This document shows, one piece after another, positions 1-64,000 of a DNA stretch of 64,000 nucleotides. Positions within the stretch are counted from its first letter, which is position 1, and every line of letters begins with the position of its first letter. The stretch comes from Geobacter sp. SVR (GTDB lineage: Bacteria; Desulfobacterota; Desulfuromonadia; Geobacterales; Pseudopelobacteraceae): positions 3,316,501 to 3,380,500 of the forward strand of contig NZ_AP024469.1 of assembly GCF_016865365.1 (NCBI RefSeq). The letters run 5' to 3'. A program made the position numbers and the translations under genes. Under the pieces are notes generated by a model. It had not been told where the DNA came from, searched no databases, and saw only the letters and a list, made by a program, of their open reading frames with translations.

Positions 1-1
1 C

Positions 2-271
2 GTCCCCTACATCCCGCTCCGCGAGCGGTTCGACCGGTCCGGAGATCCGCCGGAGATCCAGCAGATCGTGGTCACCGAGGTCAACGGCATGATGGTCGGT
101 TTTGTGGTCGATCATGTCATCGGCGAACATCAGACGGTCATCAAGTCGCTGGGCAAGGCATACCGAAGTGCCGAGGGTGTTTCCGGGGCAACAATTCTGG
201 GCGACGGCAGCGTGGCTCTTATTCTCGATACGCAGCACCTTGTCCGGGAAGTGGCCTCCACGCCGCAATAA
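2..271 (+). CDS. cheA: CheA-type chemotaxis kinase, C-terminal fragment
   Basis: Only the last 89 codons lie in the window. The reading frame is open from base 2 and ends at TAA 269-271. The residues (PYIPLRERF, then VVTEVNGMMVGFVVDHVIGE and GATILGDGSVALILD) are typical of the CheW-like regulatory domain (P5) at the C-terminus of CheA, which docks CheW and receptors in signalling arrays. A free-standing CheW could look similar at this end, but the VSGATILGDG and LILD endings are usual for CheA. Two receiver-domain genes follow directly, which fits a chemotaxis-type operon. The upstream part is outside the window. Confidence 0.8.
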   Translation, partial: VPYIPLRERFDRSGDPPEIQQIVVTEVNGMMVGFVVDHVIGEHQTVIKSLGKAYRSAEGVSGATILGDGSVALILDTQHLVREVASTPQ

Positions 272-305
272 CAGGGCCGCTGCCCATATCCGGCAGAGGC
301 ACGGC

Positions 306-842
306 ATGGACCCCACACTGACACAGACGGAACCCTGTTCACCCGCACCCGCCATCCTGGTGGCCGAGGACGACACGGATGTGAGGACGGTGATTTCGAA
401 GATCCTGTCCTATGGGGGCTACCGGGTTATCGAGGCGGAAAACGGCGAAGAAGCCGTGGCGAAATTCATACAGCATAAAGATGCCGTTCGCCTGGTTGTC
501 ATGGACGTGATCATGCCGAAGAAGAACGGCGATGACGCCTATTTGCAGATGCGCCGGCAGGCCCCGGACGTCAGGGTCCTTTTTGTCACCGGTTATCCGG
601 ATCATGTCATCTCCGGACATGCCGTGCCCGGGGACAGGATCAATCTCATGAAAAAGCCGTTTACAACGGATGAGCTGCTGCAGCAGGTCGGGAAGATGCT
701 GCCTGGCGAAGGTCGGGAGGATGATTGCGTATGCAGGAAGAATTATCGGGGAGCGCAGGATGTCAAAAGTGATCATGACAGCGGACGATTCGGCCAGTGT
801 GCGGCAGATGGTGGTCTTTACGCTGAGGCAGAGCGGATATGA
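306..842 (+). CDS. Response regulator receiver protein with a read-through tail
   Basis: A 178-residue protein beginning MDPTLTQ. Residues about 16-135 form a receiver domain: acidic pocket E21/D22/D23, predicted phosphoacceptor D67 in VVMDVIMP, a Thr in FVTGYP and the conserved Lys in MKKPF. No output domain follows. The last 40 or so residues (after KMLPGEGRE) do not resemble a receiver, and the final 83 bases overlap the next cheY-like gene in another frame. This suggests that an original stop codon was lost or that an indel occurred near 710-720. The gene starts 34 bases after the cheA stop and probably shares its transcript. A phosphotransfer role with the upstream kinase is inferred. 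Confidence 0.75.
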   Translation: MDPTLTQTEPCSPAPAILVAEDDTDVRTVISKILSYGGYRVIEAENGEEAVAKFIQHKDAVRLVVMDVIMPKKNGDDAYLQMRRQAPDVRVLFVTGYPDHVISGHAVPGDRINLMKKPFTTDELLQQVGKMLPGEGREDDCVCRKNYRGAQDVKSDHDSGRFGQCAADGGLYAEAERI

Positions 843-1113
843 AGTTATCGAGGCAACAGACGGCAGGGATGCACTGACCAAGCTGGGCAAGCAGAAGGTC
901 GACATGCTGATCACCGACTTGAACATGCCCCATCTGGACGGCATCGGACTCATCAAGGGCGTCCGGTCAGGCGCTCACAACCGCTTCATCCCGATCATCA
1001 TGCTGACCACGGAATCCCAGGAGTCGCGCAAGGCCGCCGGAGCAACGGGATGGATCGTCAAGCCGTTCAAGCCGGAACAGTTGCTGGCGGTTGCGAGGAA
1101 GGTGCTGGGGTAG
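760..1113 (+). CDS. CheY-like single-domain response regulator
   Basis: A 117-residue stand-alone receiver. I chose ATG 760 (MSKVIMTADD) because the domain begins there and a GGGAGCGCAGG purine-rich site lies just upstream; ATGs at 670 and 721 in the same frame add only non-conserved residues. Visible features are acidic residues D9/D10, phosphoacceptor D53 in LITDLNMP, Thr in IMLTTES and Lys in GWIVKPF. Between TTESQES and AAGATGW the loop looks a few residues shorter than in the usual chemotaxis CheY family. It is the last gene before the CRISPR array, whose oldest degenerate repeat starts only 42 bases after its stop. Confidence 0.88.
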   Translation: MSKVIMTADDSASVRQMVVFTLRQSGYEVIEATDGRDALTKLGKQKVDMLITDLNMPHLDGIGLIKGVRSGAHNRFIPIIMLTTESQESRKAAGATGWIVKPFKPEQLLAVARKVLG

Positions 1114-1155
1114 CGGATCGCCGGGTGGTACTCGAAACTTATCAATGTCCGCACG

Positions 1156-4100
1156 GTCTCTATCGCCGCCAGTCCCGGAGACTGACGGATCGACATTCTT
1201 TACAATTTTCATGGGGCTATGACCAGACGTTTCAATCCACGCCAGTCCTGGAGAACTGGCGGATCGCTGCAGAACGCCTGCGGGACGGGCGCTTTACGGT
1301 GTTCCAATCCACGTCAGTCCCGAAGAACTGACGGATCCCGGTGGGGTCGCTCCAGGTTTTGCCCATGACCAGGTTTCAATCCACGTCAGTTCCGGAGAAC
1401 TGACGGATCCGATGCCTGGATGCAGGGCTGGCGCAATCTGAAGGTTTCAATCCACGTCAGTCCCGGAGAACTGACGGATCAAATTGACGATATCTGCCTC
1501 TTCCCGCCGCTTCCTCTCTGGTTTCAATCCACGTCAGTCCCGAAGAACTGACGGATCAATACGCAGTGATGTTCGAGTCCGACCTGAACAAGTTTCAATC
1601 CACGTCAACCCCGAAGAACTGACGGATTTCGATGGGCTACACGATCCACATCCAGGACTACACCGTTTCAATCCACATCAGTTCCGGAGAACTGGCGGAT
1701 CGCCGCTTTACTTTCAGGGCGGCCAATAGTTTCTCGTTTCAATCCACGTCAGTCCCGAAGAACTAACGGATCCGCTGCAGCCGGGGGAGCGTCCGCGGGA
1801 TCTGCCTGTTTCAATCCACGTCAGTTCCGGAGAACTGACGGATCGAACCAGCGACAGGCTCGATGTGATGCCATTCAGGTTTCAATCCACGTCAGTCCCG
1901 GAGAACTGACGAATCGGAAATGGTGATGTCGCTGCTCGGGGCGTTCATGTTTCAATCCACGTCAGTTCCGGAGAACTGAGGGATCCTAACGAAATAGGTA
2001 ACAATTGGGACGTGTCACCGTTTCAATCCACGTCAGTTCCGGAGAACTGACGGATCATCATGGGCACGTATTCCTCGACCGCCACGGTCGTGTTTCAATC
2101 CACGTCAGTTCCGGAGAACTGACGGATCGCGGCATTCTGTGCGGCAGTCTCGGCGGCTGATTTGTTTCAATCCGCGTCAGTTCCGGAGAACTGACGGATC
2201 AGCCGACTGGTAACCCTGCACCGCCACGCCATTGCTGTTTCAATCCACGTCAGTTCCGGAGAACTGACGGATCCGGTGACGATATCCCCCGTGTCGTCGG
2301 TCAGGTTGGTTTCAATCCACGTCAGTCCCGAAGAACTGACGGATCGATCGGGATGCTCTGCGGCATTCTGGCCCATCATCTCGTTTCAATCCACGTCAGT
2401 CCCGAAGAACTGACGGATCGGAGCGCAAGGCCACGATGGACAGCAGGATGGATGTTTCAATCCACGTCAGTCCCGGAGAACTGACGGATCCACAGTCGGT
2501 GTCCCCGTACCTGGACGAAATCGTTTCAATCCACGTCAGTCCCGGAGAACTGACGGATCTTCGTCCAGTCCGAGGCGGCCTTGTACCCGGTCAAGTTTCA
2601 ATCCACGTCAGTCCCGGAGAACTGACGGATCAGTTTCGAGTCAAACCATCAGCACCCGCGTGCTTATAGTTTCAATCCACGTCAGTCCCGGAGAACTGAC
2701 GGATCTCCAGGTCGCAATCCTTCGAGTTGGCCCACAGGCTGTTTCAATCCACGTCAGTCCCGGAGAACTGACGGATCGGTATCTGCTTTATCGCCTTGCC
2801 AGCTTCACAGCAGTTTCAATCCACGTCAGTCCCGGAGAACTGACGGATCGGCTGATGTATAAAGTATTCCATGGCGACACCTCGTTTCAATCCACGTCAG
2901 TCCCGGAGAACTGACGGATCGACCCGAACGCCGAACCGGATGAAACCTATGATGGTGTTTCAATCCACGTCAGTCCCGGAGAACTGACGGATCAGCTTTT
3001 TCCCAATGCTCCTGGTTATGGTCAAGGTTTCAATCCACGTCAGTCCCGGAGAACTGACGGATCAACCTTCCGGTAGATTCTTTCCGGTTGCGTCCATGTT
3101 TCAATCCACGTCAGTCCCGGAGAACTGACGGATCGTTGACGGTGGGTCCGGTCACGCCATTGCCCAGGGCGTTTCAATCCACGTCAGTCCCGGAGAACTG
3201 ACGGATCAAGCTTCCATGCGTTCTTGCGCCGTTAATGGCCGTGTTTCAATCCACGTCAGTCCCGGAGAACTGACGGATCATGTTCGACAAGGTTTTGACT
3301 CACAAAGATCTGGTGTTTCAATCCACGTCAGTCCCGGAGAACTGACGGATCTGCTGTCCTTTGAAATCATAATTCCTGACTCTTTAGTTTCAATCCACGT
3401 CAGTCCCGGAGAACTGACGGATCGCAGTTGCAGGCTGACTGGCAGACGGCCAAGGAGTTTCAATCCACGTCAGTCCCGGAGAACTGACGGATCCAGCACG
3501 GCATGCGCGGTAATTCTCCGCCGAGCAGAGTTTCAATCCACGTCAGTCCCGGAGAACTGACGGATCCTGCTGCCTCGTTGGATCACTTCGACCGAGTAGT
3601 TGTTTCAATCCACGTCAGTCCCGGAGAACTGACGGATCCACCAACCTACTGCTGGATCGTACGAAGAGTCCAGTTTCAATCCACGTCAGTCCCGGAGAAC
3701 TGACGGATCTGGTTCCGCCTCATGATTGAAGATGAGGACCTCATGTTTCAATCCACGTCAGTCCCGGAGAACTGACGGATCACCAACAGCCTCTTGGAGG
3801 ATATGCCCTTCAAGGTTTCAATCCACGTCAGTCCCGGAGAACTGACGGATCGCCTGGAAGCTCTGAAAGCCTTCATAGATTCGTACTGTTTCAATCCACG
3901 CCAGTCCCGGAGAACTGGCGGATCGTTCTACCTTAATCCCTGACGCCTCTTTGATCTCTCGTTTCAATCCACGCCAGTCCCGGAGAACTGGCGGATCAAT
4001 ACATACAGGATTTCGAGGCGGATTCGGTAGTGCAGTTTCAATCCACGCCAGTCCCGGAGAACTGGCGGATCTTTAACCAGGGCCTTGATATCCGGCTTCT

Positions 4101-6963
4101 TGATCAGGTTTCAATCCACGCCAGTCCCGGAGAACTGGCGGATCGGGCGATGGGCTGTTGATGCCGATGCGGCCATAAATGTTTCAATCCACGCCAGTCC
4201 CGGAGAACTGGCGGATCCCGTCGTCATTGACTGATGGCGTCAGCAGGTAAACGTTTCAATCCACGCCAGTCCCGGAGAACTGGCGGATCGAGGCCATGGC
4301 CGTCAAAGTCACCGACATTCTCAAGTTTCAATCCACGCCAGTCCCGGAGAACTGGCGGATCGCGGGCGGTGCGGCAGGAACAGAACGGAATCGAAAGGTT
4401 TCAATCCACGCCAGTCCCGGAGAACTGGCGGATCCCGGCGGTCTGCTCGTTTTCCCTGGCGACCTCTGAGTTTCAATCCACGCCAGTCCCGGAGAACTGG
4501 CGGATCGCACTACAGACTGAATGCACTACTGACATTACATTGGTTTCAATCCACGCCAGTCCCGGAGAACTGGCGGATCTTTACCGTCACAAGGTGTCAA
4601 AATTGCAGATACCAGAGTTTCAATCCACGCCAGTCCCGGAGAACTGGCGGATCAGTCCTCTACGGGCTTTTGTCTGTGGTAGTGATGGCTGGTTTCAATC
4701 CACGCCAGTCCCGGAGAACTGGCGGATCTATATCCTACTCACAAACTGTACTTAATAGTAGACGTTTCAATCCACGCCAGTCCCGGAGAACTGGCGGATC
4801 ACGGGCCGTATTTCTTGTTGTCAACGGTTATAGTGTTTCAATCCACGCCAGTCCCGGAGAACTGGCGGATCTCCGGCAACCATGCTGCTTAACCGGACGC
4901 ACCGGAGAGTTTCAATCCACGCCAGTCCCGGAGAACTGGCGGATCGAGGGGAGGAAGAGAGAAGACCAGTAAGCAATGAAGTTTCAATCCACGCCAGTCC
5001 CGGAGAACTGGCGGATCTTATCTCCCAAAGGTGAACGGGTAGCCCCGGTGTTGTTTCAATCCACGCCAGTCCCGGAGAACTGGCGGATCCGATGTCGCCC
5101 TTGTGATCCGCCACCAGTTCGTCAAGTTTCAATCCACGCCAGTCCCGGAGAACTGGCGGATCCCGAGTACAGCAGAATGCCCATCAGGTACACCGATGTT
5201 TCAATCCACGCCAGTCCCGGAGAACTGGCGGATCGCCGAGTACAGCAGAATGCCCATCAGGTACACCGATGTTTCAATCCACGCCAGTCCCGGAGAACTG
5301 GCGGATCCTTTGACGGTATGACCTTGACCATGATTGTGCTTGTTTCAATCCACGCCAGTCCCGGAGAACTGGCGGATCCGTGGCACAAATCCCCAATGCT
5401 TTGTGTTGATTTGGTTTCAATCCACGCCAGTCCCGGAGAACTGGCGGATCGCCTGACCGCGTGTAAAAATCAGCATATGCTCATTGTTTCAATCCACGCC
5501 AGTCCCGGAGAACTGGCGGATCGCAAAAGGGGAATAGCCCATGAACCGCGATAATTTGTTTCAATCCACGCCAGTCCCGGAGAACTGGCGGATCGGGGAT
5601 CGTATTGAGACAGAACACACCGGAAACCTGTTTCAATCCACGCCAGTCCCGGAGAACTGGCGGATCCAGAGGTGATGCAGGCCCTTGATGAAGGGATAAA
5701 GTTTCAATCCACGCCAGTCCCGGAGAACTGGCGGATCGCCACACTGAAAGATGAATGCGAACGCCTACAAAAAGTTTCAATCCACGCCAGTCCCGGAGAA
5801 CTGGCGGATCATCCCTGAGAAGTGGCAGATGGACGCAGAGAAGAAGTTTCAATCCACGCCAGTCCCGGAGAACTGGCGGATCAACGAGTACACTGTTCTT
5901 TTCGGTTATACTAAGCGTTTCAATCCACGCCAGTCCCGGAGAACTGGCGGATCACTTTGCGGAGCTATGCAGTGTTCAATCATTTCTCGTTTCAATCCAC
6001 GCCAGTCCCGGAGAACTGGCGGATCCCGCCCGTCCTTATCCTCACAGGCCCCAACGTTGTTGCGGTTTCAATCCACGCCAGTCCCGGAGAACTGGCGGAT
6101 CGGCGGGGGGCAGGAGCTATCAACGGCGTTGATCGTGTTTCAATCCACGCCAGTCCCGGAGAACTGGCGGATCGGGGGTAGTTGTCCCCATGCCCTTCGG
6201 CACCGTTGTTTCAATCCACGCCAGTCCCGGAGAACTGGCGGATCGCTTGGCTCCGGGGTAAGCTGTTCACGATTATCGATGTTTCAATCCACGCCAGTCC
6301 CGGAGAACTGGCGGATCATTGCGCCGTATCCTGTGCTACCCCAGGTGGACATGTTTCAATCCACGCCAGTCCCGGAGAACTGGCGGATCGTCATACCCCC
6401 GAGTCGCCCAATACCAGAGATATTTGTTTCAATCCACGCCAGTCCCGGAGAACTGGCGGATCTCCGGTTTCCATCCGCAATGCGGGCAGGCAGGATGTTT
6501 CAATCCACGCCAGTCCCGGAGAACTGGCGGATCCGGTTCCGTGAGTATGGAAGCTCAGTTCCCTGAACTGTTTCAATCCACGCCAGTCCCGGAGAACTGG
6601 CGGATCCCCACCAACTTCTCACCGGAGGATTACCTGGAATATGTTTCAATCCACGCCAGTCCCGGAGAACTGGCGGATCGCAAGTCGTGTCGGCAGTGCT
6701 GCGGGATCCTGGTCGTTTCAATCCACGCCAGTCCCGGAGAACTGGCGGATCGCTGGACGAAGTGAAGCAGATCACCCTGGAGTGGGGTTTCAATCCACGC
6801 CAGTCCCGGAGAACTGGCGGATCGCGATCTGACCACGCGCTTGAATGTGGCTTGGCAGTTTCAATCCACGCCAGTCCCGGAGAACTGGCGGATCATGATC
6901 TCCAGCGTCTGGTCGGGGGGAAGCTGGTTTCAATCCACGCCAGTCCCGGAGAACTGGCGGATC
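1156..6963 (-). CRISPR. Type I-C CRISPR array, 81 repeats and 80 spacers
   Basis: Repeats are 37 bases and on the plus strand begin GTTTCAATCC and end GGATC; spacers are mostly 33-40 bases. Counting every unit gives 81 repeats, from a degenerate one at 1156-1191 to 6927-6963. The minus-strand reading ends ...GGATTGAAAC, the 5' handle typical of type I-C crRNA, so transcription runs from the leader at 6964-7134 toward low coordinates; degenerate units lie at the far end, as expected for the oldest. Repeats 3888-6927 carry C14 and G31; repeats 2454-3815 carry T14 and A31; repeats 1229-2383 mix further variants at positions 19 and 23. The transcribed repeat can form a 9-bp stem (positions 33-25 with 20-12) capped by UCCG. 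Spacers at 5163-5197 and 5235-5270 are near duplicates. Short open frames inside the array are artefacts of repetition. Confidence 0.99.
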
Positions 6964-7134
6964 TGCCCCCTCAAATTAGGGACAGATTACAACATGTTAC
7001 ATATGGAATTTCACGAACCGTCACTTTCGTTGTTTGAGCACGCCGCATGCCATCCCCCCACCTCCTATTTTCCCTAATGATTCCAATCATCGCGAAAGTT
7101 CCGCGTTTTTGAATGAGCACTAGGTTCGCGCGGC
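6964..7134 (-). promoter_or_regulatory. CRISPR leader
   Basis: The 171 bases between the cas2 stop and the first (newest) repeat carry no gene. Read on the minus strand they contain an inverted repeat, CGCGAA at 7130-7125 and TTCGCG at 7096-7091, around GTGCTCATTCAAAAACGCGG. This GCGCGAACC...TTTCGCG arrangement just after cas2 resembles leaders of other type I-C loci (family knowledge, not checked by alignment). The leader-proximal end is AT-richer (7030-6964). I could not pick a convincing -35/-10 pair. Confidence 0.8.
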
Positions 7135-7428
7135 TCATACCACCAACGTTTCTTCATCGAAAAACAACGTCCTGGTAGCACCATATTCCTCGACCCTCTG
7201 CTCTCTCGGTTCGGTCAGGCGATATAGCCGCAGATTGTCCAGTTCCAGCTTGACCTCTTTGAGCAATTTTTTACGCAATTGTTCGTACTTCATCTCATCC
7301 ACTTGGCACTCGAAAACTGATTTCTGCACGCGCTGGCCGAAGTTTTTACAGACTTGCGCCACCCGCCGGAGCCGTTTGCGCCCCTCCCGTGTTTCAGTAT
7401 TGACGTCATAGCAGACAACTACCCACAT
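7135..7428 (-). CDS. cas2: CRISPR-associated endonuclease Cas2
   Basis: A 97-residue Cas2 of the type I-C group, the structural partner of Cas1 in spacer integration. The N-terminus MWVVVCYDVN is the first beta strand, ending in the conserved Asp (D8). RRVAQVCKNFGQRVQKSVFEC is the usual second block (conserved K/R and F residues), and the C-terminal EEYGATR is common in I-C Cas2. The length is normal. It is the last cas gene and lies next to the leader. It starts two bases after the stop of the four-helix-bundle gene, with an AGGA site eight bases upstream of ATG 7428 lying at the end of that insertion. Its natural upstream neighbour is cas1, now about 460 bases away. Confidence 0.97.
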   Translation of the reverse strand: MWVVVCYDVNTETREGRKRLRRVAQVCKNFGQRVQKSVFECQVDEMKYEQLRKKLLKEVKLELDNLRLYRLTEPREQRVEEYGATRTLFFDEETLVV

Positions 7429-7430
7429 GG

Positions 7431-7847
7431 TTAGTGTCCTGAGTTATTGGAGTTGATAGAGTTATTGGAGTTGCTGGAGTTTGAGTGATTGCAGAGATAC
7501 CGGGAAAACGCCATGATCATTTTAGATACCTCGTCGGCCAATCGGTACAAGTCATCGAACTCGGTCGTAGCCAAATACCCCTGATCAAGCGCAACGTAGA
7601 GCGCGGATTGAACTTCCGCTGCTGAACCATGGGCAATTATGAGAAACTGACTGAACTCCCGCTTCGTTTTTCTGGCAAACCCCTCGGCAATGTTGAGCAT
7701 GATGGAGACCGCTGCCCGCCGTATCTGATCGCGCAGGCCGAAATCCCTGGTAAACGAACCAGAATTGCTGATGGAATACACATGCTTCACCAGCATCCGC
7801 GCCTTTTGCCACGCCTGAATATCCTCAAACCGCTCAATCTTAGCCAT
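7431..7847 (-). CDS. Four-helix-bundle protein (23S rRNA intervening-sequence family)
   Basis: A 138-residue protein starting [17 protein letters not shown], with [21 protein letters not shown] and [16 protein letters not shown], the hallmarks of the four-helix-bundle family first found in 23S rRNA intervening sequences. Molecular function is unknown for most members; the related Avd protein binds nucleic acid in diversity-generating retroelements. I chose ATG 7847 because a GGGGGCAG site precedes it. A longer reading to 7889 would only translate flanking repeat DNA. The last 19 residues are low-complexity Asn/Ser, encoded by the opposite flanking repeat. It lies between cas1 and cas2, where no gene is normally found in type I-C loci, and could be a passenger rather than a CRISPR component. 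Confidence 0.85.
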
Positions 7848-7888
7848 ATCTGCCCCCAACTCTATGAACTCTCTAACTCTATAACTCA
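7440..7888. repeat. Imperfect inverted GAGTT/AACTC repeats bounding the four-helix-bundle gene
   Basis: On the plus strand 7440-7488 reads TGAGTTATTGGAGTTGATAG and continues with more GAGTT units. On the other side 7858-7888 is built of AACTC units and ends CTCTATAACTCA. The two flanks are imperfect inverted copies: the far ends are TGAGTTAT and ATAACTCA. The right end touches the cas1 stop codon (TAA on the minus strand, 7891-7889), and the left end is 11 bases from the cas2 start. The 449-base unit thus looks like a cassette placed precisely between cas1 and cas2. Mobility is inferred; no transposase is present. Confidence 0.65.
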
Positions 7889-8923
7889 TTAACTATAGAC
7901 GTATGGAATGTATGCTTCCAGGTCCCCCCTCAGATGCCGGGCCAGAAGACGGGCCTGTAGATGGGGTAACAGGCCTATCGGGGTCTTTTCTGAGAGCAGA
8001 GAATGATTTGCCTCTTCCTGCTTGCGTTTCTGGTAGGCTGCCACCACCTCCTTACGCCCCTTTTCGTTCAGGTAGACCGCCCCACCCGGGCGGGGCTCAA
8101 AATGCTCGATTGTTATCTGCTTGCGATTGATGAGCGTGATCGCCAGCCGGTCTGCCAGAAACGCACGAAACTCCTCCATCAGATCCAGCCCCAGCGACGG
8201 CCGGCCCGGTCGGGGCACATGCAGAAACCCCAGTTGAGGATCGAGCCCTACCCCCTCCAGAGCGCTGATGCAGTCGTTCAACAGCAGGGTATAGAGAAAA
8301 GAGATCAATGCATTGACAGGGTCCAGCGGCGGACGGCGATTCCGGCCATTCATGGGAAGCGAATCCCGCTCCGACGGTTTCATCATCAAGGTGAAAACAT
8401 CGAAATATGCGGCGGCCGCCTCACCTTCGAGCCCGCGTATATGGTCGGTATTGCGCGGGGTCTTCAAACGGAAGAGAGCGTCAGCCAGAACATCCGCCGA
8501 CTTGCGCAACCGCCTTTCATCGTCCGGCGATGCAGCTTCGCGAGCACTGCGCATCAGCACATTGCGGGCATTCTTGACCTTGCCGGCCGTCATGGCGGCA
8601 GCAATCGCTATTGTTCGGGCATCATCCCGCACGGCATCATGCTGGGTCTGGCGCAGCAGGATATTGCCGCTGGTCTTGCCGACCATACGGCACTTGAAAC
8701 GGCCGTTGCGGTCGAGAATCACCACGGCCCGCCCGTCATCGGCGCATTTACCCAGGAAAAACGGGCTGATCATGACGTTGCCCATGGTCACTATCGAACC
8801 AAGATGATGCAACGGCATCTGAAGCCTCAGATCTCCCCCCACCTCCACCCGCACGGTTTCGTGGTCCAGCGACAGGTATGCTCCCTGGGTCATGACATAC
8901 AGCGTATTGAGGAGTTGCTTCAT
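7889..8923 (-). CDS. cas1: CRISPR-associated endonuclease Cas1, type I-C
   Basis: A 344-residue Cas1, the metal-dependent integrase of spacer acquisition. Expected active-site residues are present: Glu in [11 protein letters not shown] (about residue 166), His in [10 protein letters not shown] (about 235) and Asp in [11 protein letters not shown] (about 247). I prefer ATG 8923 because AAGGAG lies five bases upstream. The alternative GTG at 8929 gives a GTGA overlap with the cas4 stop but leaves no room for that site. Its stop codon is followed at once by the inverted-repeat cassette carrying the four-helix-bundle gene. Confidence 0.97.
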
Positions 8924-8925
8924 GA

Positions 8926-9543
8926 TCACTCCTTTTCAAAGAGTTTGGCGGCTGTCCGGTGAAAGCGCTGCCGCTCGGCCACCACGGTGGGCAGGCACGA
9001 TTCGCGGAGCGAGCAGTGCTCACATCGTTGATCATTCACCGGAGACGGGGTAATGCGTTGTTCCAGCATCCCACGCACCGATGCCGTCACCCCCTCCACC
9101 TGTCCTCGCATGGCATCCGTGAACACGATCTCCCGGCGTTCACGCGAAGCGTGCCAGAAGATAGCACCGGCGGATACCGGCACGCCGAACATCTCCTCCA
9201 GGCACATGGCTTGGGCACAGAGCTGCAACGTTTCCGGCGCGCCCCGTTTGCGACGGCCCGATTTGTACTCCACCGGGTAGGGAATATCATCATGGAATTC
9301 AACCAAGTCTGCCTTACCGACAAGACTCAGCTTGCTACACCAGATGGGAAGCGCCCGCTCATAGCGGACGCCTCCCACATCATGTCCCGAGATTTCGTCC
9401 ACCCGCTCGTGCACATCCCGGCCGCGCATGGTGTACAGGTTTTCATCCCACACCTGCTCCACATGGATCAGCGCGCACTGGCGCGGGCAGTAGGCGTAAT
9501 GTTCCAAGGCAGAAATGGGGATGGGGTCGGTGGGATCAGCCAT
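8926..9543 (-). CDS. cas4: CRISPR-associated exonuclease Cas4
   Basis: A 205-residue Cas4 of the RecB nuclease type with an iron-sulfur cluster; it trims prespacers and helps choose those with a correct PAM. Visible features: N-terminal Cys in YCPRQCALIH (C19, C23), nuclease residues in VGKADLVEF and YPVEYKSGR (Asp, Glu, Lys), a Gln in ETLQLCAQA, and the C-terminal cysteine group RCEHCSLRESC. The length is normal for the family. The first eight bases overlap the 3' end of the rhuM-like gene, so translation of the two is probably coupled. Confidence 0.96.
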   Translation of the reverse strand: MADPTDPIPISALEHYAYCPRQCALIHVEQVWDENLYTMRGRDVHERVDEISGHDVGGVRYERALPIWCSKLSLVGKADLVEFHDDIPYPVEYKSGRRKRGAPETLQLCAQAMCLEEMFGVPVSAGAIFWHASRERREIVFTDAMRGQVEGVTASVRGMLEQRITPSPVNDQRCEHCSLRESCLPTVVAERQRFHRTAAKLFEKE

Positions 9544-10561
9544 TCTTTTTCCCTTTCCGGTTTGATTCGATCTGCTTCACCGCTTCCAGGAAATCCCGTT
9601 CCGCACGGGATGGCTCCTTCAACTGTTCCCGTCGGTACCGTTCATACTCGGCATGGGCCTTTGACACTGCCTCCTCATGACTGACTCTGCCGGAGTGGAT
9701 CAGAATATCCCGGCCGGAAAGTTTCAGAAAATCATCCAGCTTGGCTATCCAATCGAGCATGTACATCGGCCTACGGGAAAGTGCCTGCAATTCGGCGAAT
9801 TCCAGGTACGAGTTCACAATCCTGTTGAGGACGTCCAGTTCCTGCTGGTCAAGATAGTTTTTAGCCACCACGGCATCGGCCTTACGCGGCGTATCGCCTT
9901 CCCACACAGTAAGTCCCATATTGGGCTTGGCGGCATCGGCACGACCGTGGATAATCTCGGCGGCGGTCTGTCCGTGGGTGGCCCAGTGCATCTTGTTCTG
10001 GATGGTGGCGAAGAACTGGTGCGACGCATCGGCAGAGGGATCGTAATCGATGCTGGTGACGTAAATGTCCAGCACCTTTCGCCAGAAGACCTTTTCAGAC
10101 GAGCGGATGTCGCGGATACGGGCCAGCAGCTCATCAAAGTAGTTGCCACCTCCGCCCCGCTTCAGCCGCTCGTCGTCCATGGCAAAACCCTTGATGATGT
10201 ACTCCCGCAACCGCTGGGTGGCCCAGATACGGAACTGGGTGCCGCGCAGGCTATTGACCCGGTAACCGACGGATATGATGGCATCGAGGTTATAGTGATC
10301 TACTTGATAGGTCTTGCCGTCGGCGGCAGTTGTTGCAAAATTTGCAACAACTGACTCTGCCTGTAATTCTCCGGTATCGAAGATGTTTTTCAGGTGACGG
10401 CTGATGCCGGATTTATCCACCTGAAACAGCTCGGCCATTTGATTGAGCGACAGCCAGACTGTTTCATCCCGGAGCCGTACCTCAATTTTGGTGTTCCCGT
10501 CCTCGGTCTGGTAGAGGAGGAAGTCGCCGGGGGGGGGAGTAAGGTTTTTCTGTTTTTTCAT
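9536..10561 (-). CDS. RhuM-family protein embedded in the cas operon
   Basis: A 341-residue protein of the RhuM (virulence protein) family. The N-terminal part looks like a DNA-binding helical domain (VWLSLNQMAELFQVDKSGIS followed by RHLKNIF), then the family blocks YNLDAIISVGYRVNS and FRIWATQRLREYIIKGF. The middle region contains FFATIQNKMHWA and TAAEIIHGRADA. The C-terminal fifth is charged and Lys-rich. RhuM genes are frequent in defence and mobile islands, often near restriction-modification genes, but their biochemical function is not established. Here the gene lies between cas7 and cas4, in the operon direction, and overlaps cas4 by eight bases. That suggests co-expression with the CRISPR genes, or a passenger that landed neatly in the operon. 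Confidence 0.88.
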   Translation of the reverse strand: MKKQKNLTPPPGDFLLYQTEDGNTKIEVRLRDETVWLSLNQMAELFQVDKSGISRHLKNIFDTGELQAESVVANFATTAADGKTYQVDHYNLDAIISVGYRVNSLRGTQFRIWATQRLREYIIKGFAMDDERLKRGGGGNYFDELLARIRDIRSSEKVFWRKVLDIYVTSIDYDPSADASHQFFATIQNKMHWATHGQTAAEIIHGRADAAKPNMGLTVWEGDTPRKADAVVAKNYLDQQELDVLNRIVNSYLEFAELQALSRRPMYMLDWIAKLDDFLKLSGRDILIHSGRVSHEEAVSKAHAEYERYRREQLKEPSRAERDFLEAVKQIESNRKGKKNG

Positions 10562-10577
10562 GTTGGGGCCTTTGGTG

Positions 10578-10601
10578 GGGCGGCCATGGCAGAGGCCGCC
10601 C
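10578..10601 (-). other. Hairpin between cas7 and the rhuM-like gene
   Basis: GGGCGGCC at 10578-10585 pairs perfectly with GGCCGCCC at 10594-10601 around an 8-base loop, in the 54-base gap between the cas7 stop and the rhuM start. There is no U-run after the stem on the minus strand, so it is not a standard terminator. It may modulate mRNA stability or partial read-through between the interference genes and the downstream genes. Confidence 0.5.
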
Positions 10602-10615
10602 GTGCTGATTTCGGA

Positions 10616-11476
10616 TTACAATTTCTCGATAATTTCCACTCCTTCAGGTGCCGCACCAATAGTGACGACGTAATCCTTGAAGGAACGCGCGGGACCTTCC
10701 GAGCCATTCTTGCGCGTGATATCGATCAGCTCAAAAAGCTTGTGGGCCGGAGCGTTACCGAGCTTATCCCGGTGTTTGAAAACATAAAGTTTCTGACTGC
10801 TCATCATTCCACGGGCGGCCGAGCGGTCATGCTCGAACATATTGATCAATGCATTCCAGAGCAAGTCCAAATCCGCTTCACCAAAACCGGTTCTTTCCGC
10901 CAGCGATGCGGAGACAAAGCCGTGGGCCACATATAGACCGTACGGGACGATGTGCTTGCGCCCCATGGTTCTCTCTTTTTCCAGATCCCTCTCGTTGGTC
11001 ACCGCCATGCGGGTGATGCTGACTTCCTGCGACATGATCGGCTCGATACTCTTGGAGAACGCCAACTGCACCGGCCCGCGCACCTGCCCACAATTCACCT
11101 CCGTGGTCATGACCGCGCCAAAGCTGCGGATATCGTAAAAGTTCGCGCACATCCAGCCGGTGACGTTCCGGGCATCCGCCTCGGACTTGGGCAGCTTCTT
11201 GGCTTCAGGTTTCAGTTCAAATGCCTTGTAAGCCATCTCGTTGGTCTGGTTGAGCACCGACTTTTCCTGCACGTAAATATTGAAGCCTTCGGCCCCTTCC
11301 TTGGTGAGCGCCACATGATTGCGGATTTTCCGTTTCAGGCAGACATCGGTCACCAAGCCATGGCCGGTTTCGGGATCGACGCGCGGCATGTTGCCAGCAT
11401 CGGGGTCGCCGTTGGGGTTGCCGTTTTGGACATCGAACAACAGAGCAAATTCGTAACGATTGGCGATAGCAGTCAT
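10616..11476 (-). CDS. cas7: CRISPR-associated protein Cas7 (Csd2), type I-C
   Basis: A 286-residue Cas7 of the I-C subtype, which coats the crRNA along the Cascade backbone. The N-terminus [20 protein letters not shown], with [20 protein letters not shown] just after it, is the diagnostic RRM-like start of Csd2. [17 protein letters not shown] and ITRMAVT are further conserved blocks, and [19 protein letters not shown] is the late one. It starts three bases after the cas8c stop (with GAGG a few bases upstream), matching the standard I-C order cas5-cas8c-cas7. Confidence 0.97.
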
Positions 11477-11479
11477 GGC

Positions 11480-13231
11480 TTAAACCTCCTGAGTTTTCTT
11501 GGTATAGAAGTCTTTGCGCTGATGATAGTAACCGATCATGAACAGCCCCTGCTCCTCGGCTTTCATGGTTTTGGGATAATCGGCAAACCCGGCGATGATG
11601 TCCTGGGTCATGGCCTCGTAATAAAAGGCCCTGCCTTTCTTTTCCGGATCTTTCTTCAGCTTGGCGATGTGGTTAGTAGAATTCTTCTGCAGCATATGGA
11701 AAACCAAGCCCGGCGTGGCCGCTGCCGCCGCCAGATATCGATCCTTGATGGTGGCATTGGCACCGGGTATGGCTTCTTCCTGGGCCTTTTCAAGCACGGC
11801 AAAAAGCCGCCCCAGCAGGTAAGGCCGGTCGGTCCGGTTGGGGTCGAGAGACACGGGAACCTCCTTTTGTTTATTGCGCATCAGATACGCTTTCAACAGC
11901 GCGGCGCGGTAATAGGTGACGTTGTGCTCGGCCCGAATACGATCCAGCACCACGGGTAACAGATTCTGGGGATAGTAAGCTCCGGTCAGAATGGCGCGAG
12001 CCATGGCGCCGGCCAAAACCGGCGAGACGTTCTCCGGTTTGCTCAGCGTTGCGGTTTGACAGAGCAGACGCCAGAGTGGGGGGAAATCCGGCTCATTGTC
12101 GAACTGACGCACGATGTTGAGTTGTTCGTAGTGTTTGCCAACGCGTTCCAGCAGGGCTCCCAGACTGTTTGCCTCCCAGAAGCGGATCGACAGGCGGGCG
12201 GCATTGGGGGCAAGCCCGAGAATGTAAAACTGGACGTCGTCATCCAGATCAGGCAGAAAGTCGGCAGCCTTGCGGCCGTCACGGATCGCTTTCAGAAGTC
12301 CCCGAAGTGCAGTTGTTGTCTGTTGGTCGTCCTGCGTTGCAGCGGCTTCCGCCGTTTCCGCGGGTGGGTCGAAGAGATCGGCAAAAAAGGTTTCCACCGG
12401 ATTGCTGCACGCGGCCCAGAAAACATAAGTGGCATCGCCAATGACGATCTTCTGGCGGCTTTCACTGGTCAGCAATGCATTCAAGGCCGTCGTGTAGGCA
12501 AAGGCGGAGGATTCGGCAACGGATGCCTTATCCTGGTCGTAGGAGACAAAGGCCGAGGCATTGAACGACACGATATACCCGCCCGAGGTCTGCCCGCCGC
12601 GAACCCCCTTGATCGGCGTATGCACCCGCGCCAACGGAGCATCGTGTTCGCCGGTAATCAAGCACTGGACCAGAGGTGTATCAGTGGCGCGCTGGCCATA
12701 TGCGAGCCAGGCATGCTGTACCGGCTGACGGTCGTGGATATAGCCGGGAATGCCATCCAGGCGAAAAACCAGGTTGGCGCCACAGACTTCCTCCCACGGC
12801 AGATAACGAGCAATCACTTCTTGGGAGCGCTCACAATCCCACGTCTGAACAAACCGTTGGACCGCCCGGAAGCCTGGATCTTCCAGGTCCTTACCGACAT
12901 CGTGCAGAAAATCTCCAAAGGCGGTGAAACGTTGCCGGTTCGCATCGGTCGGGCCATCTCCATCGGCGCCGAACACATAGGAAGCCTTGTCCCAAAGGAA
13001 GTTGGCCTTTATCCCCGATGTTCGGGTAACAGCAGCCGGAACCGGCATTTTACGGGGTCGCGGCTTCTTGCCGTCCAGCTCATAAAGCGGCTCCACTCCC
13101 CGCAACGAGCCGTCTTCGCCAAGCACAAGAGCAAACGAGATATTTTCGATACTGGTGCCGAAAGCAGGCATTCCGGAATCGGGGGTGGTGAGCATTCGTT
13201 CGTAATAGCTGTTGAGGGCATGCAGAATCAT
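11480..13231 (-). CDS. cas8c: CRISPR-associated protein Cas8c (Csd1)
   Basis: A 583-residue large subunit of type I-C Cascade, which recognises the PAM and recruits Cas3. In I-C, an internal start is also known to give the small subunit Cas11c from the 3' part of this gene. I chose ATG 13231 (MILHALNSYYERML): GGAGG lies seven bases upstream and the ATGA overlaps the cas5 stop. The longer frame to 13429 only runs antisense-like through cas5. Recognisable blocks are IENISFALVLGEDGSL near the start, NFLWDKASYVFG, and GGYIVSFNASAFVSY before the middle. The length is within the usual range for Csd1. Confidence 0.96.
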   Translation of the reverse strand: MILHALNSYYERMLTTPDSGMPAFGTSIENISFALVLGEDGSLRGVEPLYELDGKKPRPRKMPVPAAVTRTSGIKANFLWDKASYVFGADGDGPTDANRQRFTAFGDFLHDVGKDLEDPGFRAVQRFVQTWDCERSQEVIARYLPWEEVCGANLVFRLDGIPGYIHDRQPVQHAWLAYGQRATDTPLVQCLITGEHDAPLARVHTPIKGVRGGQTSGGYIVSFNASAFVSYDQDKASVAESSAFAYTTALNALLTSESRQKIVIGDATYVFWAACSNPVETFFADLFDPPAETAEAAATQDDQQTTTALRGLLKAIRDGRKAADFLPDLDDDVQFYILGLAPNAARLSIRFWEANSLGALLERVGKHYEQLNIVRQFDNEPDFPPLWRLLCQTATLSKPENVSPVLAGAMARAILTGAYYPQNLLPVVLDRIRAEHNVTYYRAALLKAYLMRNKQKEVPVSLDPNRTDRPYLLGRLFAVLEKAQEEAIPGANATIKDRYLAAAAATPGLVFHMLQKNSTNHIAKLKKDPEKKGRAFYYEAMTQDIIAGFADYPKTMKAEEQGLFMIGYYHQRKDFYTKKTQEV

Positions 13232-13893
13232 GCGCGAACCTCCGGCGAGAGAGGCGACGGAGGCGAAATGATGCCGTTCTCCATCTGAGCCCGGAAAAAA
13301 AGCGGGGTCATGTTGTTGGCAAAATCGATGTCCAGCAGCATGTACCCCAAATCCTTGTTTTGTCCGGCGTAGCAGGAAACTGGCGGCGCATCCTCGACCA
13401 GTTCGAAGGAGGCCGGAAACTCGCGGCATCCCAGCGAGGGCTGATGAAAGAATTGCCCCTTCCTGGCCCGCCGCCCGAAAATATCCATGTGCTTTGCCCG
13501 GTTGTCATCGGGTCCGGCTTTGTCGGTCAACTCGAAATGCGCCTCGATGACATACTCCACATCGCGCAGCAGGGTGGCAGCCCGCTGCTGGCGGTTGTTA
13601 CCGTCATCCACCAGGAAATAGAGCGGCTTTTTGTCCCGCATGGCAGTTGCAGGATTCGGCTTCGGGATTTTGGAACTTACTTCGTTGCGCCGCACGTTGT
13701 CGAACCTGATGGGACGCAACACATGAATCCGGTCGACCACCCAGCGGATCGCGGGCTTCCAATGGATGGCCTCCAGGATGCCCCGTGCTGCCGAGGGGGT
13801 CATCACGTCGTAGGAAACCCTCTCGACCTTCATTTCTGGCCGGGTGAAGCAGGCATAATCGCCCCATACCCGCAGTTTGATACCATTCGCCAT
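13228..13893 (-). CDS. cas5c: Cas5c (Cas5d) crRNA-processing endoribonuclease
   Basis: A 221-residue Cas5 of type I-C, which replaces Cas6 and cuts the pre-crRNA at the base of the repeat hairpin. I chose ATG 13893 because AAGGAGGAG stands just upstream. Conserved blocks are LRVWGDYACFTRPEMKVERV, MTPSAARGILEAI and FFHQPSLGCREF. From memory of the Bacillus halodurans enzyme (Y46, K116, H117), the Lys-His pair matches K134-H135 in NRAKHMDIF, while the tyrosine position (IYWKP there) is His44 here (IHWKP). The substitution is visible; its effect on catalysis is unknown. Confidence 0.96.
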   Translation of the reverse strand: MANGIKLRVWGDYACFTRPEMKVERVSYDVMTPSAARGILEAIHWKPAIRWVVDRIHVLRPIRFDNVRRNEVSSKIPKPNPATAMRDKKPLYFLVDDGNNRQQRAATLLRDVEYVIEAHFELTDKAGPDDNRAKHMDIFGRRARKGQFFHQPSLGCREFPASFELVEDAPPVSCYAGQNKDLGYMLLDIDFANNMTPLFFRAQMENGIISPPSPLSPEVRA

Positions 13894-13930
13894 AGGCTCC
13901 TCCTTGTTGTGCACAACACACAAAACGTCA

Positions 13931-16114
13931 CTAGCAGATCAGATCTTCGGCTTGCCAGATATCACCTCCTTCAATGCAGATACCCACATCTTCTCGATAT
14001 GCAGCCACATTGCGCAGAACCGGGAACTCGCCTCGCACCATCTCAAGCGCTCCGGCACCTTCGAGAGCGGCAAACTCCCTGCTGCGAAGCGCTACGCTGT
14101 ATTGCTGCAGCTTCCGTTGCGTGGTACGCGGATATTCCGTATGACGCAACTCCTCCACCAACTTTTTCGCCGCCGGTTCGACAGGCACGATGACCCCAAT
14201 GGTTTCGTCCTCGATAAACCGGAATTCGCCGGCAACCTCCCGAAACGGGAAATAGAGATCTTTGGTAAGTTGATTCAGACGCGACACAAGTTGTTTTTTG
14301 TCCAGTTCCTGAACGTCGTACAGCAATTCGAAATAGCGCCGCATCGCTTCCAACCCCAAGGGATCGGCATCCGGCAATGCCCGCAAGGTTTCCGCAGCAC
14401 GGGACATACAGCGCTTGAGCCAGGGCATGCGGGGCGACTTTTCCGGTTCATAGACATAGACCTGGCCAAGCTTTCCCTGATCGTTCATTTTCCCTTCTCG
14501 GTTGCACCGTCCCGCTGCTTGGGCGATGGAGTCAAGACCGGCCATGGCTCGATAAACCACCGGAAAGTCGAGATCCACACCGGCTTCCACCAATGAAGTC
14601 GCGATAACCCGGCAACACATTCCAGCTTTCAGTCTGGCACGTATTTCGCTCAGCGCCCGCCGACGATGTTCCGGGTACATGTTGGTTGACAGGTGGTATG
14701 TTCCGTCACGTTGGCTGAGTTGTTCGAACAGAGCGCGGGCCTGCGGCTTGGTGGGCACGATGCAGAGAACGTGTGGTTCCGCATCTATTTTTGCACCGAG
14801 GGCGCTATCGGTGAGCTTACCGGTGAAATGCACCTGGGTACGGATCAAATCGTCATAGAACTGCTGCGGGTTTATGATGATTTCGTGGATATCATGCAAA
14901 GCGGTGCGCAACTTGGCATTGTCCAGCGCCGGTTGGGTAGCGGTGCAGAGCACCACCGAGCAGTTGTAATGGGCAACCAGCTCGCGTAAGGCTGCCAGGC
15001 ATGGTTCAAGGTATTCGGTCGGAATTGCCTGTGCCTCGTCGAGTACGATTACGCTTCCGGCAATGTTGTGCAGTTTACGGCAGCGGGATGGTTTGTTGCT
15101 GAAGAGCGATTCGAAAAACTGCACATTGGTGGTGACCACGAGAGGGGCATCCCAGTTCTCCGCCGCCAGCCCCCGTCTTCGGTTGTAAGCCGCCTCTTCG
15201 GGGTCATTGCTCTCTTTGTAATTGCAGTGATGCTCCAACACCTGATCGTTACCAAGGATTTCCTGAAACACCCTGGCGTTCTGCTCGATGATCGAGGTAA
15301 AGGGTATGGCGTAAATCACCCGGCGCAGCTTGTTGGCAACCGCATGATCAAGGGCGAAGGCGAGAGAAGAGAGAGTCTTGCCCCCGCCGGTTGGAACCGT
15401 CAGGGAAAAGATTTGTGGTGGCAGCCCGGCCTTGGCACGACATTGCGTCAATATTGCCTGCCGTACGCGATTGACCTTGGTTGGCTCGGCCTGCTCCAGT
15501 AACGCGGCAAGATGGGTGTCAAGCGATGCCTTGAGTCCGGACATTTGTTCCGGGTTAGTCGTCAGCCGTTCCGACTTCTTTATCGGTGATACGAAACCTT
15601 CGGTATCGAGAAAATCCGCGTCGACCAGACACGAGTACACCATGCGCGTAAAGAACGACAGACTGAACCCGCCTAAATCCCTGTCCAGCGTGAATGGCAG
15701 GGCAAGATCCTGTTTGATCTCGGCTTCAGGAAGTAACATTACATCCGGCGGAATCTTGCCGTGTTTGAGCCGATGGTGAAGTTCGCCCTCCTGCGAACCG
15801 CCGTCCGGCAATCCGCCATGATGCCCGGCAATAACGTAGGACAGCAGCAGGCCAAGCCGGCCAGCCCTCTCCTGGGCCAAACGCGCCCCGAATGTCGAGT
15901 GGTCGACCCTTATGTGACTCCCTTCGAGCCGCTTGATAAAATCCATGGTTGCTTTCCCGGCATCGTGCAGTAGAGCGGCAACGCGCCCCCAGTCTCCAGC
16001 CTCGAAAGTCGCCGCAAATTCACTCGCCATCCGGGCAACTTCCTGCAAGTGCTCGCTAAGTGGTTGCCAGTTGGATTTGTCTGGTACATGTGTCGAATGC
16101 GCGTAAAATTCCAT
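13931..16114 (-). CDS. cas3: CRISPR-associated helicase-nuclease Cas3, type I-C
   Basis: A 727-residue Cas3 that unwinds and degrades target DNA after Cascade binding. An HD nuclease domain comes first (H22, H50-D51 in ALLHDAGK, then VIAGHHGG near residue 104), followed by an SF2 helicase: Walker A TVPTGGGKT, DEAQAIP as the DEAD box, VVLCTATQPAL as motif III, and SLVEAGVDLDFP plus QAAGRCNREG as motifs V and VI. All expected catalytic residues are visible. I chose ATG 16114 with AGGAG upstream. It heads the cas operon, 37 bases before cas5, and a promoter candidate lies 117 bases upstream. Confidence 0.97.
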   Translation of the reverse strand: MEFYAHSTHVPDKSNWQPLSEHLQEVARMASEFAATFEAGDWGRVAALLHDAGKATMDFIKRLEGSHIRVDHSTFGARLAQERAGRLGLLLSYVIAGHHGGLPDGGSQEGELHHRLKHGKIPPDVMLLPEAEIKQDLALPFTLDRDLGGFSLSFFTRMVYSCLVDADFLDTEGFVSPIKKSERLTTNPEQMSGLKASLDTHLAALLEQAEPTKVNRVRQAILTQCRAKAGLPPQIFSLTVPTGGGKTLSSLAFALDHAVANKLRRVIYAIPFTSIIEQNARVFQEILGNDQVLEHHCNYKESNDPEEAAYNRRRGLAAENWDAPLVVTTNVQFFESLFSNKPSRCRKLHNIAGSVIVLDEAQAIPTEYLEPCLAALRELVAHYNCSVVLCTATQPALDNAKLRTALHDIHEIIINPQQFYDDLIRTQVHFTGKLTDSALGAKIDAEPHVLCIVPTKPQARALFEQLSQRDGTYHLSTNMYPEHRRRALSEIRARLKAGMCCRVIATSLVEAGVDLDFPVVYRAMAGLDSIAQAAGRCNREGKMNDQGKLGQVYVYEPEKSPRMPWLKRCMSRAAETLRALPDADPLGLEAMRRYFELLYDVQELDKKQLVSRLNQLTKDLYFPFREVAGEFRFIEDETIGVIVPVEPAAKKLVEELRHTEYPRTTQRKLQQYSVALRSREFAALEGAGALEMVRGEFPVLRNVAAYREDVGICIEGGDIWQAEDLIC

Positions 16115-16230
16115 CGTCTCCTCTCCCCTCGACAATCCCTGATACAGCCTCAGTTAATCTCGTGGCCGCAGGCACGCAGAATACAGCAACAGCAAATCCA
16201 GGTAACTATTTTTAATAATTATTTGCATAT

Positions 16231-16259
16231 ATTTCATTTCCCCTTTGAATCGTCGTCAA
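16231..16259 (-). promoter_or_regulatory. Putative promoter of the cas operon
   Basis: On the minus strand TTGACG (16259-16254) is separated by 17 bases from TGAAAT (16236-16231), a fair sigma-70 match (5/6 and 4/6). Transcription would start near 16224, leaving about 110 bases of leader before cas3. The surrounding region is AT-rich and holds no gene. Confidence 0.5.
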
Positions 16260-16364
16260 TGCATCTTCATTTTTTGGTCGCCACCCTACCATAGACTCAT
16301 GACACAATAAGTCGTTCCAATTAAAACCGGATACATTCTATTGTCGAAAAGCCGCGGCTTCGAT

Positions 16365-16392
16365 TTGACAATTACAGACTGCACATTAAACT
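16365..16392 (+). promoter_or_regulatory. Putative promoter of the OmpA-like gene
   Basis: TTGACA (16365-16370), 16 bases, then TAAACT (16387-16392): a perfect -35 and a 4/6 -10. A start near 16399 gives a 50-base leader to GTG 16449. The 334-base gap 16115-16448 thus holds two divergent promoters and no gene. Confidence 0.5.
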
Positions 16393-16448
16393 CTGATGTG
16401 AATCCGGGATATTCCATGCCCGATACATTGCACGACAGGAGGCCTCCC

Positions 16449-17897
16449 GTGAACAAGATCTCACACCTGTTGACCACACTGCTCCTCGTCTTATGCTTCG
16501 CCTCGGCTGCCCTGGCCGAAATACGCCCCGGTTCGTTCACCCTTTCCGGCATCCTTGGAGGCTACACCTTCGACGGCAGGCAGCACCTGGAGACGCGGCC
16601 GGTGATCGGGCTGCGGGGAGGCTACAACTTCACCAAGTATCTCGGATTCGAAGCGCTGTTCGACTACGTTCCGACCGAAGGGACCACTGATGCCGGGGAT
16701 ACCAACGTTTTCCGCTACGGTGGCGAAATGCTGCTGCACCTCCTGCCCGACAACCGGCTGGTCCCCTACCTGGCGGCCGGCTACGGCGGCATCACGCTCG
16801 ATCGGGACAACGGGGGCAGCACGACCCGCGGCATTTTCAGCGCCGGTCCGGGCGTCGAATATTTCCTCAAGGACAATGTGAGCCTGCGCGGGGACTTTCG
16901 GGTGCTATTGTCGGATGATCAAAAGACCAATGCGGATTACGAGTACACCGCCGGAATCACCTACCATTTCGGCGGCGTCCGGCCGGCTGCCGCGCCGGTC
17001 GCTGCACCGGCAGCTCCGGCCAACGTGACTCCTGTCCCTCCGCCACCACCGGCAGAAACTGAAAAGCAGGCTCCCGGAGGCGAGGTCGGAGAAGGCGGCC
17101 CCGGAGGCAAAATCGAGGAAGAGGCCCCGCTGGAAGAGCCGCCCGCGGCGGAACCGGCACCGGGCAAATACAAATACTGCGTTACCCTGCACCTGGAGTT
17201 CGACATCAACAGAGCCGAGATTCGCCCGGAGTTTCATGACGAGGTCGCCAAGGTCGGCACGTTCATGAAGGAGAATCCCTCCACATCGGCGGTGTTCGAG
17301 GGACACACCGACGAGGTCGGCAGCGACGAGTACAATATGGAGCTGTCCAAGAAACGCGCCGAGGCCGTGGCGGCATATCTCCAGCGCGAGTTCGGCATCG
17401 ATCCGGGGCGCATGACCACCAAGGGGTACGGCAAGACCAAGCCGATCGCCGACAATTCCACCGATGCTGGCAAGCAGAAAAACCGCCGGATCGAGGCCGC
17501 GATCGATTGCGTCTTCGACGTGAAGGAACACAAGCCCCCCGAGCGGCTCTGCGTGTCGCTGCAACTGGAATTCGACACCAATTCGGCCAAAATCAAGCCC
17601 GAATTCAAGGATGAAATCGCGAAGGTAGGCGACTACATGAAGAAATATCCCTCCACGACTGCCTTGATCGAAGGGCATACCGACAATACCGGCACCCCGG
17701 AGGTCAACCGGCGGCTCTCCCAGCAGCGGGCCGAAAGCGTGGTGAACTACCTGGTCGAGAATTTCGGTATCGACCGCGCACGCCTGACTGCCAAGGGCTA
17801 TGGTTCATCCCGGCGCATCGCCTACAACAGCACACCGGAAGGGAGACATGCGAACCGTCGGATCAATGCGGTGATCGACTGCGTGGCGGCACCCTAG
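16449..17897 (+). CDS. OmpA-family outer membrane protein with two peptidoglycan-binding domains
   Basis: A 482-residue envelope protein. I chose GTG 16449 because AGGAGG lies six bases upstream and a clean signal peptide follows (VNKISHLLTTLLLVLCFASA then ALA). Residues about 25-180 look like an eight-stranded OmpA-type barrel (GGYTFDGRQ, LRGGYNFTKYLGFEALFDY, AAGYGGITLDRD) ending in YTAGITYHFGG. A Pro/Ala/Glu-rich linker follows (about 185-240). Two OmpA C-terminal domains come next, from about 243 (LEFDINRAEIRPEF, VFEGHTDEVGS) and 367 (LEFDTNSAKIKPEF, IEGHTDNTGT), each ending in NRRI. Two such domains in tandem are unusual; OmpA normally has one. It is probably monocistronic, with a strong terminator 28 bases after the stop. 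Confidence 0.88.
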   Translation: MNKISHLLTTLLLVLCFASAALAEIRPGSFTLSGILGGYTFDGRQHLETRPVIGLRGGYNFTKYLGFEALFDYVPTEGTTDAGDTNVFRYGGEMLLHLLPDNRLVPYLAAGYGGITLDRDNGGSTTRGIFSAGPGVEYFLKDNVSLRGDFRVLLSDDQKTNADYEYTAGITYHFGGVRPAAAPVAAPAAPANVTPVPPPPPAETEKQAPGGEVGEGGPGGKIEEEAPLEEPPAAEPAPGKYKYCVTLHLEFDINRAEIRPEFHDEVAKVGTFMKENPSTSAVFEGHTDEVGSDEYNMELSKKRAEAVAAYLQREFGIDPGRMTTKGYGKTKPIADNSTDAGKQKNRRIEAAIDCVFDVKEHKPPERLCVSLQLEFDTNSAKIKPEFKDEIAKVGDYMKKYPSTTALIEGHTDNTGTPEVNRRLSQQRAESVVNYLVENFGIDRARLTAKGYGSSRRIAYNSTPEGRHANRRINAVIDCVAAP

Positions 17898-17924
17898 CCG
17901 CCCTTCTTCCCCATACCGAACGAT

Positions 17925-17959
17925 GAGGCGTGCCGTTGCTGCGGCACGCCTCTTTTTTT
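17925..17959 (+). terminator. Rho-independent terminator after the OmpA-like gene
   Basis: GAGGCGTGCCG (17925-17935) pairs perfectly with CGGCACGCCTC (17942-17952) around a 6-base loop, followed by seven T. This is a textbook intrinsic terminator. Confidence 0.93.
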
Positions 17960-18247
17960 GTGCCGGCCACGTTCCGGTGCCCACGGTTCTCCCCGTCTCT
18001 GTCGCATATGACGGTTCCGTTGAATACGATGGCAGCCACGACGGCCGTTCCGGCCGGTTTTTCATTATTGATGGCCGTTCTTCGCGCAATATCGGCAATT
18101 TAAGGCGATCTTCCTCCCCGCAGAGGGCTGGCATGCTAGTTGAACCGGTACGCTTGTGACATCCGCCCGTCGAACAGCCGGGAATACGATTCCCGGCGGC
18201 CCGCTGCCGGCATGACAGCGCCTGCCGCGGACGCGAGGAGTCCCGCC
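17960..18247. other. Intergenic region, no gene seen
   Basis: No coding signal on either strand. A second weak terminator-like hairpin, GGCCG-TTC-CGGCC at 18043-18055 followed by GGTTTTT, may back up the first terminator. Nothing else stands out. Confidence 0.4.
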
Positions 18248-18577
18248 ATGGTCAACGCCACCATCAGAATGATAGTGCCCCGCGGGAAGCGCAAGGAAGT
18301 CCTGCAGACGATCGGGGACATGCTTGATTCGATCCGGCGGGAGCGTGGCTGCATCGGCTGCAACTACTACATGGATGTGGAAGACGAAAACGTGTTCTGC
18401 CTCAAGGAGCAATGGATGACCCGTGAGGATCTGGACAACCACCTGAGATCCGAGTCCTTCGACGTGCTGATCGGGGCCATGAGCCTGCTCAGCTCCGAGC
18501 CGGACTTCATGATCAGCACGGTCCAGTCCACGACCGGGTTCGGGGCCATAAAGGGGGTGCGGCCACGCACTGCCTGA
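18248..18577 (+). CDS. Antibiotic-biosynthesis-monooxygenase (ABM) domain protein
   Basis: A 109-residue protein starting MVNATIRMIVPRGKRKEVLQ, with a GAGGAG site upstream. RRERGCIGCNYYMDVEDE followed by LKEQWMTREDLDNHLRS matches the dimeric ferredoxin-like ABM fold, where a conserved W and H lie in the second half. Members are small quinol or heme-related monooxygenases or proteins of unknown function; the substrate cannot be read from the sequence. It also contains a CIGC pair near residue 37. The next gene begins 86 bases on and may or may not be cotranscribed. Confidence 0.75.
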   Translation: MVNATIRMIVPRGKRKEVLQTIGDMLDSIRRERGCIGCNYYMDVEDENVFCLKEQWMTREDLDNHLRSESFDVLIGAMSLLSSEPDFMISTVQSTTGFGAIKGVRPRTA

Positions 18578-18662
18578 ACGGTTCGATGACATGCATGCGG
18601 CAGCCCGGCCGCTGCCTTCCGGAGTCCGGCTACCGCGCATACCCAGGAAGGAGAATCAAGCC

Positions 18663-19301
18663 ATGAAACATATCGTGACGTTTCTGCTGCTCTGCGGCCT
18701 GGCGGTCGTGATCCTCGGGGGCTGCGCCGCCACCCAGGTCACTTCGGACTGGAAGGATCCGACCTACCAGGCCCCCCCCCGCAAGATCCTGGTGGTCGCC
18801 ATAACCAAAAATCCGGGCAACCGCAGGATTTTCGAGGATGAGTTCGTCAGCCGCCTCAAGGAGCATGGCACCGATGCCGTGGCCGGATACAAGCGCATCC
18901 CCGACCAGCAGCAGGGTAACCGCCAGAACATTGCGGATACCATGAAGGCTGAACAGGCCGATGCGGTTCTGATCGTCAGGCTGATCAACAGGAAGATCGT
19001 GCAGACCTATGTCCCCGGCACCGTGGCCCCCTACGGCGCCTGGTACGACCGCTACCCCTCCTACTACGGCACCTGGCCCGATTATTACGGCTACGGCTGG
19101 CAGGCCATGTACTCTCCCGGTTACGTGGCCGAGGACGAATACGCCTTTATCGAAACCAACCTGTATCAGGCGGGCAACGAGAAACTGGTCTGGTCGGCCA
19201 CGTCCGAGACCGAGGTCAGGGGATCGGATCCGAAGTTCATCAAGTCGTATGTGGATGCCATGATCGATTCACTGATCAAGCACAACCTGGTGAGCAAGTA
19301 G
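18663..19301 (+). CDS. Putative lipoprotein of unknown function
   Basis: A 212-residue exported protein. Residues 1-20 form a lipoprotein signal with lipobox VILGGC. The start has AAGGAG 10 bases upstream. After TQVTSDWKDPTYQ comes RKILVVAITKNPGNRRIFED, a start seen in Geobacter lipoproteins related to DUF4136, then a Tyr-, Gly- and Pro-rich central region (about 118-150), and a C-terminal YVDAMIDSLIKHNLV helix. It is probably anchored to the outer membrane; function unknown. After the stop, GCGGGGCATGCCCCGC forms a palindrome without a T-run. Confidence 0.65.
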   Translation: MKHIVTFLLLCGLAVVILGGCAATQVTSDWKDPTYQAPPRKILVVAITKNPGNRRIFEDEFVSRLKEHGTDAVAGYKRIPDQQQGNRQNIADTMKAEQADAVLIVRLINRKIVQTYVPGTVAPYGAWYDRYPSYYGTWPDYYGYGWQAMYSPGYVAEDEYAFIETNLYQAGNEKLVWSATSETEVRGSDPKFIKSYVDAMIDSLIKHNLVSK

Positions 19302-19566
19302 AGGCGGGGCATGCCCCGCCCGTTCACCCGGGCTTTTCCGGCGCTGCCCGAAATACGACACCCTCATAATCGTTTGCCATTCTCCATGCTCTTCTTCCTG
19401 CTGCGTTTGTGCCCTGTCAGCCCTGCGCGGCAGGTACGCCGGCAACATTCCGCACCACTCCCCGCCAGCATAACCCACTGATAAACCAAACAAACCACTC
19501 TGGCATCAAAACTGAAAACTACCGTAAAGCCGGAACAAGAAGCCTGAAACCCACAAAGGAGGCGTT

Positions 19567-20283
19567 ATGAGAAGGATTGCGCTGGTCGTTCACCTGTGTG
19601 CCCTGTTGGCTTCATGCATGTTGGCCTCATGCGGCGGCAACACCGCCCCTGACACGAGCTCCGTCGCCAGCTCGGCCCTGGTTGCGGATGGGGGACCGGA
19701 TCAGAATGTCTCGGTCAACCAGGTGGTGACGCTGGATGGCAGCTACAGCTACGACCCCCAGGGGCGCACCCTGAACTGCTCCTGGTCATTGGCCTCCAAA
19801 CCGGTGGGGAGCAATGCCGCGCTTTCCGATCCAGCCTCCCCCACCCCGAGCTTCACCCCCGATGTCAGCGGGTATTACCTGATCGATCTGAAGGTGAACT
19901 ACGGCAACGCCACCTCCGAGTCCAAACAGATCACCGTGATCGCCTATCCCGATTCCAGCCAGCTCTTTTCCACCGAACAGTCGGCGACCAGAAAAGGGAG
20001 CGCCGGCTTCGTTCTGGCCGGATCGGTCTTTACGTCGGCAGTGGCCAACAACTCCGGGAGGCAGTTCACCCTGGACCGCTACGAACTGGTCAACAGCCGC
20101 GGGGTGATATTCTGGACAACCGCCGCCAAGGACCTGAACAACAACATCCTGGACAGCGGATATAAGATCACGATAGAGGCCACCCTGGGGTTCTTCCAGA
20201 TCGACAGCGGCTTCAGGTCGATCTATTATTTCACCGACCCGTCCAACGGACGCAAATACATCGCCACGGCGACCTACAACTGA
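19567..20283 (+). CDS. PKD-domain lipoprotein
   Basis: A 238-residue predicted lipoprotein. The signal region ends in MLASCGG (Cys near residue 20). GGAGG lies five bases before ATG 19567. Residues about 40-125 form a PKD-like immunoglobulin fold: ADGGPDQNVSVNQVVTLDGS followed by YSYDPQGRTLNCSWSLASKP, and a YYLIDLKVNYGNATSE ending. The rest (GSAGFVLAGSVFTSAVANNS, IFWTTAAKDLNNN) is not assigned and may be a second beta domain. It stands alone, with about 265 bases of non-coding DNA before it. A role in surface binding or cell-envelope structure is inferred only from the fold. Confidence 0.7.
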   Translation: MRRIALVVHLCALLASCMLASCGGNTAPDTSSVASSALVADGGPDQNVSVNQVVTLDGSYSYDPQGRTLNCSWSLASKPVGSNAALSDPASPTPSFTPDVSGYYLIDLKVNYGNATSESKQITVIAYPDSSQLFSTEQSATRKGSAGFVLAGSVFTSAVANNSGRQFTLDRYELVNSRGVIFWTTAAKDLNNNILDSGYKITIEATLGFFQIDSGFRSIYYFTDPSNGRKYIATATYN

Positions 20284-20473
20284 CCTGCGGCACCCTGACG
20301 CGCCCGGCGGTGCCCCTTCCGGGGCCAAACCGCGGCGCATCTCAGGTCGTGACAACGCACACCGGGAATGCTATAGTGCGCCAATTATCGGACGATCATT
20401 CGCCAACGATACCGGTGGCCCGGGCATGTCGCGTCGTTCGGAGCGGTGTCCGGGATGCGCGAGGAGATTTGCC

Positions 20474-21931
20474 ATGCTGAAGCTCAAAGACTCCACCCTG
20501 CTGAAACAGCTCTGCTATCTGGACGGCCGCTGGCAACCGGCCGACAGCGGCGCCGCGATCGACGTGACCAACCCCGCCACCGGTGAGACACTGGGTACCA
20601 TACCGCGCATGGGGAGCGAAGAGACCCGCCGCGCCATAGAGGCGGCCGACCGGGCCCTGCCGGCCTGGCGTGCCAGGACCGCCAAGGAGCGGGCCGTCAT
20701 TCTGCGCCGCTGGTACGAACTGATGATGGCCAATCAGGAGGACCTGGCCATCATCATGACCGCCGAGCAGGGCAAACCCCTGGCCGAATCCCGGGGTGAG
20801 ATCGCCTATGCAGCCTCGTTCATCGAGTGGTTTGCCGAAGAGGGCAAACGGATCTACGGCGACACCATCCCGGCCCACGCGGCGGACAAGCGCATCGTGG
20901 TGATCAAGGAACCGATCGGCGTTTGCGCGGCCATCACCCCCTGGAATTTTCCGGCCGCCATGATCACCCGCAAGGCAGGCCCGGCCCTGGCCGCCGGCTG
21001 CACCATGGTGGTCAAGCCCGCCACCGCCACCCCCTTCTCGGCCCTGGCCCTGGCTGAACTGGGGGAACGGGCCGGCATTCCCGCCGGGGTGTTCAGTGTC
21101 GTGACCGGCTCGGCTTCGGCCATCGGCAACGAGATGAGCGCCAACCCGATCGTGCGCAAGCTGACCTTCACCGGCTCTACCGAAATCGGCAAGCAGTTGA
21201 TGGCCCAGTGCGCCGCCACGGTCAAAAAGGTGTCACTGGAGCTGGGGGGCAATGCCCCGTTCATCGTGTTCGACGATGCCGATCTGGATGCGGCCGTGGA
21301 GGGGGCTATTGCCTCCAAGTACCGCAATACCGGCCAGACCTGCGTCTGCACCAATCGCCTGCTGGTACAGGCCGGGGTGTACGACGCCTTTGTGGGGAAA
21401 CTGGTGGCGGCCGTGGCCAGGATGAAGGTGGGCGACGGCCTGGCGGGCGATTTCCAGCAGGGGCCGCTGATCGATATGGCTGCCGTGGAAAAGATGGAAG
21501 AGCATATCTCCGATGCCGTCGGCAAGGGGGCGAAAATAGTCCTGGGGGGCAAGCGGCATGCGCTGGGGGGCAGTTTCTTCGAGCCGACCGTCATTACCGA
21601 CGCCACCGCGGAGATGCTGGTGGCGCGGGAAGAGACCTTCGGTCCGCTGGCGCCGGTCTTCAAATTCACCGACGACGACGAAGCCATCCGTCTGGCCAAT
21701 GACACCGAATTCGGACTGGCATCCTACTTCTACAGCCGCGACATCGGCCGGGTCTGGAAGGTGGCCGAGGCGTTGGAATACGGCATGGTCGGCATCAATA
21801 CCGGGCTGATTTCAACGGAGATAGCCCCCTTTGGGGGTATGAAGGAATCGGGCATCGGCCGGGAAGGTTCCAAGTACGGCATCGAGGAATTCATCGAGGT
21901 CAAGTATCTGTGCATGGGCACTATCCCGTGA
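20474..21931 (+). CDS. gabD: NAD(P)-dependent succinate-semialdehyde dehydrogenase
   Basis: A 485-residue aldehyde dehydrogenase, the usual length for GabD, which oxidises succinic semialdehyde to succinate. Key residues: the TPWNFPAAMITRKAGPALAA cofactor loop, the GSTEIGK turn, general base E255 in LELGGNAPFIV, and catalytic Cys289 in NTGQTCVCTNR (the second Cys two residues later is common in GabD). The C-terminus IAPFGGMKESGIGREGSKYG is typical. I chose ATG 20474 with GAGGAG upstream. The neighbours are unrelated, so the metabolic role (GABA, glutarate or general aldehyde) is not defined by context. Confidence 0.9.
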   Translation: MLKLKDSTLLKQLCYLDGRWQPADSGAAIDVTNPATGETLGTIPRMGSEETRRAIEAADRALPAWRARTAKERAVILRRWYELMMANQEDLAIIMTAEQGKPLAESRGEIAYAASFIEWFAEEGKRIYGDTIPAHAADKRIVVIKEPIGVCAAITPWNFPAAMITRKAGPALAAGCTMVVKPATATPFSALALAELGERAGIPAGVFSVVTGSASAIGNEMSANPIVRKLTFTGSTEIGKQLMAQCAATVKKVSLELGGNAPFIVFDDADLDAAVEGAIASKYRNTGQTCVCTNRLLVQAGVYDAFVGKLVAAVARMKVGDGLAGDFQQGPLIDMAAVEKMEEHISDAVGKGAKIVLGGKRHALGGSFFEPTVITDATAEMLVAREETFGPLAPVFKFTDDDEAIRLANDTEFGLASYFYSRDIGRVWKVAEALEYGMVGINTGLISTEIAPFGGMKESGIGREGSKYGIEEFIEVKYLCMGTIP

Positions 21932-22013
21932 AAGGCGCATCCATGATCCGCACGTTCTCCTCCCCCCTCCCCTCTCCTCCCGGGTGCCGTCCCTGCCCGC
22001 TGCGGGAAGCGAT

Positions 22014-22349
22014 ATGACGGTCCTGCGTCTCGAAAGCCTGAACCCGGGCATGGTGCTGAGCCGGGACGTGTGCGACCGGAAAGGCCGCGTTCTGCTGCCG
22101 GCCGGCGCTGAACTGACCGAAAAGCACCTGCGGATCTTCCAGACCTGGGGTGTGGTCGAGGCTGACATCACCGGCGACGGGGGGGATGATCAGGACCCGG
22201 CCCCGTTTGCGGACGACATCGATCAGGCCGCCCTGGCCGAGGCCGGTGCCGCCGTGGAGCGGCTCTTCATTCACTGTGATCCCGAGCTGCCCGTAATCAA
22301 AGAACTCAAACATGCCTGCCTGCTCCGCAAGGTCTCCGATGCCTCCTGA
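22014..22349 (+). CDS. Small protein related to the N-terminal domain of HD-GYP proteins
   Basis: A 111-residue protein. Residues 1-60 (LESLNPGMVLSRDVCDRKGR, LLPAGAELTEKHLRIFQTWG) match the short beta-rich domain that often precedes HD-GYP or HDOD signalling domains. The remainder is acidic and helical. GGGAAG lies upstream of ATG 22014. Its 3' end overlaps the HDOD gene by 11 bases, so the two behave as a split version of a protein that is elsewhere one chain. It is the first gene of a three-gene signalling operon with HDOD and a hybrid kinase. Confidence 0.65.
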   Translation: MTVLRLESLNPGMVLSRDVCDRKGRVLLPAGAELTEKHLRIFQTWGVVEADITGDGGDDQDPAPFADDIDQAALAEAGAAVERLFIHCDPELPVIKELKHACLLRKVSDAS

Positions 22350-23211
22350 TTCCTCCCCCCCTACCCTTGAGAGCCTGCTGCACGGCGTTGGCGCCGTTCC
22401 TTCGCTCCCGCTGTTCCACGAGCGGCTGGACGAGGCGATCAATCACCCGCGCAGCTCGATTACCGACATTTCAAAGATCATCTCCGAAGATCAGGGGCTG
22501 ACCGCCCGGATTCTCAAGCTGGCCAACAGCCCTTTTTACGGGTACTTTTCAAAGATCGACACGATCTCGCAGGCGGTCACCATCATCGGCGTCCAGCAGG
22601 TCCGGGACCTGGCGCTGGCCGTGTCGGTAATGGGGCTGTTCAAGGGCATCCCCGAAGACCTGATAACCATGGAGCTGTTCTGGAAGCACAGCATCGGCTG
22701 CGGCCTGACGGCGCGCGCCCTGGCTACCACCCTGCGGGAAGCGAACCTGGAACGCTTTTTCGTGGGCGGCATCCTGCACGATATCGGCCGGCTGGTCATG
22801 TTCATCACCATCCCCGAGCTGTGCCGCGAGATGATCGAAACCTGCCGCAACGAAGGGCGCCTGCTGTACGAGGTGGAGCGCGAACGCCTGGGATTCGATC
22901 ATGGCGCCGTAGGGGGCATGCTGCTGCGCAACTGGAAGATCCCCTTCCGCATTTCCGAACCGGCGGAATTCCACCATTACTGCCAACGGGCCTGCCAGTA
23001 CCCGCGGGAAACGGCCATACTGCACGTTGCCGATCTGATCGCCCATGCCCTGGAGTTCGGCAACAGCGGGGAACTGCTGGTGCCCTCCCTCGACACCGCC
23101 GCCTGGAACGGGCTGGCACTCTCGCACAACCAGCTCCCCATGATCATCAAGCAGGTCGACATCCAGTTCGCCGACACGATTGCCGTACTCCAGGGGGATG
23201 CCGGTGAGTGA
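22339..23211 (+). CDS. HDOD domain protein
   Basis: A 290-residue HDOD protein. HDOD domains resemble HD phosphohydrolases without the full metal site and act in signalling. Visible blocks are [53 protein letters not shown] and [21 protein letters not shown] chose ATG 22339, inside the end of the preceding gene; a longer frame starts at 22312. The 3' end overlaps the hybrid kinase start by eight bases. The gene order (regulatory domain, HDOD, hybrid kinase) suggests one signalling unit. Confidence 0.85.
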
Positions 23212-25720
23212 CAGGATCTCCGACCAGATCATGCACCTGCAGGAGCGGGTCCGCTTTCTGGAGGAAACCAACCTGCACTATGTCACCACGCTCGACGTAC
23301 TGGCCGTCTGCAGCAGCCTGCAGTCGGACGTGGCCAGCGAGCAGAGCGTCTCACGCATCGTGCGGAACGCCTTTGCCCAGATCAAGCGACTGATCCCCTT
23401 CACGGTGATGGCCTTCTTTCCGGCCGATGACGAAGGGAGCTTCGAGCTGGAATACTGCGATCCCGAGCCCGCCAGAGAGGATATCCGGCACCTGGTCGAT
23501 GGCAAGATCATGGACGGCACCTTTGCCTGGGCCCTGAACCAGTCGCACCCGGTCATTTCCGCTGCCGAAGGTACCCGTTCCCTGACCCTGCATGCCGTGG
23601 CCACCCATTCCCGGGTTCAGGGCATGTTTGCCGGGATCCTGCCCGGCCGGCACGACAACATCGAAGTCTCCACCCTCAACCCCCTTTCGGTCATCCTGGC
23701 CTACACCGCCTACGCCATCGAAAACGTCCTGCTGTACGACATGCTGCGCGATTACATGCATAACCTGGAGCGCAGGGTGCAGGAACGGACCATCGAACTG
23801 GAGGCGGCCCGCGTTCAGGCTGAGGCGGCCACACGGGCCAAGAGTGAATTCCTGGCCACCATGAGCCACGAGATCCGCACCCCCATGAACGGCGTCATAG
23901 GCATGGCCGAGCTTCTGGCAGATACGCCGCTTTCCGACGAACAGCGCACCTATCTCAACACCATTTCCAGCTCGGCCGAAAACCTGCTGGCCGTTATCAA
24001 CGACATCCTCGACTTTTCCAAGATCGAAGCGGGCCGCATGCAGCTGGACACGCACTGTTTCAACCTGCGGGAACTGCTCCGGAACTTGCTTCTGCCGTTC
24101 CAGGTGGAGTCGAACCGGAAAGGGGTGCCGCTGACCATGTCGGTGTCGGAGGACACTCCGGCCGTGATCGCCTGCGACAGCGTAAAGATCCGCCAGATCC
24201 TGATCAACCTGGTGGGCAACGCCATCAAGTTCACCAGCCGGGGGAGCATCACCGTAACCGTGAAGCGTCTGACAGGCGACAGCACAACGGCGGTCCTGCA
24301 ACTGGCGGTTGCCGATACCGGCATCGGCATACCCTCCGAGGTCTTCAGCCGGATTTTCCAGCCTTTTACCCAGGCGGACACCTCGACCACGCGGGCCTTC
24401 GGCGGCACCGGACTGGGACTGGCGATCTGCGAGCGCCTGGCGCAACTCATGGGGGGCAGCATCCACGTCGACAGCCGGGAAGGGGTCGGCAGCACCTTTA
24501 TGCTGCAGCTGCCCGTGGAAATTCCGGTCGATGGAGTCGCGGCCCTGCCTGCCGAAACACCGCAACAGCCCGAGCAGCAGGGACGTTCGCTGAAAATTCT
24601 GCTGGCCGAGGATGTGGACGTCAACCAGCAGGTGGCCGGCCTGATACTGGAAAAGATGGGGCACCGGGTCACCTTTGCCTCCAACGGCAAAGAGGCGCTG
24701 GACACCTGGCAGAAACAGCCTTTCGACCTGATCCTGATGGACATCCAGATGCCGGAAATGGACGGCTACACCGCGACCGCCCACATACGCAGCCATGAAC
24801 GTGGCCAGCAGATCCCGATCATTGCGATGACCGCCTTTGCCCTGAAGGGGGACGCCGAGAAATGCCTCGCTTCCGGCATGGACGATTACATCTCCAAACC
24901 GATTAAGCGCGGCGAAATTGCGGCCGCCATCGCGCGGGCCATGTCACGGCGCGCTGCCCCTCCCGTCCGCCGCGTGCTGCTGGTGGATGATGTGGAGATC
25001 AACCGGGAAGTGGCCCGGATCACCCTGGAGCGGTGCGGCCACCAGGTAAGCATGGCCGCCAACGGCGCCGAGGCGCTGCAATGCTTTCTCGACGGGCACA
25101 TCGACATCATCTTCATGGACCTGCACATGCCGGTTATGGACGGTTTTCAGGCCACCCGCGCCATCCGGGACGAGGAACGGCGGCGTGGCCGCGGCAGCCG
25201 CATCCCGATCGTTGCCATGACCGCCTGCACGGTCGATGACAGCCAGCAGAAATGCCAGGAAGCCGGCATGGACGACTTCATTCCCAAGCCGCTCAAACAG
25301 GATGCGATCATTGCCACCATTACCCGCCTCACCGGCGACGCCCTTTCGTCGTCTGCGCCCGGACCGGGCCCGGGTGCGGCCGGAGAGCAGCCGGTATTCG
25401 ACCGGGAAGGACTGGTGGACCGGCTCTGCGGCAAGACCGAGATGCTGCCCGTCTTTACCGGCCTGTTCCTGAATACCGCCACGACCGCCATCGAACATCT
25501 GCATGCCGCGCTGGCAGCGGCAAATGCCGAAGAAATCCATCGCCAGTCGCACACCATCAAGGGAGCTGCCGCCAACATCGGTGCGATCCGCATCCTCCAT
25601 CTGGCAACTGAACTGAACGAATTGGAAGATCCCTTCGGTGATTCCGGTACTGCGGCCCTGCTGGAAAAGCTGACCGCGGAGCTGGAACTCTTCAGACAGA
25701 CTATCCAGCCTCAGGAGTGA
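23204..25720 (+). CDS. Hybrid sensor histidine kinase with two receivers and an HPt domain
   Basis: An 838-residue multi-step phosphorelay protein. The N-terminal 200 residues begin with a coiled coil and a GAF-like sensor region, with no transmembrane segment, so it is probably cytoplasmic. Then come HisKA with H222 in SHEIRTPMN, the HATPase domain ([24 protein letters not shown]), receiver 1 (D513 in LMDIQMP), receiver 2 (D639 in FMDLHMP) and an HPt domain (H783 in [12 protein letters not shown]). All phosphotransfer residues are present. I prefer GTG 23204 since AGGGGG lies six bases upstream; ATG 23198 is the alternative. It overlaps the HDOD gene. No output domain is present, so a separate response regulator must be the target. 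Confidence 0.92.
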
Positions 25721-25787
25721 CAGTCCCCCGCACCGAAAGCTGCGGGTCTGATCCGGCCAGGTTCCGCATGAAGCGCCATTTATCCTG

Positions 25788-25817
25788 TTGACAGTGCCGA
25801 GAGACTAATGCTAGCCT
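25788..25817 (+). promoter_or_regulatory. Putative promoter upstream of the SAM riboswitch
   Basis: A perfect TTGACA (25788-25793) is followed after 18 bases by TAGCCT (25812-25817), a weak -10. It sits 40 bases ahead of the riboswitch aptamer, the expected place for its promoter. The strong -35 makes it a fair candidate; the -10 is uncertain. Confidence 0.45.
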
Positions 25818-25856
25818 GACCCGGTCTTACAGAACCAAAGCAGTTCACATACATTT

Positions 25857-25956
25857 CTTATCGAGAGCGACTGAGGGACTGGCCCTGTGATGTCGCGGCA
25901 ACCTCCCGTCGGGGAAGGTGCCAATTCCAGCGGGATCGACGATCCCGGGAGATAAG
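25857..25956 (+). promoter_or_regulatory. SAM-I (S-box) riboswitch
   Basis: The classic S-box skeleton is present in order: CTTATCGAGAG opening P1, then GAGGGACTGGCCCTGTGATG, then CGGCAACC, then AAGGTGCCAATTCC, and the closing GAGATAAG. The strand pairing of P1 (CTTATC with GATAAG) is exact. The aptamer senses S-adenosylmethionine and, when bound, normally favours a terminator; a terminator hairpin follows at 25979. It controls the transsulfuration-type gene at 26029 and, before the IS insertion, probably also its paralogue at 28537. Confidence 0.96.
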
Positions 25957-25978
25957 GAAGAGACGATACCTCTCGAGG

Positions 25979-26012
25979 AATCCTCTTCCGCACCCCGGAA
26001 GGGGATTTTTTC
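25979..26012 (+). terminator. Riboswitch-controlled intrinsic terminator
   Basis: ATCCTCTTCCG pairs with CGGAAGGGGAT around CACCC, followed by T6. It lies 23 bases after the S-box aptamer and 17 bases before the start codon, the place of an expression-platform terminator. The bases between aptamer and hairpin (GAGACGATACCTCTCGAGGA) could provide the competing antiterminator strand. Confidence 0.88.
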
Positions 26013-26028
26013 ATTGTGGGAGGAACAG

Positions 26029-27165
26029 ATGAACATCAGCACTCAGGCAGTTCAGATCGGACTTGAATGGGACACGCGCACCGGGGCTGTGACCGTGCCG
26101 ATTTACCAGACCGCCACTTTCCGGCATCCGGGATTGGGACAGAGCACCGGTTTCGACTACAGCCGTTCGGGCAACCCGACCCGCATGGCCCTGGAAGAGG
26201 GCATCGCCCGGCTGGACAACGGGGCGCGCGGCTTTGCCTATGCATCGGGCATGGCCGCCATCACCAACCTGCTGCTGCTCTTCAAGAGCGGCGATCACCT
26301 GGTGGTGACCGAGGACCTGTACGGCGGGACCTGCCGTCTGTTCGACCGGGTCTTCAACCAGTTCGGCCTGACCTTCACCTATGTGGACACCAGTGACATC
26401 GAAGCCGTACGGGCCGCTGTCACACACGCCACCCGGGCCGTTTTCGTGGAAACCCTCACCAACCCCTTGCTGAAATTCGCCGACCTGCCGGCCCTGTCAG
26501 ACCTCTGCCAACAGCACGGTCTGCTGCTGATCGCCGACAATACATTCCTGACCCCCTATCTGCAACGCCCCCTGGACCTGGGGGCCGACATCACCGTGTA
26601 CAGCGCCACCAAATACCTGGCCGGCCACAACGACACCGTGGCGGGACTGGTGGTGGTCAAGGATCCGCAGTTGGCCGAGCAGGTTTATTTCCATCAGAAC
26701 GCCGCCGGTGCGGTGCTGGGGCCGCAGGACGCTTGGCTGGTGATCAGGGGCATGAAGACCCTGGCGGTGCGCCTGGACCGCCACCAGCACAATGCCCTGG
26801 CCATTGCCCACTGGCTGAAGCAGCACCCCCGCGTTACCCGGGTATTCTATCCCGGCTTGCCAGAGCATCCGCACCACGAGCTGATGCAGCGCGACGTGCG
26901 CGGTTTCGGCGCCATGATTGCCTTCGAGGTCGACAGCCATTCCCTGGTGGAGCAGTTGCTGTTGAAGACGCAGTTGATCTCCTTTGCCGAAAGCCTGGGA
27001 GGGGTCGAGAGCCTGATGACCTTCCCCGAGGTGCAGACCCACGCCGACATCCCGCCCGACCTGCGTGCCCGGCTGGGGATCAACGACGTGCTGCTGAGGC
27101 TTTCGGTCGGCATCGAGGACGCCGAGGACCTGATCGAGGACCTGCGCCAGGCCTTCGAGGCGTAA
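26029..27165 (+). CDS. Transsulfuration-type PLP enzyme (cystathionine gamma-synthase family)
   Basis: A 378-residue enzyme of the Cys/Met metabolism PLP family. GGGAGGAAC lies just before ATG 26029. Key features: substrate-side YDYSRSGNPT-like motif (here DYSRSGNPTRMALE), FASGMAAI-like loop (YASGMAAITN), Asp in LIADNTFLTPYLQRPLDLGA, and PLP lysine K195 in YSATKYLAGHNDTVAG. The family covers cystathionine gamma-synthase, gamma- and beta-lyase and homoserine sulfhydrylases; the exact activity cannot be fixed from sequence. SAM-riboswitch control points to methionine/cysteine synthesis. A paralogue (28537) follows after an IS element. Confidence 0.88.
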   Translation: MNISTQAVQIGLEWDTRTGAVTVPIYQTATFRHPGLGQSTGFDYSRSGNPTRMALEEGIARLDNGARGFAYASGMAAITNLLLLFKSGDHLVVTEDLYGGTCRLFDRVFNQFGLTFTYVDTSDIEAVRAAVTHATRAVFVETLTNPLLKFADLPALSDLCQQHGLLLIADNTFLTPYLQRPLDLGADITVYSATKYLAGHNDTVAGLVVVKDPQLAEQVYFHQNAAGAVLGPQDAWLVIRGMKTLAVRLDRHQHNALAIAHWLKQHPRVTRVFYPGLPEHPHHELMQRDVRGFGAMIAFEVDSHSLVEQLLLKTQLISFAESLGGVESLMTFPEVQTHADIPPDLRARLGINDVLLRLSVGIEDAEDLIEDLRQAFEA

Positions 27166-27175
27166 GAAGTCAAGT

Positions 27176-27265
27176 CCCCCTTTGATAAAGGGGGATTCAG
27201 GGGGATTTCGACGGAGGAACAATCAGAGGCGAAATCCCCCCCTGCCCCCCTTTCTCAAAGGGGGG
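27176..27265. repeat. Palindromic CCCCCTTT repeat unit
   Basis: Two inverted arms, each itself a hairpin: the left arm contains CCCCCTTTGATAAAGGGGG then CAGGGGGATTTCG, and the right arm contains GAAATCCCCCCCTG then CCCCCCTTTCTCAAAGGGGGG. The arms are about 35 bases and separated by about 20 bases. Similar repeats of this type are scattered through many bacterial chromosomes, and it looks like a small non-autonomous element. It lies between the first PLP gene and the IS3 element. Confidence 0.75.
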
Positions 27266-27338
27266 AGAAAAACCCAGAGTGAGCTATCTTCACATTTGAG
27301 GACACACCTTATATCCTAACGGACCAGGAGGGTGTGTC

Positions 27339-27638
27339 ATGAGAATGAACCGAAAATACGATGCCGAGTTTAAAGCTGAAGCGGTGAAGCTGGTTTTGGA
27401 AGACAACCGCACCATTCGCGAAGTTGAAAGCAGTCTCGGGATCACGCATGGAGTCTTAAAAGGATGGATCCGGAAACACCGTGACCAGCAGGATCCGGCT
27501 ATAGCCAGTCAAATATCTGCCGAAGCAGAGCTTAAGCAACTCCGCAAAGAGAACGAGCAACTCCGTCGGGAGCGTGAAATCCTAAAAAAAGCTGTGGCCA
27601 TCTTCTCAACGGATCCGCATCGTTATTCGGGTTCATAA
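27339..27638 (+). CDS. IS3-family transposase OrfA
   Basis: A 99-residue helix-turn-helix protein: MNRKYDAEFKAEAVKLVLED and TIREVESSLGITHGVLKGWI form the HTH_Tnp_1 domain, followed by a leucine-zipper-like coiled coil (about 65-85) ending EREILKKAVAIF. It binds the terminal repeats. A run of seven A (27584-27590, read A AAA AAA G) in codons for LKKA is a -1 slippery site, which would create the full OrfAB transposase. Confidence 0.92.
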   Translation: MRMNRKYDAEFKAEAVKLVLEDNRTIREVESSLGITHGVLKGWIRKHRDQQDPAIASQISAEAELKQLRKENEQLRREREILKKAVAIFSTDPHRYSGS

Positions 27639-28489
27639 CCGAGCACCGCTCCGAATTCGGAGTGAAGGAGATGTGCCGAGTTCTGGGAGTGACTCGGAGT
27701 TGGTACTACGCCCATGCGGCCGGCCGAGTAACGAATCGGCAGCGCGAAGACCAGGCGTTGTTGCCAACGATCAAATCAGCCTTCGAAGAGAGCGACAAAA
27801 CATATGGCGCGAAACGGATTACCCATAACCTACGGCAGTTAGGGCGGCGCGTCGGTAAAAACCGCATCTGGCGCCTGATGCGAGAAAACGGCCTTAAAGT
27901 CAAGACGACGCGGAAGTTCAAGGTTACAACGAATTCAGATCACAAGCGTCCTGTAGCGGACAATCTGGTGAAGCGTCAATTCTCCGCTGACGCTCCCAAT
28001 CGGCTCTGGACCGGCGACATAACGTACATTGAAACGGTCCAGGGCTGGCTGTACTTGGCAGTGGTCCTCGATGTATTCTCCCGCCGGATCGTGGGCTGGA
28101 GCATGAACAAACGCATGACGGATGATCTTGTTATAGCTGCCCTTACCAATGCGATAGTCAGGCGTCGGCCGTCACCAGGATTCATCTTTCACACGGATCG
28201 TGGTTCGCAATATTGCAGCAAACGGTTTCGTGCCGTGGTCGGGAAAGCAGCTGGCATCCAAAGCATGAGCGGAACCGGATGCTGCTATGACAATGCAATT
28301 ACGGAGACCTTTTTCTCCACATTGAAGAGAGAACTGATTTACCACTGCTCCTTCACGACCCGGCAAGAAGCACAGAGCCGGATATTTCGTTACATCGAAG
28401 GTTTCTACAACCGCAAGAGGATTCACTCTGCGATTGGCTATCTCACTCCTGAACAGTTTGAGCAGCAGGAGCTAAAGATGGCAGCATAG
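27590..28489 (+). CDS. IS3-family transposase OrfB (expressed by -1 frameshift)
   Basis: The catalytic half. In the -1 frame after the slip site the sequence reads FITEHRSEFGVKEMCRVLGV, the normal OrfB beginning, even though the first ATG is at 27671. An rve integrase domain follows: WTGDITYIETVQGWLYLAVV (first D), FHTDRGSQYCSKRF (second D) and AITETFFSTLKRELIYH (E), giving the DDE triad. The C-terminus has EGFYNRKRIHSAIGYLTPEQF, typical of the family. There are about 275 residues after the usual initiation point, with no internal stop. Confidence 0.92.
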   Translation, partial: SCGHLLNGSASLFGFITEHRSEFGVKEMCRVLGVTRSWYYAHAAGRVTNRQREDQALLPTIKSAFEESDKTYGAKRITHNLRQLGRRVGKNRIWRLMRENGLKVKTTRKFKVTTNSDHKRPVADNLVKRQFSADAPNRLWTGDITYIETVQGWLYLAVVLDVFSRRIVGWSMNKRMTDDLVIAALTNAIVRRRPSPGFIFHTDRGSQYCSKRFRAVVGKAAGIQSMSGTGCCYDNAITETFFSTLKRELIYHCSFTTRQEAQSRIFRYIEGFYNRKRIHSAIGYLTPEQFEQQELKMAA

Positions 28490-28536
28490 AATTTTGAGTG
28501 TGTCCTCTATTGCGAAGACAGGTCAAGGAGGTTTTT

Positions 28537-29679
28537 ATGAAATTCGCCACCAAGCTGATCCACAGCGGCCAGACCATCGATCCCCGCACCGGCGCGCTGG
28601 GCATGCCGATCTACCAGACCTCCACCTTCCGCCAGCAGTCGGTGGACAACTTCGGCAAGTACGACTATGCCCGCTCCGACAACCCTTCCCGTGAAGCGCT
28701 GGAGGAGGCGGTAGCCGAGCTGGAGGGGGGCACGCGCGGCTTTGCCTTTGCCTCGGGCATGGCTGCCATCTCTTCGACTCTGCTGATCTTTTCTCCCGGC
28801 GATCATCTGGTGGTGTGCGACGATGTCTACGGCGGCGCCTACCGCGTGCTGACCGGGATCTTTGCCCGGCTGGGGATCACGTCGACCTTTGTGGACGCCA
28901 CCAGCCTGGAGGCCATCGAGGGCGCCATTCGCCCCGAAACCAAGGGCATCTACCTGGAAACCCCCTCCAATCCGCTGCTCAAGGTGACCGATCTTGCTGC
29001 CGTGGCGCGGCTGGCACGGGCCCGCAACATCATCACCCTGGTGGACAACACCTTCATGACCCCCTATCTGCAGCGTCCGCTGGAGCTCGGCTGCGACATC
29101 GTCCTGCACAGCGGCACCAAGTTCATGAACGGGCACAGCGATGTGATCTGCGGCTTTGCCGTGGTGAAGGACGCCGACCTGGGACAGCGGATACGCTTCA
29201 TCCAGAACGGCTTCGGTGCGATTCTGGGACCCCAGGACTCGTTTCTCACCATGCGGGGGCTGAAAACGCTCAAGATCAGGATGGATCAGAGCCAGCAGAG
29301 TGCAATGGCCATTGTGGAGTGGCTCTCCCGGCAGGAGCAGGTCACCCGGATCCATTATCCGGGATGCCCCGAGCACCCCGGCCATGCCGTGCACATGACC
29401 CAGGCCGACGGGCCGGGCGCGGTCTTCTCCTTCGAACTGGACAGCTTCGAAACCACCCGCCGGCTCCTGGAAGGGGCCCGCTATTCCGCCTTTGCCGTCA
29501 GCCTGGGAGGGGTGGAAAGCATCCTCTCCTACCCTGCCCGCATGTCGCACGCGGCGGTCCCCCCCGAAGAACGCCTGCGCAAGGGGATCACCGACACCCT
29601 GGTCCGGCTTTCCGTCGGCCTGGAAGACCCCGACGACCTGATCGCGGACCTGGCAGCGGCCTTTGATCGGCGCTCCTGA
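28537..29679 (+). CDS. Transsulfuration-type PLP enzyme, second copy
   Basis: A 380-residue paralogue of the 26029 gene, same family and fold, starting MKFATKLIHSGQTIDPRTGA after a good AAGGAGG site. It has YDYARSDNPSREALEEAVAE, FASGMAAISS, TLVDNTFMTPYLQRPLELGC and PLP lysine K195 in HSGTKFMNGHSDVICG. One copy may be cystathionine gamma-synthase and the other the beta- or gamma-lyase, a common pairing; which is which cannot be told from motifs. The IS3 element ends 29 bases upstream and separates it from the SAM riboswitch, so its transcription may now depend on the IS or on another promoter. Confidence 0.88.
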   Translation: MKFATKLIHSGQTIDPRTGALGMPIYQTSTFRQQSVDNFGKYDYARSDNPSREALEEAVAELEGGTRGFAFASGMAAISSTLLIFSPGDHLVVCDDVYGGAYRVLTGIFARLGITSTFVDATSLEAIEGAIRPETKGIYLETPSNPLLKVTDLAAVARLARARNIITLVDNTFMTPYLQRPLELGCDIVLHSGTKFMNGHSDVICGFAVVKDADLGQRIRFIQNGFGAILGPQDSFLTMRGLKTLKIRMDQSQQSAMAIVEWLSRQEQVTRIHYPGCPEHPGHAVHMTQADGPGAVFSFELDSFETTRRLLEGARYSAFAVSLGGVESILSYPARMSHAAVPPEERLRKGITDTLVRLSVGLEDPDDLIADLAAAFDRRS

Positions 29680-30008
29680 CTCATCCCCTGTGCCCGGAGA
29701 CCGGACAGCAGATCGCGCCTTGACTCGCTTCCCGGATTATTTTACTCTTTCAAAATCCGGTTATGAATATCCTGAATCGTGAGGGTGGACTGCCGGAGCG
29801 CCTGAAAGAGCCGGGGCCCGAACGTCGCCCGGCTGCTGCGGTAGTCGAATAGGCTGGTCCTCCGCCGGAATGCCCCATACCGCGAAAATGCAAAGGCAGA
29901 GGCCTTTCAGGCGCGCAGGCTGGGAGGCCTCACGGATTCAGGAATACGTATAAATTTCAGGGGTAAGGTTCGACGCTGCTCAACCTTAACCTCAACCTAG
30001 GGTACAAC
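29680..30008. other. Intergenic region, no gene seen
   Basis: The 329 bases have no coding pattern on either strand. A TTGACT at 29720 and the AT-rich stretch ATACGTATAAATTTC near 29946 could hold promoter elements for the sulfite reductase, but no matched -35/-10 pair is convincing. No riboswitch skeleton was recognised. Confidence 0.4.
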
Positions 30009-31304
30009 ATGACAGCAGGGGTGCAGAATTTCAGGTTGGATGGCATCTACCAGCAGCGCCAGGAGGGGTTCCTGATGCAGCGGGTGAAGCTGCCGGCGGG
30101 TGTCATCTCGTCGCTCCAGGCCAGGGTGGTCTGCGAGGCAGCCGAACGGTTCGGGAAAGGCAGCATACACCTGACCACACGCGGCAGCATGGAACTGCAC
30201 TGGCTGCGCGAAAGCGATCTTCCTGCGGTCAGGAGGCTTTTGACCTCGGCCGGACTCACCTCGCGCGGAGCCTGCGGCGGTGCCGTACGGGGCATAACCT
30301 GCGGCAGCGGTCATGGCAGCCTGCACTTCCCGCTGATCGAAGACCTCGCCCGCCGGCTGCAGCGTCACTTTGCCGGCAATCCGCGCTTCGAAAGGCTCCC
30401 GAAGAAATTCAAGATCGGCATTGAGGCTGACGTCTCCGGCAAAAGGCACCTGATCCAGGATGTGGGGCTGGTGCTGAACCCTGGCGGGGAAGGGCAGCTC
30501 TGTTACGATATGTATGTGGCCGGCGGACTGGGGCGCGAACCCCGCGCCGGTTTTCTGCTGGCCGCCGCGCTGACGGAAGAGCGCATCATTCCGATGATCG
30601 AGGCGGTGGTGCGCGTCTATGCGGCTGGCACCCCGGCCGGCAAGCGCCTCAAGCACCTGCTGGCCGCCATTGGCGAGCAGGAGTTCCGCCGCAGGGTCGC
30701 GGAGGACCTCGCTGCCGCCGAGGAGCTGCCACCCCGCCTGGGGCTTTCCGAAAACATTCTTGCGCCGGTCGCTGCCCCGCGGGAATGGGCGGAAGCCTTT
30801 TTTTTCGCCGGCCAGCTTTCCAGCGACGATCTCAGAAACGTGGCGAACCTGGCCGACGAGTACTCCGATGGGGTCATGCTGGTCACCGCCGAACAGAACA
30901 TAGCCCTGCCGGTGGCGCAACCGGGCGACCCGGGGCAGGCCCGTCAGGCGCTCGCACAGGCCGGCTTCATCCCGGACAGGCACGTCACCCTGCGGGTCTG
31001 TCCCGGCAGCCACGAATGCCGCATGGGGCTCGCCCCTACCCGCGATATCGCCCGTTCGATACTCGCAGCAATGGGGCCGGCCGGAGAAGGCCTGACCTGG
31101 GGCATTTCGGGCTGCAACAACTCCTGCAGTCAGCCGCAGCTGGCCGATGTGGGCATCGTCATCGCGCGGCTTGCCGCTGAAGAGGATGGACAGCGCACAC
31201 CCCGCTTCGATCTGTACCGCTCGGTGCCGACCGGCCTGGGAGAAAAGGTTGCCGCCTCGTTGAACCTGACGGAGCTGCTGGAACAGATTGCAAGCGTCTG
31301 CTGA
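30009..31304 (+). CDS. Siroheme [4Fe-4S] sulfite/nitrite reductase family protein
   Basis: A 431-residue member of the nitrite/sulfite reductase family. The siroheme-[4Fe-4S] ligands are complete: C331 and C337 in CPGSHEC, then C369 and C373 in GISGCNNSCSQPQ. The N-terminal ferrodoxin-like half (QEGFLMQRVKLPAGVISSLQ, LTTRGSMELHWL, GACGGAVRGITCG) is also typical. The enzyme reduces sulfite to sulfide or nitrite to ammonia using a separate electron donor; 431 residues is shorter than plant-type ferredoxin enzymes and near the archaeal/Geobacter type. Proximity to transsulfuration genes favours sulfite assimilation. The site before ATG 30009 is weak (TAGGGT). Confidence 0.82.
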   Translation: MTAGVQNFRLDGIYQQRQEGFLMQRVKLPAGVISSLQARVVCEAAERFGKGSIHLTTRGSMELHWLRESDLPAVRRLLTSAGLTSRGACGGAVRGITCGSGHGSLHFPLIEDLARRLQRHFAGNPRFERLPKKFKIGIEADVSGKRHLIQDVGLVLNPGGEGQLCYDMYVAGGLGREPRAGFLLAAALTEERIIPMIEAVVRVYAAGTPAGKRLKHLLAAIGEQEFRRRVAEDLAAAEELPPRLGLSENILAPVAAPREWAEAFFFAGQLSSDDLRNVANLADEYSDGVMLVTAEQNIALPVAQPGDPGQARQALAQAGFIPDRHVTLRVCPGSHECRMGLAPTRDIARSILAAMGPAGEGLTWGISGCNNSCSQPQLADVGIVIARLAAEEDGQRTPRFDLYRSVPTGLGEKVAASLNLTELLEQIASVC

Positions 31305-31352
31305 ACGCCGCTTCTGTCTTCAGTTTTCGTCATACGGATAGCCGGGAAAAGT

Positions 31353-32069
31353 ATGAATATCGACAAACATCAATGGAATGACCTGGTGGGCGGCGTGAGA
31401 GCTGCATCCCTTGTGGCGCTGCTGACCGCCGGTGCGATCGCCGGCATGGCCATGTCTGCCCAGGCTGCCCCCGACAAGCCGGCAGCCGAACAGTGCCGGA
31501 AGCCCCGCCAGACTGCCGGAGATCTGGAGCTGGTGGCCGAATATGCCGAAGATATTTTTTATCTGGCACGCATCAATGCTTGGCACCGCATCGACAAAAA
31601 GGCACGCCTGTTCAAGCTGCAGCCGGCCGCAGCATCCTCCCCCAAGGATGCGAGCACGCCGGACATGGCCAAAACCATTGCCGATCTGGAACAGTCGATC
31701 AGTGCCAGGGACAGATACAAGACGATGCACGACGCCAACAAGCTGCTGCTCATGGCAGCCTCCCTCGTCGAGCCCTACCTTTCGGTCATCCCCCGCAACG
31801 TTCTGTTGCTCGGATACTGCGGCCGCAGACTGGAGATACTGTCGGAATCGGGCCAGACCGCCAAGATGCCGGACATCATCGCCAAAATGCACCTGATCTG
31901 GCAAAACCTGATCATTCAACTGGTTGAACGGGGGGCCACCAAGGATGTCAAACGGTTTGCCGAGATACTGAAACAGCTCGACCAGGCCAAATCCCCCGAA
32001 GAAATCAGAAAACTGGCCAAGTCGGTGCAAGACGAGGTCGACAACCTCGAAAAACTCTTTCTGAAATGA
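31353..32069 (+). CDS. Exported helical protein of unknown function
   Basis: A 238-residue protein with an N-terminal signal sequence (ASLVALLTAGAIAGMAMSAQA then AP, cleavage after about residue 38). The mature part is almost entirely alpha-helical and Lys/Leu-rich (DLELVAEYAEDIFYLARINA, MAKTIADLEQSISARDRYKT, EIRKLAKSVQDEVDNLEKLF). I do not recognise a family. GGGAAAAGT lies before ATG 31353. It lies between the sulfite reductase and another exported protein and does not share a function that can be read from either. Confidence 0.6.
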   Translation: MNIDKHQWNDLVGGVRAASLVALLTAGAIAGMAMSAQAAPDKPAAEQCRKPRQTAGDLELVAEYAEDIFYLARINAWHRIDKKARLFKLQPAAASSPKDASTPDMAKTIADLEQSISARDRYKTMHDANKLLLMAASLVEPYLSVIPRNVLLLGYCGRRLEILSESGQTAKMPDIIAKMHLIWQNLIIQLVERGATKDVKRFAEILKQLDQAKSPEEIRKLAKSVQDEVDNLEKLFLK

Positions 32070-32184
32070 ATCCGGCAGGCTTGCCTGTTGTTCTTCTCCG
32101 TCCCGCCTGACCCACAACCTTATAGGCGCCTCTCCCGCTTTTCCGAAACGCTCACGGCCGCCTGAATTGACAGGGGGAACTTCC

Positions 32185-33162
32185 ATGAAGCATCTCATTC
32201 CTGCATTGGGCCTGCTGTTCTTGTCAGGCACTGCTGCCATGGCTGAAAACAGGTCGATCACCTATTTCCGCGACGGAGCGGTGGTTGAGGTCGAAGCCAG
32301 GGCCAGCAGGGGCATCGCCCGGATTGCCGTATCAGCCGACGCGATGGAGAATACCCTGCGCATCAAGCCGCTGCCCGGAACCGGCATCCGGCAGGTCGAC
32401 ATCCTGCCCGGCCGGACCGCAAACAAGGGAGCCGCTGAGCTTGAACGGCTGCAGGAGCGGAAGGGCCGGCTGGAAGACCGGCTCAAGGCCCTTGCCACCC
32501 GCGAGGAGATTTTCACGTCAGCCGCCAAATCCCAGAGCGGCAAGGCGCCGCGCAGGACCAAAACCAACCCTGATCCGGTGCAGTCGATCCGCCAGGGCAC
32601 GGAGTTCGCCATTGCCCAGCTGGAAGCGGTCTACACGGCCAGGCGTACGGCGGAACAGGAGATCCGGCACATCAACGAGCGTATGGCGGCTGTCCGCAGC
32701 ACGCCGGCAGGAGCGGACAGGATTGCCCGGGTGGCGGTCACGCCGCATGATGGCCGGATCCGGGTCAGGTACGCCCTGGCTGGGCCGGGATGGCTGCCGC
32801 GCTACGATTTCCGCCTGAATGGCGGCGCCTCGGCCCACATCACGCTCTACGGCCAACTGCCCGCTGCGATGGCCGGCTATCGGCTTCTGGCCGCTCCGGG
32901 CTCCATCGACGACCCGGATGATGCACATGCCGTCCCGGTTGCCGCCGGTTCCCTCGCCCGACTGGCCGAATACACCCTGCCCGTGGGCAGGGAAGAGCCC
33001 GGGGCCGGTCTGCGCACATCGTTTTCCTGCCTGCTCACGAATCCGCAGGCATCCTCTCTGCCGGCCGGCGAAGCCGATCTTTTCCGGAATGGGGAGTACC
33101 TGGGAAAGGTGAGATTCCAAGGCATCTCCTCGGGAGGCAGCAGACAGGTTTCACTGCAATAA
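32185..33162 (+). CDS. Exported DUF4139-like protein
   Basis: A 325-residue protein with a signal peptide (MKHLIPALGLLFLSGTAAMA). ATG 32185 has CAGGGGG upstream. The central region (about 85-170) is coiled-coil-like (LERLQERKGRLEDRLKALAT, EQEIRHINERMAAVR). The later part has RYALAGPGWLPRYDFRLNGG and ends with FRNGEYLGKVRFQGISSGG, resembling the beta domain of the DUF4139 / MuiA group. The N-terminal DUF4140-like half appears short. Function is unknown; envelope location is inferred. Confidence 0.6.
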   Translation: MKHLIPALGLLFLSGTAAMAENRSITYFRDGAVVEVEARASRGIARIAVSADAMENTLRIKPLPGTGIRQVDILPGRTANKGAAELERLQERKGRLEDRLKALATREEIFTSAAKSQSGKAPRRTKTNPDPVQSIRQGTEFAIAQLEAVYTARRTAEQEIRHINERMAAVRSTPAGADRIARVAVTPHDGRIRVRYALAGPGWLPRYDFRLNGGASAHITLYGQLPAAMAGYRLLAAPGSIDDPDDAHAVPVAAGSLARLAEYTLPVGREEPGAGLRTSFSCLLTNPQASSLPAGEADLFRNGEYLGKVRFQGISSGGSRQVSLQ

Positions 33163-33248
33163 CCGTTGCGGACCGGAGACATTACGAGCCCCTTCGTTTT
33201 TCGAGAAGATACTTGCTTTTCAAGCCACAATCGCCTATCGTTCACCAC

Positions 33249-33878
33249 ATGAACAAGACCGATAGCGGCACTTTGGACGATATCAAGGCTTTTCAACTGC
33301 TCTCGGAAGTCGCCGATGAGCAGCCGATTTCCCAGCGGGAACTTGCCAGCCGCCTGGGCATCGCCCTGGGACTGGTCAACTCCTACATCAAAAATTTCGT
33401 AGCCAAAGGCTATATCCGCATCAAGAACTACCCCCACAATCGCTACGCCTATCTGCTGACGCCGAATGGCATGGCCGAAAAGGCCCGATTGGCCTATCAA
33501 CATGTCCACTACTTCACCAGCCTGTACACCGTAACCCGACAGAACTACCTGCAGCTTTTCAGATTCTTGTCGGAACGTGGTATTAACCGCGTCGCCTTCT
33601 GCGGTGTCGATGAGGTTACGGAAATCGCCTGGCTGTCCCTGTGCGAGGCGGGACTGGAGCTGGCGGAGGTGATGGACGACCGGAATGTGGGCACCTCCTT
33701 CATGGGCAGGACGGTTGTCAGCCTCAACCACGGGCTGCTGTCGGTGAATCACTGGATCGTGGTCACCTCGGTGAAGCGATCCCAAGAACTCAAGGAATCC
33801 CTGCGCAACCACGGGGTCAGCGATGAGATGATCCTGGCACTGGATGCTCATATGCATCCGACACCGGCGGCACCATAA
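33249..33878 (+). CDS. MarR-type EPS-associated regulator with a C-terminal Rossmann-like domain
   Basis: A 209-residue protein. Residues 10-85 form a winged helix (ISQRELASRLGIALGLVNSY, IKNFVAKGYIRIKN, YAYLLTPNGMAEKARL) like the EPS-associated MarR-family regulators that head polysaccharide clusters. Those are normally about 110 residues; here about 100 extra residues follow, with RGINRVAFCGVDEVTEIAWL and EVMDDRNVGTSFMGRTVVSL, similar to nucleotide- or sugar-binding Rossmann segments. I infer a regulator that senses a small molecule. It is 28 bases upstream of the fucose synthase gene and in the same direction. Confidence 0.78.
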   Translation: MNKTDSGTLDDIKAFQLLSEVADEQPISQRELASRLGIALGLVNSYIKNFVAKGYIRIKNYPHNRYAYLLTPNGMAEKARLAYQHVHYFTSLYTVTRQNYLQLFRFLSERGINRVAFCGVDEVTEIAWLSLCEAGLELAEVMDDRNVGTSFMGRTVVSLNHGLLSVNHWIVVTSVKRSQELKESLRNHGVSDEMILALDAHMHPTPAAP

Positions 33879-33905
33879 AATTCATAATTCGAGGATGGGA
33901 TAGTA

Positions 33906-34877
33906 ATGGATAAAGGGGCAAAAATATTCGTGGCAGGCCACCGGGGAATGGTTGGTTCAGCCATTGTGCGCACGTTGGAAGCAGGCGGCTTCGGCAACCT
34001 GATCGTAAGAACCAGCCGGGAGCTGGATCTGCGCAACCAGCAGGCGGTCGAGGATTTTTTCCGGGCCGAGCAACCGGACTATGTCTTCCTGGCCGCAGCC
34101 ACGGTGGGGGGCATTGTCGCCAACAGCACCTACCCGGCCGAATTCATCTACGACAATCTGCAGATCCAGACCAACGTGATTCACCAGGCCTGGCAGACCG
34201 GGGTCAAGCGTCTGCTGTTCCTGGGAAGCACCTGCATCTATCCCAAGCTGGCACCCCAGCCGCTCAAGGAGGAATACCTGCTGACCGGTCCGCTGGAGCC
34301 GACCAACGATGCCTATGCCGTGGCCAAGATCGCCGGCATCTGCCAGTGCCGCTCCTACAACCGCCAGTACGGCACCCGCTTCCTGGCAGCCATGCCCAAC
34401 AACCTCTACGGCCCCAACGACAACTTCGACCTGGAAAAGTCCCACGTATTGCCGGCCCTGATCAGGAAATGCCACGAGGCCAAAGCCTCGAACGCCGCCA
34501 GCGTCACCATCTGGGGAACCGGCACACCGCTGCGCGAATTTCTCCACGTGGACGACCTGGCGGAAGCCTGCCTGTTCCTGATGAAACTGGACGAGCAGCG
34601 TTACGAAGAACTATTGAACTATCCTGCTGCGCCGGCACTGATCAATGTCGGTTCGGGACAAGAGCTTTCCATCCGGGATCTGGCACTGCTGGTGAAACGG
34701 GTGGTCGGATTCGCAGGGGAACTGGTCTTCGATGCCGGCAAGCCGGACGGAACGCCGCGCAAGCTGGCCGACGCAAGCCGTATCCACGCCCTGGGCTGGC
34801 GGCACCGGATCGGCATGGAGGCGGGGATCGCTGCGACGTACGAGTGGTGGCAACGGTCTCTAAAGGTGCATAAATAA
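33906..34877 (+). CDS. fcl: GDP-L-fucose synthase (GDP-4-keto-6-deoxymannose epimerase-reductase)
   Basis: A 323-residue SDR enzyme that makes GDP-L-fucose from GDP-4-keto-6-deoxy-D-mannose. The NADP Rossmann motif is [11 protein letters not shown], then [20 protein letters not shown] and LGSTCIYPK, catalytic Y137 and K141 in [10 protein letters not shown], and [20 protein letters not shown]. All are characteristic. It is usually paired with gmd (GDP-mannose 4,6-dehydratase), which is not in this window. It is the first enzyme gene of the polysaccharide cluster. After it 118 bases are non-coding, and the flippase follows. Confidence 0.94.
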
Positions 34878-34995
34878 TGACAGGGGGCGCATCAAGAGGG
34901 ATGAAAGCGCGGGAATCTGGCCGATGGGCAATCCCCGGTCTCCGGCCGAGCGATCCTGCTGTGGCTGAATGTGCGACCAGCAGGCACATTTCGCC

Positions 34996-36345
34996 ATGAC
35001 ACTCCCTCCAGTCGACCGCACCTGGGTACGCTACATCCCCTCATTCCTGCGCAAACGTTTTGAAAACCGGCACGTTTTTCAGGAAGCGGTGGAGAACAGC
35101 GGCTGGCTCTTTGCCGATCGCATCTTCCGCATGGGCGTCGGCCTTGTTGTCGGGGTCTGGATCGCCCGGTACCTCGGCCCTTCCGAATATGGGCTGCTCA
35201 GTTACGCTGCTTCCATCATCGGCATGTTTTCGGCAGTGGCTCTATTGGGACTGGAGGCGATCGTCGTCAGGGACCTGGTCCGTAATCCCGAACGGGAGCA
35301 GGAGATACTCGGCACGACGTTCCGCCTTCGGTTTCTGGCAGGCGCGATTTCCTATGGGGTGGCCATCGCCACCGTGATGTGTCTGAGATTCAACGATCCA
35401 AAGGCGCACCTTCTGGTGGGCGTCATGGGATGGGTGCTGATTTTCGGGGCCTTCGATACCATCGATCTTTGGTTCCAGTCACGGGTGCGGTCCAAATTTG
35501 TCGTTTATGCGAAAAATGCCGCATTCGTCGCTGCATCGCTCCTGCGTGTCGGTTTCGTGGTCTTCAAGACTCCTGTGGTGGCTTTCGCCGCTGCAAACGC
35601 CATCGAATATGCACTGGCTGCCATTGGGCTACTCGTCGTTTATCGACACTGCGGGGAGAGGTTCGGGAGTTGGAAGGGGAACCTTTCCCTCGCGCGCGAG
35701 ATGTTCCGGGAAAGCTGGCCGTTGCTCCTTTCGGGGATCGTCTTCATGGTATACCTCCGGATTGACCAGGTGTTCCTCGGGCAGATGGCGGACTCACGTG
35801 AGGTGGGAGTTTATGCCGCGGCGGTGAAGATCGCCGAAATCTGGTTTTTCATCCCCACGGTGGTGGTGAATTCTGTCTTTCCCAATATCATCAAGACAAA
35901 GGAAAACGACGAGGAGGAGTTTTACCGGAGATTGCAGAAACTCTACAACCTCATGGCGTTCATCGGTTATGCCATTGCAATACCGACAACCCTTCTTGCG
36001 GGATTCGTGGTGACGCTCCTCTACGGCAAGGCCTATGCCGCTGCAGCACCGATGCTCATCCTGCTCGTCTGGAGCGATGTCTTTGCAATCCTTGCGGTAG
36101 CGCGCAATGCGTACCTGCTGGCGATGAACTGGTCCCGGGTACTGTTCTGGATGGTTTTGATCGGAGCGGTCTCAAACGTGCTCCTCAATATGGTGTTGAT
36201 CCCCAGGTACGGGGGGATCGGAGCTGCTGCCGCGTCCCTCATCTCGTACTGGATCGCAGGGCATGGAGCATGCTACCTCCACAAACCCTTGCGCAGAACG
36301 TCAAACATGATGACGAGAGCGCTCATGTATCCCAAGTTCTGGTGA
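34996..36345 (+). CDS. Wzx-type polysaccharide flippase
   Basis: A 449-residue integral membrane protein with about 12 hydrophobic segments, belonging to the polysaccharide biosynthesis flippase (MATE-like) family that moves undecaprenyl-linked repeat units to the periplasm. LFADRIFRMGVGLVVGVWIA then RYLGPSEYGLLSYAASI near the start is the family signature; IDQVFLGQMADSREVGVYAA is the mid-protein one. An alternative start at 34969 adds nine residues without a better ribosome site. The C-terminus ends PLRRTSNMMTRALM. It starts a run of tightly spaced genes. Confidence 0.86.
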   Translation: MTLPPVDRTWVRYIPSFLRKRFENRHVFQEAVENSGWLFADRIFRMGVGLVVGVWIARYLGPSEYGLLSYAASIIGMFSAVALLGLEAIVVRDLVRNPEREQEILGTTFRLRFLAGAISYGVAIATVMCLRFNDPKAHLLVGVMGWVLIFGAFDTIDLWFQSRVRSKFVVYAKNAAFVAASLLRVGFVVFKTPVVAFAAANAIEYALAAIGLLVVYRHCGERFGSWKGNLSLAREMFRESWPLLLSGIVFMVYLRIDQVFLGQMADSREVGVYAAAVKIAEIWFFIPTVVVNSVFPNIIKTKENDEEEFYRRLQKLYNLMAFIGYAIAIPTTLLAGFVVTLLYGKAYAAAAPMLILLVWSDVFAILAVARNAYLLAMNWSRVLFWMVLIGAVSNVLLNMVLIPRYGGIGAAAASLISYWIAGHGACYLHKPLRRTSNMMTRALMYPKFW

Positions 36346-36359
36346 AGAAAGGCGAACGA

Positions 36360-37169
36360 ATGGAGCATCCGCCCCGGTCCGCTACATGGACTCCGGAAAC
36401 AATCAGAAGGTTCTGGAACTATACGAGCCAAAAGAAGAGTATCGAAGGCGAGTATTTTTCTTTCCAGGTTGGCGATGCCCTTGTCAGCCTTCTGCAGAGG
36501 GTCAATGCGATCAAGGGCGGAGCGCGGGTCCTCGATTTCGGATGCGGGCCCGGTTTCCTGCTCGAGAAGTTCCTGAGAGCCGGCTCTTTCTGTTGCGGAT
36601 TCGATTTCTCCGACGATAGCGTCACGAGTGTCAATCAGCGTTTCAAAAATCTCAAAAACTGGGAAGGCGCTGTCTCCTCGACCACCTTGCCGACACCATT
36701 TGACGGAGCGCTTTTCGACATTGTTACCTGCATCGAGACGTTGGAACATCTGCTTGACGAGATGATTCCCCCGACGCTGGGGGAGATTGCCAGACTCTTG
36801 AAGCAGGATGGAATTGTGCTTTTCACAACCCCCTACACTGAGGACATTGAAGCACGATCCGTCTATTGTCCTTTTTGCGACAATGTATTTCATCCGGTAC
36901 AACATGTACGATCCTTCGATGAAAACACTCTTCGACAACTGCTGGAGCAGCATGGTTTCGAAGTTCTCATGTGCCGTTCCATGGATCTGTTCGAGCTGCA
37001 ACGGAACAAAACGTCCGGACGGCCGGGTATCAAAAGCCTGGGGCGCTATTGGTTCAACCGGATTGTCGATGTGGTATTTCCCGTCAGAATCGATGGGACC
37101 GGATACCATGCGCCCCGGGTCTCAGGCGGCCCGAACCTTTGCGCAATCGCGCGGAAGAGGAATCGATGA
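36360..37169 (+). CDS. Class I SAM-dependent methyltransferase
   Basis: A 269-residue protein beginning MEHPPRSATWTPETIRRFWN with AAAGG nine bases upstream. GGARVLDFGCGPGFLLEKFL is the SAM-binding loop and FDIVTCIETLEHL the post-II motif, followed by a helper region with CPFCDNVFHPVQHVRSF, where a Cys pair is seen. The acceptor is not known; in this setting it may methylate a sugar, a lipid-linked intermediate or a terminal group. It overlaps the DUF362 gene by ATGA, so translation is coupled. Confidence 0.82.
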   Translation: MEHPPRSATWTPETIRRFWNYTSQKKSIEGEYFSFQVGDALVSLLQRVNAIKGGARVLDFGCGPGFLLEKFLRAGSFCCGFDFSDDSVTSVNQRFKNLKNWEGAVSSTTLPTPFDGALFDIVTCIETLEHLLDEMIPPTLGEIARLLKQDGIVLFTTPYTEDIEARSVYCPFCDNVFHPVQHVRSFDENTLRQLLEQHGFEVLMCRSMDLFELQRNKTSGRPGIKSLGRYWFNRIVDVVFPVRIDGTGYHAPRVSGGPNLCAIARKRNR

Positions 37170-38533
37170 CGATGCGGGAAAACGTTGTAACATTGACGGC
37201 CCAAAGCGGCGCTCCCTCTTACGAAATCGCCGGCCTTACCCAACGGGTAAGGCACATGCTCCATGAGGCGGCACCAGGCTCTCATCCCGAGGCCCCGTTC
37301 AGTAGCATCATTCAGCCGGGAATGACGGTCCTCCTCAAGCCGAACTGGGTCCTTCACCGGAATTACAGCGGCCAGGGCAACGACTGTCTCGTGACGCACC
37401 CGAACCTGATCGAGGCCGTCCTGCGGGAGGTGCTGAAGGCCAAGCCCGGCAGGGTGATTATCGGCGATTCGCCGATTCAGGAGTGTGACTTTGATGCACT
37501 GGTACCCCACGAGTGGCGCAGGAAAATGAGGCACCTTGCCACGTGCCCCGTCGACATCATCGACTTTCGGCGTACCGTGCTCCGGAAGGGGGGATTCGGC
37601 GAAGGCCAGGAACGGGAAGTCCGGGGGGAGGAACGATACATTCTTTTCGACCTCGGGAAGGAGAGTCTGCTGGAGCCGGTTTCCACACCCGACAGCCGTT
37701 TCCGCATTACCTGCTACGATCCCGACCTGATGGCCCGGCGCCACCTGCCGGGAAAGCACCAGTACTTGTTGGCCAAAGAGCCGTTTGAGTCGGACGTCAT
37801 CATCAACCTGCCGAAGCTGAAGTCCCACAAAAAGGCGGGAATGACTGCAGCACTGAAAAACATGGTGGGCATCAACGGCAACAAGGAGTTCCTCCCCCAC
37901 CACCGAACCGGCGGGAGCGCCGACGGCGGCGACTGCTACCCCGGTAAATCCCTGTTGAAAAGGATGGCGGAGCGGTGCTACGACGAGGCAAACCGAACAA
38001 TCGGAAGCCCTCAGTGTGAGCGCTGGTTGAAGAAGTCCGGGCATCTGCTGCGTCTGCAGCACTTCATGGGCAACCCCGAGATTGAGGGTGGCTGGCACGG
38101 TAACGACACGGTCTGGCGGATGACTCTTGACCTGAACCGACTGCTCCTGTACGGAAGGGCCGACGGAACGATCTCCGACACACCGCTCCGGAAGGTTTAC
38201 TCTCTCACGGACGCCATCATCGCGGGGGAGGGAGAAGGCCCCTTGGCTCCGCGGCCGATACCACTGGGCATACTCACGTTCGCTGCATCGTCGGTTTTTG
38301 CGGATCTGGTCGGCGCCGCTCTGATGCATTTCGACTACCGCAAAATCCCTACTCTCCGTGAGGCCTTCGATGATTTCAGGTATCCGCTTGCAGAACAGAG
38401 CCGGGAGAGCTGCCGGGTCGTATGCGATGGCAAGGAGATATCGCCGGAAGAAGCGGGGCGGCTTTTTGGGAAGCCCTTCGCACCGTCGGCCGGCTGGCTG
38501 GGCCATATAGAACGGGAACGGAGCAGGGAATGA
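37166..38533 (+). CDS. DUF362 domain protein
   Basis: A 455-residue protein with features of DUF362: MTVLLKPNWVLHRNYSG, LIEAVLREVLKAKPGRVIIG then DSPIQ, and INLPKLKSHKKAGMTAALKN followed by MVGINGNKEF. No ferredoxin-type cysteine cluster, often fused to this domain, is visible. The biochemical role is unknown. Start ATG 37166 overlaps the stop of the methyltransferase; the 3' end overlaps the ATP-grasp gene start. A polysaccharide setting is atypical for a family often annotated only as iron-sulfur or hypothetical; I infer a dedicated modification step. Confidence 0.8.
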   Translation: MTMRENVVTLTAQSGAPSYEIAGLTQRVRHMLHEAAPGSHPEAPFSSIIQPGMTVLLKPNWVLHRNYSGQGNDCLVTHPNLIEAVLREVLKAKPGRVIIGDSPIQECDFDALVPHEWRRKMRHLATCPVDIIDFRRTVLRKGGFGEGQEREVRGEERYILFDLGKESLLEPVSTPDSRFRITCYDPDLMARRHLPGKHQYLLAKEPFESDVIINLPKLKSHKKAGMTAALKNMVGINGNKEFLPHHRTGGSADGGDCYPGKSLLKRMAERCYDEANRTIGSPQCERWLKKSGHLLRLQHFMGNPEIEGGWHGNDTVWRMTLDLNRLLLYGRADGTISDTPLRKVYSLTDAIIAGEGEGPLAPRPIPLGILTFAASSVFADLVGAALMHFDYRKIPTLREAFDDFRYPLAEQSRESCRVVCDGKEISPEEAGRLFGKPFAPSAGWLGHIERERSRE

Positions 38534-39579
38534 GGATCGGTATCCATCCGGATCACATGTGGGGATGCAGTTTCTCCGACAAATGGAGCCAGCTTCTTAA
38601 AGAACGCGGGGTGGAAATTCTTGAGCTGAACCTGCTCTCCAAGAACGCGCTTGAGCAGGCCAAGGAATGCGACGGCGTCATGTGGCGCTGGTTCCATATC
38701 CAGGATCATAAGCAATCGGCCCGCGTCATCCTGCATACCATCGAGAATCACCTGGACATTCCCGTCTTCCCTTCCTCAAGGACCTCCTGGCATTTCGACG
38801 ATAAGATTGCTCAATATTATCTTCTCCAGGCCATCGGTGCTCCGCAGCCCGAGGCGTGGATCTTTTGGAATCGAGAGGAGGCGCTGAAATGGGTGGAAAC
38901 GGCGCCATATCCGGTGATCTTCAAGCTTACATCCGGTGCGGGTTCCTCGAACGTCCTGAAAGTCGACCATCCAATAGAGGCTCGCAAACTTATTCAACGC
39001 ATGTTCTGCAGGGGAATTTTTCCCATGACAATGAATGAATACCGCCCCCCCCTTCTGCCGCGGACGCGCCGCGAGCTGCGGGAACGGTTTTCACGTGTGG
39101 TCGATGCCGCTGGATATGCGGCAACGGGAGAATATCCCCGATTGCGTGAATTTTGGTGGAAGCCGGAAATGGGATATGCATATTTTCAGGAGTTTCTTCC
39201 CGACAACACCTGCGATACCCGTGTGACCGTAATCGGCAACCGGGCCTTTGCCTTTCGCCGGATGAATCGCCCCGGCGACTTCCGTGCCTCAGGGAGCGGG
39301 AACATCGACTGGAATCCGGCGAAAATAGATCCTGCGTGTCTGAGAATTGCCTTTGACGTTTCTGCGAAAGCCGGTTTTCAGACCATGGCGTACGATTTCC
39401 TTTACCGCGAGGGAAAGCCGGTGATCTGCGAGATCAGTTATACCTTTGTCGATTCTGCGGTCTTCAACTGCCCCGGCCAATGGGACCCCGAATTGAACTG
39501 GCACGAAGGACACCGTTGGCCTGAAGAGGCGCAGATAGAGGATTTCATGGTCGAGGTTTTGAAAAGGTCAAAACGGTAA
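38530..39579 (+). CDS. ATP-grasp family protein
   Basis: A 349-residue protein starting MRIGIHPDHMWGCSFSDKWS. DIPVFPSSRTSWHFDDKIAQ then YYLLQAIGAPQPEAWIF is a typical ATP-grasp entrance, and APYPVIFKLTSGAGSSNVLK the nucleotide-binding lysine with Gly-rich loop. DTRVTVIGNRAFAFRRMNR and KPVICEISYTFVDSAVF give the metal-binding acidic residues near the end. The family forms amide or ester bonds via acyl-phosphates; the substrate is unknown. It is coupled by ATGA to DUF362 and by TAATG to the next glycosyltransferase. Confidence 0.78.
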   Translation: MRIGIHPDHMWGCSFSDKWSQLLKERGVEILELNLLSKNALEQAKECDGVMWRWFHIQDHKQSARVILHTIENHLDIPVFPSSRTSWHFDDKIAQYYLLQAIGAPQPEAWIFWNREEALKWVETAPYPVIFKLTSGAGSSNVLKVDHPIEARKLIQRMFCRGIFPMTMNEYRPPLLPRTRRELRERFSRVVDAAGYAATGEYPRLREFWWKPEMGYAYFQEFLPDNTCDTRVTVIGNRAFAFRRMNRPGDFRASGSGNIDWNPAKIDPACLRIAFDVSAKAGFQTMAYDFLYREGKPVICEISYTFVDSAVFNCPGQWDPELNWHEGHRWPEEAQIEDFMVEVLKRSKR

Positions 39580-40733
39580 TGCAGAGCATGATCCCTCTCC
39601 ACCATGCACGGATTATTTTCGTTTTCGGCAGTCTCGACCTGGGAGGGGCGGAGCGACAGGGGCTTTTGCTGGCGGAATCGCTACGGAATGACTACGGTGC
39701 GGAGGTTGAAGTCTGGGGGCTCAAAAACAGCCCGGGCCGGCTGTCCGAACTGTGTGAGGAGAAGGGCCTCCCATGGCGTGGCGTAAAATGCGGATGGGGA
39801 CGATACGCCCTGACGCGGCTGGCAAAGCTCGGGAAATTCGCCCTGACGCTTCGGAAAAGACAGCCTGATGCAATTCTTGCATATACCCGCCTTCCGAATC
39901 TGGTATGCGGGATTGCCTGGCATTTTACGGGCGCCAGAATCATGGTGTGGAACCAGCGCGATGAGGGGCTGCTCCTGAAAGATGGATTCTGGGAGCGCCT
40001 GGCAGTAAGAAATGCGTCCTGCTTCATCTCAAATTCGCTTGCAGGCAAGGTTTTTCTGGAAAAGCTGTATCGAGTACCGTCAAGAAAGATCTCCGTGATA
40101 CATAACGGAATCCTTCTTTCTGCTCGAGCTCCGGAAGCAACGGCGTGGCGCAAAAAATTGCAGATACCGGAGGGTACCCCCACTGCCTGCATGATAGCCA
40201 ACATCCATCACTACAAGGATCACCACACGCTGTTACGCGCCTGGGCATTGGTGACGTTGAAAGACTCGCCCCCTCCGGTCCTGCTTCTGGCCGGCCGGAT
40301 CGACGAAGGGGGCGATGAACTGCTGACCCTGGCCGAACAGCTTGGAATTTCCGAAAGGGTGAAACTGTTGGGACAGGTGGATGACGTGGGGGGGCTTCTC
40401 CGTTCCGTCGACGTCTGTGTTCACAGCTCAGTCAGCGAAGGCCTTCCGAATGCGGTTTTGGAGGCCATGGCAGCCGGGATAGCAGTCGCCGGTACCGACA
40501 TCCCCGGCATCCGGGAGGCCGTGGGACCCGATGGGTACCGCTTCCTTGCACCTGTCCGCGATGTAGAGCGTCTTGCATCATCCCTGGCGGAACTTTTACA
40601 GGACAAGCTGCTTCGGGAAAGGGTCGGGGCCCTGATGCTGGAGCGAGCCAAAGCCGAGTTCGACGTAGGGGAACTGTGCGCTCGGACCGCAGCTCTGCTG
40701 GCCCGGGAGATGACTGCCGATGAATCCTTATGA
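39579..40733 (+). CDS. Glycosyltransferase family 4
   Basis: A 384-residue GT-B retaining glycosyltransferase. The N-terminal acceptor domain has FVFGSLDLGGAERQGLLLAE, the C-terminal domain VKLLGQVDDVGGLLRSVDVC and EGLPNAVLEAMAAG, with the conserved E-x7-E motif for nucleotide-sugar binding. Neither donor nor acceptor can be named. Its start shares one base with the ATP-grasp stop (TAATG) and its end overlaps the next gene by 14 bases. A cytoplasmic or membrane-peripheral location is expected. Confidence 0.88.
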   Translation: MQSMIPLHHARIIFVFGSLDLGGAERQGLLLAESLRNDYGAEVEVWGLKNSPGRLSELCEEKGLPWRGVKCGWGRYALTRLAKLGKFALTLRKRQPDAILAYTRLPNLVCGIAWHFTGARIMVWNQRDEGLLLKDGFWERLAVRNASCFISNSLAGKVFLEKLYRVPSRKISVIHNGILLSARAPEATAWRKKLQIPEGTPTACMIANIHHYKDHHTLLRAWALVTLKDSPPPVLLLAGRIDEGGDELLTLAEQLGISERVKLLGQVDDVGGLLRSVDVCVHSSVSEGLPNAVLEAMAAGIAVAGTDIPGIREAVGPDGYRFLAPVRDVERLASSLAELLQDKLLRERVGALMLERAKAEFDVGELCARTAALLAREMTADESL

Positions 40734-41874
40734 TGCAGACCTGCATAAGGGGGTAATGCGTTTGCTGGTTCGCGCCGGCAGCCTCATCTCACATGTCATG
40801 CCCTCCTGTAGCGGTACGCGACTTTACTTTTTCTTCCCGTCGTTTCATGTCGGCGGAGCGGAAAGGGTTCATGCCGATATCGTGAAGTGCGTGTCACAGG
40901 GAGATACCGCTGTCTTCTTCACTCACCGTTCACGGGACAGGAAACTTCTTCACGAGTTCAGGAGAAGTGCACGATGTTTTACGGTATGGCCACTGCTCAA
41001 ATATCTTTTGCCGGTTTCCACAGGCTTTATTGCCGGCATCATCAATAAAAATTCCCGGGCTATCGTTTTTGGCTGCAACAGCAGGTTCTTTTACAAATTG
41101 GTGCCCTTTCTGTCGGATTCGGTAAAAACGATCGATTTGATGCATGCATTCGGCGGGGGGTCCGAGTTTTTCAGTCTTGAAGCAGTTCCATCTCTGGATC
41201 AGCGCATTGTAATCACCGCCAGGACAAGGGAAGATTTCCGGTGCCTCTATTCCGAAGCAGGCATCGATCCACTGCATCTGGGACGCATTGTCCTTATCGA
41301 GAATGCGGTGGATGTTCCCGAGATCTATCCGCGGAAAAACAGAACCGGACGGCTCAAAGTCTTATATGTCGGCCGAGGATCAGAGGAAAAACGGGTGCAT
41401 CTGGCAGGCAAAGCCGCAGCCGTATGTGCCCGGCAGGAAATGCCGGTTGATTTTGTTTTTGTTGGCAATGTCGAACATGCCATCGCACGCGAAGACCGGC
41501 ACTGGTGCAGATTTATGGGAGAACTGGCGAACCCTTCGGAAATGGCTGCCTTGTACGCCTCGGCGGATGTGCTTGTTCTCACGTCGAGCAGGGAAGGTTT
41601 TCCGATGGCCGTAATGGAGGCAATGGCACATGGCATGGTGCCGGTCGTAACCCCGGTTGGAGGAATCCCCGACCACGTGCGCAACGGCGAGAATGGCATT
41701 CTGCTGTCACACGACGAGTCACAGCTTCCTGCCGAGATTGCTGCAAGACTGTCGGAACTTTGTGCTTCTCCCGATCTCCTGGACCTGATATCCAGAAATG
41801 CCTATGACTACGCTGCCTCATCCTTCTCCAGAAGCAGATTTTGCGGGGCTTACCGGGAGTTGTTCGGATGCTGA
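40720..41874 (+). CDS. Glycosyltransferase family 4
   Basis: A 384-residue GT4-type enzyme. FFFPSFHVGGAERVHADIVK is the acceptor-side loop; EGFPMAVMEAMAHGMVPVVT has the E-x7-E motif, followed by GGIPDHVRNGENGILL. The C-terminal helices are normal. Base composition of this and the following gene looks slightly lower in GC than the flanking genes. It overlaps the 39579 gene by 14 bases and the next one by seven bases. Donor and acceptor are not identifiable. Confidence 0.87.
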   Translation: MNPYDADLHKGVMRLLVRAGSLISHVMPSCSGTRLYFFFPSFHVGGAERVHADIVKCVSQGDTAVFFTHRSRDRKLLHEFRRSARCFTVWPLLKYLLPVSTGFIAGIINKNSRAIVFGCNSRFFYKLVPFLSDSVKTIDLMHAFGGGSEFFSLEAVPSLDQRIVITARTREDFRCLYSEAGIDPLHLGRIVLIENAVDVPEIYPRKNRTGRLKVLYVGRGSEEKRVHLAGKAAAVCARQEMPVDFVFVGNVEHAIAREDRHWCRFMGELANPSEMAALYASADVLVLTSSREGFPMAVMEAMAHGMVPVVTPVGGIPDHVRNGENGILLSHDESQLPAEIAARLSELCASPDLLDLISRNAYDYAASSFSRSRFCGAYRELFGC

Positions 41875-42809
41875 ATGAATATGTTTCCGTCATCATACCG
41901 GCCTATAATGCCGAACGTCATCTCGCGGAAACCATCGACAGCGTTATTTCCCAAACCTATCCGTATGTCGAGTGCATCATAATCGATGATGGTTCCACCG
42001 ACGAAACCGCTGCGGTTGCCCAAAGGTATGGCAACAGGGTAATTCTCGTCCGTCAGGAGAACAGGAAACTTCCCGAAGCCCGAAATGCCGGAATGCGCCT
42101 CGCCAAAGGCGATTACGTGACCTTTCTTGACGCGGACGACCTGATAACTCCCACAAAGATCGAGCACCAGGTGGCCTACCTTCGGAAACATCAGGGAGCA
42201 GATGCCGTGTATTGCAAAGTACGGTATTTCTCGGATGAAAAGCCGGGAGAATTTTATTCTCTGAAGCGGCCGACACCGGAGGGGGATATCCTCCCCGCAC
42301 TCGTGTACGGGAATTTTATTCCTGTCCATTCAACACTTATCCGGAAACGGATGATCGACGCTCTCTGCGTTCCGTTCAGGAATTTTCCCGCGCTCGAAGA
42401 CTGGGATTTCCTGCTTCGACTTTCGCTCTCCGGATGCCGGTTCGGTTTTTTGGATGAGGAGCTGGCAGATTACCGCATGCATGCCGGCGGTATGAGCCGC
42501 AACGAAACCCTGATGTTCGAGGCAAAACTGAAGGTCATAGAAACGATTGCGGAGGAATCACGGGAAGCGCTGCTGAAGCGGGAACTATCGCCCGACAGCG
42601 TCGTCTCGTACCATCGCGCTGATCTCGGAAAGGCCCTTATCATCAATGGCAGGAAGGATCAAGGAATCGCCGAAATTTCGGAAGCGAGCCTGCATTCCTT
42701 TCGGCGTAAAAGTAGTTACGTATTGTTTTCCCTGGCAGCCAGGGTAGTTGGGACAGGGCTGCTTCGATGCATCCACCACCTGACCAACAGTTGCAGGAAA
42801 CGACAGTGA
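41868..42809 (+). CDS. Glycosyltransferase family 2
   Basis: A 313-residue GT-A inverting glycosyltransferase. I chose ATG 41868, which lies within the end of the previous gene (GGAGTTGTTCGG before it). Motifs are VSVIIPAYNAERHLAETIDS, IIDDGSTDETA and the metal-binding FLDADDL, then a late acceptor-side region with ALEDWDFLLRLSLSG. No transmembrane segments are evident except a weak C-terminal hydrophobic stretch. Its stop overlaps the next gene's GTG start (GTGA). Confidence 0.88.
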   Translation: MLNEYVSVIIPAYNAERHLAETIDSVISQTYPYVECIIIDDGSTDETAAVAQRYGNRVILVRQENRKLPEARNAGMRLAKGDYVTFLDADDLITPTKIEHQVAYLRKHQGADAVYCKVRYFSDEKPGEFYSLKRPTPEGDILPALVYGNFIPVHSTLIRKRMIDALCVPFRNFPALEDWDFLLRLSLSGCRFGFLDEELADYRMHAGGMSRNETLMFEAKLKVIETIAEESREALLKRELSPDSVVSYHRADLGKALIINGRKDQGIAEISEASLHSFRRKSSYVLFSLAARVVGTGLLRCIHHLTNSCRKRQ

Positions 42810-43807
42810 ACGATTCCCGCCCCCTTGTTTCCGTCATCATCCTGAACTGGAACGGTCGCGCCTACCTCAAGGAATGCCTCGACTCCCTGGCGGCCCAGAC
42901 CTTTAGGGACTTCGAGACGATTCTGGTGGATAACGGCTCAAAGGATGAGTCGGCTGGTTATGTGAGAAACACCTATCCGTGGGTACGGCTCGTGGAGTTG
43001 ACGGAGAACACCGGCTTTGCCGCGGGAAACAACCGGGGTCTGGCAGAGGCGCACGGCGTCCAGCATATTGTCACCCTGAACAATGACACCAAGATTGTAC
43101 CGGAGTTCCTGGCGGAGCTGGTGCGTGCAGTGAACGCAGATTCAGGCATCGGCATGGTAGCCGCAAAGATGCTGAATTTTTTTCAGCAGGGCAGGATCGA
43201 TTCGGTCGGCGTGCGGCCGACGAAGGCGGGGCTCGGCGAGAATATTGGCGTTGGGAAAACCGATGAAGGACAGTTCGATAAGCCGGAAGAGGTCTTCGGC
43301 CCCTGTGCCGGAGCGGCCCTTTATCGACGGAAGATGTTGGAGGACGTCGGTTTTTTTGATGCCGATTTCTTTGCCTATTACGAGGACTTGGATTTGGCCT
43401 GGCGGGGAAGGCTGGCTGGCTGGAAAGCAGTGACCGCCCCCCGGGCTGTGGCGTATCATGTCCACTCCGCCACCGGCGGGCGTATGAGTCCTTTTACCGT
43501 GTATCAGGTTCAGCGCAACAAATGGTATGTGCTGCTGAAAAACTGGCCAGCAATATTGCTGCTGCGACATCTAGCCCGGATTCTCGGTTACGATGCGGCG
43601 GCCCTGTTTCTGGCGCTTCTGCGGGGACGTTTTGTACAGGCCCTGCGTGCTCGGTTGTGTGTGCTGCGCGATTTTCCGGTTCTGATGCGTAAACGACGTG
43701 AAGTGGCGCGCCTGCGCCGGCTGAATGATGATCAGACAGCGAGACTGCTGGTGAGTGGAAACTCGGCATTAAGAACGTTCATACGCAAGATGGGGAGCGG
43801 GATATGA
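42806..43807 (+). CDS. Glycosyltransferase family 2 (rhamnosyltransferase-like)
   Basis: A 333-residue GT2 enzyme. I prefer GTG 42806: GTGA overlap with the previous stop and AGGAAA upstream; ATG 42767 would add 13 residues. Motifs: VSVIILNWNGRAYLKECLDS, LVDNGSKDESA, LNNDTKI as the DxD equivalent, and FFAYYEDLDLAWRGRLAGWK, typical of the rhamnosyltransferase-like branch. The C-terminus carries a hydrophobic helix (YDAAALFLALLRG) and a basic tail, suggesting membrane association. ATGA overlap with the next gene. Confidence 0.87.
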   Translation: MNDSRPLVSVIILNWNGRAYLKECLDSLAAQTFRDFETILVDNGSKDESAGYVRNTYPWVRLVELTENTGFAAGNNRGLAEAHGVQHIVTLNNDTKIVPEFLAELVRAVNADSGIGMVAAKMLNFFQQGRIDSVGVRPTKAGLGENIGVGKTDEGQFDKPEEVFGPCAGAALYRRKMLEDVGFFDADFFAYYEDLDLAWRGRLAGWKAVTAPRAVAYHVHSATGGRMSPFTVYQVQRNKWYVLLKNWPAILLLRHLARILGYDAAALFLALLRGRFVQALRARLCVLRDFPVLMRKRREVARLRRLNDDQTARLLVSGNSALRTFIRKMGSGI

Positions 43808-44997
43808 AGATCGTCTTTCTCGCTCCTTTCGGTATTCGCCCCAAAGGGACAGTCATCGCCCGCATGCTGCCACTGGCTGCAGAACTACAAAAAATCGGCC
43901 ATGTGTTGACCATCATCGCCCCCCCCTATACCAATCCGGAGGACTCGGGGAGGAGCGAAACCGTACGCGGAGTACGGCTGGTGAATGTGGTACTGCCGAC
44001 AAAAGGCAAAGCCCTGTCTGCTCTTCCCCTGGCCTGGCGCATGTTCCGGGCCGCCCTGGCCGAGAAACCGGATGTGATGCATCTATTCAAGCCCAAGGGA
44101 TATGGCGGTCTGGCCGCCATGCTGCACCTGTGGCTGCAGCGCCTGGGAGTGCGGCTGCCCCCCCTGTTCGTTGATAGCGACGATTGGGAGGGCACGGGGG
44201 GCATGAACGAGTTGCATGGCTACTCATCGATGGAAAAACGGTTGTTTGCCTTTCAGGAACAGTGGCTATCGAGGCATGCATGGGGGATGACGGTAGCCAG
44301 CAGGACATTGGAGGCTCTCACCTGCGAGATGAGGAGCACTTCGCAGCGCATCCTCTACCTGCCCAATTGTGTAACTGCAACCCCGCCGGGAAATGGCAGG
44401 CGCATTCGGGAAAAGCTGGGTATCGCTGCCGACGTGCCGCTGGTATTACTCTACACACGGTTCTTCGAATTTTCCCAGGAGCGCCTGTACCGGATTCTTG
44501 ACGGGATACACCGGCGGGTGCCGGGTGTCCGTTATCTGGTGGTTGGCAAGGGAAGACATCAGGAAGAGGAAAGCCTGCTGCTTGCGTCCCGTAAATTAGG
44601 TTTTGACAACGCGCTAGCGTTGGCTGGCTGGATAGAGCCGCACGACCTTCCTGACTATCTGGCTACCGCCGATGTGGCGATTTACCCCCTCGACGACACG
44701 CTGGTCAACCGGGCCAAATGTCCGGCCAAGCTGACCGAATTGCTGCTGGCCGCTGTACCAGTGGTGGCCGATCGGGTGGGACAGGCAAGAGAGTATATAG
44801 CGGACACCATCTCGGGTATATTGAGCGATCCGAACGACCCGGAGTCGATGGTCGTTGGTACTGTACGACTGCTCCGGGAACCTGATATGAGAAATAAACT
44901 TGCTGCGGAGGGGCGGCGTTACCTTATCCAGCACTTTAACTGGCAGGAAGCTGCTCAAACGCTTGACCAATTCTACAGGAGTTCGACAATTTCATGA
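43804..44997 (+). CDS. Glycosyltransferase family 4
   Basis: A 397-residue GT4-type enzyme. The N-terminal MKIVFLAPFGIRPKGTVIAR then MLPLAAELQKIGH is the acceptor domain; VDSDDWEGTGGMNELH in the middle and LAGWIEPHDLPDYLATADVA then KCPAKLTELLLAAVPVVADR at the end form the donor domain. The usual E-x7-E is replaced by the K-L-T-E variant. It overlaps YfhO by ATGA. Confidence 0.86.
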   Translation: MKIVFLAPFGIRPKGTVIARMLPLAAELQKIGHVLTIIAPPYTNPEDSGRSETVRGVRLVNVVLPTKGKALSALPLAWRMFRAALAEKPDVMHLFKPKGYGGLAAMLHLWLQRLGVRLPPLFVDSDDWEGTGGMNELHGYSSMEKRLFAFQEQWLSRHAWGMTVASRTLEALTCEMRSTSQRILYLPNCVTATPPGNGRRIREKLGIAADVPLVLLYTRFFEFSQERLYRILDGIHRRVPGVRYLVVGKGRHQEEESLLLASRKLGFDNALALAGWIEPHDLPDYLATADVAIYPLDDTLVNRAKCPAKLTELLLAAVPVVADRVGQAREYIADTISGILSDPNDPESMVVGTVRLLREPDMRNKLAAEGRRYLIQHFNWQEAAQTLDQFYRSSTIS

Positions 44998-47444
44998 CCG
45001 ATCGCAAAAAGGCACTGCTGTTTCTTGTTGGGCTTCTCGGCCTCTTGATCCTTTTTTACTCTCGCATCCTCTTCACCGACAAGATCATCAGGGCACCTGA
45101 TATCATTGCCGAATTCTATTGGGGGATCAAGGACATGGGAAGCCTGTCGTTCCGGCAGCTTTTCCCGGCCAGCCTGCAGGCATCCTGGAGCCCCTATGTG
45201 AACAGCGGCTACTCTGTTGAGGGAGGCGACATATCGCTCTCCTTCCTGCTGTGGAAAAACCTGGTTTTCTGGGCGATTCCGGCTCCGGCCAGCGTAGCCT
45301 GGTTCATCGTGCTGCAACTTTTCTTCGGCGGGGCCGGCACCTACCTCTGCTGCCGCGTCATCGGCGCGAGCCGTCTCGCATCCTTTGCTGGCGGGATGAT
45401 CTTTGCCCTGTCGCCGGAAATCGCCTCGCTGATCAACGCCGGCCATGTCATGAAGATCGCCACCATATCCTATGCCCCGTGGGCCTTTTACTTCCTGGAA
45501 CGGGGCTTCCAGTCCCGGCGGCCCATCTTCTTTCTCACCACGGCCCTTGTCCTCGCCTTCCAGTTCTTCAACACCCACTGGCAGGTTGCCTTTTACACCT
45601 GCCTGTGTGTCGGTGCTTATGGTGTCTTTCGCCTGATCGGCATTGCCCTCGCCAAGAAGGACGACGCGAAAAGCCCGCTCCTCCGGCTGCTGGGTCTGAA
45701 TGTGGCACTGCTGGCATTCTTCCTGGCCACAGTCTCGATCTCACTCCTGCCGCTGGCCAACTGGTCCAAGGATACCAACCGCGGCGTGCAGAGCGGCTCG
45801 AATCAAGGTGGCGGAGCCGTTCTGCAGGGTGGGCTGAATGTGGATGAGGCCATGTCCTGGTCGCTGCCCCCCGAGGAACTGGCCACCTTCGTCGTCCCCG
45901 GGATGTTTGGACTCTCTCGCCAGGAAGCGGGCGAAAACCCGAAAAACATCGCCTCCTATTACTGGGGGCGCATGCGATTTACCCAGACCACCGATTACAT
46001 GGGGCTGCTGCCTTGGCTGCTCCTGCCGCTGCCGTTGATCTTCCGGCGTGACCGCTATACCTGGCTTGCGCTGGGGGGGATCATCGGCGGAATTCTGTTT
46101 TCCATGGGCAAGTACACCCCGTTCTACTGGCTGCTGTACAAGTTCTTCCCCGGCATAAACCATTTCCGGGTGCCGAAGATGATGATGTTCATCCCGGTGC
46201 TGGGGCTGGCGATCCTCGCGGCGCGGGGACTGGACCTGCTTTGCGACGGGGAGACGAGAAGAACTCCCGCCTTCCGGCGTTACCTGATCGGCATCTGCGC
46301 CTTACCCGCGGCACTCCTGCTGCTGCTCGGGATTGAAACGGCTGCTGCCGGGCAATGGCTTGAGGCACTGGGGGACATTCTCTCCCAGCCGACCCGTTAC
46401 GAGCAGGGGGCCTACCTGGTGGCTCAGCGCTGGCGAAACCTGGTAGGTGAAACAGCCATAGCTGCCGGCTTCGCCGCCCTGTACGCCGCTATTATCATGG
46501 CCGCCACAAGAATATCGCTGGCCCTGGCCGTCCCCTGGTTGCTCCTCTTGCTGTTTGTCGGCGATACATGGCGCATCAACGACAAGTTCCTGTTTCTGAC
46601 CGACGCACCCGCACAGGCCAGGGGGGGCGAAACCGCTCCGCCGGTGGCGCAGTTTCTCGCCTCCATGCCGAAAACCTACCGGGTCGCTCCGTTTGATGGC
46701 AATGACCCGATGCAGTATGCCTCACGCAACATTCCGGTGTTTTTCACCTCCAACGCGGTCCAACAGGTACGCTGGCAGCAGTTCCTGGATGCATTTACCA
46801 TCGGAAGCGTCATGCCGGATATCATCAATGTCAAATACCTGATTGTCCGGAATCAGGACTACCAGCAGCAGAAGGAGCGGATGGGAGACAGATTCACCCT
46901 GGCATTTTCCTCCCCGGACGGCGGTTCTGTTGTGCTGGAAAACCGCCGGGTGCTCCCCAAAGCCTGGCTGGTGCCGTCAGCCGCCCTGATTACCGATCCG
47001 GCCCAGCGCCTGTCGATCCTACAGAACCCGCAATTTGATCCGGCAACGGTGGCCCTGGTAGAGTCTCCCCCTCCGATAGCGCTGGCGGACCCGATCAGCC
47101 AGCACAAGCCCCTGCCTTCCCAAAATGTTGCGGTACCGCTCTATCAGGGGGAACGTATCGTCGCCGAAGCAGCGGTTCCGGCCAACGCCCTGCTGGTGCT
47201 CGGCGAAAAGTACTATCGCGGATGGAAAGCCACTGTGGACGGAAAGCCGGCCGAGATCGTGCCGGTCGACCACATCCTGCGCGGGGTCTACCTGACGCCG
47301 GGAAAACACCGGATCGAATTCCGTTTCGACCCGCTCCCCTTCAAAATTGGCAAATACCTGACCCTGGCCTCTTTTGCGTTTTTCGCCGCAATGCTGATCC
47401 GGGAATGGCTGATCCGCAGCAAAAAGCGGGAGCTGGAAGGATGA
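44994..47444 (+). CDS. YfhO-family membrane protein
   Basis: An 816-residue polytopic membrane protein with about 11-12 transmembrane helices in residues 1-530, a long soluble region after that, and a final helix (YLTLASFAFFAAMLI). The early FYSRILFTDKII and the later YYRGWKATVDGKPAEIVPVD then HILRGVYLTPGKHRIEFRFD are classic YfhO features. Relatives resemble GT-C glycosyltransferases and act in teichoic acid or lipid glycosylation in Gram-positives; here transfer of a sugar from a lipid donor on the periplasmic side is inferred. Last gene of the polysaccharide run. Confidence 0.85.
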   Translation: MTDRKKALLFLVGLLGLLILFYSRILFTDKIIRAPDIIAEFYWGIKDMGSLSFRQLFPASLQASWSPYVNSGYSVEGGDISLSFLLWKNLVFWAIPAPASVAWFIVLQLFFGGAGTYLCCRVIGASRLASFAGGMIFALSPEIASLINAGHVMKIATISYAPWAFYFLERGFQSRRPIFFLTTALVLAFQFFNTHWQVAFYTCLCVGAYGVFRLIGIALAKKDDAKSPLLRLLGLNVALLAFFLATVSISLLPLANWSKDTNRGVQSGSNQGGGAVLQGGLNVDEAMSWSLPPEELATFVVPGMFGLSRQEAGENPKNIASYYWGRMRFTQTTDYMGLLPWLLLPLPLIFRRDRYTWLALGGIIGGILFSMGKYTPFYWLLYKFFPGINHFRVPKMMMFIPVLGLAILAARGLDLLCDGETRRTPAFRRYLIGICALPAALLLLLGIETAAAGQWLEALGDILSQPTRYEQGAYLVAQRWRNLVGETAIAAGFAALYAAIIMAATRISLALAVPWLLLLLFVGDTWRINDKFLFLTDAPAQARGGETAPPVAQFLASMPKTYRVAPFDGNDPMQYASRNIPVFFTSNAVQQVRWQQFLDAFTIGSVMPDIINVKYLIVRNQDYQQQKERMGDRFTLAFSSPDGGSVVLENRRVLPKAWLVPSAALITDPAQRLSILQNPQFDPATVALVESPPPIALADPISQHKPLPSQNVAVPLYQGERIVAEAAVPANALLVLGEKYYRGWKATVDGKPAEIVPVDHILRGVYLTPGKHRIEFRFDPLPFKIGKYLTLASFAFFAAMLIREWLIRSKKRELEG

Positions 47445-47451
47445 AGCCGGC

Positions 47452-48156
47452 GTGACCCTCGACGACCTGAAGCTGTTCGATCTGCAGCTGTTCCAGCTCC
47501 GGCGCGGCTATCGCTACTCACTGGACCCGCTGCTGCTGGCGCGCTTCTGCCCCCCGCTGCAGGCCGGCGCACGCATTGCCGATCTGGGAGCCGGATGCGG
47601 CATCATTGCCCTGGTGCTGGCCCGGATCCATTCCGCGGCTTCGGTGGTGGCAATCGAGAACAACCCCGAAATGTCGGCACTGGCCGAGCGGAATGTCCGG
47701 CACAATGGTCTTGCGGAGCGGATTTCCGTACGGACCAAAGATGTCATTGACATACGAAAAGGCTTTACCGATTCCACCTTCGATCTGGTGGTATTCAATC
47801 CCCCCTACCGGGTACCCCGCAGCGGCAAGATCAGCCCCCGTACGGGGCGGGATACCGCACGCCATGAATCGACCGCCGGCCTGGCCGATTTCCTCGCTGC
47901 GGCCAAGTTCATGGTAAAACCATCAGGCAGGATCTGCTTCATCCAGCTACCGTCCCGGCTGGCAGAGTTCATGGCGTTGGCAGCGCAGATGAAGCTGGCT
48001 GTGCTGCGGCTGCGCATGGTTCATAACAATCAGAAATCGCCGGCCGTCATGTTCATGGCAGAACTGGTCAAGGGGAGACGCAGCGCCCCGGTGGTGGAAG
48101 CGCCGCTGTTCGTGCGGGATATGGACGGGGAGTATACGGACGAGGTCTGGCGGTAA
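47452..48156 (+). CDS. tRNA1(Val) (adenine-N6)-methyltransferase-like protein
   Basis: A 234-residue methyltransferase starting with GTG 47452. LDDLKLFDLQLFQLRRGYRY then SLDPLLLARF is the TrmN6-like start, IADLGAGCGIIALVLARIHS the SAM loop and VVFNPPYRVP the N6-adenine catalytic NPPY motif; the conserved SGKISPRTGRDTARHESTAG follows. These fit YfiC/TrmN6, which modifies A37 of tRNA1(Val). It sits seven bases after the YfhO stop but is a housekeeping-type gene, and a terminator follows. Confidence 0.85.
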   Translation: MTLDDLKLFDLQLFQLRRGYRYSLDPLLLARFCPPLQAGARIADLGAGCGIIALVLARIHSAASVVAIENNPEMSALAERNVRHNGLAERISVRTKDVIDIRKGFTDSTFDLVVFNPPYRVPRSGKISPRTGRDTARHESTAGLADFLAAAKFMVKPSGRICFIQLPSRLAEFMALAAQMKLAVLRLRMVHNNQKSPAVMFMAELVKGRRSAPVVEAPLFVRDMDGEYTDEVWR

Positions 48157-48187
48157 CGCCCGTGTGGTGGATATAGGACATACCAAT

Positions 48188-48224
48188 AAAAAAGGCATCC
48201 GCACGAAATGAGGATGCCTTTTTT
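48188..48224. terminator. Bidirectional intrinsic terminator
   Basis: AAAAAAGGCATCC (48188-48200) pairs with GGATGCCTTTTTT (48212-48224) around an 11-base loop. The A-run and T-run make it work on both strands, between the convergent trmN6-like and CheX-like genes. Confidence 0.93.
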
Positions 48225-48248
48225 ACTCGAGTATTATTCCGGGGCCAC

Positions 48249-49115
48249 TCAGTTTTTTATCAACAGAATCAGCTCCATCTTTTCCCCTTCGCCCACGTAG
48301 ATGGGGAAGCTGAGTGCCGTATGTCCACCCGGCACCGGCAGCCCGGCCGCGGGGGGATGAATGGTGACCGGCGGACTGATGTTCATGATCGTGCCCATCT
48401 GCGAAGCCTTGGCAGCCACATTCCCGCAGACCACGTTCACGAACTCCATTACCGTGTCTTCCAGGACCTCGGCCGGTTCGTTCTCAACGGTTTCCTCACG
48501 CAGGATAGCACGTGCAATCGTCTTCTGGAGCCCCTCAGATACCGAGATCAGGTATCGGGCTGCGACGTCTCCGCTGAAGTCCATGGCCGCCATCATGAAA
48601 TTGGAGGATACTTCCTTCACAACCTCGCATTTCCCCGGTCTGTGTGCAAGAGCCAGCACGCGGGTGATCATTTTGAAGGTCAGATCGGCGGTCATCTCCC
48701 AGATGGCGCTGTTGGCCAAACCGGCGGGCAGCTCGATCCTGTCCGACACGTACTGGGCCTGGTCGGCCTTGAATGCCTCAAGATGCTGCTGCAACTGGCC
48801 TTCGGTAATGGCTCCGATCAGCACCAGCGCCTCGCCGATGTACAGGTGGGTGTTCTTCTGGCGGGTAACTATTTCATTGAGCTGATCCGGGGTCAGGATG
48901 CCCTGCTCGACCAGGATGTCGCCCAGTTTGGCATCCTTGGAAAACTGGGCGGCGTGTGCCCGCTCGATATCGTCGCGGGTGACGTATCCCATTTCCACGG
49001 CCATTTCGCCGAATTTGAGGTTTTTGCTTTCCTGAAGCTCTATTGCTCTAAGCAGCGCTTCCCGTGTGACGATGCCTTTTTCCACCAGGAATTGCCCGAA
49101 AAATTTGACGGCCAT
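48249..49115 (-). CDS. MshEN-CheX domain fusion protein
   Basis: A 288-residue protein. Residues 1-125 hold MshEN-like repeats (FFGQFLVEKGIVTREALLRA, KFGEMAVEMGYVTRDDIERA, LGDILVEQGILTPDQLNEIV), known in some proteins to bind c-di-GMP. Residues about 130-285 form a CheC/CheX-type domain (SSNFMMAAMDFSGDVAARYL, EFVNVVCGNVAAKASQMG), a CheY-phosphatase fold. AAGGGG precedes ATG 49115. It lies 37 bases after the receiver gene at 49153 and most likely acts on it. Loss or retention of phosphatase activity (E-x2-N type residues; here EDTVMEFVNVVCGN includes E and N) is compatible with activity. Confidence 0.78.
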   Translation of the reverse strand: MAVKFFGQFLVEKGIVTREALLRAIELQESKNLKFGEMAVEMGYVTRDDIERAHAAQFSKDAKLGDILVEQGILTPDQLNEIVTRQKNTHLYIGEALVLIGAITEGQLQQHLEAFKADQAQYVSDRIELPAGLANSAIWEMTADLTFKMITRVLALAHRPGKCEVVKEVSSNFMMAAMDFSGDVAARYLISVSEGLQKTIARAILREETVENEPAEVLEDTVMEFVNVVCGNVAAKASQMGTIMNISPPVTIHPPAAGLPVPGGHTALSFPIYVGEGEKMELILLIKN

Positions 49116-49152
49116 CAGCTTTTCCCCTTATGTTCGTTGAGGTATCGAGGAA

Positions 49153-49512
49153 CTAGAGTGCGCGCAGTATCTCCAGCACACCCGCCGCTTCGAATGGTTT
49201 GGAAATGACGTTTTTGGCGCCCATCTTGAGTGCCTCGGTGAATTTGTCGCCCACGCCCCCCAGAGAGGTGATCATCACCACCTTGACCTCCTTGTCGAGT
49301 ACGACCAGGCTGCGTAGGGCGGTCAGGCCGTCCATGCCGGGCATGTTCATGTCCATGCAGATGATGTCGGGGTTCTCCGAATGGTTCAACTTGATCGCCT
49401 CGGCACCGTTTTTGGCATGGCCGACGCAGACGAAATCGCCAGACTCCTTGATGATCTTCTCCAGTTGACGCGCAACCGAAAGACTGTCGTCAACAACCAG
49501 CACCTTTTGCAT
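49153..49512 (-). CDS. CheY-like response regulator
   Basis: A 119-residue stand-alone receiver beginning MQKVLVVDDSLSVARQLEKI, with GAGGAGGAG just upstream of ATG 49512. D8/D9 form the acid pocket, the phosphoacceptor is the first Asp of CMDMNMPGMDG (about residue 53), VVMITSLGG carries the Thr/Ser, and Lys is in VISKPFEAAGV. It precedes the CheX-like protein in the same transcript, forming a receiver/phosphatase module. A longer frame to 49719 runs through the promoter and is not coding. Confidence 0.9.
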   Translation of the reverse strand: MQKVLVVDDSLSVARQLEKIIKESGDFVCVGHAKNGAEAIKLNHSENPDIICMDMNMPGMDGLTALRSLVVLDKEVKVVMITSLGGVGDKFTEALKMGAKNVISKPFEAAGVLEILRAL

Positions 49513-49585
49513 CTCAATCTCCTCCTCGTACTTGAAGCGCAACGAATCGAGAAAAACCGGTGTCGTCCCGACTGCGAACGTGGTG

Positions 49586-49614
49586 TTTGTAACCCAAACC
49601 GGGTCAAAAGTCAA
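49586..49614 (-). promoter_or_regulatory. Putative promoter of the receiver/CheX operon
   Basis: On the minus strand TTGACT (49614-49609), 17 bases, TACAAA (49591-49586). It gives an untranslated leader of about 67 bases. The rest of the 295-base gap 49513-49807 holds no gene and no recognisable cobalamin riboswitch ahead of cbiQ. Confidence 0.5.
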
Positions 49615-49807
49615 AATATGTTTACCTTTCCAGGGTGGCTCAAAGATGCTATAAGGCTGAAGTTGTCCATCTCGGGTATACTTGAATGCATCAGCGCTGG
49701 ATGGCTGCAGACTCCGCACGGTCAGCCGGCGCGGATCGTCATGTCCGGCAGCCGGTCCGTCATCGAAAAATCTTTCGCCCCTTTGCCCCCCTTATGCACG
49801 GTGAACA

Positions 49808-50616
49808 ATGGCATCCATCAACGAAGCGGTACTCGATATCAAACGCCTGGATCTGATGGCCTGCGGCGATTCCGGCATCCATCGCCTGGATGCGCGCGTC
49901 AAGGTGCTCGTAACGGCGATTTTTATCGTTGCGGTCGTATCCTTCGATAGATACGAGCTGGCAGCCCTGCTCCCGTTTTTCCTCTTTCCGGCAGTCATGA
50001 TCTCCCGCAGCAACCTCCCGCTGCGGTTCATACTGGGCAAGATGGCCCTGCTCTGCCCTTTTGTCCTGGTCGTCGGCATATTCAATCCCCTTTTTGATCG
50101 TGGGACAATGATCCAGGCCGGGGGTATCGGCATTTCCGGCGGCTGGGTCTCGTTTGCCTCGATTCTGGTCAAGACGCTGCTTACCGTGGGCGCCACCCTG
50201 ATCCTGATCGGTGTCACCGGTTTTACCGCCGTGTGCCGTTCTCTCAGGGCATTCGGGATGCCGGGGGTTTTTGCCGTGCAACTGCTGTTTCTGTACCGCT
50301 ACATTTTCGTGCTTGCCGAGGAGGTGGCGCGTGCCGCGCGGGCACGGGAATTCAGATCCTTCAACAGGAAGGGGCTGGGGATCACCAGTTTCAGCGTGAT
50401 GATCGGGCACCTGCTGCTGCGGACCTGGCAGCGGGCGGAACGTATTCACATGGCCATGCTGGCCCGCGGCTTCACCGGAGCGCTCCACACCCGCCGGACA
50501 AGCCGCTTCGGCCGGGAAGAACTCTGCTTTTTACTCGGCTGGTCCTCGCTGTTCATCTTCCTGAGATTTCAGAACGGCCCGCATTTGCTCGGGTCACTCG
50601 TCACACGGATATTCCC

Positions 50617-50620
<4 letters not shown>
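49808..50620 (+). CDS. cbiQ: Cobalt/nickel ECF transporter, transmembrane component CbiQ
   Basis: A 270-residue membrane protein with about five to six helices, the T component of an ECF-type metal transporter. IHRLDARVKVLVTAIFIVAV is the usual first block, and ARAAREFRSF-like motif (here RAARAREFRSFNRKGLG) with RIHMAMLARGFTG are the two coupling motifs that touch the ATPase. It overlaps cbiO by ATGA. The substrate-binding CbiM/CbiN genes are not in the window. Confidence 0.9.
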
Positions 50621-51384
<764 letters not shown>

Positions 51385-51631
51385 CGGCCATTCGTTCATC
51401 ATCCCAGCGGCAATCGTAGCCTGCCCAACCCACACCTACTCGACCTTTTCTACAACTGTCAGCAACCTCCCCCCAACCCCTTCCAGCGCAGTGTAGCGCG
51501 CTCGTGCTCCGTGCATCGAAACGAACACGAAAAACGAGCCGAATCAAGGCATCAAGGCAAGTGAGCCGAGCGGTCGCAACGCTGTTCAAGGTGGTGCAGA
51601 AGCACGTCCCCCCCCGCCAAGCCGCAGCTTA

Positions 51632-52969
51632 TCAATGGCTTTCCCTTTGCCGTTCTCCCAAAGGATGATCGGGGTCAGCGGCCAGATCACTTATGGTCAT
51701 GGTGCCGAGAGACGCTGACAAGCAATCATCCAGGCGGGATAGTATGGCGTCTACCTCGGGAATCTTGCCATCGGCTGCTCTCCGACCGTTGCCGACGGCA
51801 TCGAGGATTTCCTGCAGTGTCAAGCTATCCGGATCGACGGCGGGCACGTAGGTTGGCGGATGCGCCGATCCTTCCACAAGCAACCGTTGATGAACCAGCC
51901 TGGAGAGAACCGGTTGAGCCGTCGCAGGCGGTAAACCCAGATGCTCAACGATGTCTTTCAGGGTCAAGGGCTGCCGAAGTTTGAAATTCCGGGTGGCTAG
52001 AAACATGATGAGCAGGGCGATCTTTTCATTTTCGCGGGTTGCAAAAGTTCTATTCCGATCGTGTGGCGGGCCCGGGTACTGGTGATGGAATGAAAGGCGT
52101 GCCCCTGCCAGCAGAATGAGCCAGCTCAACTGGAGCCAGATCAGGAACAGGATCGAAAAGGCAAAGCCGGAATAGATGGCCGGATATTGGGCGGATGTCA
52201 CGGTGAAGGTAGCAAAGGCCAGTCCGGCCAGCTCCCATAAAACCCCGGCAAAAGCTCCACCTGCAAGGGCCGAAAGAAAATGAACCTTCCTGTTCGGCAG
52301 GAGTTCGTAGACAAAGGTGAACGCAGCAATTGCCATTGCATAGGGAAGCAGCTCGCCGGCAAGAACAATAGCAGTGCTGAATGGCTCGAATTGCTGAAGC
52401 CATACGATAAAAGTGGTACTCATGAAGGAAACGGTAATGCCGGTGGCGGTGAGGACAAGAACCGGCCCCACCAGCAGGATAATCAGATAATCACCCAATC
52501 TTCGTCCCGGGCCCTTGGTGTTTCTGGCTGCCCAGATGTAGTTGAGAGTACCCTCCAGCTCGTACATGAGAGCAATGGCCTTGTAGAGCAAAAGAGCGAA
52601 ACCGATGGACCCGAGGACACCGAGATTGAGGTTGTCGACGAACTGCGTTATCTGCATCGCCAGGTTTTTTCCTTCCGGCCCCAGTGGGGCGAGGAAGCCG
52701 ATCAGAAAATCCTCGAGCATGGCATGGGCGCCAAACGCCTTGAGCATGGAAAAGCTGACGGCCAAAAGCGGAATGAGCGACAAGAGGGTCGTATATACCA
52801 GGCCGGTGGCCTGCAGCGACAGTTCCCTGTCGGTAAATGCCAGGTACACCAGATATAAAAATCTGAGCAATCTGATCCCCAGTGTCCTCATCGTGCTCAT
52901 ATTCCGAGGATCGAGAGTCCAGAGCCGGTTCTCCAGAAAATCATTTATTTTGGACAAGAGAGATTCCAT
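51632..52969 (-). CDS. YihY/BrkB family membrane protein with C-terminal winged helix
   Basis: A 445-residue protein with six hydrophobic segments in residues 30-290 (LQATGLVYTTLLSLIPLLAV, LGSIGFALLLYKAIALMYEL, FSILFLIWLQLSWLILLAGA), the YihY/BrkB family once called ribonuclease BN; the real function is unsettled. Residues about 310-390 look like a winged-helix domain (NFKLRQPLTLKDIVEHLGLP then PATAQPVLSRLVHQRLLV), common in the longer YihY proteins. It is transcribed alone on the minus strand; the 247 bases before cbiO's end (51385-51631) hold no gene. Confidence 0.85.
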   Translation of the reverse strand: MESLLSKINDFLENRLWTLDPRNMSTMRTLGIRLLRFLYLVYLAFTDRELSLQATGLVYTTLLSLIPLLAVSFSMLKAFGAHAMLEDFLIGFLAPLGPEGKNLAMQITQFVDNLNLGVLGSIGFALLLYKAIALMYELEGTLNYIWAARNTKGPGRRLGDYLIILLVGPVLVLTATGITVSFMSTTFIVWLQQFEPFSTAIVLAGELLPYAMAIAAFTFVYELLPNRKVHFLSALAGGAFAGVLWELAGLAFATFTVTSAQYPAIYSGFAFSILFLIWLQLSWLILLAGARLSFHHQYPGPPHDRNRTFATRENEKIALLIMFLATRNFKLRQPLTLKDIVEHLGLPPATAQPVLSRLVHQRLLVEGSAHPPTYVPAVDPDSLTLQEILDAVGNGRRAADGKIPEVDAILSRLDDCLSASLGTMTISDLAADPDHPLGERQRESH

Positions 52970-53214
52970 TACTTATCGGGAAAGGCGGTGAATTGTGGGA
53001 AGATATTGCGCCCTGGCTCTGTCACTAAAACGTATCAAATTACGTGTTGTTGTAAAGGTTCACCCCCGCATGACTCTTACCCCGGGAACTCCATGCCTGT
53101 TCGGGTAATACTTCCCGAACGGCTGACGGCTCAGGTCCTCAGTTTTCAGGAGAGAGTCGAGTTATTACGCCAAAGAAGGAGCATGGTTTGAATTCGGCCG
53201 GGGTGAGGCTTCCG
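52970..53214. other. Intergenic region, no gene assigned
   Basis: The region before the superoxide dismutase promoter has no clear gene. It includes a perfect hairpin GTTCGGG/CCCGAAC (about 53098-53119) and a short open frame ending at 53191 that has no ribosome site or recognisable family. The hairpin has no T-run. Confidence 0.4.
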
Positions 53215-53242
53215 TTGACAGGCATGGGGGGCGAGGTAGAAT
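53215..53242 (+). promoter_or_regulatory. Putative strong promoter of the Cu/Zn superoxide dismutase gene
   Basis: TTGACA (53215-53220), 16 bases, TAGAAT (53237-53242): a perfect -35 and a 5/6 -10, about 30 bases before ATG 53272. It is one of the best sigma-70 matches in the window. Confidence 0.75.
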
Positions 53243-53271
53243 TTGCTAAAACCTTTTTGGGAGGCCAGACC

Positions 53272-53793
53272 ATGACGACGAGAATAGTATTGTGCCTGCT
53301 TGTGCTGACAACGGCTGCAGCGGCCGGTGCTGCGGAAAGCGGAAAATCGGCCACGGCGAAGATTATCGATTCGCTGGGCAAGACACTGGGCACCGCACAT
53401 TTTTCAGAGAAAAACGAAGGCGTGGAAGTGACGGTGAAGGTTTCGGGATTGCCGCCGGGGAAGCACGGCATCCATCTGCATGAACAGGGAAAATGTGATC
53501 CTCCCGGTTTCAGTACGGCTGGAGGTCATTTCAATCCGTCCGCCAAGCAGCACGGATCTATGAACCCGGGAGGAAAGCACGCAGGTGACCTGCCGAATCT
53601 GATGGTCAAGGCTGATGGCACGGCAGAGTTCACCGCAACTGCAAAGGGAGCCACTCTGGGGGACGGTGGCGGATCTCTTCTCAAAAAGGGGGGCACTTCC
53701 ATAATTATTCACGCCGGGCCGGACGATGAGAAGACGGATCCAAGCGGTAATTCCGGTGGTCGGATCGCCTGCGGAGTGGTTACTGCACAATAG
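53272..53793 (+). CDS. sodC: Superoxide dismutase [Cu-Zn], periplasmic
   Basis: A 173-residue enzyme with a signal peptide (MTTRIVLCLLVLTTAAAAGA) and GGGAGG before ATG 53272. It converts superoxide to hydrogen peroxide and oxygen. Metal ligands are visible in HGIHLHEQGKC, GGHFNPSAKQHG, HAGDLPNL and SIIIHAGPDD, with the disulfide Cys in HEQGKC and GGRIACGV. The length is normal for the bacterial secreted type. It is a single-gene transcript by the promoter ahead of it. Confidence 0.95.
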   Translation: MTTRIVLCLLVLTTAAAAGAAESGKSATAKIIDSLGKTLGTAHFSEKNEGVEVTVKVSGLPPGKHGIHLHEQGKCDPPGFSTAGGHFNPSAKQHGSMNPGGKHAGDLPNLMVKADGTAEFTATAKGATLGDGGGSLLKKGGTSIIIHAGPDDEKTDPSGNSGGRIACGVVTAQ

Positions 53794-53823
53794 GGACAAA
53801 AAAGGCCGCTGCAGTGAGCGGCC
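53794..53823 (-). terminator. Intrinsic terminator (minus strand)
   Basis: On the minus strand GGCCGCT (53823-53817 region) pairs with AGCGGCC (53810-53804), followed by T7. It would terminate transcripts coming from the NtrC-type gene 190 bases upstream; on the plus strand the hairpin has no T-run. Confidence 0.7.
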
Positions 53824-54014
53824 CAGCTAATTCTTCCTCGCTGATGGATCGTGAACTGGCCGGCGGCTCAGGTCGCCAGCGTCATGTTTCCAGACGAGAG
53901 AATTGAACGAGGTCGGGGCATTCCCATCCCCCTTCCGGGTAGTGATAAGCAAAACGGGCCGCGAGGGAGCACCCCCTGCGGCCCGTATGCTTCTGTTTGC
54001 CGAAAGCCTGCCGG

Positions 54015-55385
54015 TTATTTCAGATACCCGAACTTCTTCATCCTGTACCGGAAGGCATCGATACCGAGATTCAGCTTCTTGGCCGCTTTCGATTGGTTCC
54101 ATTCCGTGATGTCCAGGGCCTGCCTGATGAGTTCCTTTTCGACCTCCTCGATGTCGATTCCTTCGGGAGGCAGGCGGAAGGAGGACATGGGCGCCCCCAC
54201 CTTGGGGGAGGCCTTGGCAACGATCTCCAACGGCAGGTGTTCCAGCAGCAGGGTCTCGTCGTTGCCGAGAATGATCGCACGTTCGATCACGTTCTTCAGC
54301 TCCCGTACGTTCCCCGGCCAGGAGTAGTCCAGCATCACGCGCTCAGCCATGGCGGCGATACCCTGTATCTTCTTGTTGAAATCCTTGTTGTAGCCCTCGA
54401 TGAAGTGGTTGGCCAGGGGGATGATGTCTTCGCGCCGCTCCCTCAGAGCGGGAAGGAAGATCGGGATGACCTGCAGGCGGTAATACAGGTCGTTGCGGAA
54501 GGACTTTTCTTCGATGGAGCGCTGCAGGTCTTTGTTGGTGGCGGAAATGATGCGCACATCCACGGTAAAGACCCTGCTGCCGCCGATGCGCCTGAAGGAA
54601 CGATCCTCAAGGAAGCGCAGCAGCTTGGCCTGCATGCCCATTTCCATGTCGCCGATCTCGTCCAGAAAGACGGTGCCACCATCAGCAAGCTCGAACAGCC
54701 CCTTTTTGGTCGCTTTGGCGTCGGTGAAAGCCCCCTTTTCGTGCCCGAACAGCTCGCTTTCCAGCAGTGTCGCCGGAACCGCGGCACAGTTGATGGCAAT
54801 GAAGGGCTTTTCGGCCCTGCTGGAGCTGTAGTGCACCCATTTGGCCACCAGTTCCTTGCCGGTGCCCGATTCCCCCTGGACCAGCACCGTGGAGGCCTCG
54901 CTCTTGGCCACCTTGTCCAGTACCTCCAGCAGGTATTGCATGTGCCTGCTGTTCCCGATGATATTGGGGGCGGTCCTCTTCGTCTCCGAGCGCAGCCGGG
55001 CCACTTCCCGCCTCAGGTCGGAGGTCTCCAGCGCCTTCCTGATGATGATCGAGAGTTCATCCAGATTGAAGGGCTTGCTGACATAATCGTAGGCCCCCAG
55101 CCGCATGGCGTTGACCGCTGTCTCTAGCCCGCCGTGAGCCGTAACCATGATGACGATCGTTTCATCATCCTGGTCCTTGATCTTTTCGAGCACCTCGATG
55201 CCGCTGATTCCCGGAAGCTGGATATCAAGCAGCACCAGGTCCGGTTGTTCCTCCCGGGCAAGCCGCAGCGCGTCCTCGCCGGTTCCAGCGGTGAAAACCT
55301 CGAACCCCTGTTTTTTGAGGTTCTGCTCCAACGACCAGCGAATCAGATGTTCATCATCAACAACCAGTATCTTGTTGCGCTTCAT
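54015..55385 (-). CDS. NtrC-family sigma-54-dependent response regulator
   Basis: A 456-residue activator. Receiver domain 1-120: D10/D11, phosphoacceptor D54 in VLLDIQLPG, and Lys in DYVSKPF. AAA+ domain about 140-380: Walker A GESGTGKE, GAFTDA loop (sigma-54 contact; the more common form is GAFTGA), Walker B GGTVFLDEIG, and WPGNVRELKNVIERA. The C-terminal Fis-type HTH is at about 415-455 (IRQALDITEWNQSKAAKKLN then LGIDAFRYRMKKFG). It overlaps the kinase gene by 29 bases, so the two form a pair. Targets are unknown. Confidence 0.95.
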   Translation of the reverse strand: MKRNKILVVDDEHLIRWSLEQNLKKQGFEVFTAGTGEDALRLAREEQPDLVLLDIQLPGISGIEVLEKIKDQDDETIVIMVTAHGGLETAVNAMRLGAYDYVSKPFNLDELSIIIRKALETSDLRREVARLRSETKRTAPNIIGNSRHMQYLLEVLDKVAKSEASTVLVQGESGTGKELVAKWVHYSSSRAEKPFIAINCAAVPATLLESELFGHEKGAFTDAKATKKGLFELADGGTVFLDEIGDMEMGMQAKLLRFLEDRSFRRIGGSRVFTVDVRIISATNKDLQRSIEEKSFRNDLYYRLQVIPIFLPALRERREDIIPLANHFIEGYNKDFNKKIQGIAAMAERVMLDYSWPGNVRELKNVIERAIILGNDETLLLEHLPLEIVAKASPKVGAPMSSFRLPPEGIDIEEVEKELIRQALDITEWNQSKAAKKLNLGIDAFRYRMKKFGYLK

Positions 55386-56871
55386 CGCTTCTCCTCATCT
55401 CGTGAGTTTCGATACTGCAGGCCGGCAATTCTATAACGAATACGGTTCCATGCATGTCATCGCTGCGGACACTGATCTCGCCGTTATGCAGATGGACCAG
55501 CTTGCAGCAGATCGCCAGTCCGAGCCCTGTTCCCTGCGCCTTGGTGGTAAAGAACGGAGTGAAGATCTTTTCAAGGATCTGGGGGGGGATGCCCGATCCG
55601 GTATCAGCCACCTCGACTTTGACCAGGTCGCGCGTCTGGCTGGTTGAGCGGCTGGTGGAAATGGTGAGGGTGCCCCCCTCGGGCATGGCCTGAACGGCGT
55701 TCAGTATGATATTGAGAAAGACTTGCTGCATCTGCTTGGCGTCCGCGTACACCGGGGGCAGATCCGGGGCCAGGATGAGTCGTTTCTCGAAATTCGCGAC
55801 TGAACGGTGTTGTGAGGCGAAGTTCAGCGTCTTGGAAATGATGCTGTTCAGGTCGATGCAGGCGAACTCCGGCATGGAGGGCTTCCCGAAAAACAGCAGG
55901 TCATTGACCGTCTTGTCCAGCCGCTGCACCTGCTGAAGCACTTCCCCCAGGATCTCGGCCCGGGGATCGGCCCCTTCGAGATCGTCCTTGATGATACTGA
56001 TGGCGGCCGATATGCCTGCCAGCGGATTCTTGATCTCGTGGGCTATGCCGGCCGCCATTTCGCCGATGGAGGCCAGCCGGTCCGCCCGCTCCAACTGCTG
56101 GAAGTGCATTTGTTCCAGTTCGTGTTTGGCGGCGTCCAGGCGGTCGACCATCGAGTTGAAACTCTTGATAAGCCGGCCGATCTCGTCCCGTCCCCGGTAT
56201 TCGATGCGGACGCTCAGATCCCCCTGTTCGACCCGCGACATGTTATCGATGATGCTGACGAGCGGGCGTTTGACGAACTTGAGCAGGATCAGCGAAATGG
56301 TGACGGCCAGAAAGGCGGTGATCGCGATGGAGGAAAAGATGAAGATGCGCGAGGAGGCCAGCATCTGCATCTTGGTGCGGTTGAGGGAATAATTGATGTT
56401 CAGGATACCGATCACCCTGGCCTTGTTGCCATGGCAGGCATGGCAGGCCGGTTCGTTGTAGATCGGCTTGACCATGGACAGCACCTCGCCGTGGGGCGCC
56501 AGGTCGAAAATGCCGTAATTTTTGGTGCTCTGGTACAGATTGTAGTCGTTCACGTTCACCGTGCGCCCCACCTCGGCAGAATTAGCCGAGCGCAGGATGA
56601 TGCCGTGGGGGTGGAAGATACGCACGCCCACCAGTTGGTTGTGCTGCCCCACCAGGGCCAGGATCGAGCCGACGTTCTGGACGTTGCCCAGGTGCATGGT
56701 GTTGTAGATACTGCTCTCGACCGTGTGCAGCAGCAGCTCGGTGCTCTCCCGCGCCATTTCGATAAACTGGGACTGCTGGTACCGCACGTTGAAGAAGGTA
56801 TAGGTATAAATGCCGCATATCAGCAGGGTGATGGTGGTGGCGATTATGCGGGTGGTCAGGCTTTTGAACAC
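55357..56871 (-). CDS. Membrane sensor histidine kinase with a c-type heme motif
   Basis: A 504-residue kinase starting with GTG 56871 (GGAG upstream). TM1 is at about 8-28 and TM2 at about 174-198, enclosing a periplasmic sensor domain with a single CxxCH motif (C143, C146, H147 in PACHACHGNKA), which predicts covalently bound heme. HAMP (200-250), HisKA with H278 in AHEIKNPLAGIS, and HATPase ([27 protein letters not shown]) follow. It should sense redox state or a gas in the periplasm, as is known for heme-bearing kinases in Geobacter, and pass the phosphate to the NtrC-type regulator (overlap 29 bases). Confidence 0.92.
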   Translation of the reverse strand: MFKSLTTRIIATTITLLICGIYTYTFFNVRYQQSQFIEMARESTELLLHTVESSIYNTMHLGNVQNVGSILALVGQHNQLVGVRIFHPHGIILRSANSAEVGRTVNVNDYNLYQSTKNYGIFDLAPHGEVLSMVKPIYNEPACHACHGNKARVIGILNINYSLNRTKMQMLASSRIFIFSSIAITAFLAVTISLILLKFVKRPLVSIIDNMSRVEQGDLSVRIEYRGRDEIGRLIKSFNSMVDRLDAAKHELEQMHFQQLERADRLASIGEMAAGIAHEIKNPLAGISAAISIIKDDLEGADPRAEILGEVLQQVQRLDKTVNDLLFFGKPSMPEFACIDLNSIISKTLNFASQHRSVANFEKRLILAPDLPPVYADAKQMQQVFLNIILNAVQAMPEGGTLTISTSRSTSQTRDLVKVEVADTGSGIPPQILEKIFTPFFTTKAQGTGLGLAICCKLVHLHNGEISVRSDDMHGTVFVIELPACSIETHEMRRSDEAQQDTGC

Positions 56872-57087
56872 TCGGGGGTCTCCAAAATCTTGCTCAACGT
56901 GTTGTGAGGCATCACGTTCCGGGGAGTTTCAGATGCCGAAAATCGACACGCAGGCGCCGGACCGGCGACGGCACATGCCCCGGAATGGGATGTTGATCAG
57001 TGAAGCGGCTGCAGTGATGTAGGAGAATCGTGGACAGATGATGGTGAAAGATGAGCGGCAACGGAATCATCAGCAGGCCGGAACCTT

Positions 57088-57366
57088 CTACAGCGTTTTT
57101 CCGGACGGAAAGGCCCGGTCGTCGAACTCACCGGATTTGAGACGCCGCATCATCTCCTTGTGCTGCTCCTTCATCAATTCCTCGACTACCGCGTGAAGGT
57201 TTTCGGTCTTGAGGATGTCGGCGTAGCTGGTCTTTTTCGAGCACAGTATGACGCCCCCTTTGAAGAGCAGCGTGATGAAATGGGGATGGTCGATCCCGCT
57301 GTCCTCGGTTTGGACATGGAAAATCTCATCCCTGTACCTGACGTTGTGATTGAACCCCAAGACCAT
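57088..57366 (-). CDS. Small conserved-looking protein of unknown function
   Basis: A 92-residue protein starting MVLGFNHNVRYRDEIFHVQT, EDSGIDHPHFITLLFKGGVI. It has one charged helix (VVEELMKEQHKEMMRRLKSG) and no signal or membrane segment. No family is recognised with confidence; I recall similar short proteins in Geobacter genomes. The ribosome site is weak. The neighbours (heme kinase pair and metH) are on the same strand but more than 150 bases away on each side. Confidence 0.6.
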   Translation of the reverse strand: MVLGFNHNVRYRDEIFHVQTEDSGIDHPHFITLLFKGGVILCSKKTSYADILKTENLHAVVEELMKEQHKEMMRRLKSGEFDDRAFPSGKTL

Positions 57367-57521
57367 CAGCCGGATCCGCCCGTGAAATAACGTAATTGGT
57401 TCACGCTAGCACAAAAGCAGTAATAATCGCAATGCGTTGTTGCGAACGCCCCCCGGGCAAGCCGGTATGGGGGTGATAGTTCCGTGGTCTCTGGTCTCCA
57501 GGCTTTACCAGTCCCCAGTCT

Positions 57522-59942
57522 CTAATCTCCGGTCCCCAGCAGTTGCTTGATCTTGGCCACTGCTTCCATGGCGTCGCGGGCGTACAGATCCGCACCGATT
57601 TTATCGGCATAATCCTGGGTGACTACTGCCCCACCCACCATGGTAAAGGTTTTGATCCCCGCACTTTTGAGTTTCCGGACCACATTGTCCATTTCCGCCA
57701 TGGTGGTGGTCATCAGCGCCGAAAGGCCAACGGCGTCGACCGCCAGTTCGCCCGCCTTAGCAACGATGGTGGCGGCCGAAACATTCTTGCCGATATCGAA
57801 CACTTCGAAACCGTGGTTTTCCAGCAGGGTGCTCACGATGTTCTTGCCGATATCGTGGATGTCCCCTTCCACGGTTGCCATCAGGATACGGCCGCGGCTC
57901 TCGAAGGCCTGCCCCGCCATCTCGGTCTTGAGGCGGGCAAAGCCGGCCTGCATGGTATCGGCCGATTGCATTACCTGGGGCAGAAAGAAGATATTCTTCT
58001 CGAACCGCCTCCCCACCTCTTCCAGTCCCGGCAGGAATCCCTCGCTGCTGACCTCCATCGGGGTCAGCCCCTGGGTCAGGGCTTCCTCAACCAGGGTAAC
58101 GATACCGTCGCGGTCCCCGCTGATAACGGCCTGCGCCAGGCGCTCCCGGATCGACAGCGGAACATCCGAAATCGGAGCAGCAGGAACGGCGCCGGCCTGC
58201 TCCCCCCGGTAAGCCTCGATATACCCGGAGGCCTGCAGATCGCGGTTCAGCAGTACCTGGGCCGAGCGCCAGGCATCCATCATGGCCTTTTCCCGGGGAT
58301 TGATGATGGCTGCATCCAGTCCCGCCGCCATGGCCATGGCAAAGAAAGCCGAGGAGATCAACGGACGCTGCGGCAGACCGAAGGAGATGTTGCTGACCCC
58401 CAGCACCGTGGAGAGCCCCAGCTTGTCCTTGACCAGCCTGATGGTCTTCAGGGTCTCAGCGGCCCGCTTCTGCTCGGCGCTGACGGTCAGGGTCAGGCAA
58501 TCGATGATAACGTCCTGATCGGGAATGCCGTGGCGCCGGGCAGCGTTGCGGATGCGCCGGGCAATGGCCAGCCGCCCCTCGGCCGTGTCGGGAATACCGT
58601 TATTGTCGAGGGTCAGACCAATCACCGCTGCGCCGTACTTGCGGGCCAGCGGCAATACAGCGCGCAAACTTTTGGCTTCTCCGGAAACCGAGTTGATCAG
58701 CACCTTCCCGTCGGCCGCCTTCAGGCCCCGTTCCAAGGCTGCCGGGCTGGAAGAATCCAACACCAGCGGAACCGAGGCGGCGCCGCAGACGCAGAACACG
58801 GCCCGCTCCATGGCGGCGGGTTCATCGATGCCCGGCGCGCCGACATTCACATCCAGAAGCGTGGCTCCGGCCTGCACCTGTTCCAGGGCTTCGCGGCGGA
58901 TATAGGCGACCGTGCCCTCCTGCAGCTCCTGGGAATACAGCTTTTTTCCAGTCGGATTGATGCGCTCGCCGATGATGGCGGTCTTGTTTTCTCCGCCGAC
59001 AGCGGTCCAGTCGCTCCTGCTGGAAAGAAATGTGACACCACCGGTATTGCGACGCGGCTGCCAGGGCTGCTGGCGCTGTTCCAGGGCAGTCTTCATGGCG
59101 CGGATATGAGCCGGCGTCGTGCCGCAGCAGCCGCCGATCACGCGCACTCCCAGGGCGATCAGGCGATCGTGGTAGGCGGTCATTTCCTCCGGCGTACCGG
59201 GAAAGATGGTGACCCCGTCGACCAGGACCGGCAATCCGGCATTGGCCTGCGAGATCAACGGCAGCGGCGTTACCCGGCGCATGGCGGCCAGGATGTCATG
59301 GATGCCGTCCACGCCGAGCCCGCAGTTGGAGCCGACCAGATCGGCACCGGCCGCGGTCAGGGTTATGGCGGCCGCCTCGGGGGAGGTGCCCAGTACCGAA
59401 CGGCCGTTATCGTCAAAGGTCAGCATGGCGATCACCGGGATGGTGGCCGAAACCTCGCGCACGGCGATCAGGGCTGCCCGGCACTCCTTGATGTCCAGGA
59501 AGGTTTCCAGGCTGATCAGATCGGCGCCGGCCGTGATCAGCGCTTCGGCCTGCTCGCGGAAGGCTGATTTCATGTCGTCGAAGGACACCTCGCCCAACGG
59601 CTCTACGAACTGGCCGGTGGGTCCCATGGAAGCCCCGACATACACGGCATCGCCGGCAACGCTGCGCGCGATCTCGACCGCACGGGCATTGATCTCCGCC
59701 AGGCGCCCCTCCAAACCGTAATGGGCCAGTTTGAAGCGGGTGCCGCCAAAGGTGTTGGTGATGATGATATCGGCGCCGGCCGCAACGTAATCACGATGAA
59801 CCGAAGCCACCACATCCGGCATGGTAAGGTTGAGTTCCTCGGGTGACTGGCCGGGCTTGAGCCCCCGTTCCTGGAGCATGGTGCCCATGGCGCCGTCCAG
59901 TATCAGAATGCGTTCCTGAATGGCGGTACGAAAAGATATCAT
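57522..59942 (-). CDS. metH: Cobalamin-dependent methionine synthase, short form (no reactivation domain)
   Basis: An 806-residue enzyme that makes methionine from homocysteine and methyltetrahydrofolate. ATG 59942 has AAGGA upstream. Homocysteine domain first (ILDGAMGTMLQ, zinc ligands in GSNCGLGVDG and IGGCCGTTPAH), then pterin domain (INPTGKKLYSQEL, DVNVGAPGIDEPAAM), then the cobalamin cap and B12 domain with H696 in GDIHDIGKN and the GGAVVTQDYADKIG end. The usual fourth AdoMet-binding reactivation domain (more than 300 residues in E. coli) is missing; the protein ends shortly after the B12 domain. Short forms are normal in Geobacter and rely on a separate reactivase. It overlaps gerMN by four bases. 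Confidence 0.94.
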   Translation of the reverse strand: MISFRTAIQERILILDGAMGTMLQERGLKPGQSPEELNLTMPDVVASVHRDYVAAGADIIITNTFGGTRFKLAHYGLEGRLAEINARAVEIARSVAGDAVYVGASMGPTGQFVEPLGEVSFDDMKSAFREQAEALITAGADLISLETFLDIKECRAALIAVREVSATIPVIAMLTFDDNGRSVLGTSPEAAAITLTAAGADLVGSNCGLGVDGIHDILAAMRRVTPLPLISQANAGLPVLVDGVTIFPGTPEEMTAYHDRLIALGVRVIGGCCGTTPAHIRAMKTALEQRQQPWQPRRNTGGVTFLSSRSDWTAVGGENKTAIIGERINPTGKKLYSQELQEGTVAYIRREALEQVQAGATLLDVNVGAPGIDEPAAMERAVFCVCGAASVPLVLDSSSPAALERGLKAADGKVLINSVSGEAKSLRAVLPLARKYGAAVIGLTLDNNGIPDTAEGRLAIARRIRNAARRHGIPDQDVIIDCLTLTVSAEQKRAAETLKTIRLVKDKLGLSTVLGVSNISFGLPQRPLISSAFFAMAMAAGLDAAIINPREKAMMDAWRSAQVLLNRDLQASGYIEAYRGEQAGAVPAAPISDVPLSIRERLAQAVISGDRDGIVTLVEEALTQGLTPMEVSSEGFLPGLEEVGRRFEKNIFFLPQVMQSADTMQAGFARLKTEMAGQAFESRGRILMATVEGDIHDIGKNIVSTLLENHGFEVFDIGKNVSAATIVAKAGELAVDAVGLSALMTTTMAEMDNVVRKLKSAGIKTFTMVGGAVVTQDYADKIGADLYARDAMEAVAKIKQLLGTGD

Positions 59943-60529
59943 GTATGTTCCTTTGCTGCGTCCGGTACGGTTGAAGCGGGCTCTGCCCGGCGCTCCAGGC
60001 TGTAGTCGGGAGCCAGCGGAGCCGAAAGATCGAGATGCTTCAGATGCGCTCCCCCGATATTCAGCTTCACCTGAGTGATCTGGGGAAAGTTGACGCACAG
60101 GGTATTGACGATTGAATAGACCGCCATCATTTCAGCCGAGCTGCCGGATGGCATTTGGTCCGCAAAGGCACGATCGAGATCGACCACCGCGGTATTGCCG
60201 GAAAAATGCACATCCTGCGGCACCGCCCCTTCGGGGAAGGCATCATCCAGCTCTCCCACCGGTCCATAGAAAAGCTCTTCCAGAACCTCCCGGGCACATG
60301 CCTCCGCATCTTCGCAGGGGTCCAACTGACGGGCCTCACGTGCCAAGCTGGTTCCGTCGGCCACGAAAAACAGTACGGCAGTATGCAGCCCTGAAGGCTG
60401 CTGGATATGGGGGGGCGTTATCGTTTGACGGCTGGCGCGGTACCTCTGCCAGATCAGCAGGCCGAAGACCAGCGCCACCACCAGGAAAGGAATCAGCAGA
60501 CTGATGTTGGACCGTTTGCGCAGCGGCAT
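59939..60529 (-). CDS. GerMN-domain membrane-anchored protein
   Basis: A 196-residue protein. The N-terminal helix (SLLIPFLVVALVFGLLIWQR) anchors it in the inner membrane. The periplasmic part is a GerMN-like fold: HTAVLFFVADGTSLAREARQ, REVLEELFYGPVG, AVVDLDRAFADQMPSGSS and MMAVYSIVNTLCVNFPQITQ. GerMN domains occur in spore and cell-wall proteins and in Gram-negative envelope proteins near murI. It starts three bases after murI and overlaps metH by ATGA, forming a three-gene operon. Confidence 0.85.
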   Translation of the reverse strand: MPLRKRSNISLLIPFLVVALVFGLLIWQRYRASRQTITPPHIQQPSGLHTAVLFFVADGTSLAREARQLDPCEDAEACAREVLEELFYGPVGELDDAFPEGAVPQDVHFSGNTAVVDLDRAFADQMPSGSSAEMMAVYSIVNTLCVNFPQITQVKLNIGGAHLKHLDLSAPLAPDYSLERRAEPASTVPDAAKEHT

Positions 60530-60532
60530 ATC

Positions 60533-61351
60533 TCAATCCCCCGCGGACTCTTCGTCCAGATTGACCTGATAGACATCCCCCAGCCGTCCCCCCAGAAAGC
60601 GGTTGCCCACCCTGATGAACCCGGCTGGAATGTCGCTCACGTAATAGTGATGGTTGCCCTGCTCTGAAGGCGGCCGCATCATCTTCTTTTTGGAAAGGAT
60701 TTCGGCAACGGTGCGGGCGGTTTCCTCGGCCGAATCCACCAGCACGACATCCGGTCCCATTGTCTCGGCTATGACGGTTTTCAGGAGCGGATAGTGGGTA
60801 CAGCCCAGAACGAGCGTATCCACCCGGGCCTCCCTCAACTCCTGCAGATAGGTCTGCGCAGTGAGCCGGGCCACCTGGTTGTCGGTCCATCCCTCTTCGG
60901 CCAGAGGCACAAACAGCGGACAAGCGCGGGTAATCACCTCGGCGGCCGGATTGAGCCGCTTGATGGCACGGGAATAGGCGCTGCTCTTGATCGTGCCGGC
61001 CGTACCGATCACCCCGACCCGGCCCGAGCGCGTCACCTCGACCGCCCGCCGGGCTCCCGGTTCGATCACCCCGACGACCGGGATCGGGAATTCGCGCTTC
61101 AATGCGTTGAGCGCCACAGCCGAGGCGGTGTTGCAGGCCACCACCAGCAGCTTGATATCGCGTTTTGCCAGAAATGTGGTAATTTCATGGGCATATCTGG
61201 TGACCGTCTCGGGCGACTTGGTGCCGTAAGGAACCCGGGCCGTATCGCCGAAATAAATGGTATCCTCCTGCGGTAAGGCTCGGAAGATCTCGCGCAGGAC
61301 CGTCAGTCCGCCGACGCCGGAGTCGAATATGCCGATAGCCTGCCAGGACAC
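60533..61351 (-). CDS. murI: Glutamate racemase
   Basis: A 272-residue enzyme making D-glutamate for peptidoglycan. Signatures: IGIFDSGVGGLTVLREI, GDTARVPYGTKS, catalytic Cys in VVACNTASAVAL and in VLGCTHYPLL, with PVVGVIEPGARRA between. The start is GTG 61351 with only a weak site upstream. It heads the murI-gerMN-metH operon. The gap to hrcA is 217 bases and carries the divergent heat-shock promoter. Confidence 0.95.
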   Translation of the reverse strand: MSWQAIGIFDSGVGGLTVLREIFRALPQEDTIYFGDTARVPYGTKSPETVTRYAHEITTFLAKRDIKLLVVACNTASAVALNALKREFPIPVVGVIEPGARRAVEVTRSGRVGVIGTAGTIKSSAYSRAIKRLNPAAEVITRACPLFVPLAEEGWTDNQVARLTAQTYLQELREARVDTLVLGCTHYPLLKTVIAETMGPDVVLVDSAEETARTVAEILSKKKMMRPPSEQGNHHYYVSDIPAGFIRVGNRFLGGRLGDVYQVNLDEESAGD

Positions 61352-61485
61352 TGTTTTCTTATGCTCCCGTTGATCTTGGAACTAAATTTTGCGGCTGTTA
61401 AGAATCTAAAACTATATACCCATTTATCCTGGCGGCGCAAGCCATTTGACGTGCTTTTCCGGCGCTGCGCGGAGGTGAAATCCCC

Positions 61486-61514
61486 TTGACAAACCAGGGG
61501 GTACTGATTAAATT
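61486..61514 (+). promoter_or_regulatory. Putative hrcA promoter
   Basis: TTGACA (61486-61491) followed by TTAAAT (61508-61513, spacing 16) or TAAATT (61509-61514, spacing 17). The predicted start is just before or within the CIRCE operator, as usual for hrcA operons. Confidence 0.7.
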
Positions 61515-61524
61515 TGAGAGTGAA

Positions 61525-61551
61525 TTAGCACTCTACAGACATGAGTGCTAT
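61525..61551 (+). promoter_or_regulatory. CIRCE operator
   Basis: TTAGCACTC, nine bases, GAGTGCTAT: a match to the CIRCE consensus (TTAGCACTC-N9-GAGTGCTAA) with one mismatch in the last base. HrcA binds it and represses the heat-shock operon. It lies 17 bases before the hrcA ATG. Confidence 0.97.
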
Positions 61552-61568
61552 TTTTTTGAGGTCCGATC

Positions 61569-62600
61569 ATGAATTTGGAACTCCCTCAGAGAAGCAGACA
61601 GATACTCGAAGCCATCGTTGAGGACTACATCGCTACGGCCGAGCCGGTCGGCAGCAGTGCGGTCGCCCGCCGCCATGCCATGACGCTCTCGCCGGCAACG
61701 GTACGCAACGTCATGGCCCGGCTCGAGGAGCAGGGGCTGCTGATATCGCCGCACACGTCGGCCGGCAGGGTTCCCACGGAAAAGGCCTATCGCCTGTACG
61801 TCGACTCGATGGTAGCCTTGCGCCAGGTCAGCCGCGACGAAAAAAGGCAGATCATCCGGCGCTGCCGGCAGGCCGGGGCAGGGTTGCCCGAGATCCTCAA
61901 GGAAACCAGCCGTACCCTGTCTTCCCTGTCGAACTACATGGCCTTCGTCGTGGCGCCCAGCTTCACCTCCGACGAATTTCGGCACATTGAATTCCTCGCC
62001 CTGGGTCCCCGCAAGGTACTGGCCATCCTGGTCTCGCGCAACGGCATCGTACAGAACAGGCTGGTTGAGACGGAACGGGACTTTTCTCCGGACGAGTTGA
62101 TCCGGATGGGTAATTACCTGAAGGAACTCATGGAGGGGCTCTCCATCTCCCAATCCCGAGAGCGGATCCTGGCGGAGATGAAGAAGGAGAAGGTGCAGTT
62201 CGACACCTTCCTGTCCCAGGCGCTCCATTTGAGCGAAAAAGCGGTCACCCTGGAAGGGGGCGATATCTTTGTCGAAGGCCAGGCCCGCATACTCGATCAC
62301 CCCGAATTCAGCGACGTCCGCCGGATGCAGGATATTTTCCGGGCCTTCGAGCAGAAAGCCGAACTGCTGCAACTACTTGAATGCTGCATGTCCGCCGAGG
62401 GAGTACAGATCTACATCGGTTCCGAGTCGCCCATGAGCCGTACGACAGGGGTCAGCCTGATCACCTCGCGTTTCGTCACCGGCAGCAACACCATCGGCAT
62501 GCTGGGGGTGATCGGTCCCACCCGCATGGGTTACTCCAGCGTGATTCCGATCGTGGATTACACCGCACGGCTGGTCAGCCGGCTGCTGAACAGCATGTGA
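61569..62600 (+). CDS. hrcA: Heat-inducible transcription repressor HrcA
   Basis: A 343-residue repressor with the HrcA winged helix at the start ([20 protein letters not shown] then [47 protein letters not shown]) and the GAF-like C-terminal region ([20 protein letters not shown] then [20 protein letters not shown]). GAGGT precedes ATG 61569. It represses its own operon via CIRCE, with GroEL as a known helper. Followed by grpE and dnaK in the usual order. Confidence 0.96.
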
Positions 62601-62655
62601 CAGGCTTCACCGCACTTCTTTATCCCAATTCCACTTTCCAGAAGGAATACGAATC

Positions 62656-63243
62656 ATGAAAAATGACAGCGTTGATCTCACCTCAGAGGCCAAATCGGCC
62701 GCTGATGCAGAAAACCAGGTTTCCGAAGCCGCCGAGACCGCAGCATCGCAGGCCCCCGCCACGCCCGAGGAACGCATTGGCCAGCTGGAAGGGCTGCTGG
62801 CCGCCAAGGAAACGGAGTGCCGCGAAAACTGGGACCGCTTCCTGCGCGAAAGAGCCGATCTGGAAAATTTCCGCAAACGGGTCAGCCGCGAAAAAGAGGA
62901 ACTGCTGAATTACGGCACAAAATCCTTGATCGAGGAGATCCTGCCGGTTCTGGACAACATGGAGCGCGCCCTGTCGCATGTTGACGAGCAGGGCTGTTCA
63001 CCGGTCTTCGAAGGGATTCGCATGACCCACGGCATGCTGCTGACCGCCCTGAAGAAATTCGGCGTCACCCCTGTGGAAGCAGCCGGTGCCCCCTTTGACC
63101 CGGCCTTCCATCAGGCCATGACCCAGGTGGAAACCGACCAGCATCCCCCCAATACCGTCGTGGAACAGTTCCAGAAGGGATACCTGCTCAAGGAAAGGCT
63201 GCTCCGCCCGGCCATGGTCTCGGTCGCAACGCCTCCGAAATAG
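62656..63243 (+). CDS. grpE: Nucleotide exchange factor GrpE
   Basis: A 195-residue co-chaperone that releases ADP from DnaK. An acidic and Ala-rich N-terminal tail (about 1-45) is followed by a long coiled coil ([20 protein letters not shown] then [19 protein letters not shown]) and the beta wing domain ([40 protein letters not shown]). AGAAGGAATACG stands before ATG 62656. Confidence 0.96.
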
Positions 63244-63294
63244 CCGGGGATGGGACTTTTTTTCTCCCTGCCCTTGTTTTTTGAAAAAGGATGA

Positions 63295-64000
<706 letters not shown>

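Follow-up and report, generated by a model that had tools for sequence, protein, structure and literature searches.

The type I-C CRISPR-cas operon of Geobacter sp. SVR carries a small four-helix-bundle gene between cas1 and cas2, and the question raised by this locus is whether the gene assists the adaptation genes on either side of it or is a passenger among them. Proteins of its family (S23p/IVP) are mostly known as curiosities found within ribosomal RNA genes. We analyzed the locus within a stretch of 64,000 nucleotides (the window), together with loci from relatives and from a wider collection of genomes, and consider it probable that the feature is a selfish cassette akin to the intervening sequences (IVS) of 23S rRNA genes and that one of its lineages has been maintained in CRISPR loci. 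The tie of this lineage to CRISPR loci is much stronger than the window sequence alone could reveal.

On the minus strand of the window the genes run csd2/cas7, RhuM-family gene, cas4, cas1, four-helix-bundle gene and cas2, followed by the CRISPR array (Table 1); cas1 is assigned to type I-C by TIGR03640 (491 bits). The open frame of the four-helix-bundle gene spans 7431-7889, and its family-consistent start is the ATG at 7847 (MAKIERF...), preceded by a GGGGG stretch; the part of the frame upstream of this ATG is repeat sequence. The cas1 stop codon occupies 7889-7891, the cas2 ATG lies two bases past the stop codon of the four-helix-bundle gene, and the cassette extends over about 7431-7888. 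When 6900-9700 was searched for known RNA families, the sole match was a sub-threshold CRISPR repeat. Within 1229-6963 the CRISPR repeat itself shifts from CGTCAG..CTGACG to CGCCAG..CTGGCG near 3870, both sides of the stem changing in step.

Table 1. Features of the type I-C operon and of the cassette, in window coordinates
Feature	Position	Strand	Remarks
csd2/cas7, type I-C	10616..11476	-	context
RhuM-family gene	9536..10561	-	between csd2/cas7 and cas4; context, outside cassette
cas4	8926..9543	-	context
cas1, type I-C	7889..8929	-	start 8929 or 8923; frame intact
four-helix-bundle gene (PF05635/TIGR02436)	7431..7847	-	138 aa; tail from 3' arm
3' arm (relative to gene)	7441..7481		five GAGTT units on + strand, 9-nt spacing
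5' arm	7858..7888		four AACTC units on + strand, 8-9 nt spacing
cas2	7135..7428	-	frame intact
CRISPR array	1229..6963		period about 72 nt; context

Read on the gene's own strand, the 5' arm is made of GAGTT and the 3' arm of AACTC, the latter overlapping the 3' end of the reading frame. The original prediction, that inverted GAGTT/AACTC repeats bound the gene and are translated into the tail of the protein, agrees with what we find: the right array (four units, 7858-7887) begins directly after the cas1 stop codon and the left array encodes the tail. The repeats, described there as imperfect inverted ones, are facing tandem arrays and not single repeats. These arrays are far above chance. When up to three mismatches are allowed, GAGTTNNNGGAGTTNNNNGAGTT has five matches, every one of them in the left array, against 0.36 expected; three consecutive perfect units occur at a single place in the 4.72-Mb genome, and apart from the two arms no 46-nt stretch in the 64-kb window holds four or more GAGTT or AACTC. 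At another PF05635 match of the same genome (L001, C1:3628770) facing GGGGACT-like heptamers surround the gene, and at a third (L003, C1:462778), a weak match, GGAC-type facing repeats stand on one side.

The window protein matches PF05635 with 125.3 bits (cut-off 33.8) and the TIGR02436 family 'four helix bundle protein' with 114.5 bits (cut-off 24). PF05635 is its sole Pfam match, it has no transposase domain, and we know of no transposase-like activity in the PF05635 family. An AlphaFold2 model was obtained with a pLDDT of 89.5, most of the repeat-encoded tail being at low confidence, and its comparison with the solved relative XCC0516 (PDB ID: 2gsc; E 4e-7, query-normalised TM 0.77) identifies a four-helix bundle. 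The query-normalised TM is 0.70 for 2rld and 0.67 for Avd of diversity-generating retroelements (DGR; 4dwl), which is more distant than 2gsc and 2rld; among further matches are chains from 8ub7 and 8ube, two entries of the DGR ribonucleoprotein. The modelled fold is predicted to be that of the DGR protein Avd, at a sequence identity to Avd chains of only 10-12%; unlike in a DGR, no reverse transcriptase was found among the six operon genes scanned (7135 to 11476). Homology of Avd with PF05635 is noted in a passage of PMC10053308, and a passage of PMC4990558 assigns S23p/IVP proteins no known function. The protein would serve the element rather than its host; its likely role would be to bind the hairpin, or the RNA made from it, by analogy with Avd as part of the DGR ribonucleoprotein.

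The arms are not a peculiarity of the window; the facing-arm arrangement is general in the family. PF05635 matches are present in 144 of 192 genomes of relatives. From 135 unique domains we kept 127 full-length genes (8 partial ones were dropped), and removal of two with short flanks or flanks containing N left 125 usable genes, for each of which the 5' flank was compared with the reverse complement of its own 3' flank. At a threshold score of 12, 104 of the 125 pass; the share is 4.4% among 1,240 permuted pairs and 1.3% among 625 random brackets from the same loci. Flanks also match in direct orientation at 41 of the 125 genes, partly because some loci have whole hairpins or long arrays on one side. 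A wider set was drawn from a collection with one genome per species, as the best 80 of at least 415 confirmed loci, in phyla that include Nitrospirota, Chloroflexota, Planctomycetota, Acidobacteriota, Bacteroidota and Verrucomicrobiota. Four of these were dropped (L217 and L222 as redundant, L212 and L219 for short or N-containing flanks), and 58 of the remaining 76 reach this threshold, whereas permuted pairs do so in 7.7% of cases and the 608 random brackets in 1.3%. Because permuted pairs seldom match, the repeat word must differ between loci.

Strongly periodic stretches occur in 136 of 250 flanks and in none of the shuffled flanks; the period is 7 in 95 of the 136 and 14 in 12, and of 104 5' arms, 82 consist of at least 60% purines. 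We then tested 5' arms against 3' arms from different loci, a comparison in which shared flanking DNA should not match. Word sharing rises with protein identity, from 3.5% of pairs at 30-40% through 7.1% (40-50%), 10.7% (50-60%) and 21% (60-70%) to 58% at 70-80% and 87% at 80-90% identity, the top bins being partly fed by orthologues at one site. This rise argues that gene and arms evolve as one element. GAGTT and AACTC flank all 13 rows (nine distinct loci, some represented twice) that are at least 70% identical to the window protein. At five loci (L128, L148, L166, L182 and L196) one word recurs kilobases from the gene as well as beside it, which looks like local spreading.

Such data can be set against the reading that this is an ordinary, immobile host gene, bordered on each side by slippage-prone repeats or by terminators and next to CRISPR genes by chance, which we regard as very unlikely. 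In its favour, short tandem arrays are also found elsewhere in the same neighbourhoods (0.18 per kb), so that the arms are not exclusive to the gene, and a passage of PMC4692102 describes facing heptamer pairs with the word GGGAATC in Xanthomonas, 70 and 75 in two genomes, without this gene. Against it, the arrays are denser close to the gene (1.20 per kb at distances up to 250 nt), a locus-private word is common to both sides and tracks the protein, empty sites exist in close relatives, and, as described below, most lineage members listed adjoin cas1. A selfish cassette accounts for these features if one gene for an Avd-like four-helix-bundle protein and its facing short-tandem-repeat arms are inherited and spread as a unit. 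Both neighbours are co-directional with the gene at 75 of 111 relatives' loci and at 46 of 68 in the wider set (from the best 80 of at least 415), whereas the control, other small genes in the stretches from relatives, gives 80 of 186 (Fisher p = 4e-5 and 6e-4), genes being called crudely from open frames for these counts. On this reading the cassette lands between operon genes, mostly in their direction; at those cas sites that were examined it abuts the end of the upstream frame, and so does little harm.

The window lineage is tied to CRISPR loci. Among the matches listed from 277 genomes of the class, seven proteins are at least 70% identical to that of the window, itself included, and two broken copies (G102 and G123) bring the lineage to nine members. 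Eight of these nine adjoin cas1, in four arrangements: three lie between cas1 and cas2 and three between cas4 and cas1 of I-C loci, and two are in I-E loci, where the order is cas1e, gene, cas2e in G025 and the gene precedes cas1e in G098 (Cas2e of both confirmed by PF09707). The exception, G126, has an arm period of 8 rather than 9. Of the 150 PF05635 places listed, seven are lineage members, and by eye none of the other 143 was near a listed Cas1 place. The tie extends to Nitrospirota MAGs, two of which (L204 and L208) have the order cas5e, gene, Bro-N gene, cas1e and a third (L207, type I-C) cas4, gene, cas1, cas2; in Planctomycetota, somewhat more distant genes lie directly before another cas1 (L212, and L221 of Kuenenia).

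We scanned 194 loci from both sets with 16 query proteins and for CRISPR-like arrays, over flanks of 1.5-6 kb or up to the contig end. Cas genes were found only at lineage loci, at L212 and L221, and at L071, L073 and L076. These last three, I-C loci from two other families of the class, have a distant PF05635 gene (35-37% identity) upstream of cas4; the flanks of this gene score 6 to 8, below the arm threshold of 12, and the three loci entered the relatives' set through a Cas1 search, which biases that set to cas neighbours. When 70 proteins were placed on a tree, 11 rows formed a clade (support 96/78) that contains ten rows labelled CRISPR-linked, nine of them with cas genes found, and I-C loci, I-E loci and differing positions are intermixed within it; L212 is absent from the tree because it was dropped for its short or N-containing flanks. 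L209 has a Bro-N piece and no cas gene was found there; a Cas9-like frame start at the contig end beyond it proved to be a 27-residue stretch without a Pfam match, and L209 is therefore counted among the ten as probable only. A CRISPR-like array called by script at L259 was rejected by eye, its repeats not being of the CRISPR kind. At L275 a PF05635 gene that does not belong to the main lineage has a CRISPR-like array (13-650, nine copies, period about 75 nt) some 0.35 kb upstream.

GAGTT hairpins without the gene, mostly with short loops, were found at L027, L029, L030, L033, L034, L035, L037, L038 and L041; as L034 and L038 represent the same site in different genomes, the nine hairpins make up eight sites. 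No cas genes were found near any of the nine in the flanks examined, so the difference in cas adjacency between lineage members (8/9, among the matches listed) and gene-less hairpins (0/9) is significant (Fisher p = 4e-4), and the CRISPR tie goes with the gene. The strength of the tie among the matches listed exceeds what a neutral hitchhiker would need and, together with hairpins that lie away from cas genes, weakens a pure hot-spot reading. The idea that gene-less hairpins need a resident gene of the GAGTT lineage was discarded, since several hairpin-bearing genomes showed no lineage member. We suggest that the GAGTT-arm lineage, mostly with 9-nt spacing, lives mainly in CRISPR-cas loci and crosses between I-C and I-E, between positions and between at least two phyla, CRISPR loci being mainly permissive and frequently transferred vehicles for it.

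A tie of this kind would also be expected if the lineage were a CRISPR accessory, that is, an adaptation helper or regulator, such as an easily lost Avd-like chaperone for Cas1-Cas2 substrates. The adjacency to cas1 in both I-C and I-E loci (eight of nine class members, among the matches listed), the nine of 11 clade rows with cas genes, three of them in Nitrospirota MAGs, the position of the examined gene-less hairpins away from cas genes and the strong purifying selection described below all agree with this proposal, as does the legend of Fig. 6 in PMC10910872, which lists '23S rRNA IVP' among the associations of CRISPR adaptation modules. We nevertheless hold it to be unlikely, if the least unlikely of the rivals, on account of how sparsely the sites are occupied and how often the copies are broken; moreover, most of the family members examined lie away from CRISPR and have the same kind of arms.

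Occupancy was assessed in 47 distinct I-C loci (L071-L120 minus three duplicates, the window included), 45 of which show both cas1 and cas2. The gene lies between cas1 and cas2 in three of the 45 (the window, G027 and G067); in 34 the gap is 50 nt or less, and in eight it measures 66-351 nt without the gene, hairpins of an AAATCCCCC type being present in most of the eight. Three other I-C loci carry the lineage between cas4 and cas1, as an intact gene (G128), a frameshifted one (G102) and a 3'-deleted remnant (G123), and all six I-C copies have GAGTT arms, of which the remnant keeps only the 5' one. The lineage is thus present in the adaptation region of six of 47 loci, or in nine of 47 if the distant genes upstream of cas4 are counted, at three positions, and its presence is not conserved with the adaptation genes. 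On a tree of 46 I-C Cas1 proteins occupancy needs at least eight changes, which means that occupied and empty loci are interspersed. The comparison with empty junctions bears out the cassette-like behaviour that had been predicted: few cas1/cas2 sites are occupied, cas1 and cas2 reach their usual ends where they are, and a gene conserved without the repeats in many I-C loci was not found among the loci compared. The notion of a recent insertion is not supported; G000 and G027 share the insertion point, and the lineage has been under long-term purifying selection.

In most of the empty cas4/cas1 sites inspected, GAGGT stands ahead of the cas1 ATG. In G128 and G123 the cassette begins within this motif and provides the cas4 stop codon, and at all three occupied sites AAGGA stands ahead of the cas1 ATG (AAAGGA in G123). 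Since the cas4 of G128 matches in two frames, the operon of G128 may be damaged. It is plausible, as had been proposed, that the ribosome site of cas2 is supplied by the cassette; in the window, either the cassette or an old linker could be the source of the AGGA that lies upstream of cas2.

The same sites speak to a further explanation, that the cassette is a silencer or counter-defence device whose hairpins and protein lower the expression or activity of the adaptation genes, favouring mobile DNA that carries or tolerates it. We regard this as improbable, to about the same degree as an ordinary host gene. The cassette does lie inside cas operons, its facing arms can pair in the transcript and the original ribosome-site region between cas4 and cas1 is disrupted, but AAGGA precedes the downstream gene at the three occupied cas4/cas1 sites, and the cas1 and cas2 frames of the window are intact. 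Carriage by phages was rejected for want of a match in 50,697 phage records, and carriage by plasmids because the 22 plasmid records that match all do so at less than 60% identity.

The lineage is under strong purifying selection while single copies often die. Lineage pairs have dN/dS of 0.06-0.11, with dS near saturation and many pairs beyond it. Five of the 13 known members are broken (four of nine in the class, among the matches listed), by premature stops in G027, G067 and L209, a frameshift in G102 and a deletion in G123; several of these copies are on MAG contigs, where single stops could be sequencing errors, although the deletion in G123 could not. Among the matches listed, stops are found in two of seven lineage members compared with two of 143 other PF05635 places (p 0.011). 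The three premature stops (L116, L117/L205 and L209) all coincide with glutamate positions, and two share an alignment column. The combination of purifying selection and frequent death of copies is the pattern of a selfish element, and broken copies with shifting positions favour a passenger over an adaptation component. A single copy in an operon would then be dispensable, and often decaying.

The predicted fold of the cassette RNA pairs the two arms, only modestly better than shuffles do (z -1.56). Selection for pairing in the sense RNA should make G.U pairs more frequent than A.C mismatches; they number 101 against 134 in the relatives and 73 against 79 in the wider set (from the best 80 of at least 415), and these counts give no support to RNA-level selection on arm pairing. 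We therefore do not claim an excised RNA stem, and the complementarity of the arms is better explained at the DNA level, where it could have come, for instance, from inverted duplication or from copying between the arms. No target-site duplication was found when occupied and empty junctions were compared, the relatives being too distant to define the ends to the base, and no strain-level presence/absence pair, jump or transposition intermediate was seen among the loci compared. Mobility of the cassette is what we infer.

Among known systems, REP/RAYT and MITEs have facing, hairpin-forming repeats that flank a gene, with gene-less repeat copies elsewhere. The cassette resembles them in its facing repeats and in the gene-less GAGTT hairpins found elsewhere; it differs from REP/RAYT and from IS/MITE in that its gene has no transposase domain and its repeat words vary by locus. 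Short tandem heptamer repeats are also known from cyanobacteria as STRR. Heptamer direct repeats occur in Beggiatoaceae, Cyanobacteria, including Nostoc, and Bacteroidetes according to a passage of PMC4679880, and these, like the Xanthomonas pairs, share with the cassette arms the form of intergenic tandem heptamers, but the terms S23, four helix and intervening are absent from PMC4692102 and PMC4679880. The closest likeness is to the 23S rRNA IVS of Coxiella and Leptospira, in which a single ORF of the same protein family lies between inverted repeats able to pair. As described in part of PMC4990558, the Coxiella IVS is a decaying S23p ORF within a stem, with tandem heptamers upstream of the start codon, and is excised by RNase III. 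The window cassette differs in lying between cas1 and cas2, not inside a 23S rRNA gene, and arms of its type are tandem arrays on both sides with locus-private words. The listing of IVP in PMC10910872 concerns the same family, and the passages of its text that deal with it contain nothing on arms, lineage, decay or shifts of position. In the open-access literature searched, we found no paper linking S23p/IVP genes to private inverted tandem arms or to a lineage that dwells in CRISPR loci.

If a selfish cassette is the right reading, the ribosomal IVS are special cases of a common cassette with locus-private hairpin arms that sits in operons of many phyla, and an association of IVP with CRISPR adaptation that was listed but left unexplained becomes a testable question, namely whether the protein is a helper or a selfish lodger. 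Direct experiments could build on the repeat word, on the insertion point and on the link with cas1. A bolder view, which we entertain only as a long shot, would make PF05635 genes with private arms a large, multi-phylum mobile class without a recognised transposase, one lineage of which is bound to CRISPR through cooperation of its Avd-like protein with the Cas1-Cas2 integrase; the cassette would then be moved by Cas1-Cas2, or else the protein would tune spacer capture.

The I-C loci hold other sequences of note at the same places. Hairpin ends like AAATCCCCC..GGGGGATTT lie in the gap between cas1 and cas2 of L080, L100, L105, L106, L107, L112 and L114, and the hairpin of L106 encloses an open frame (1310-1579, minus strand) whose last 74 residues match DUF559 (PF04480). 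In 26 of the 47 loci a Bro-N (14) or RhuM (12) match, partial matches counted, was found near cas4 or cas1.
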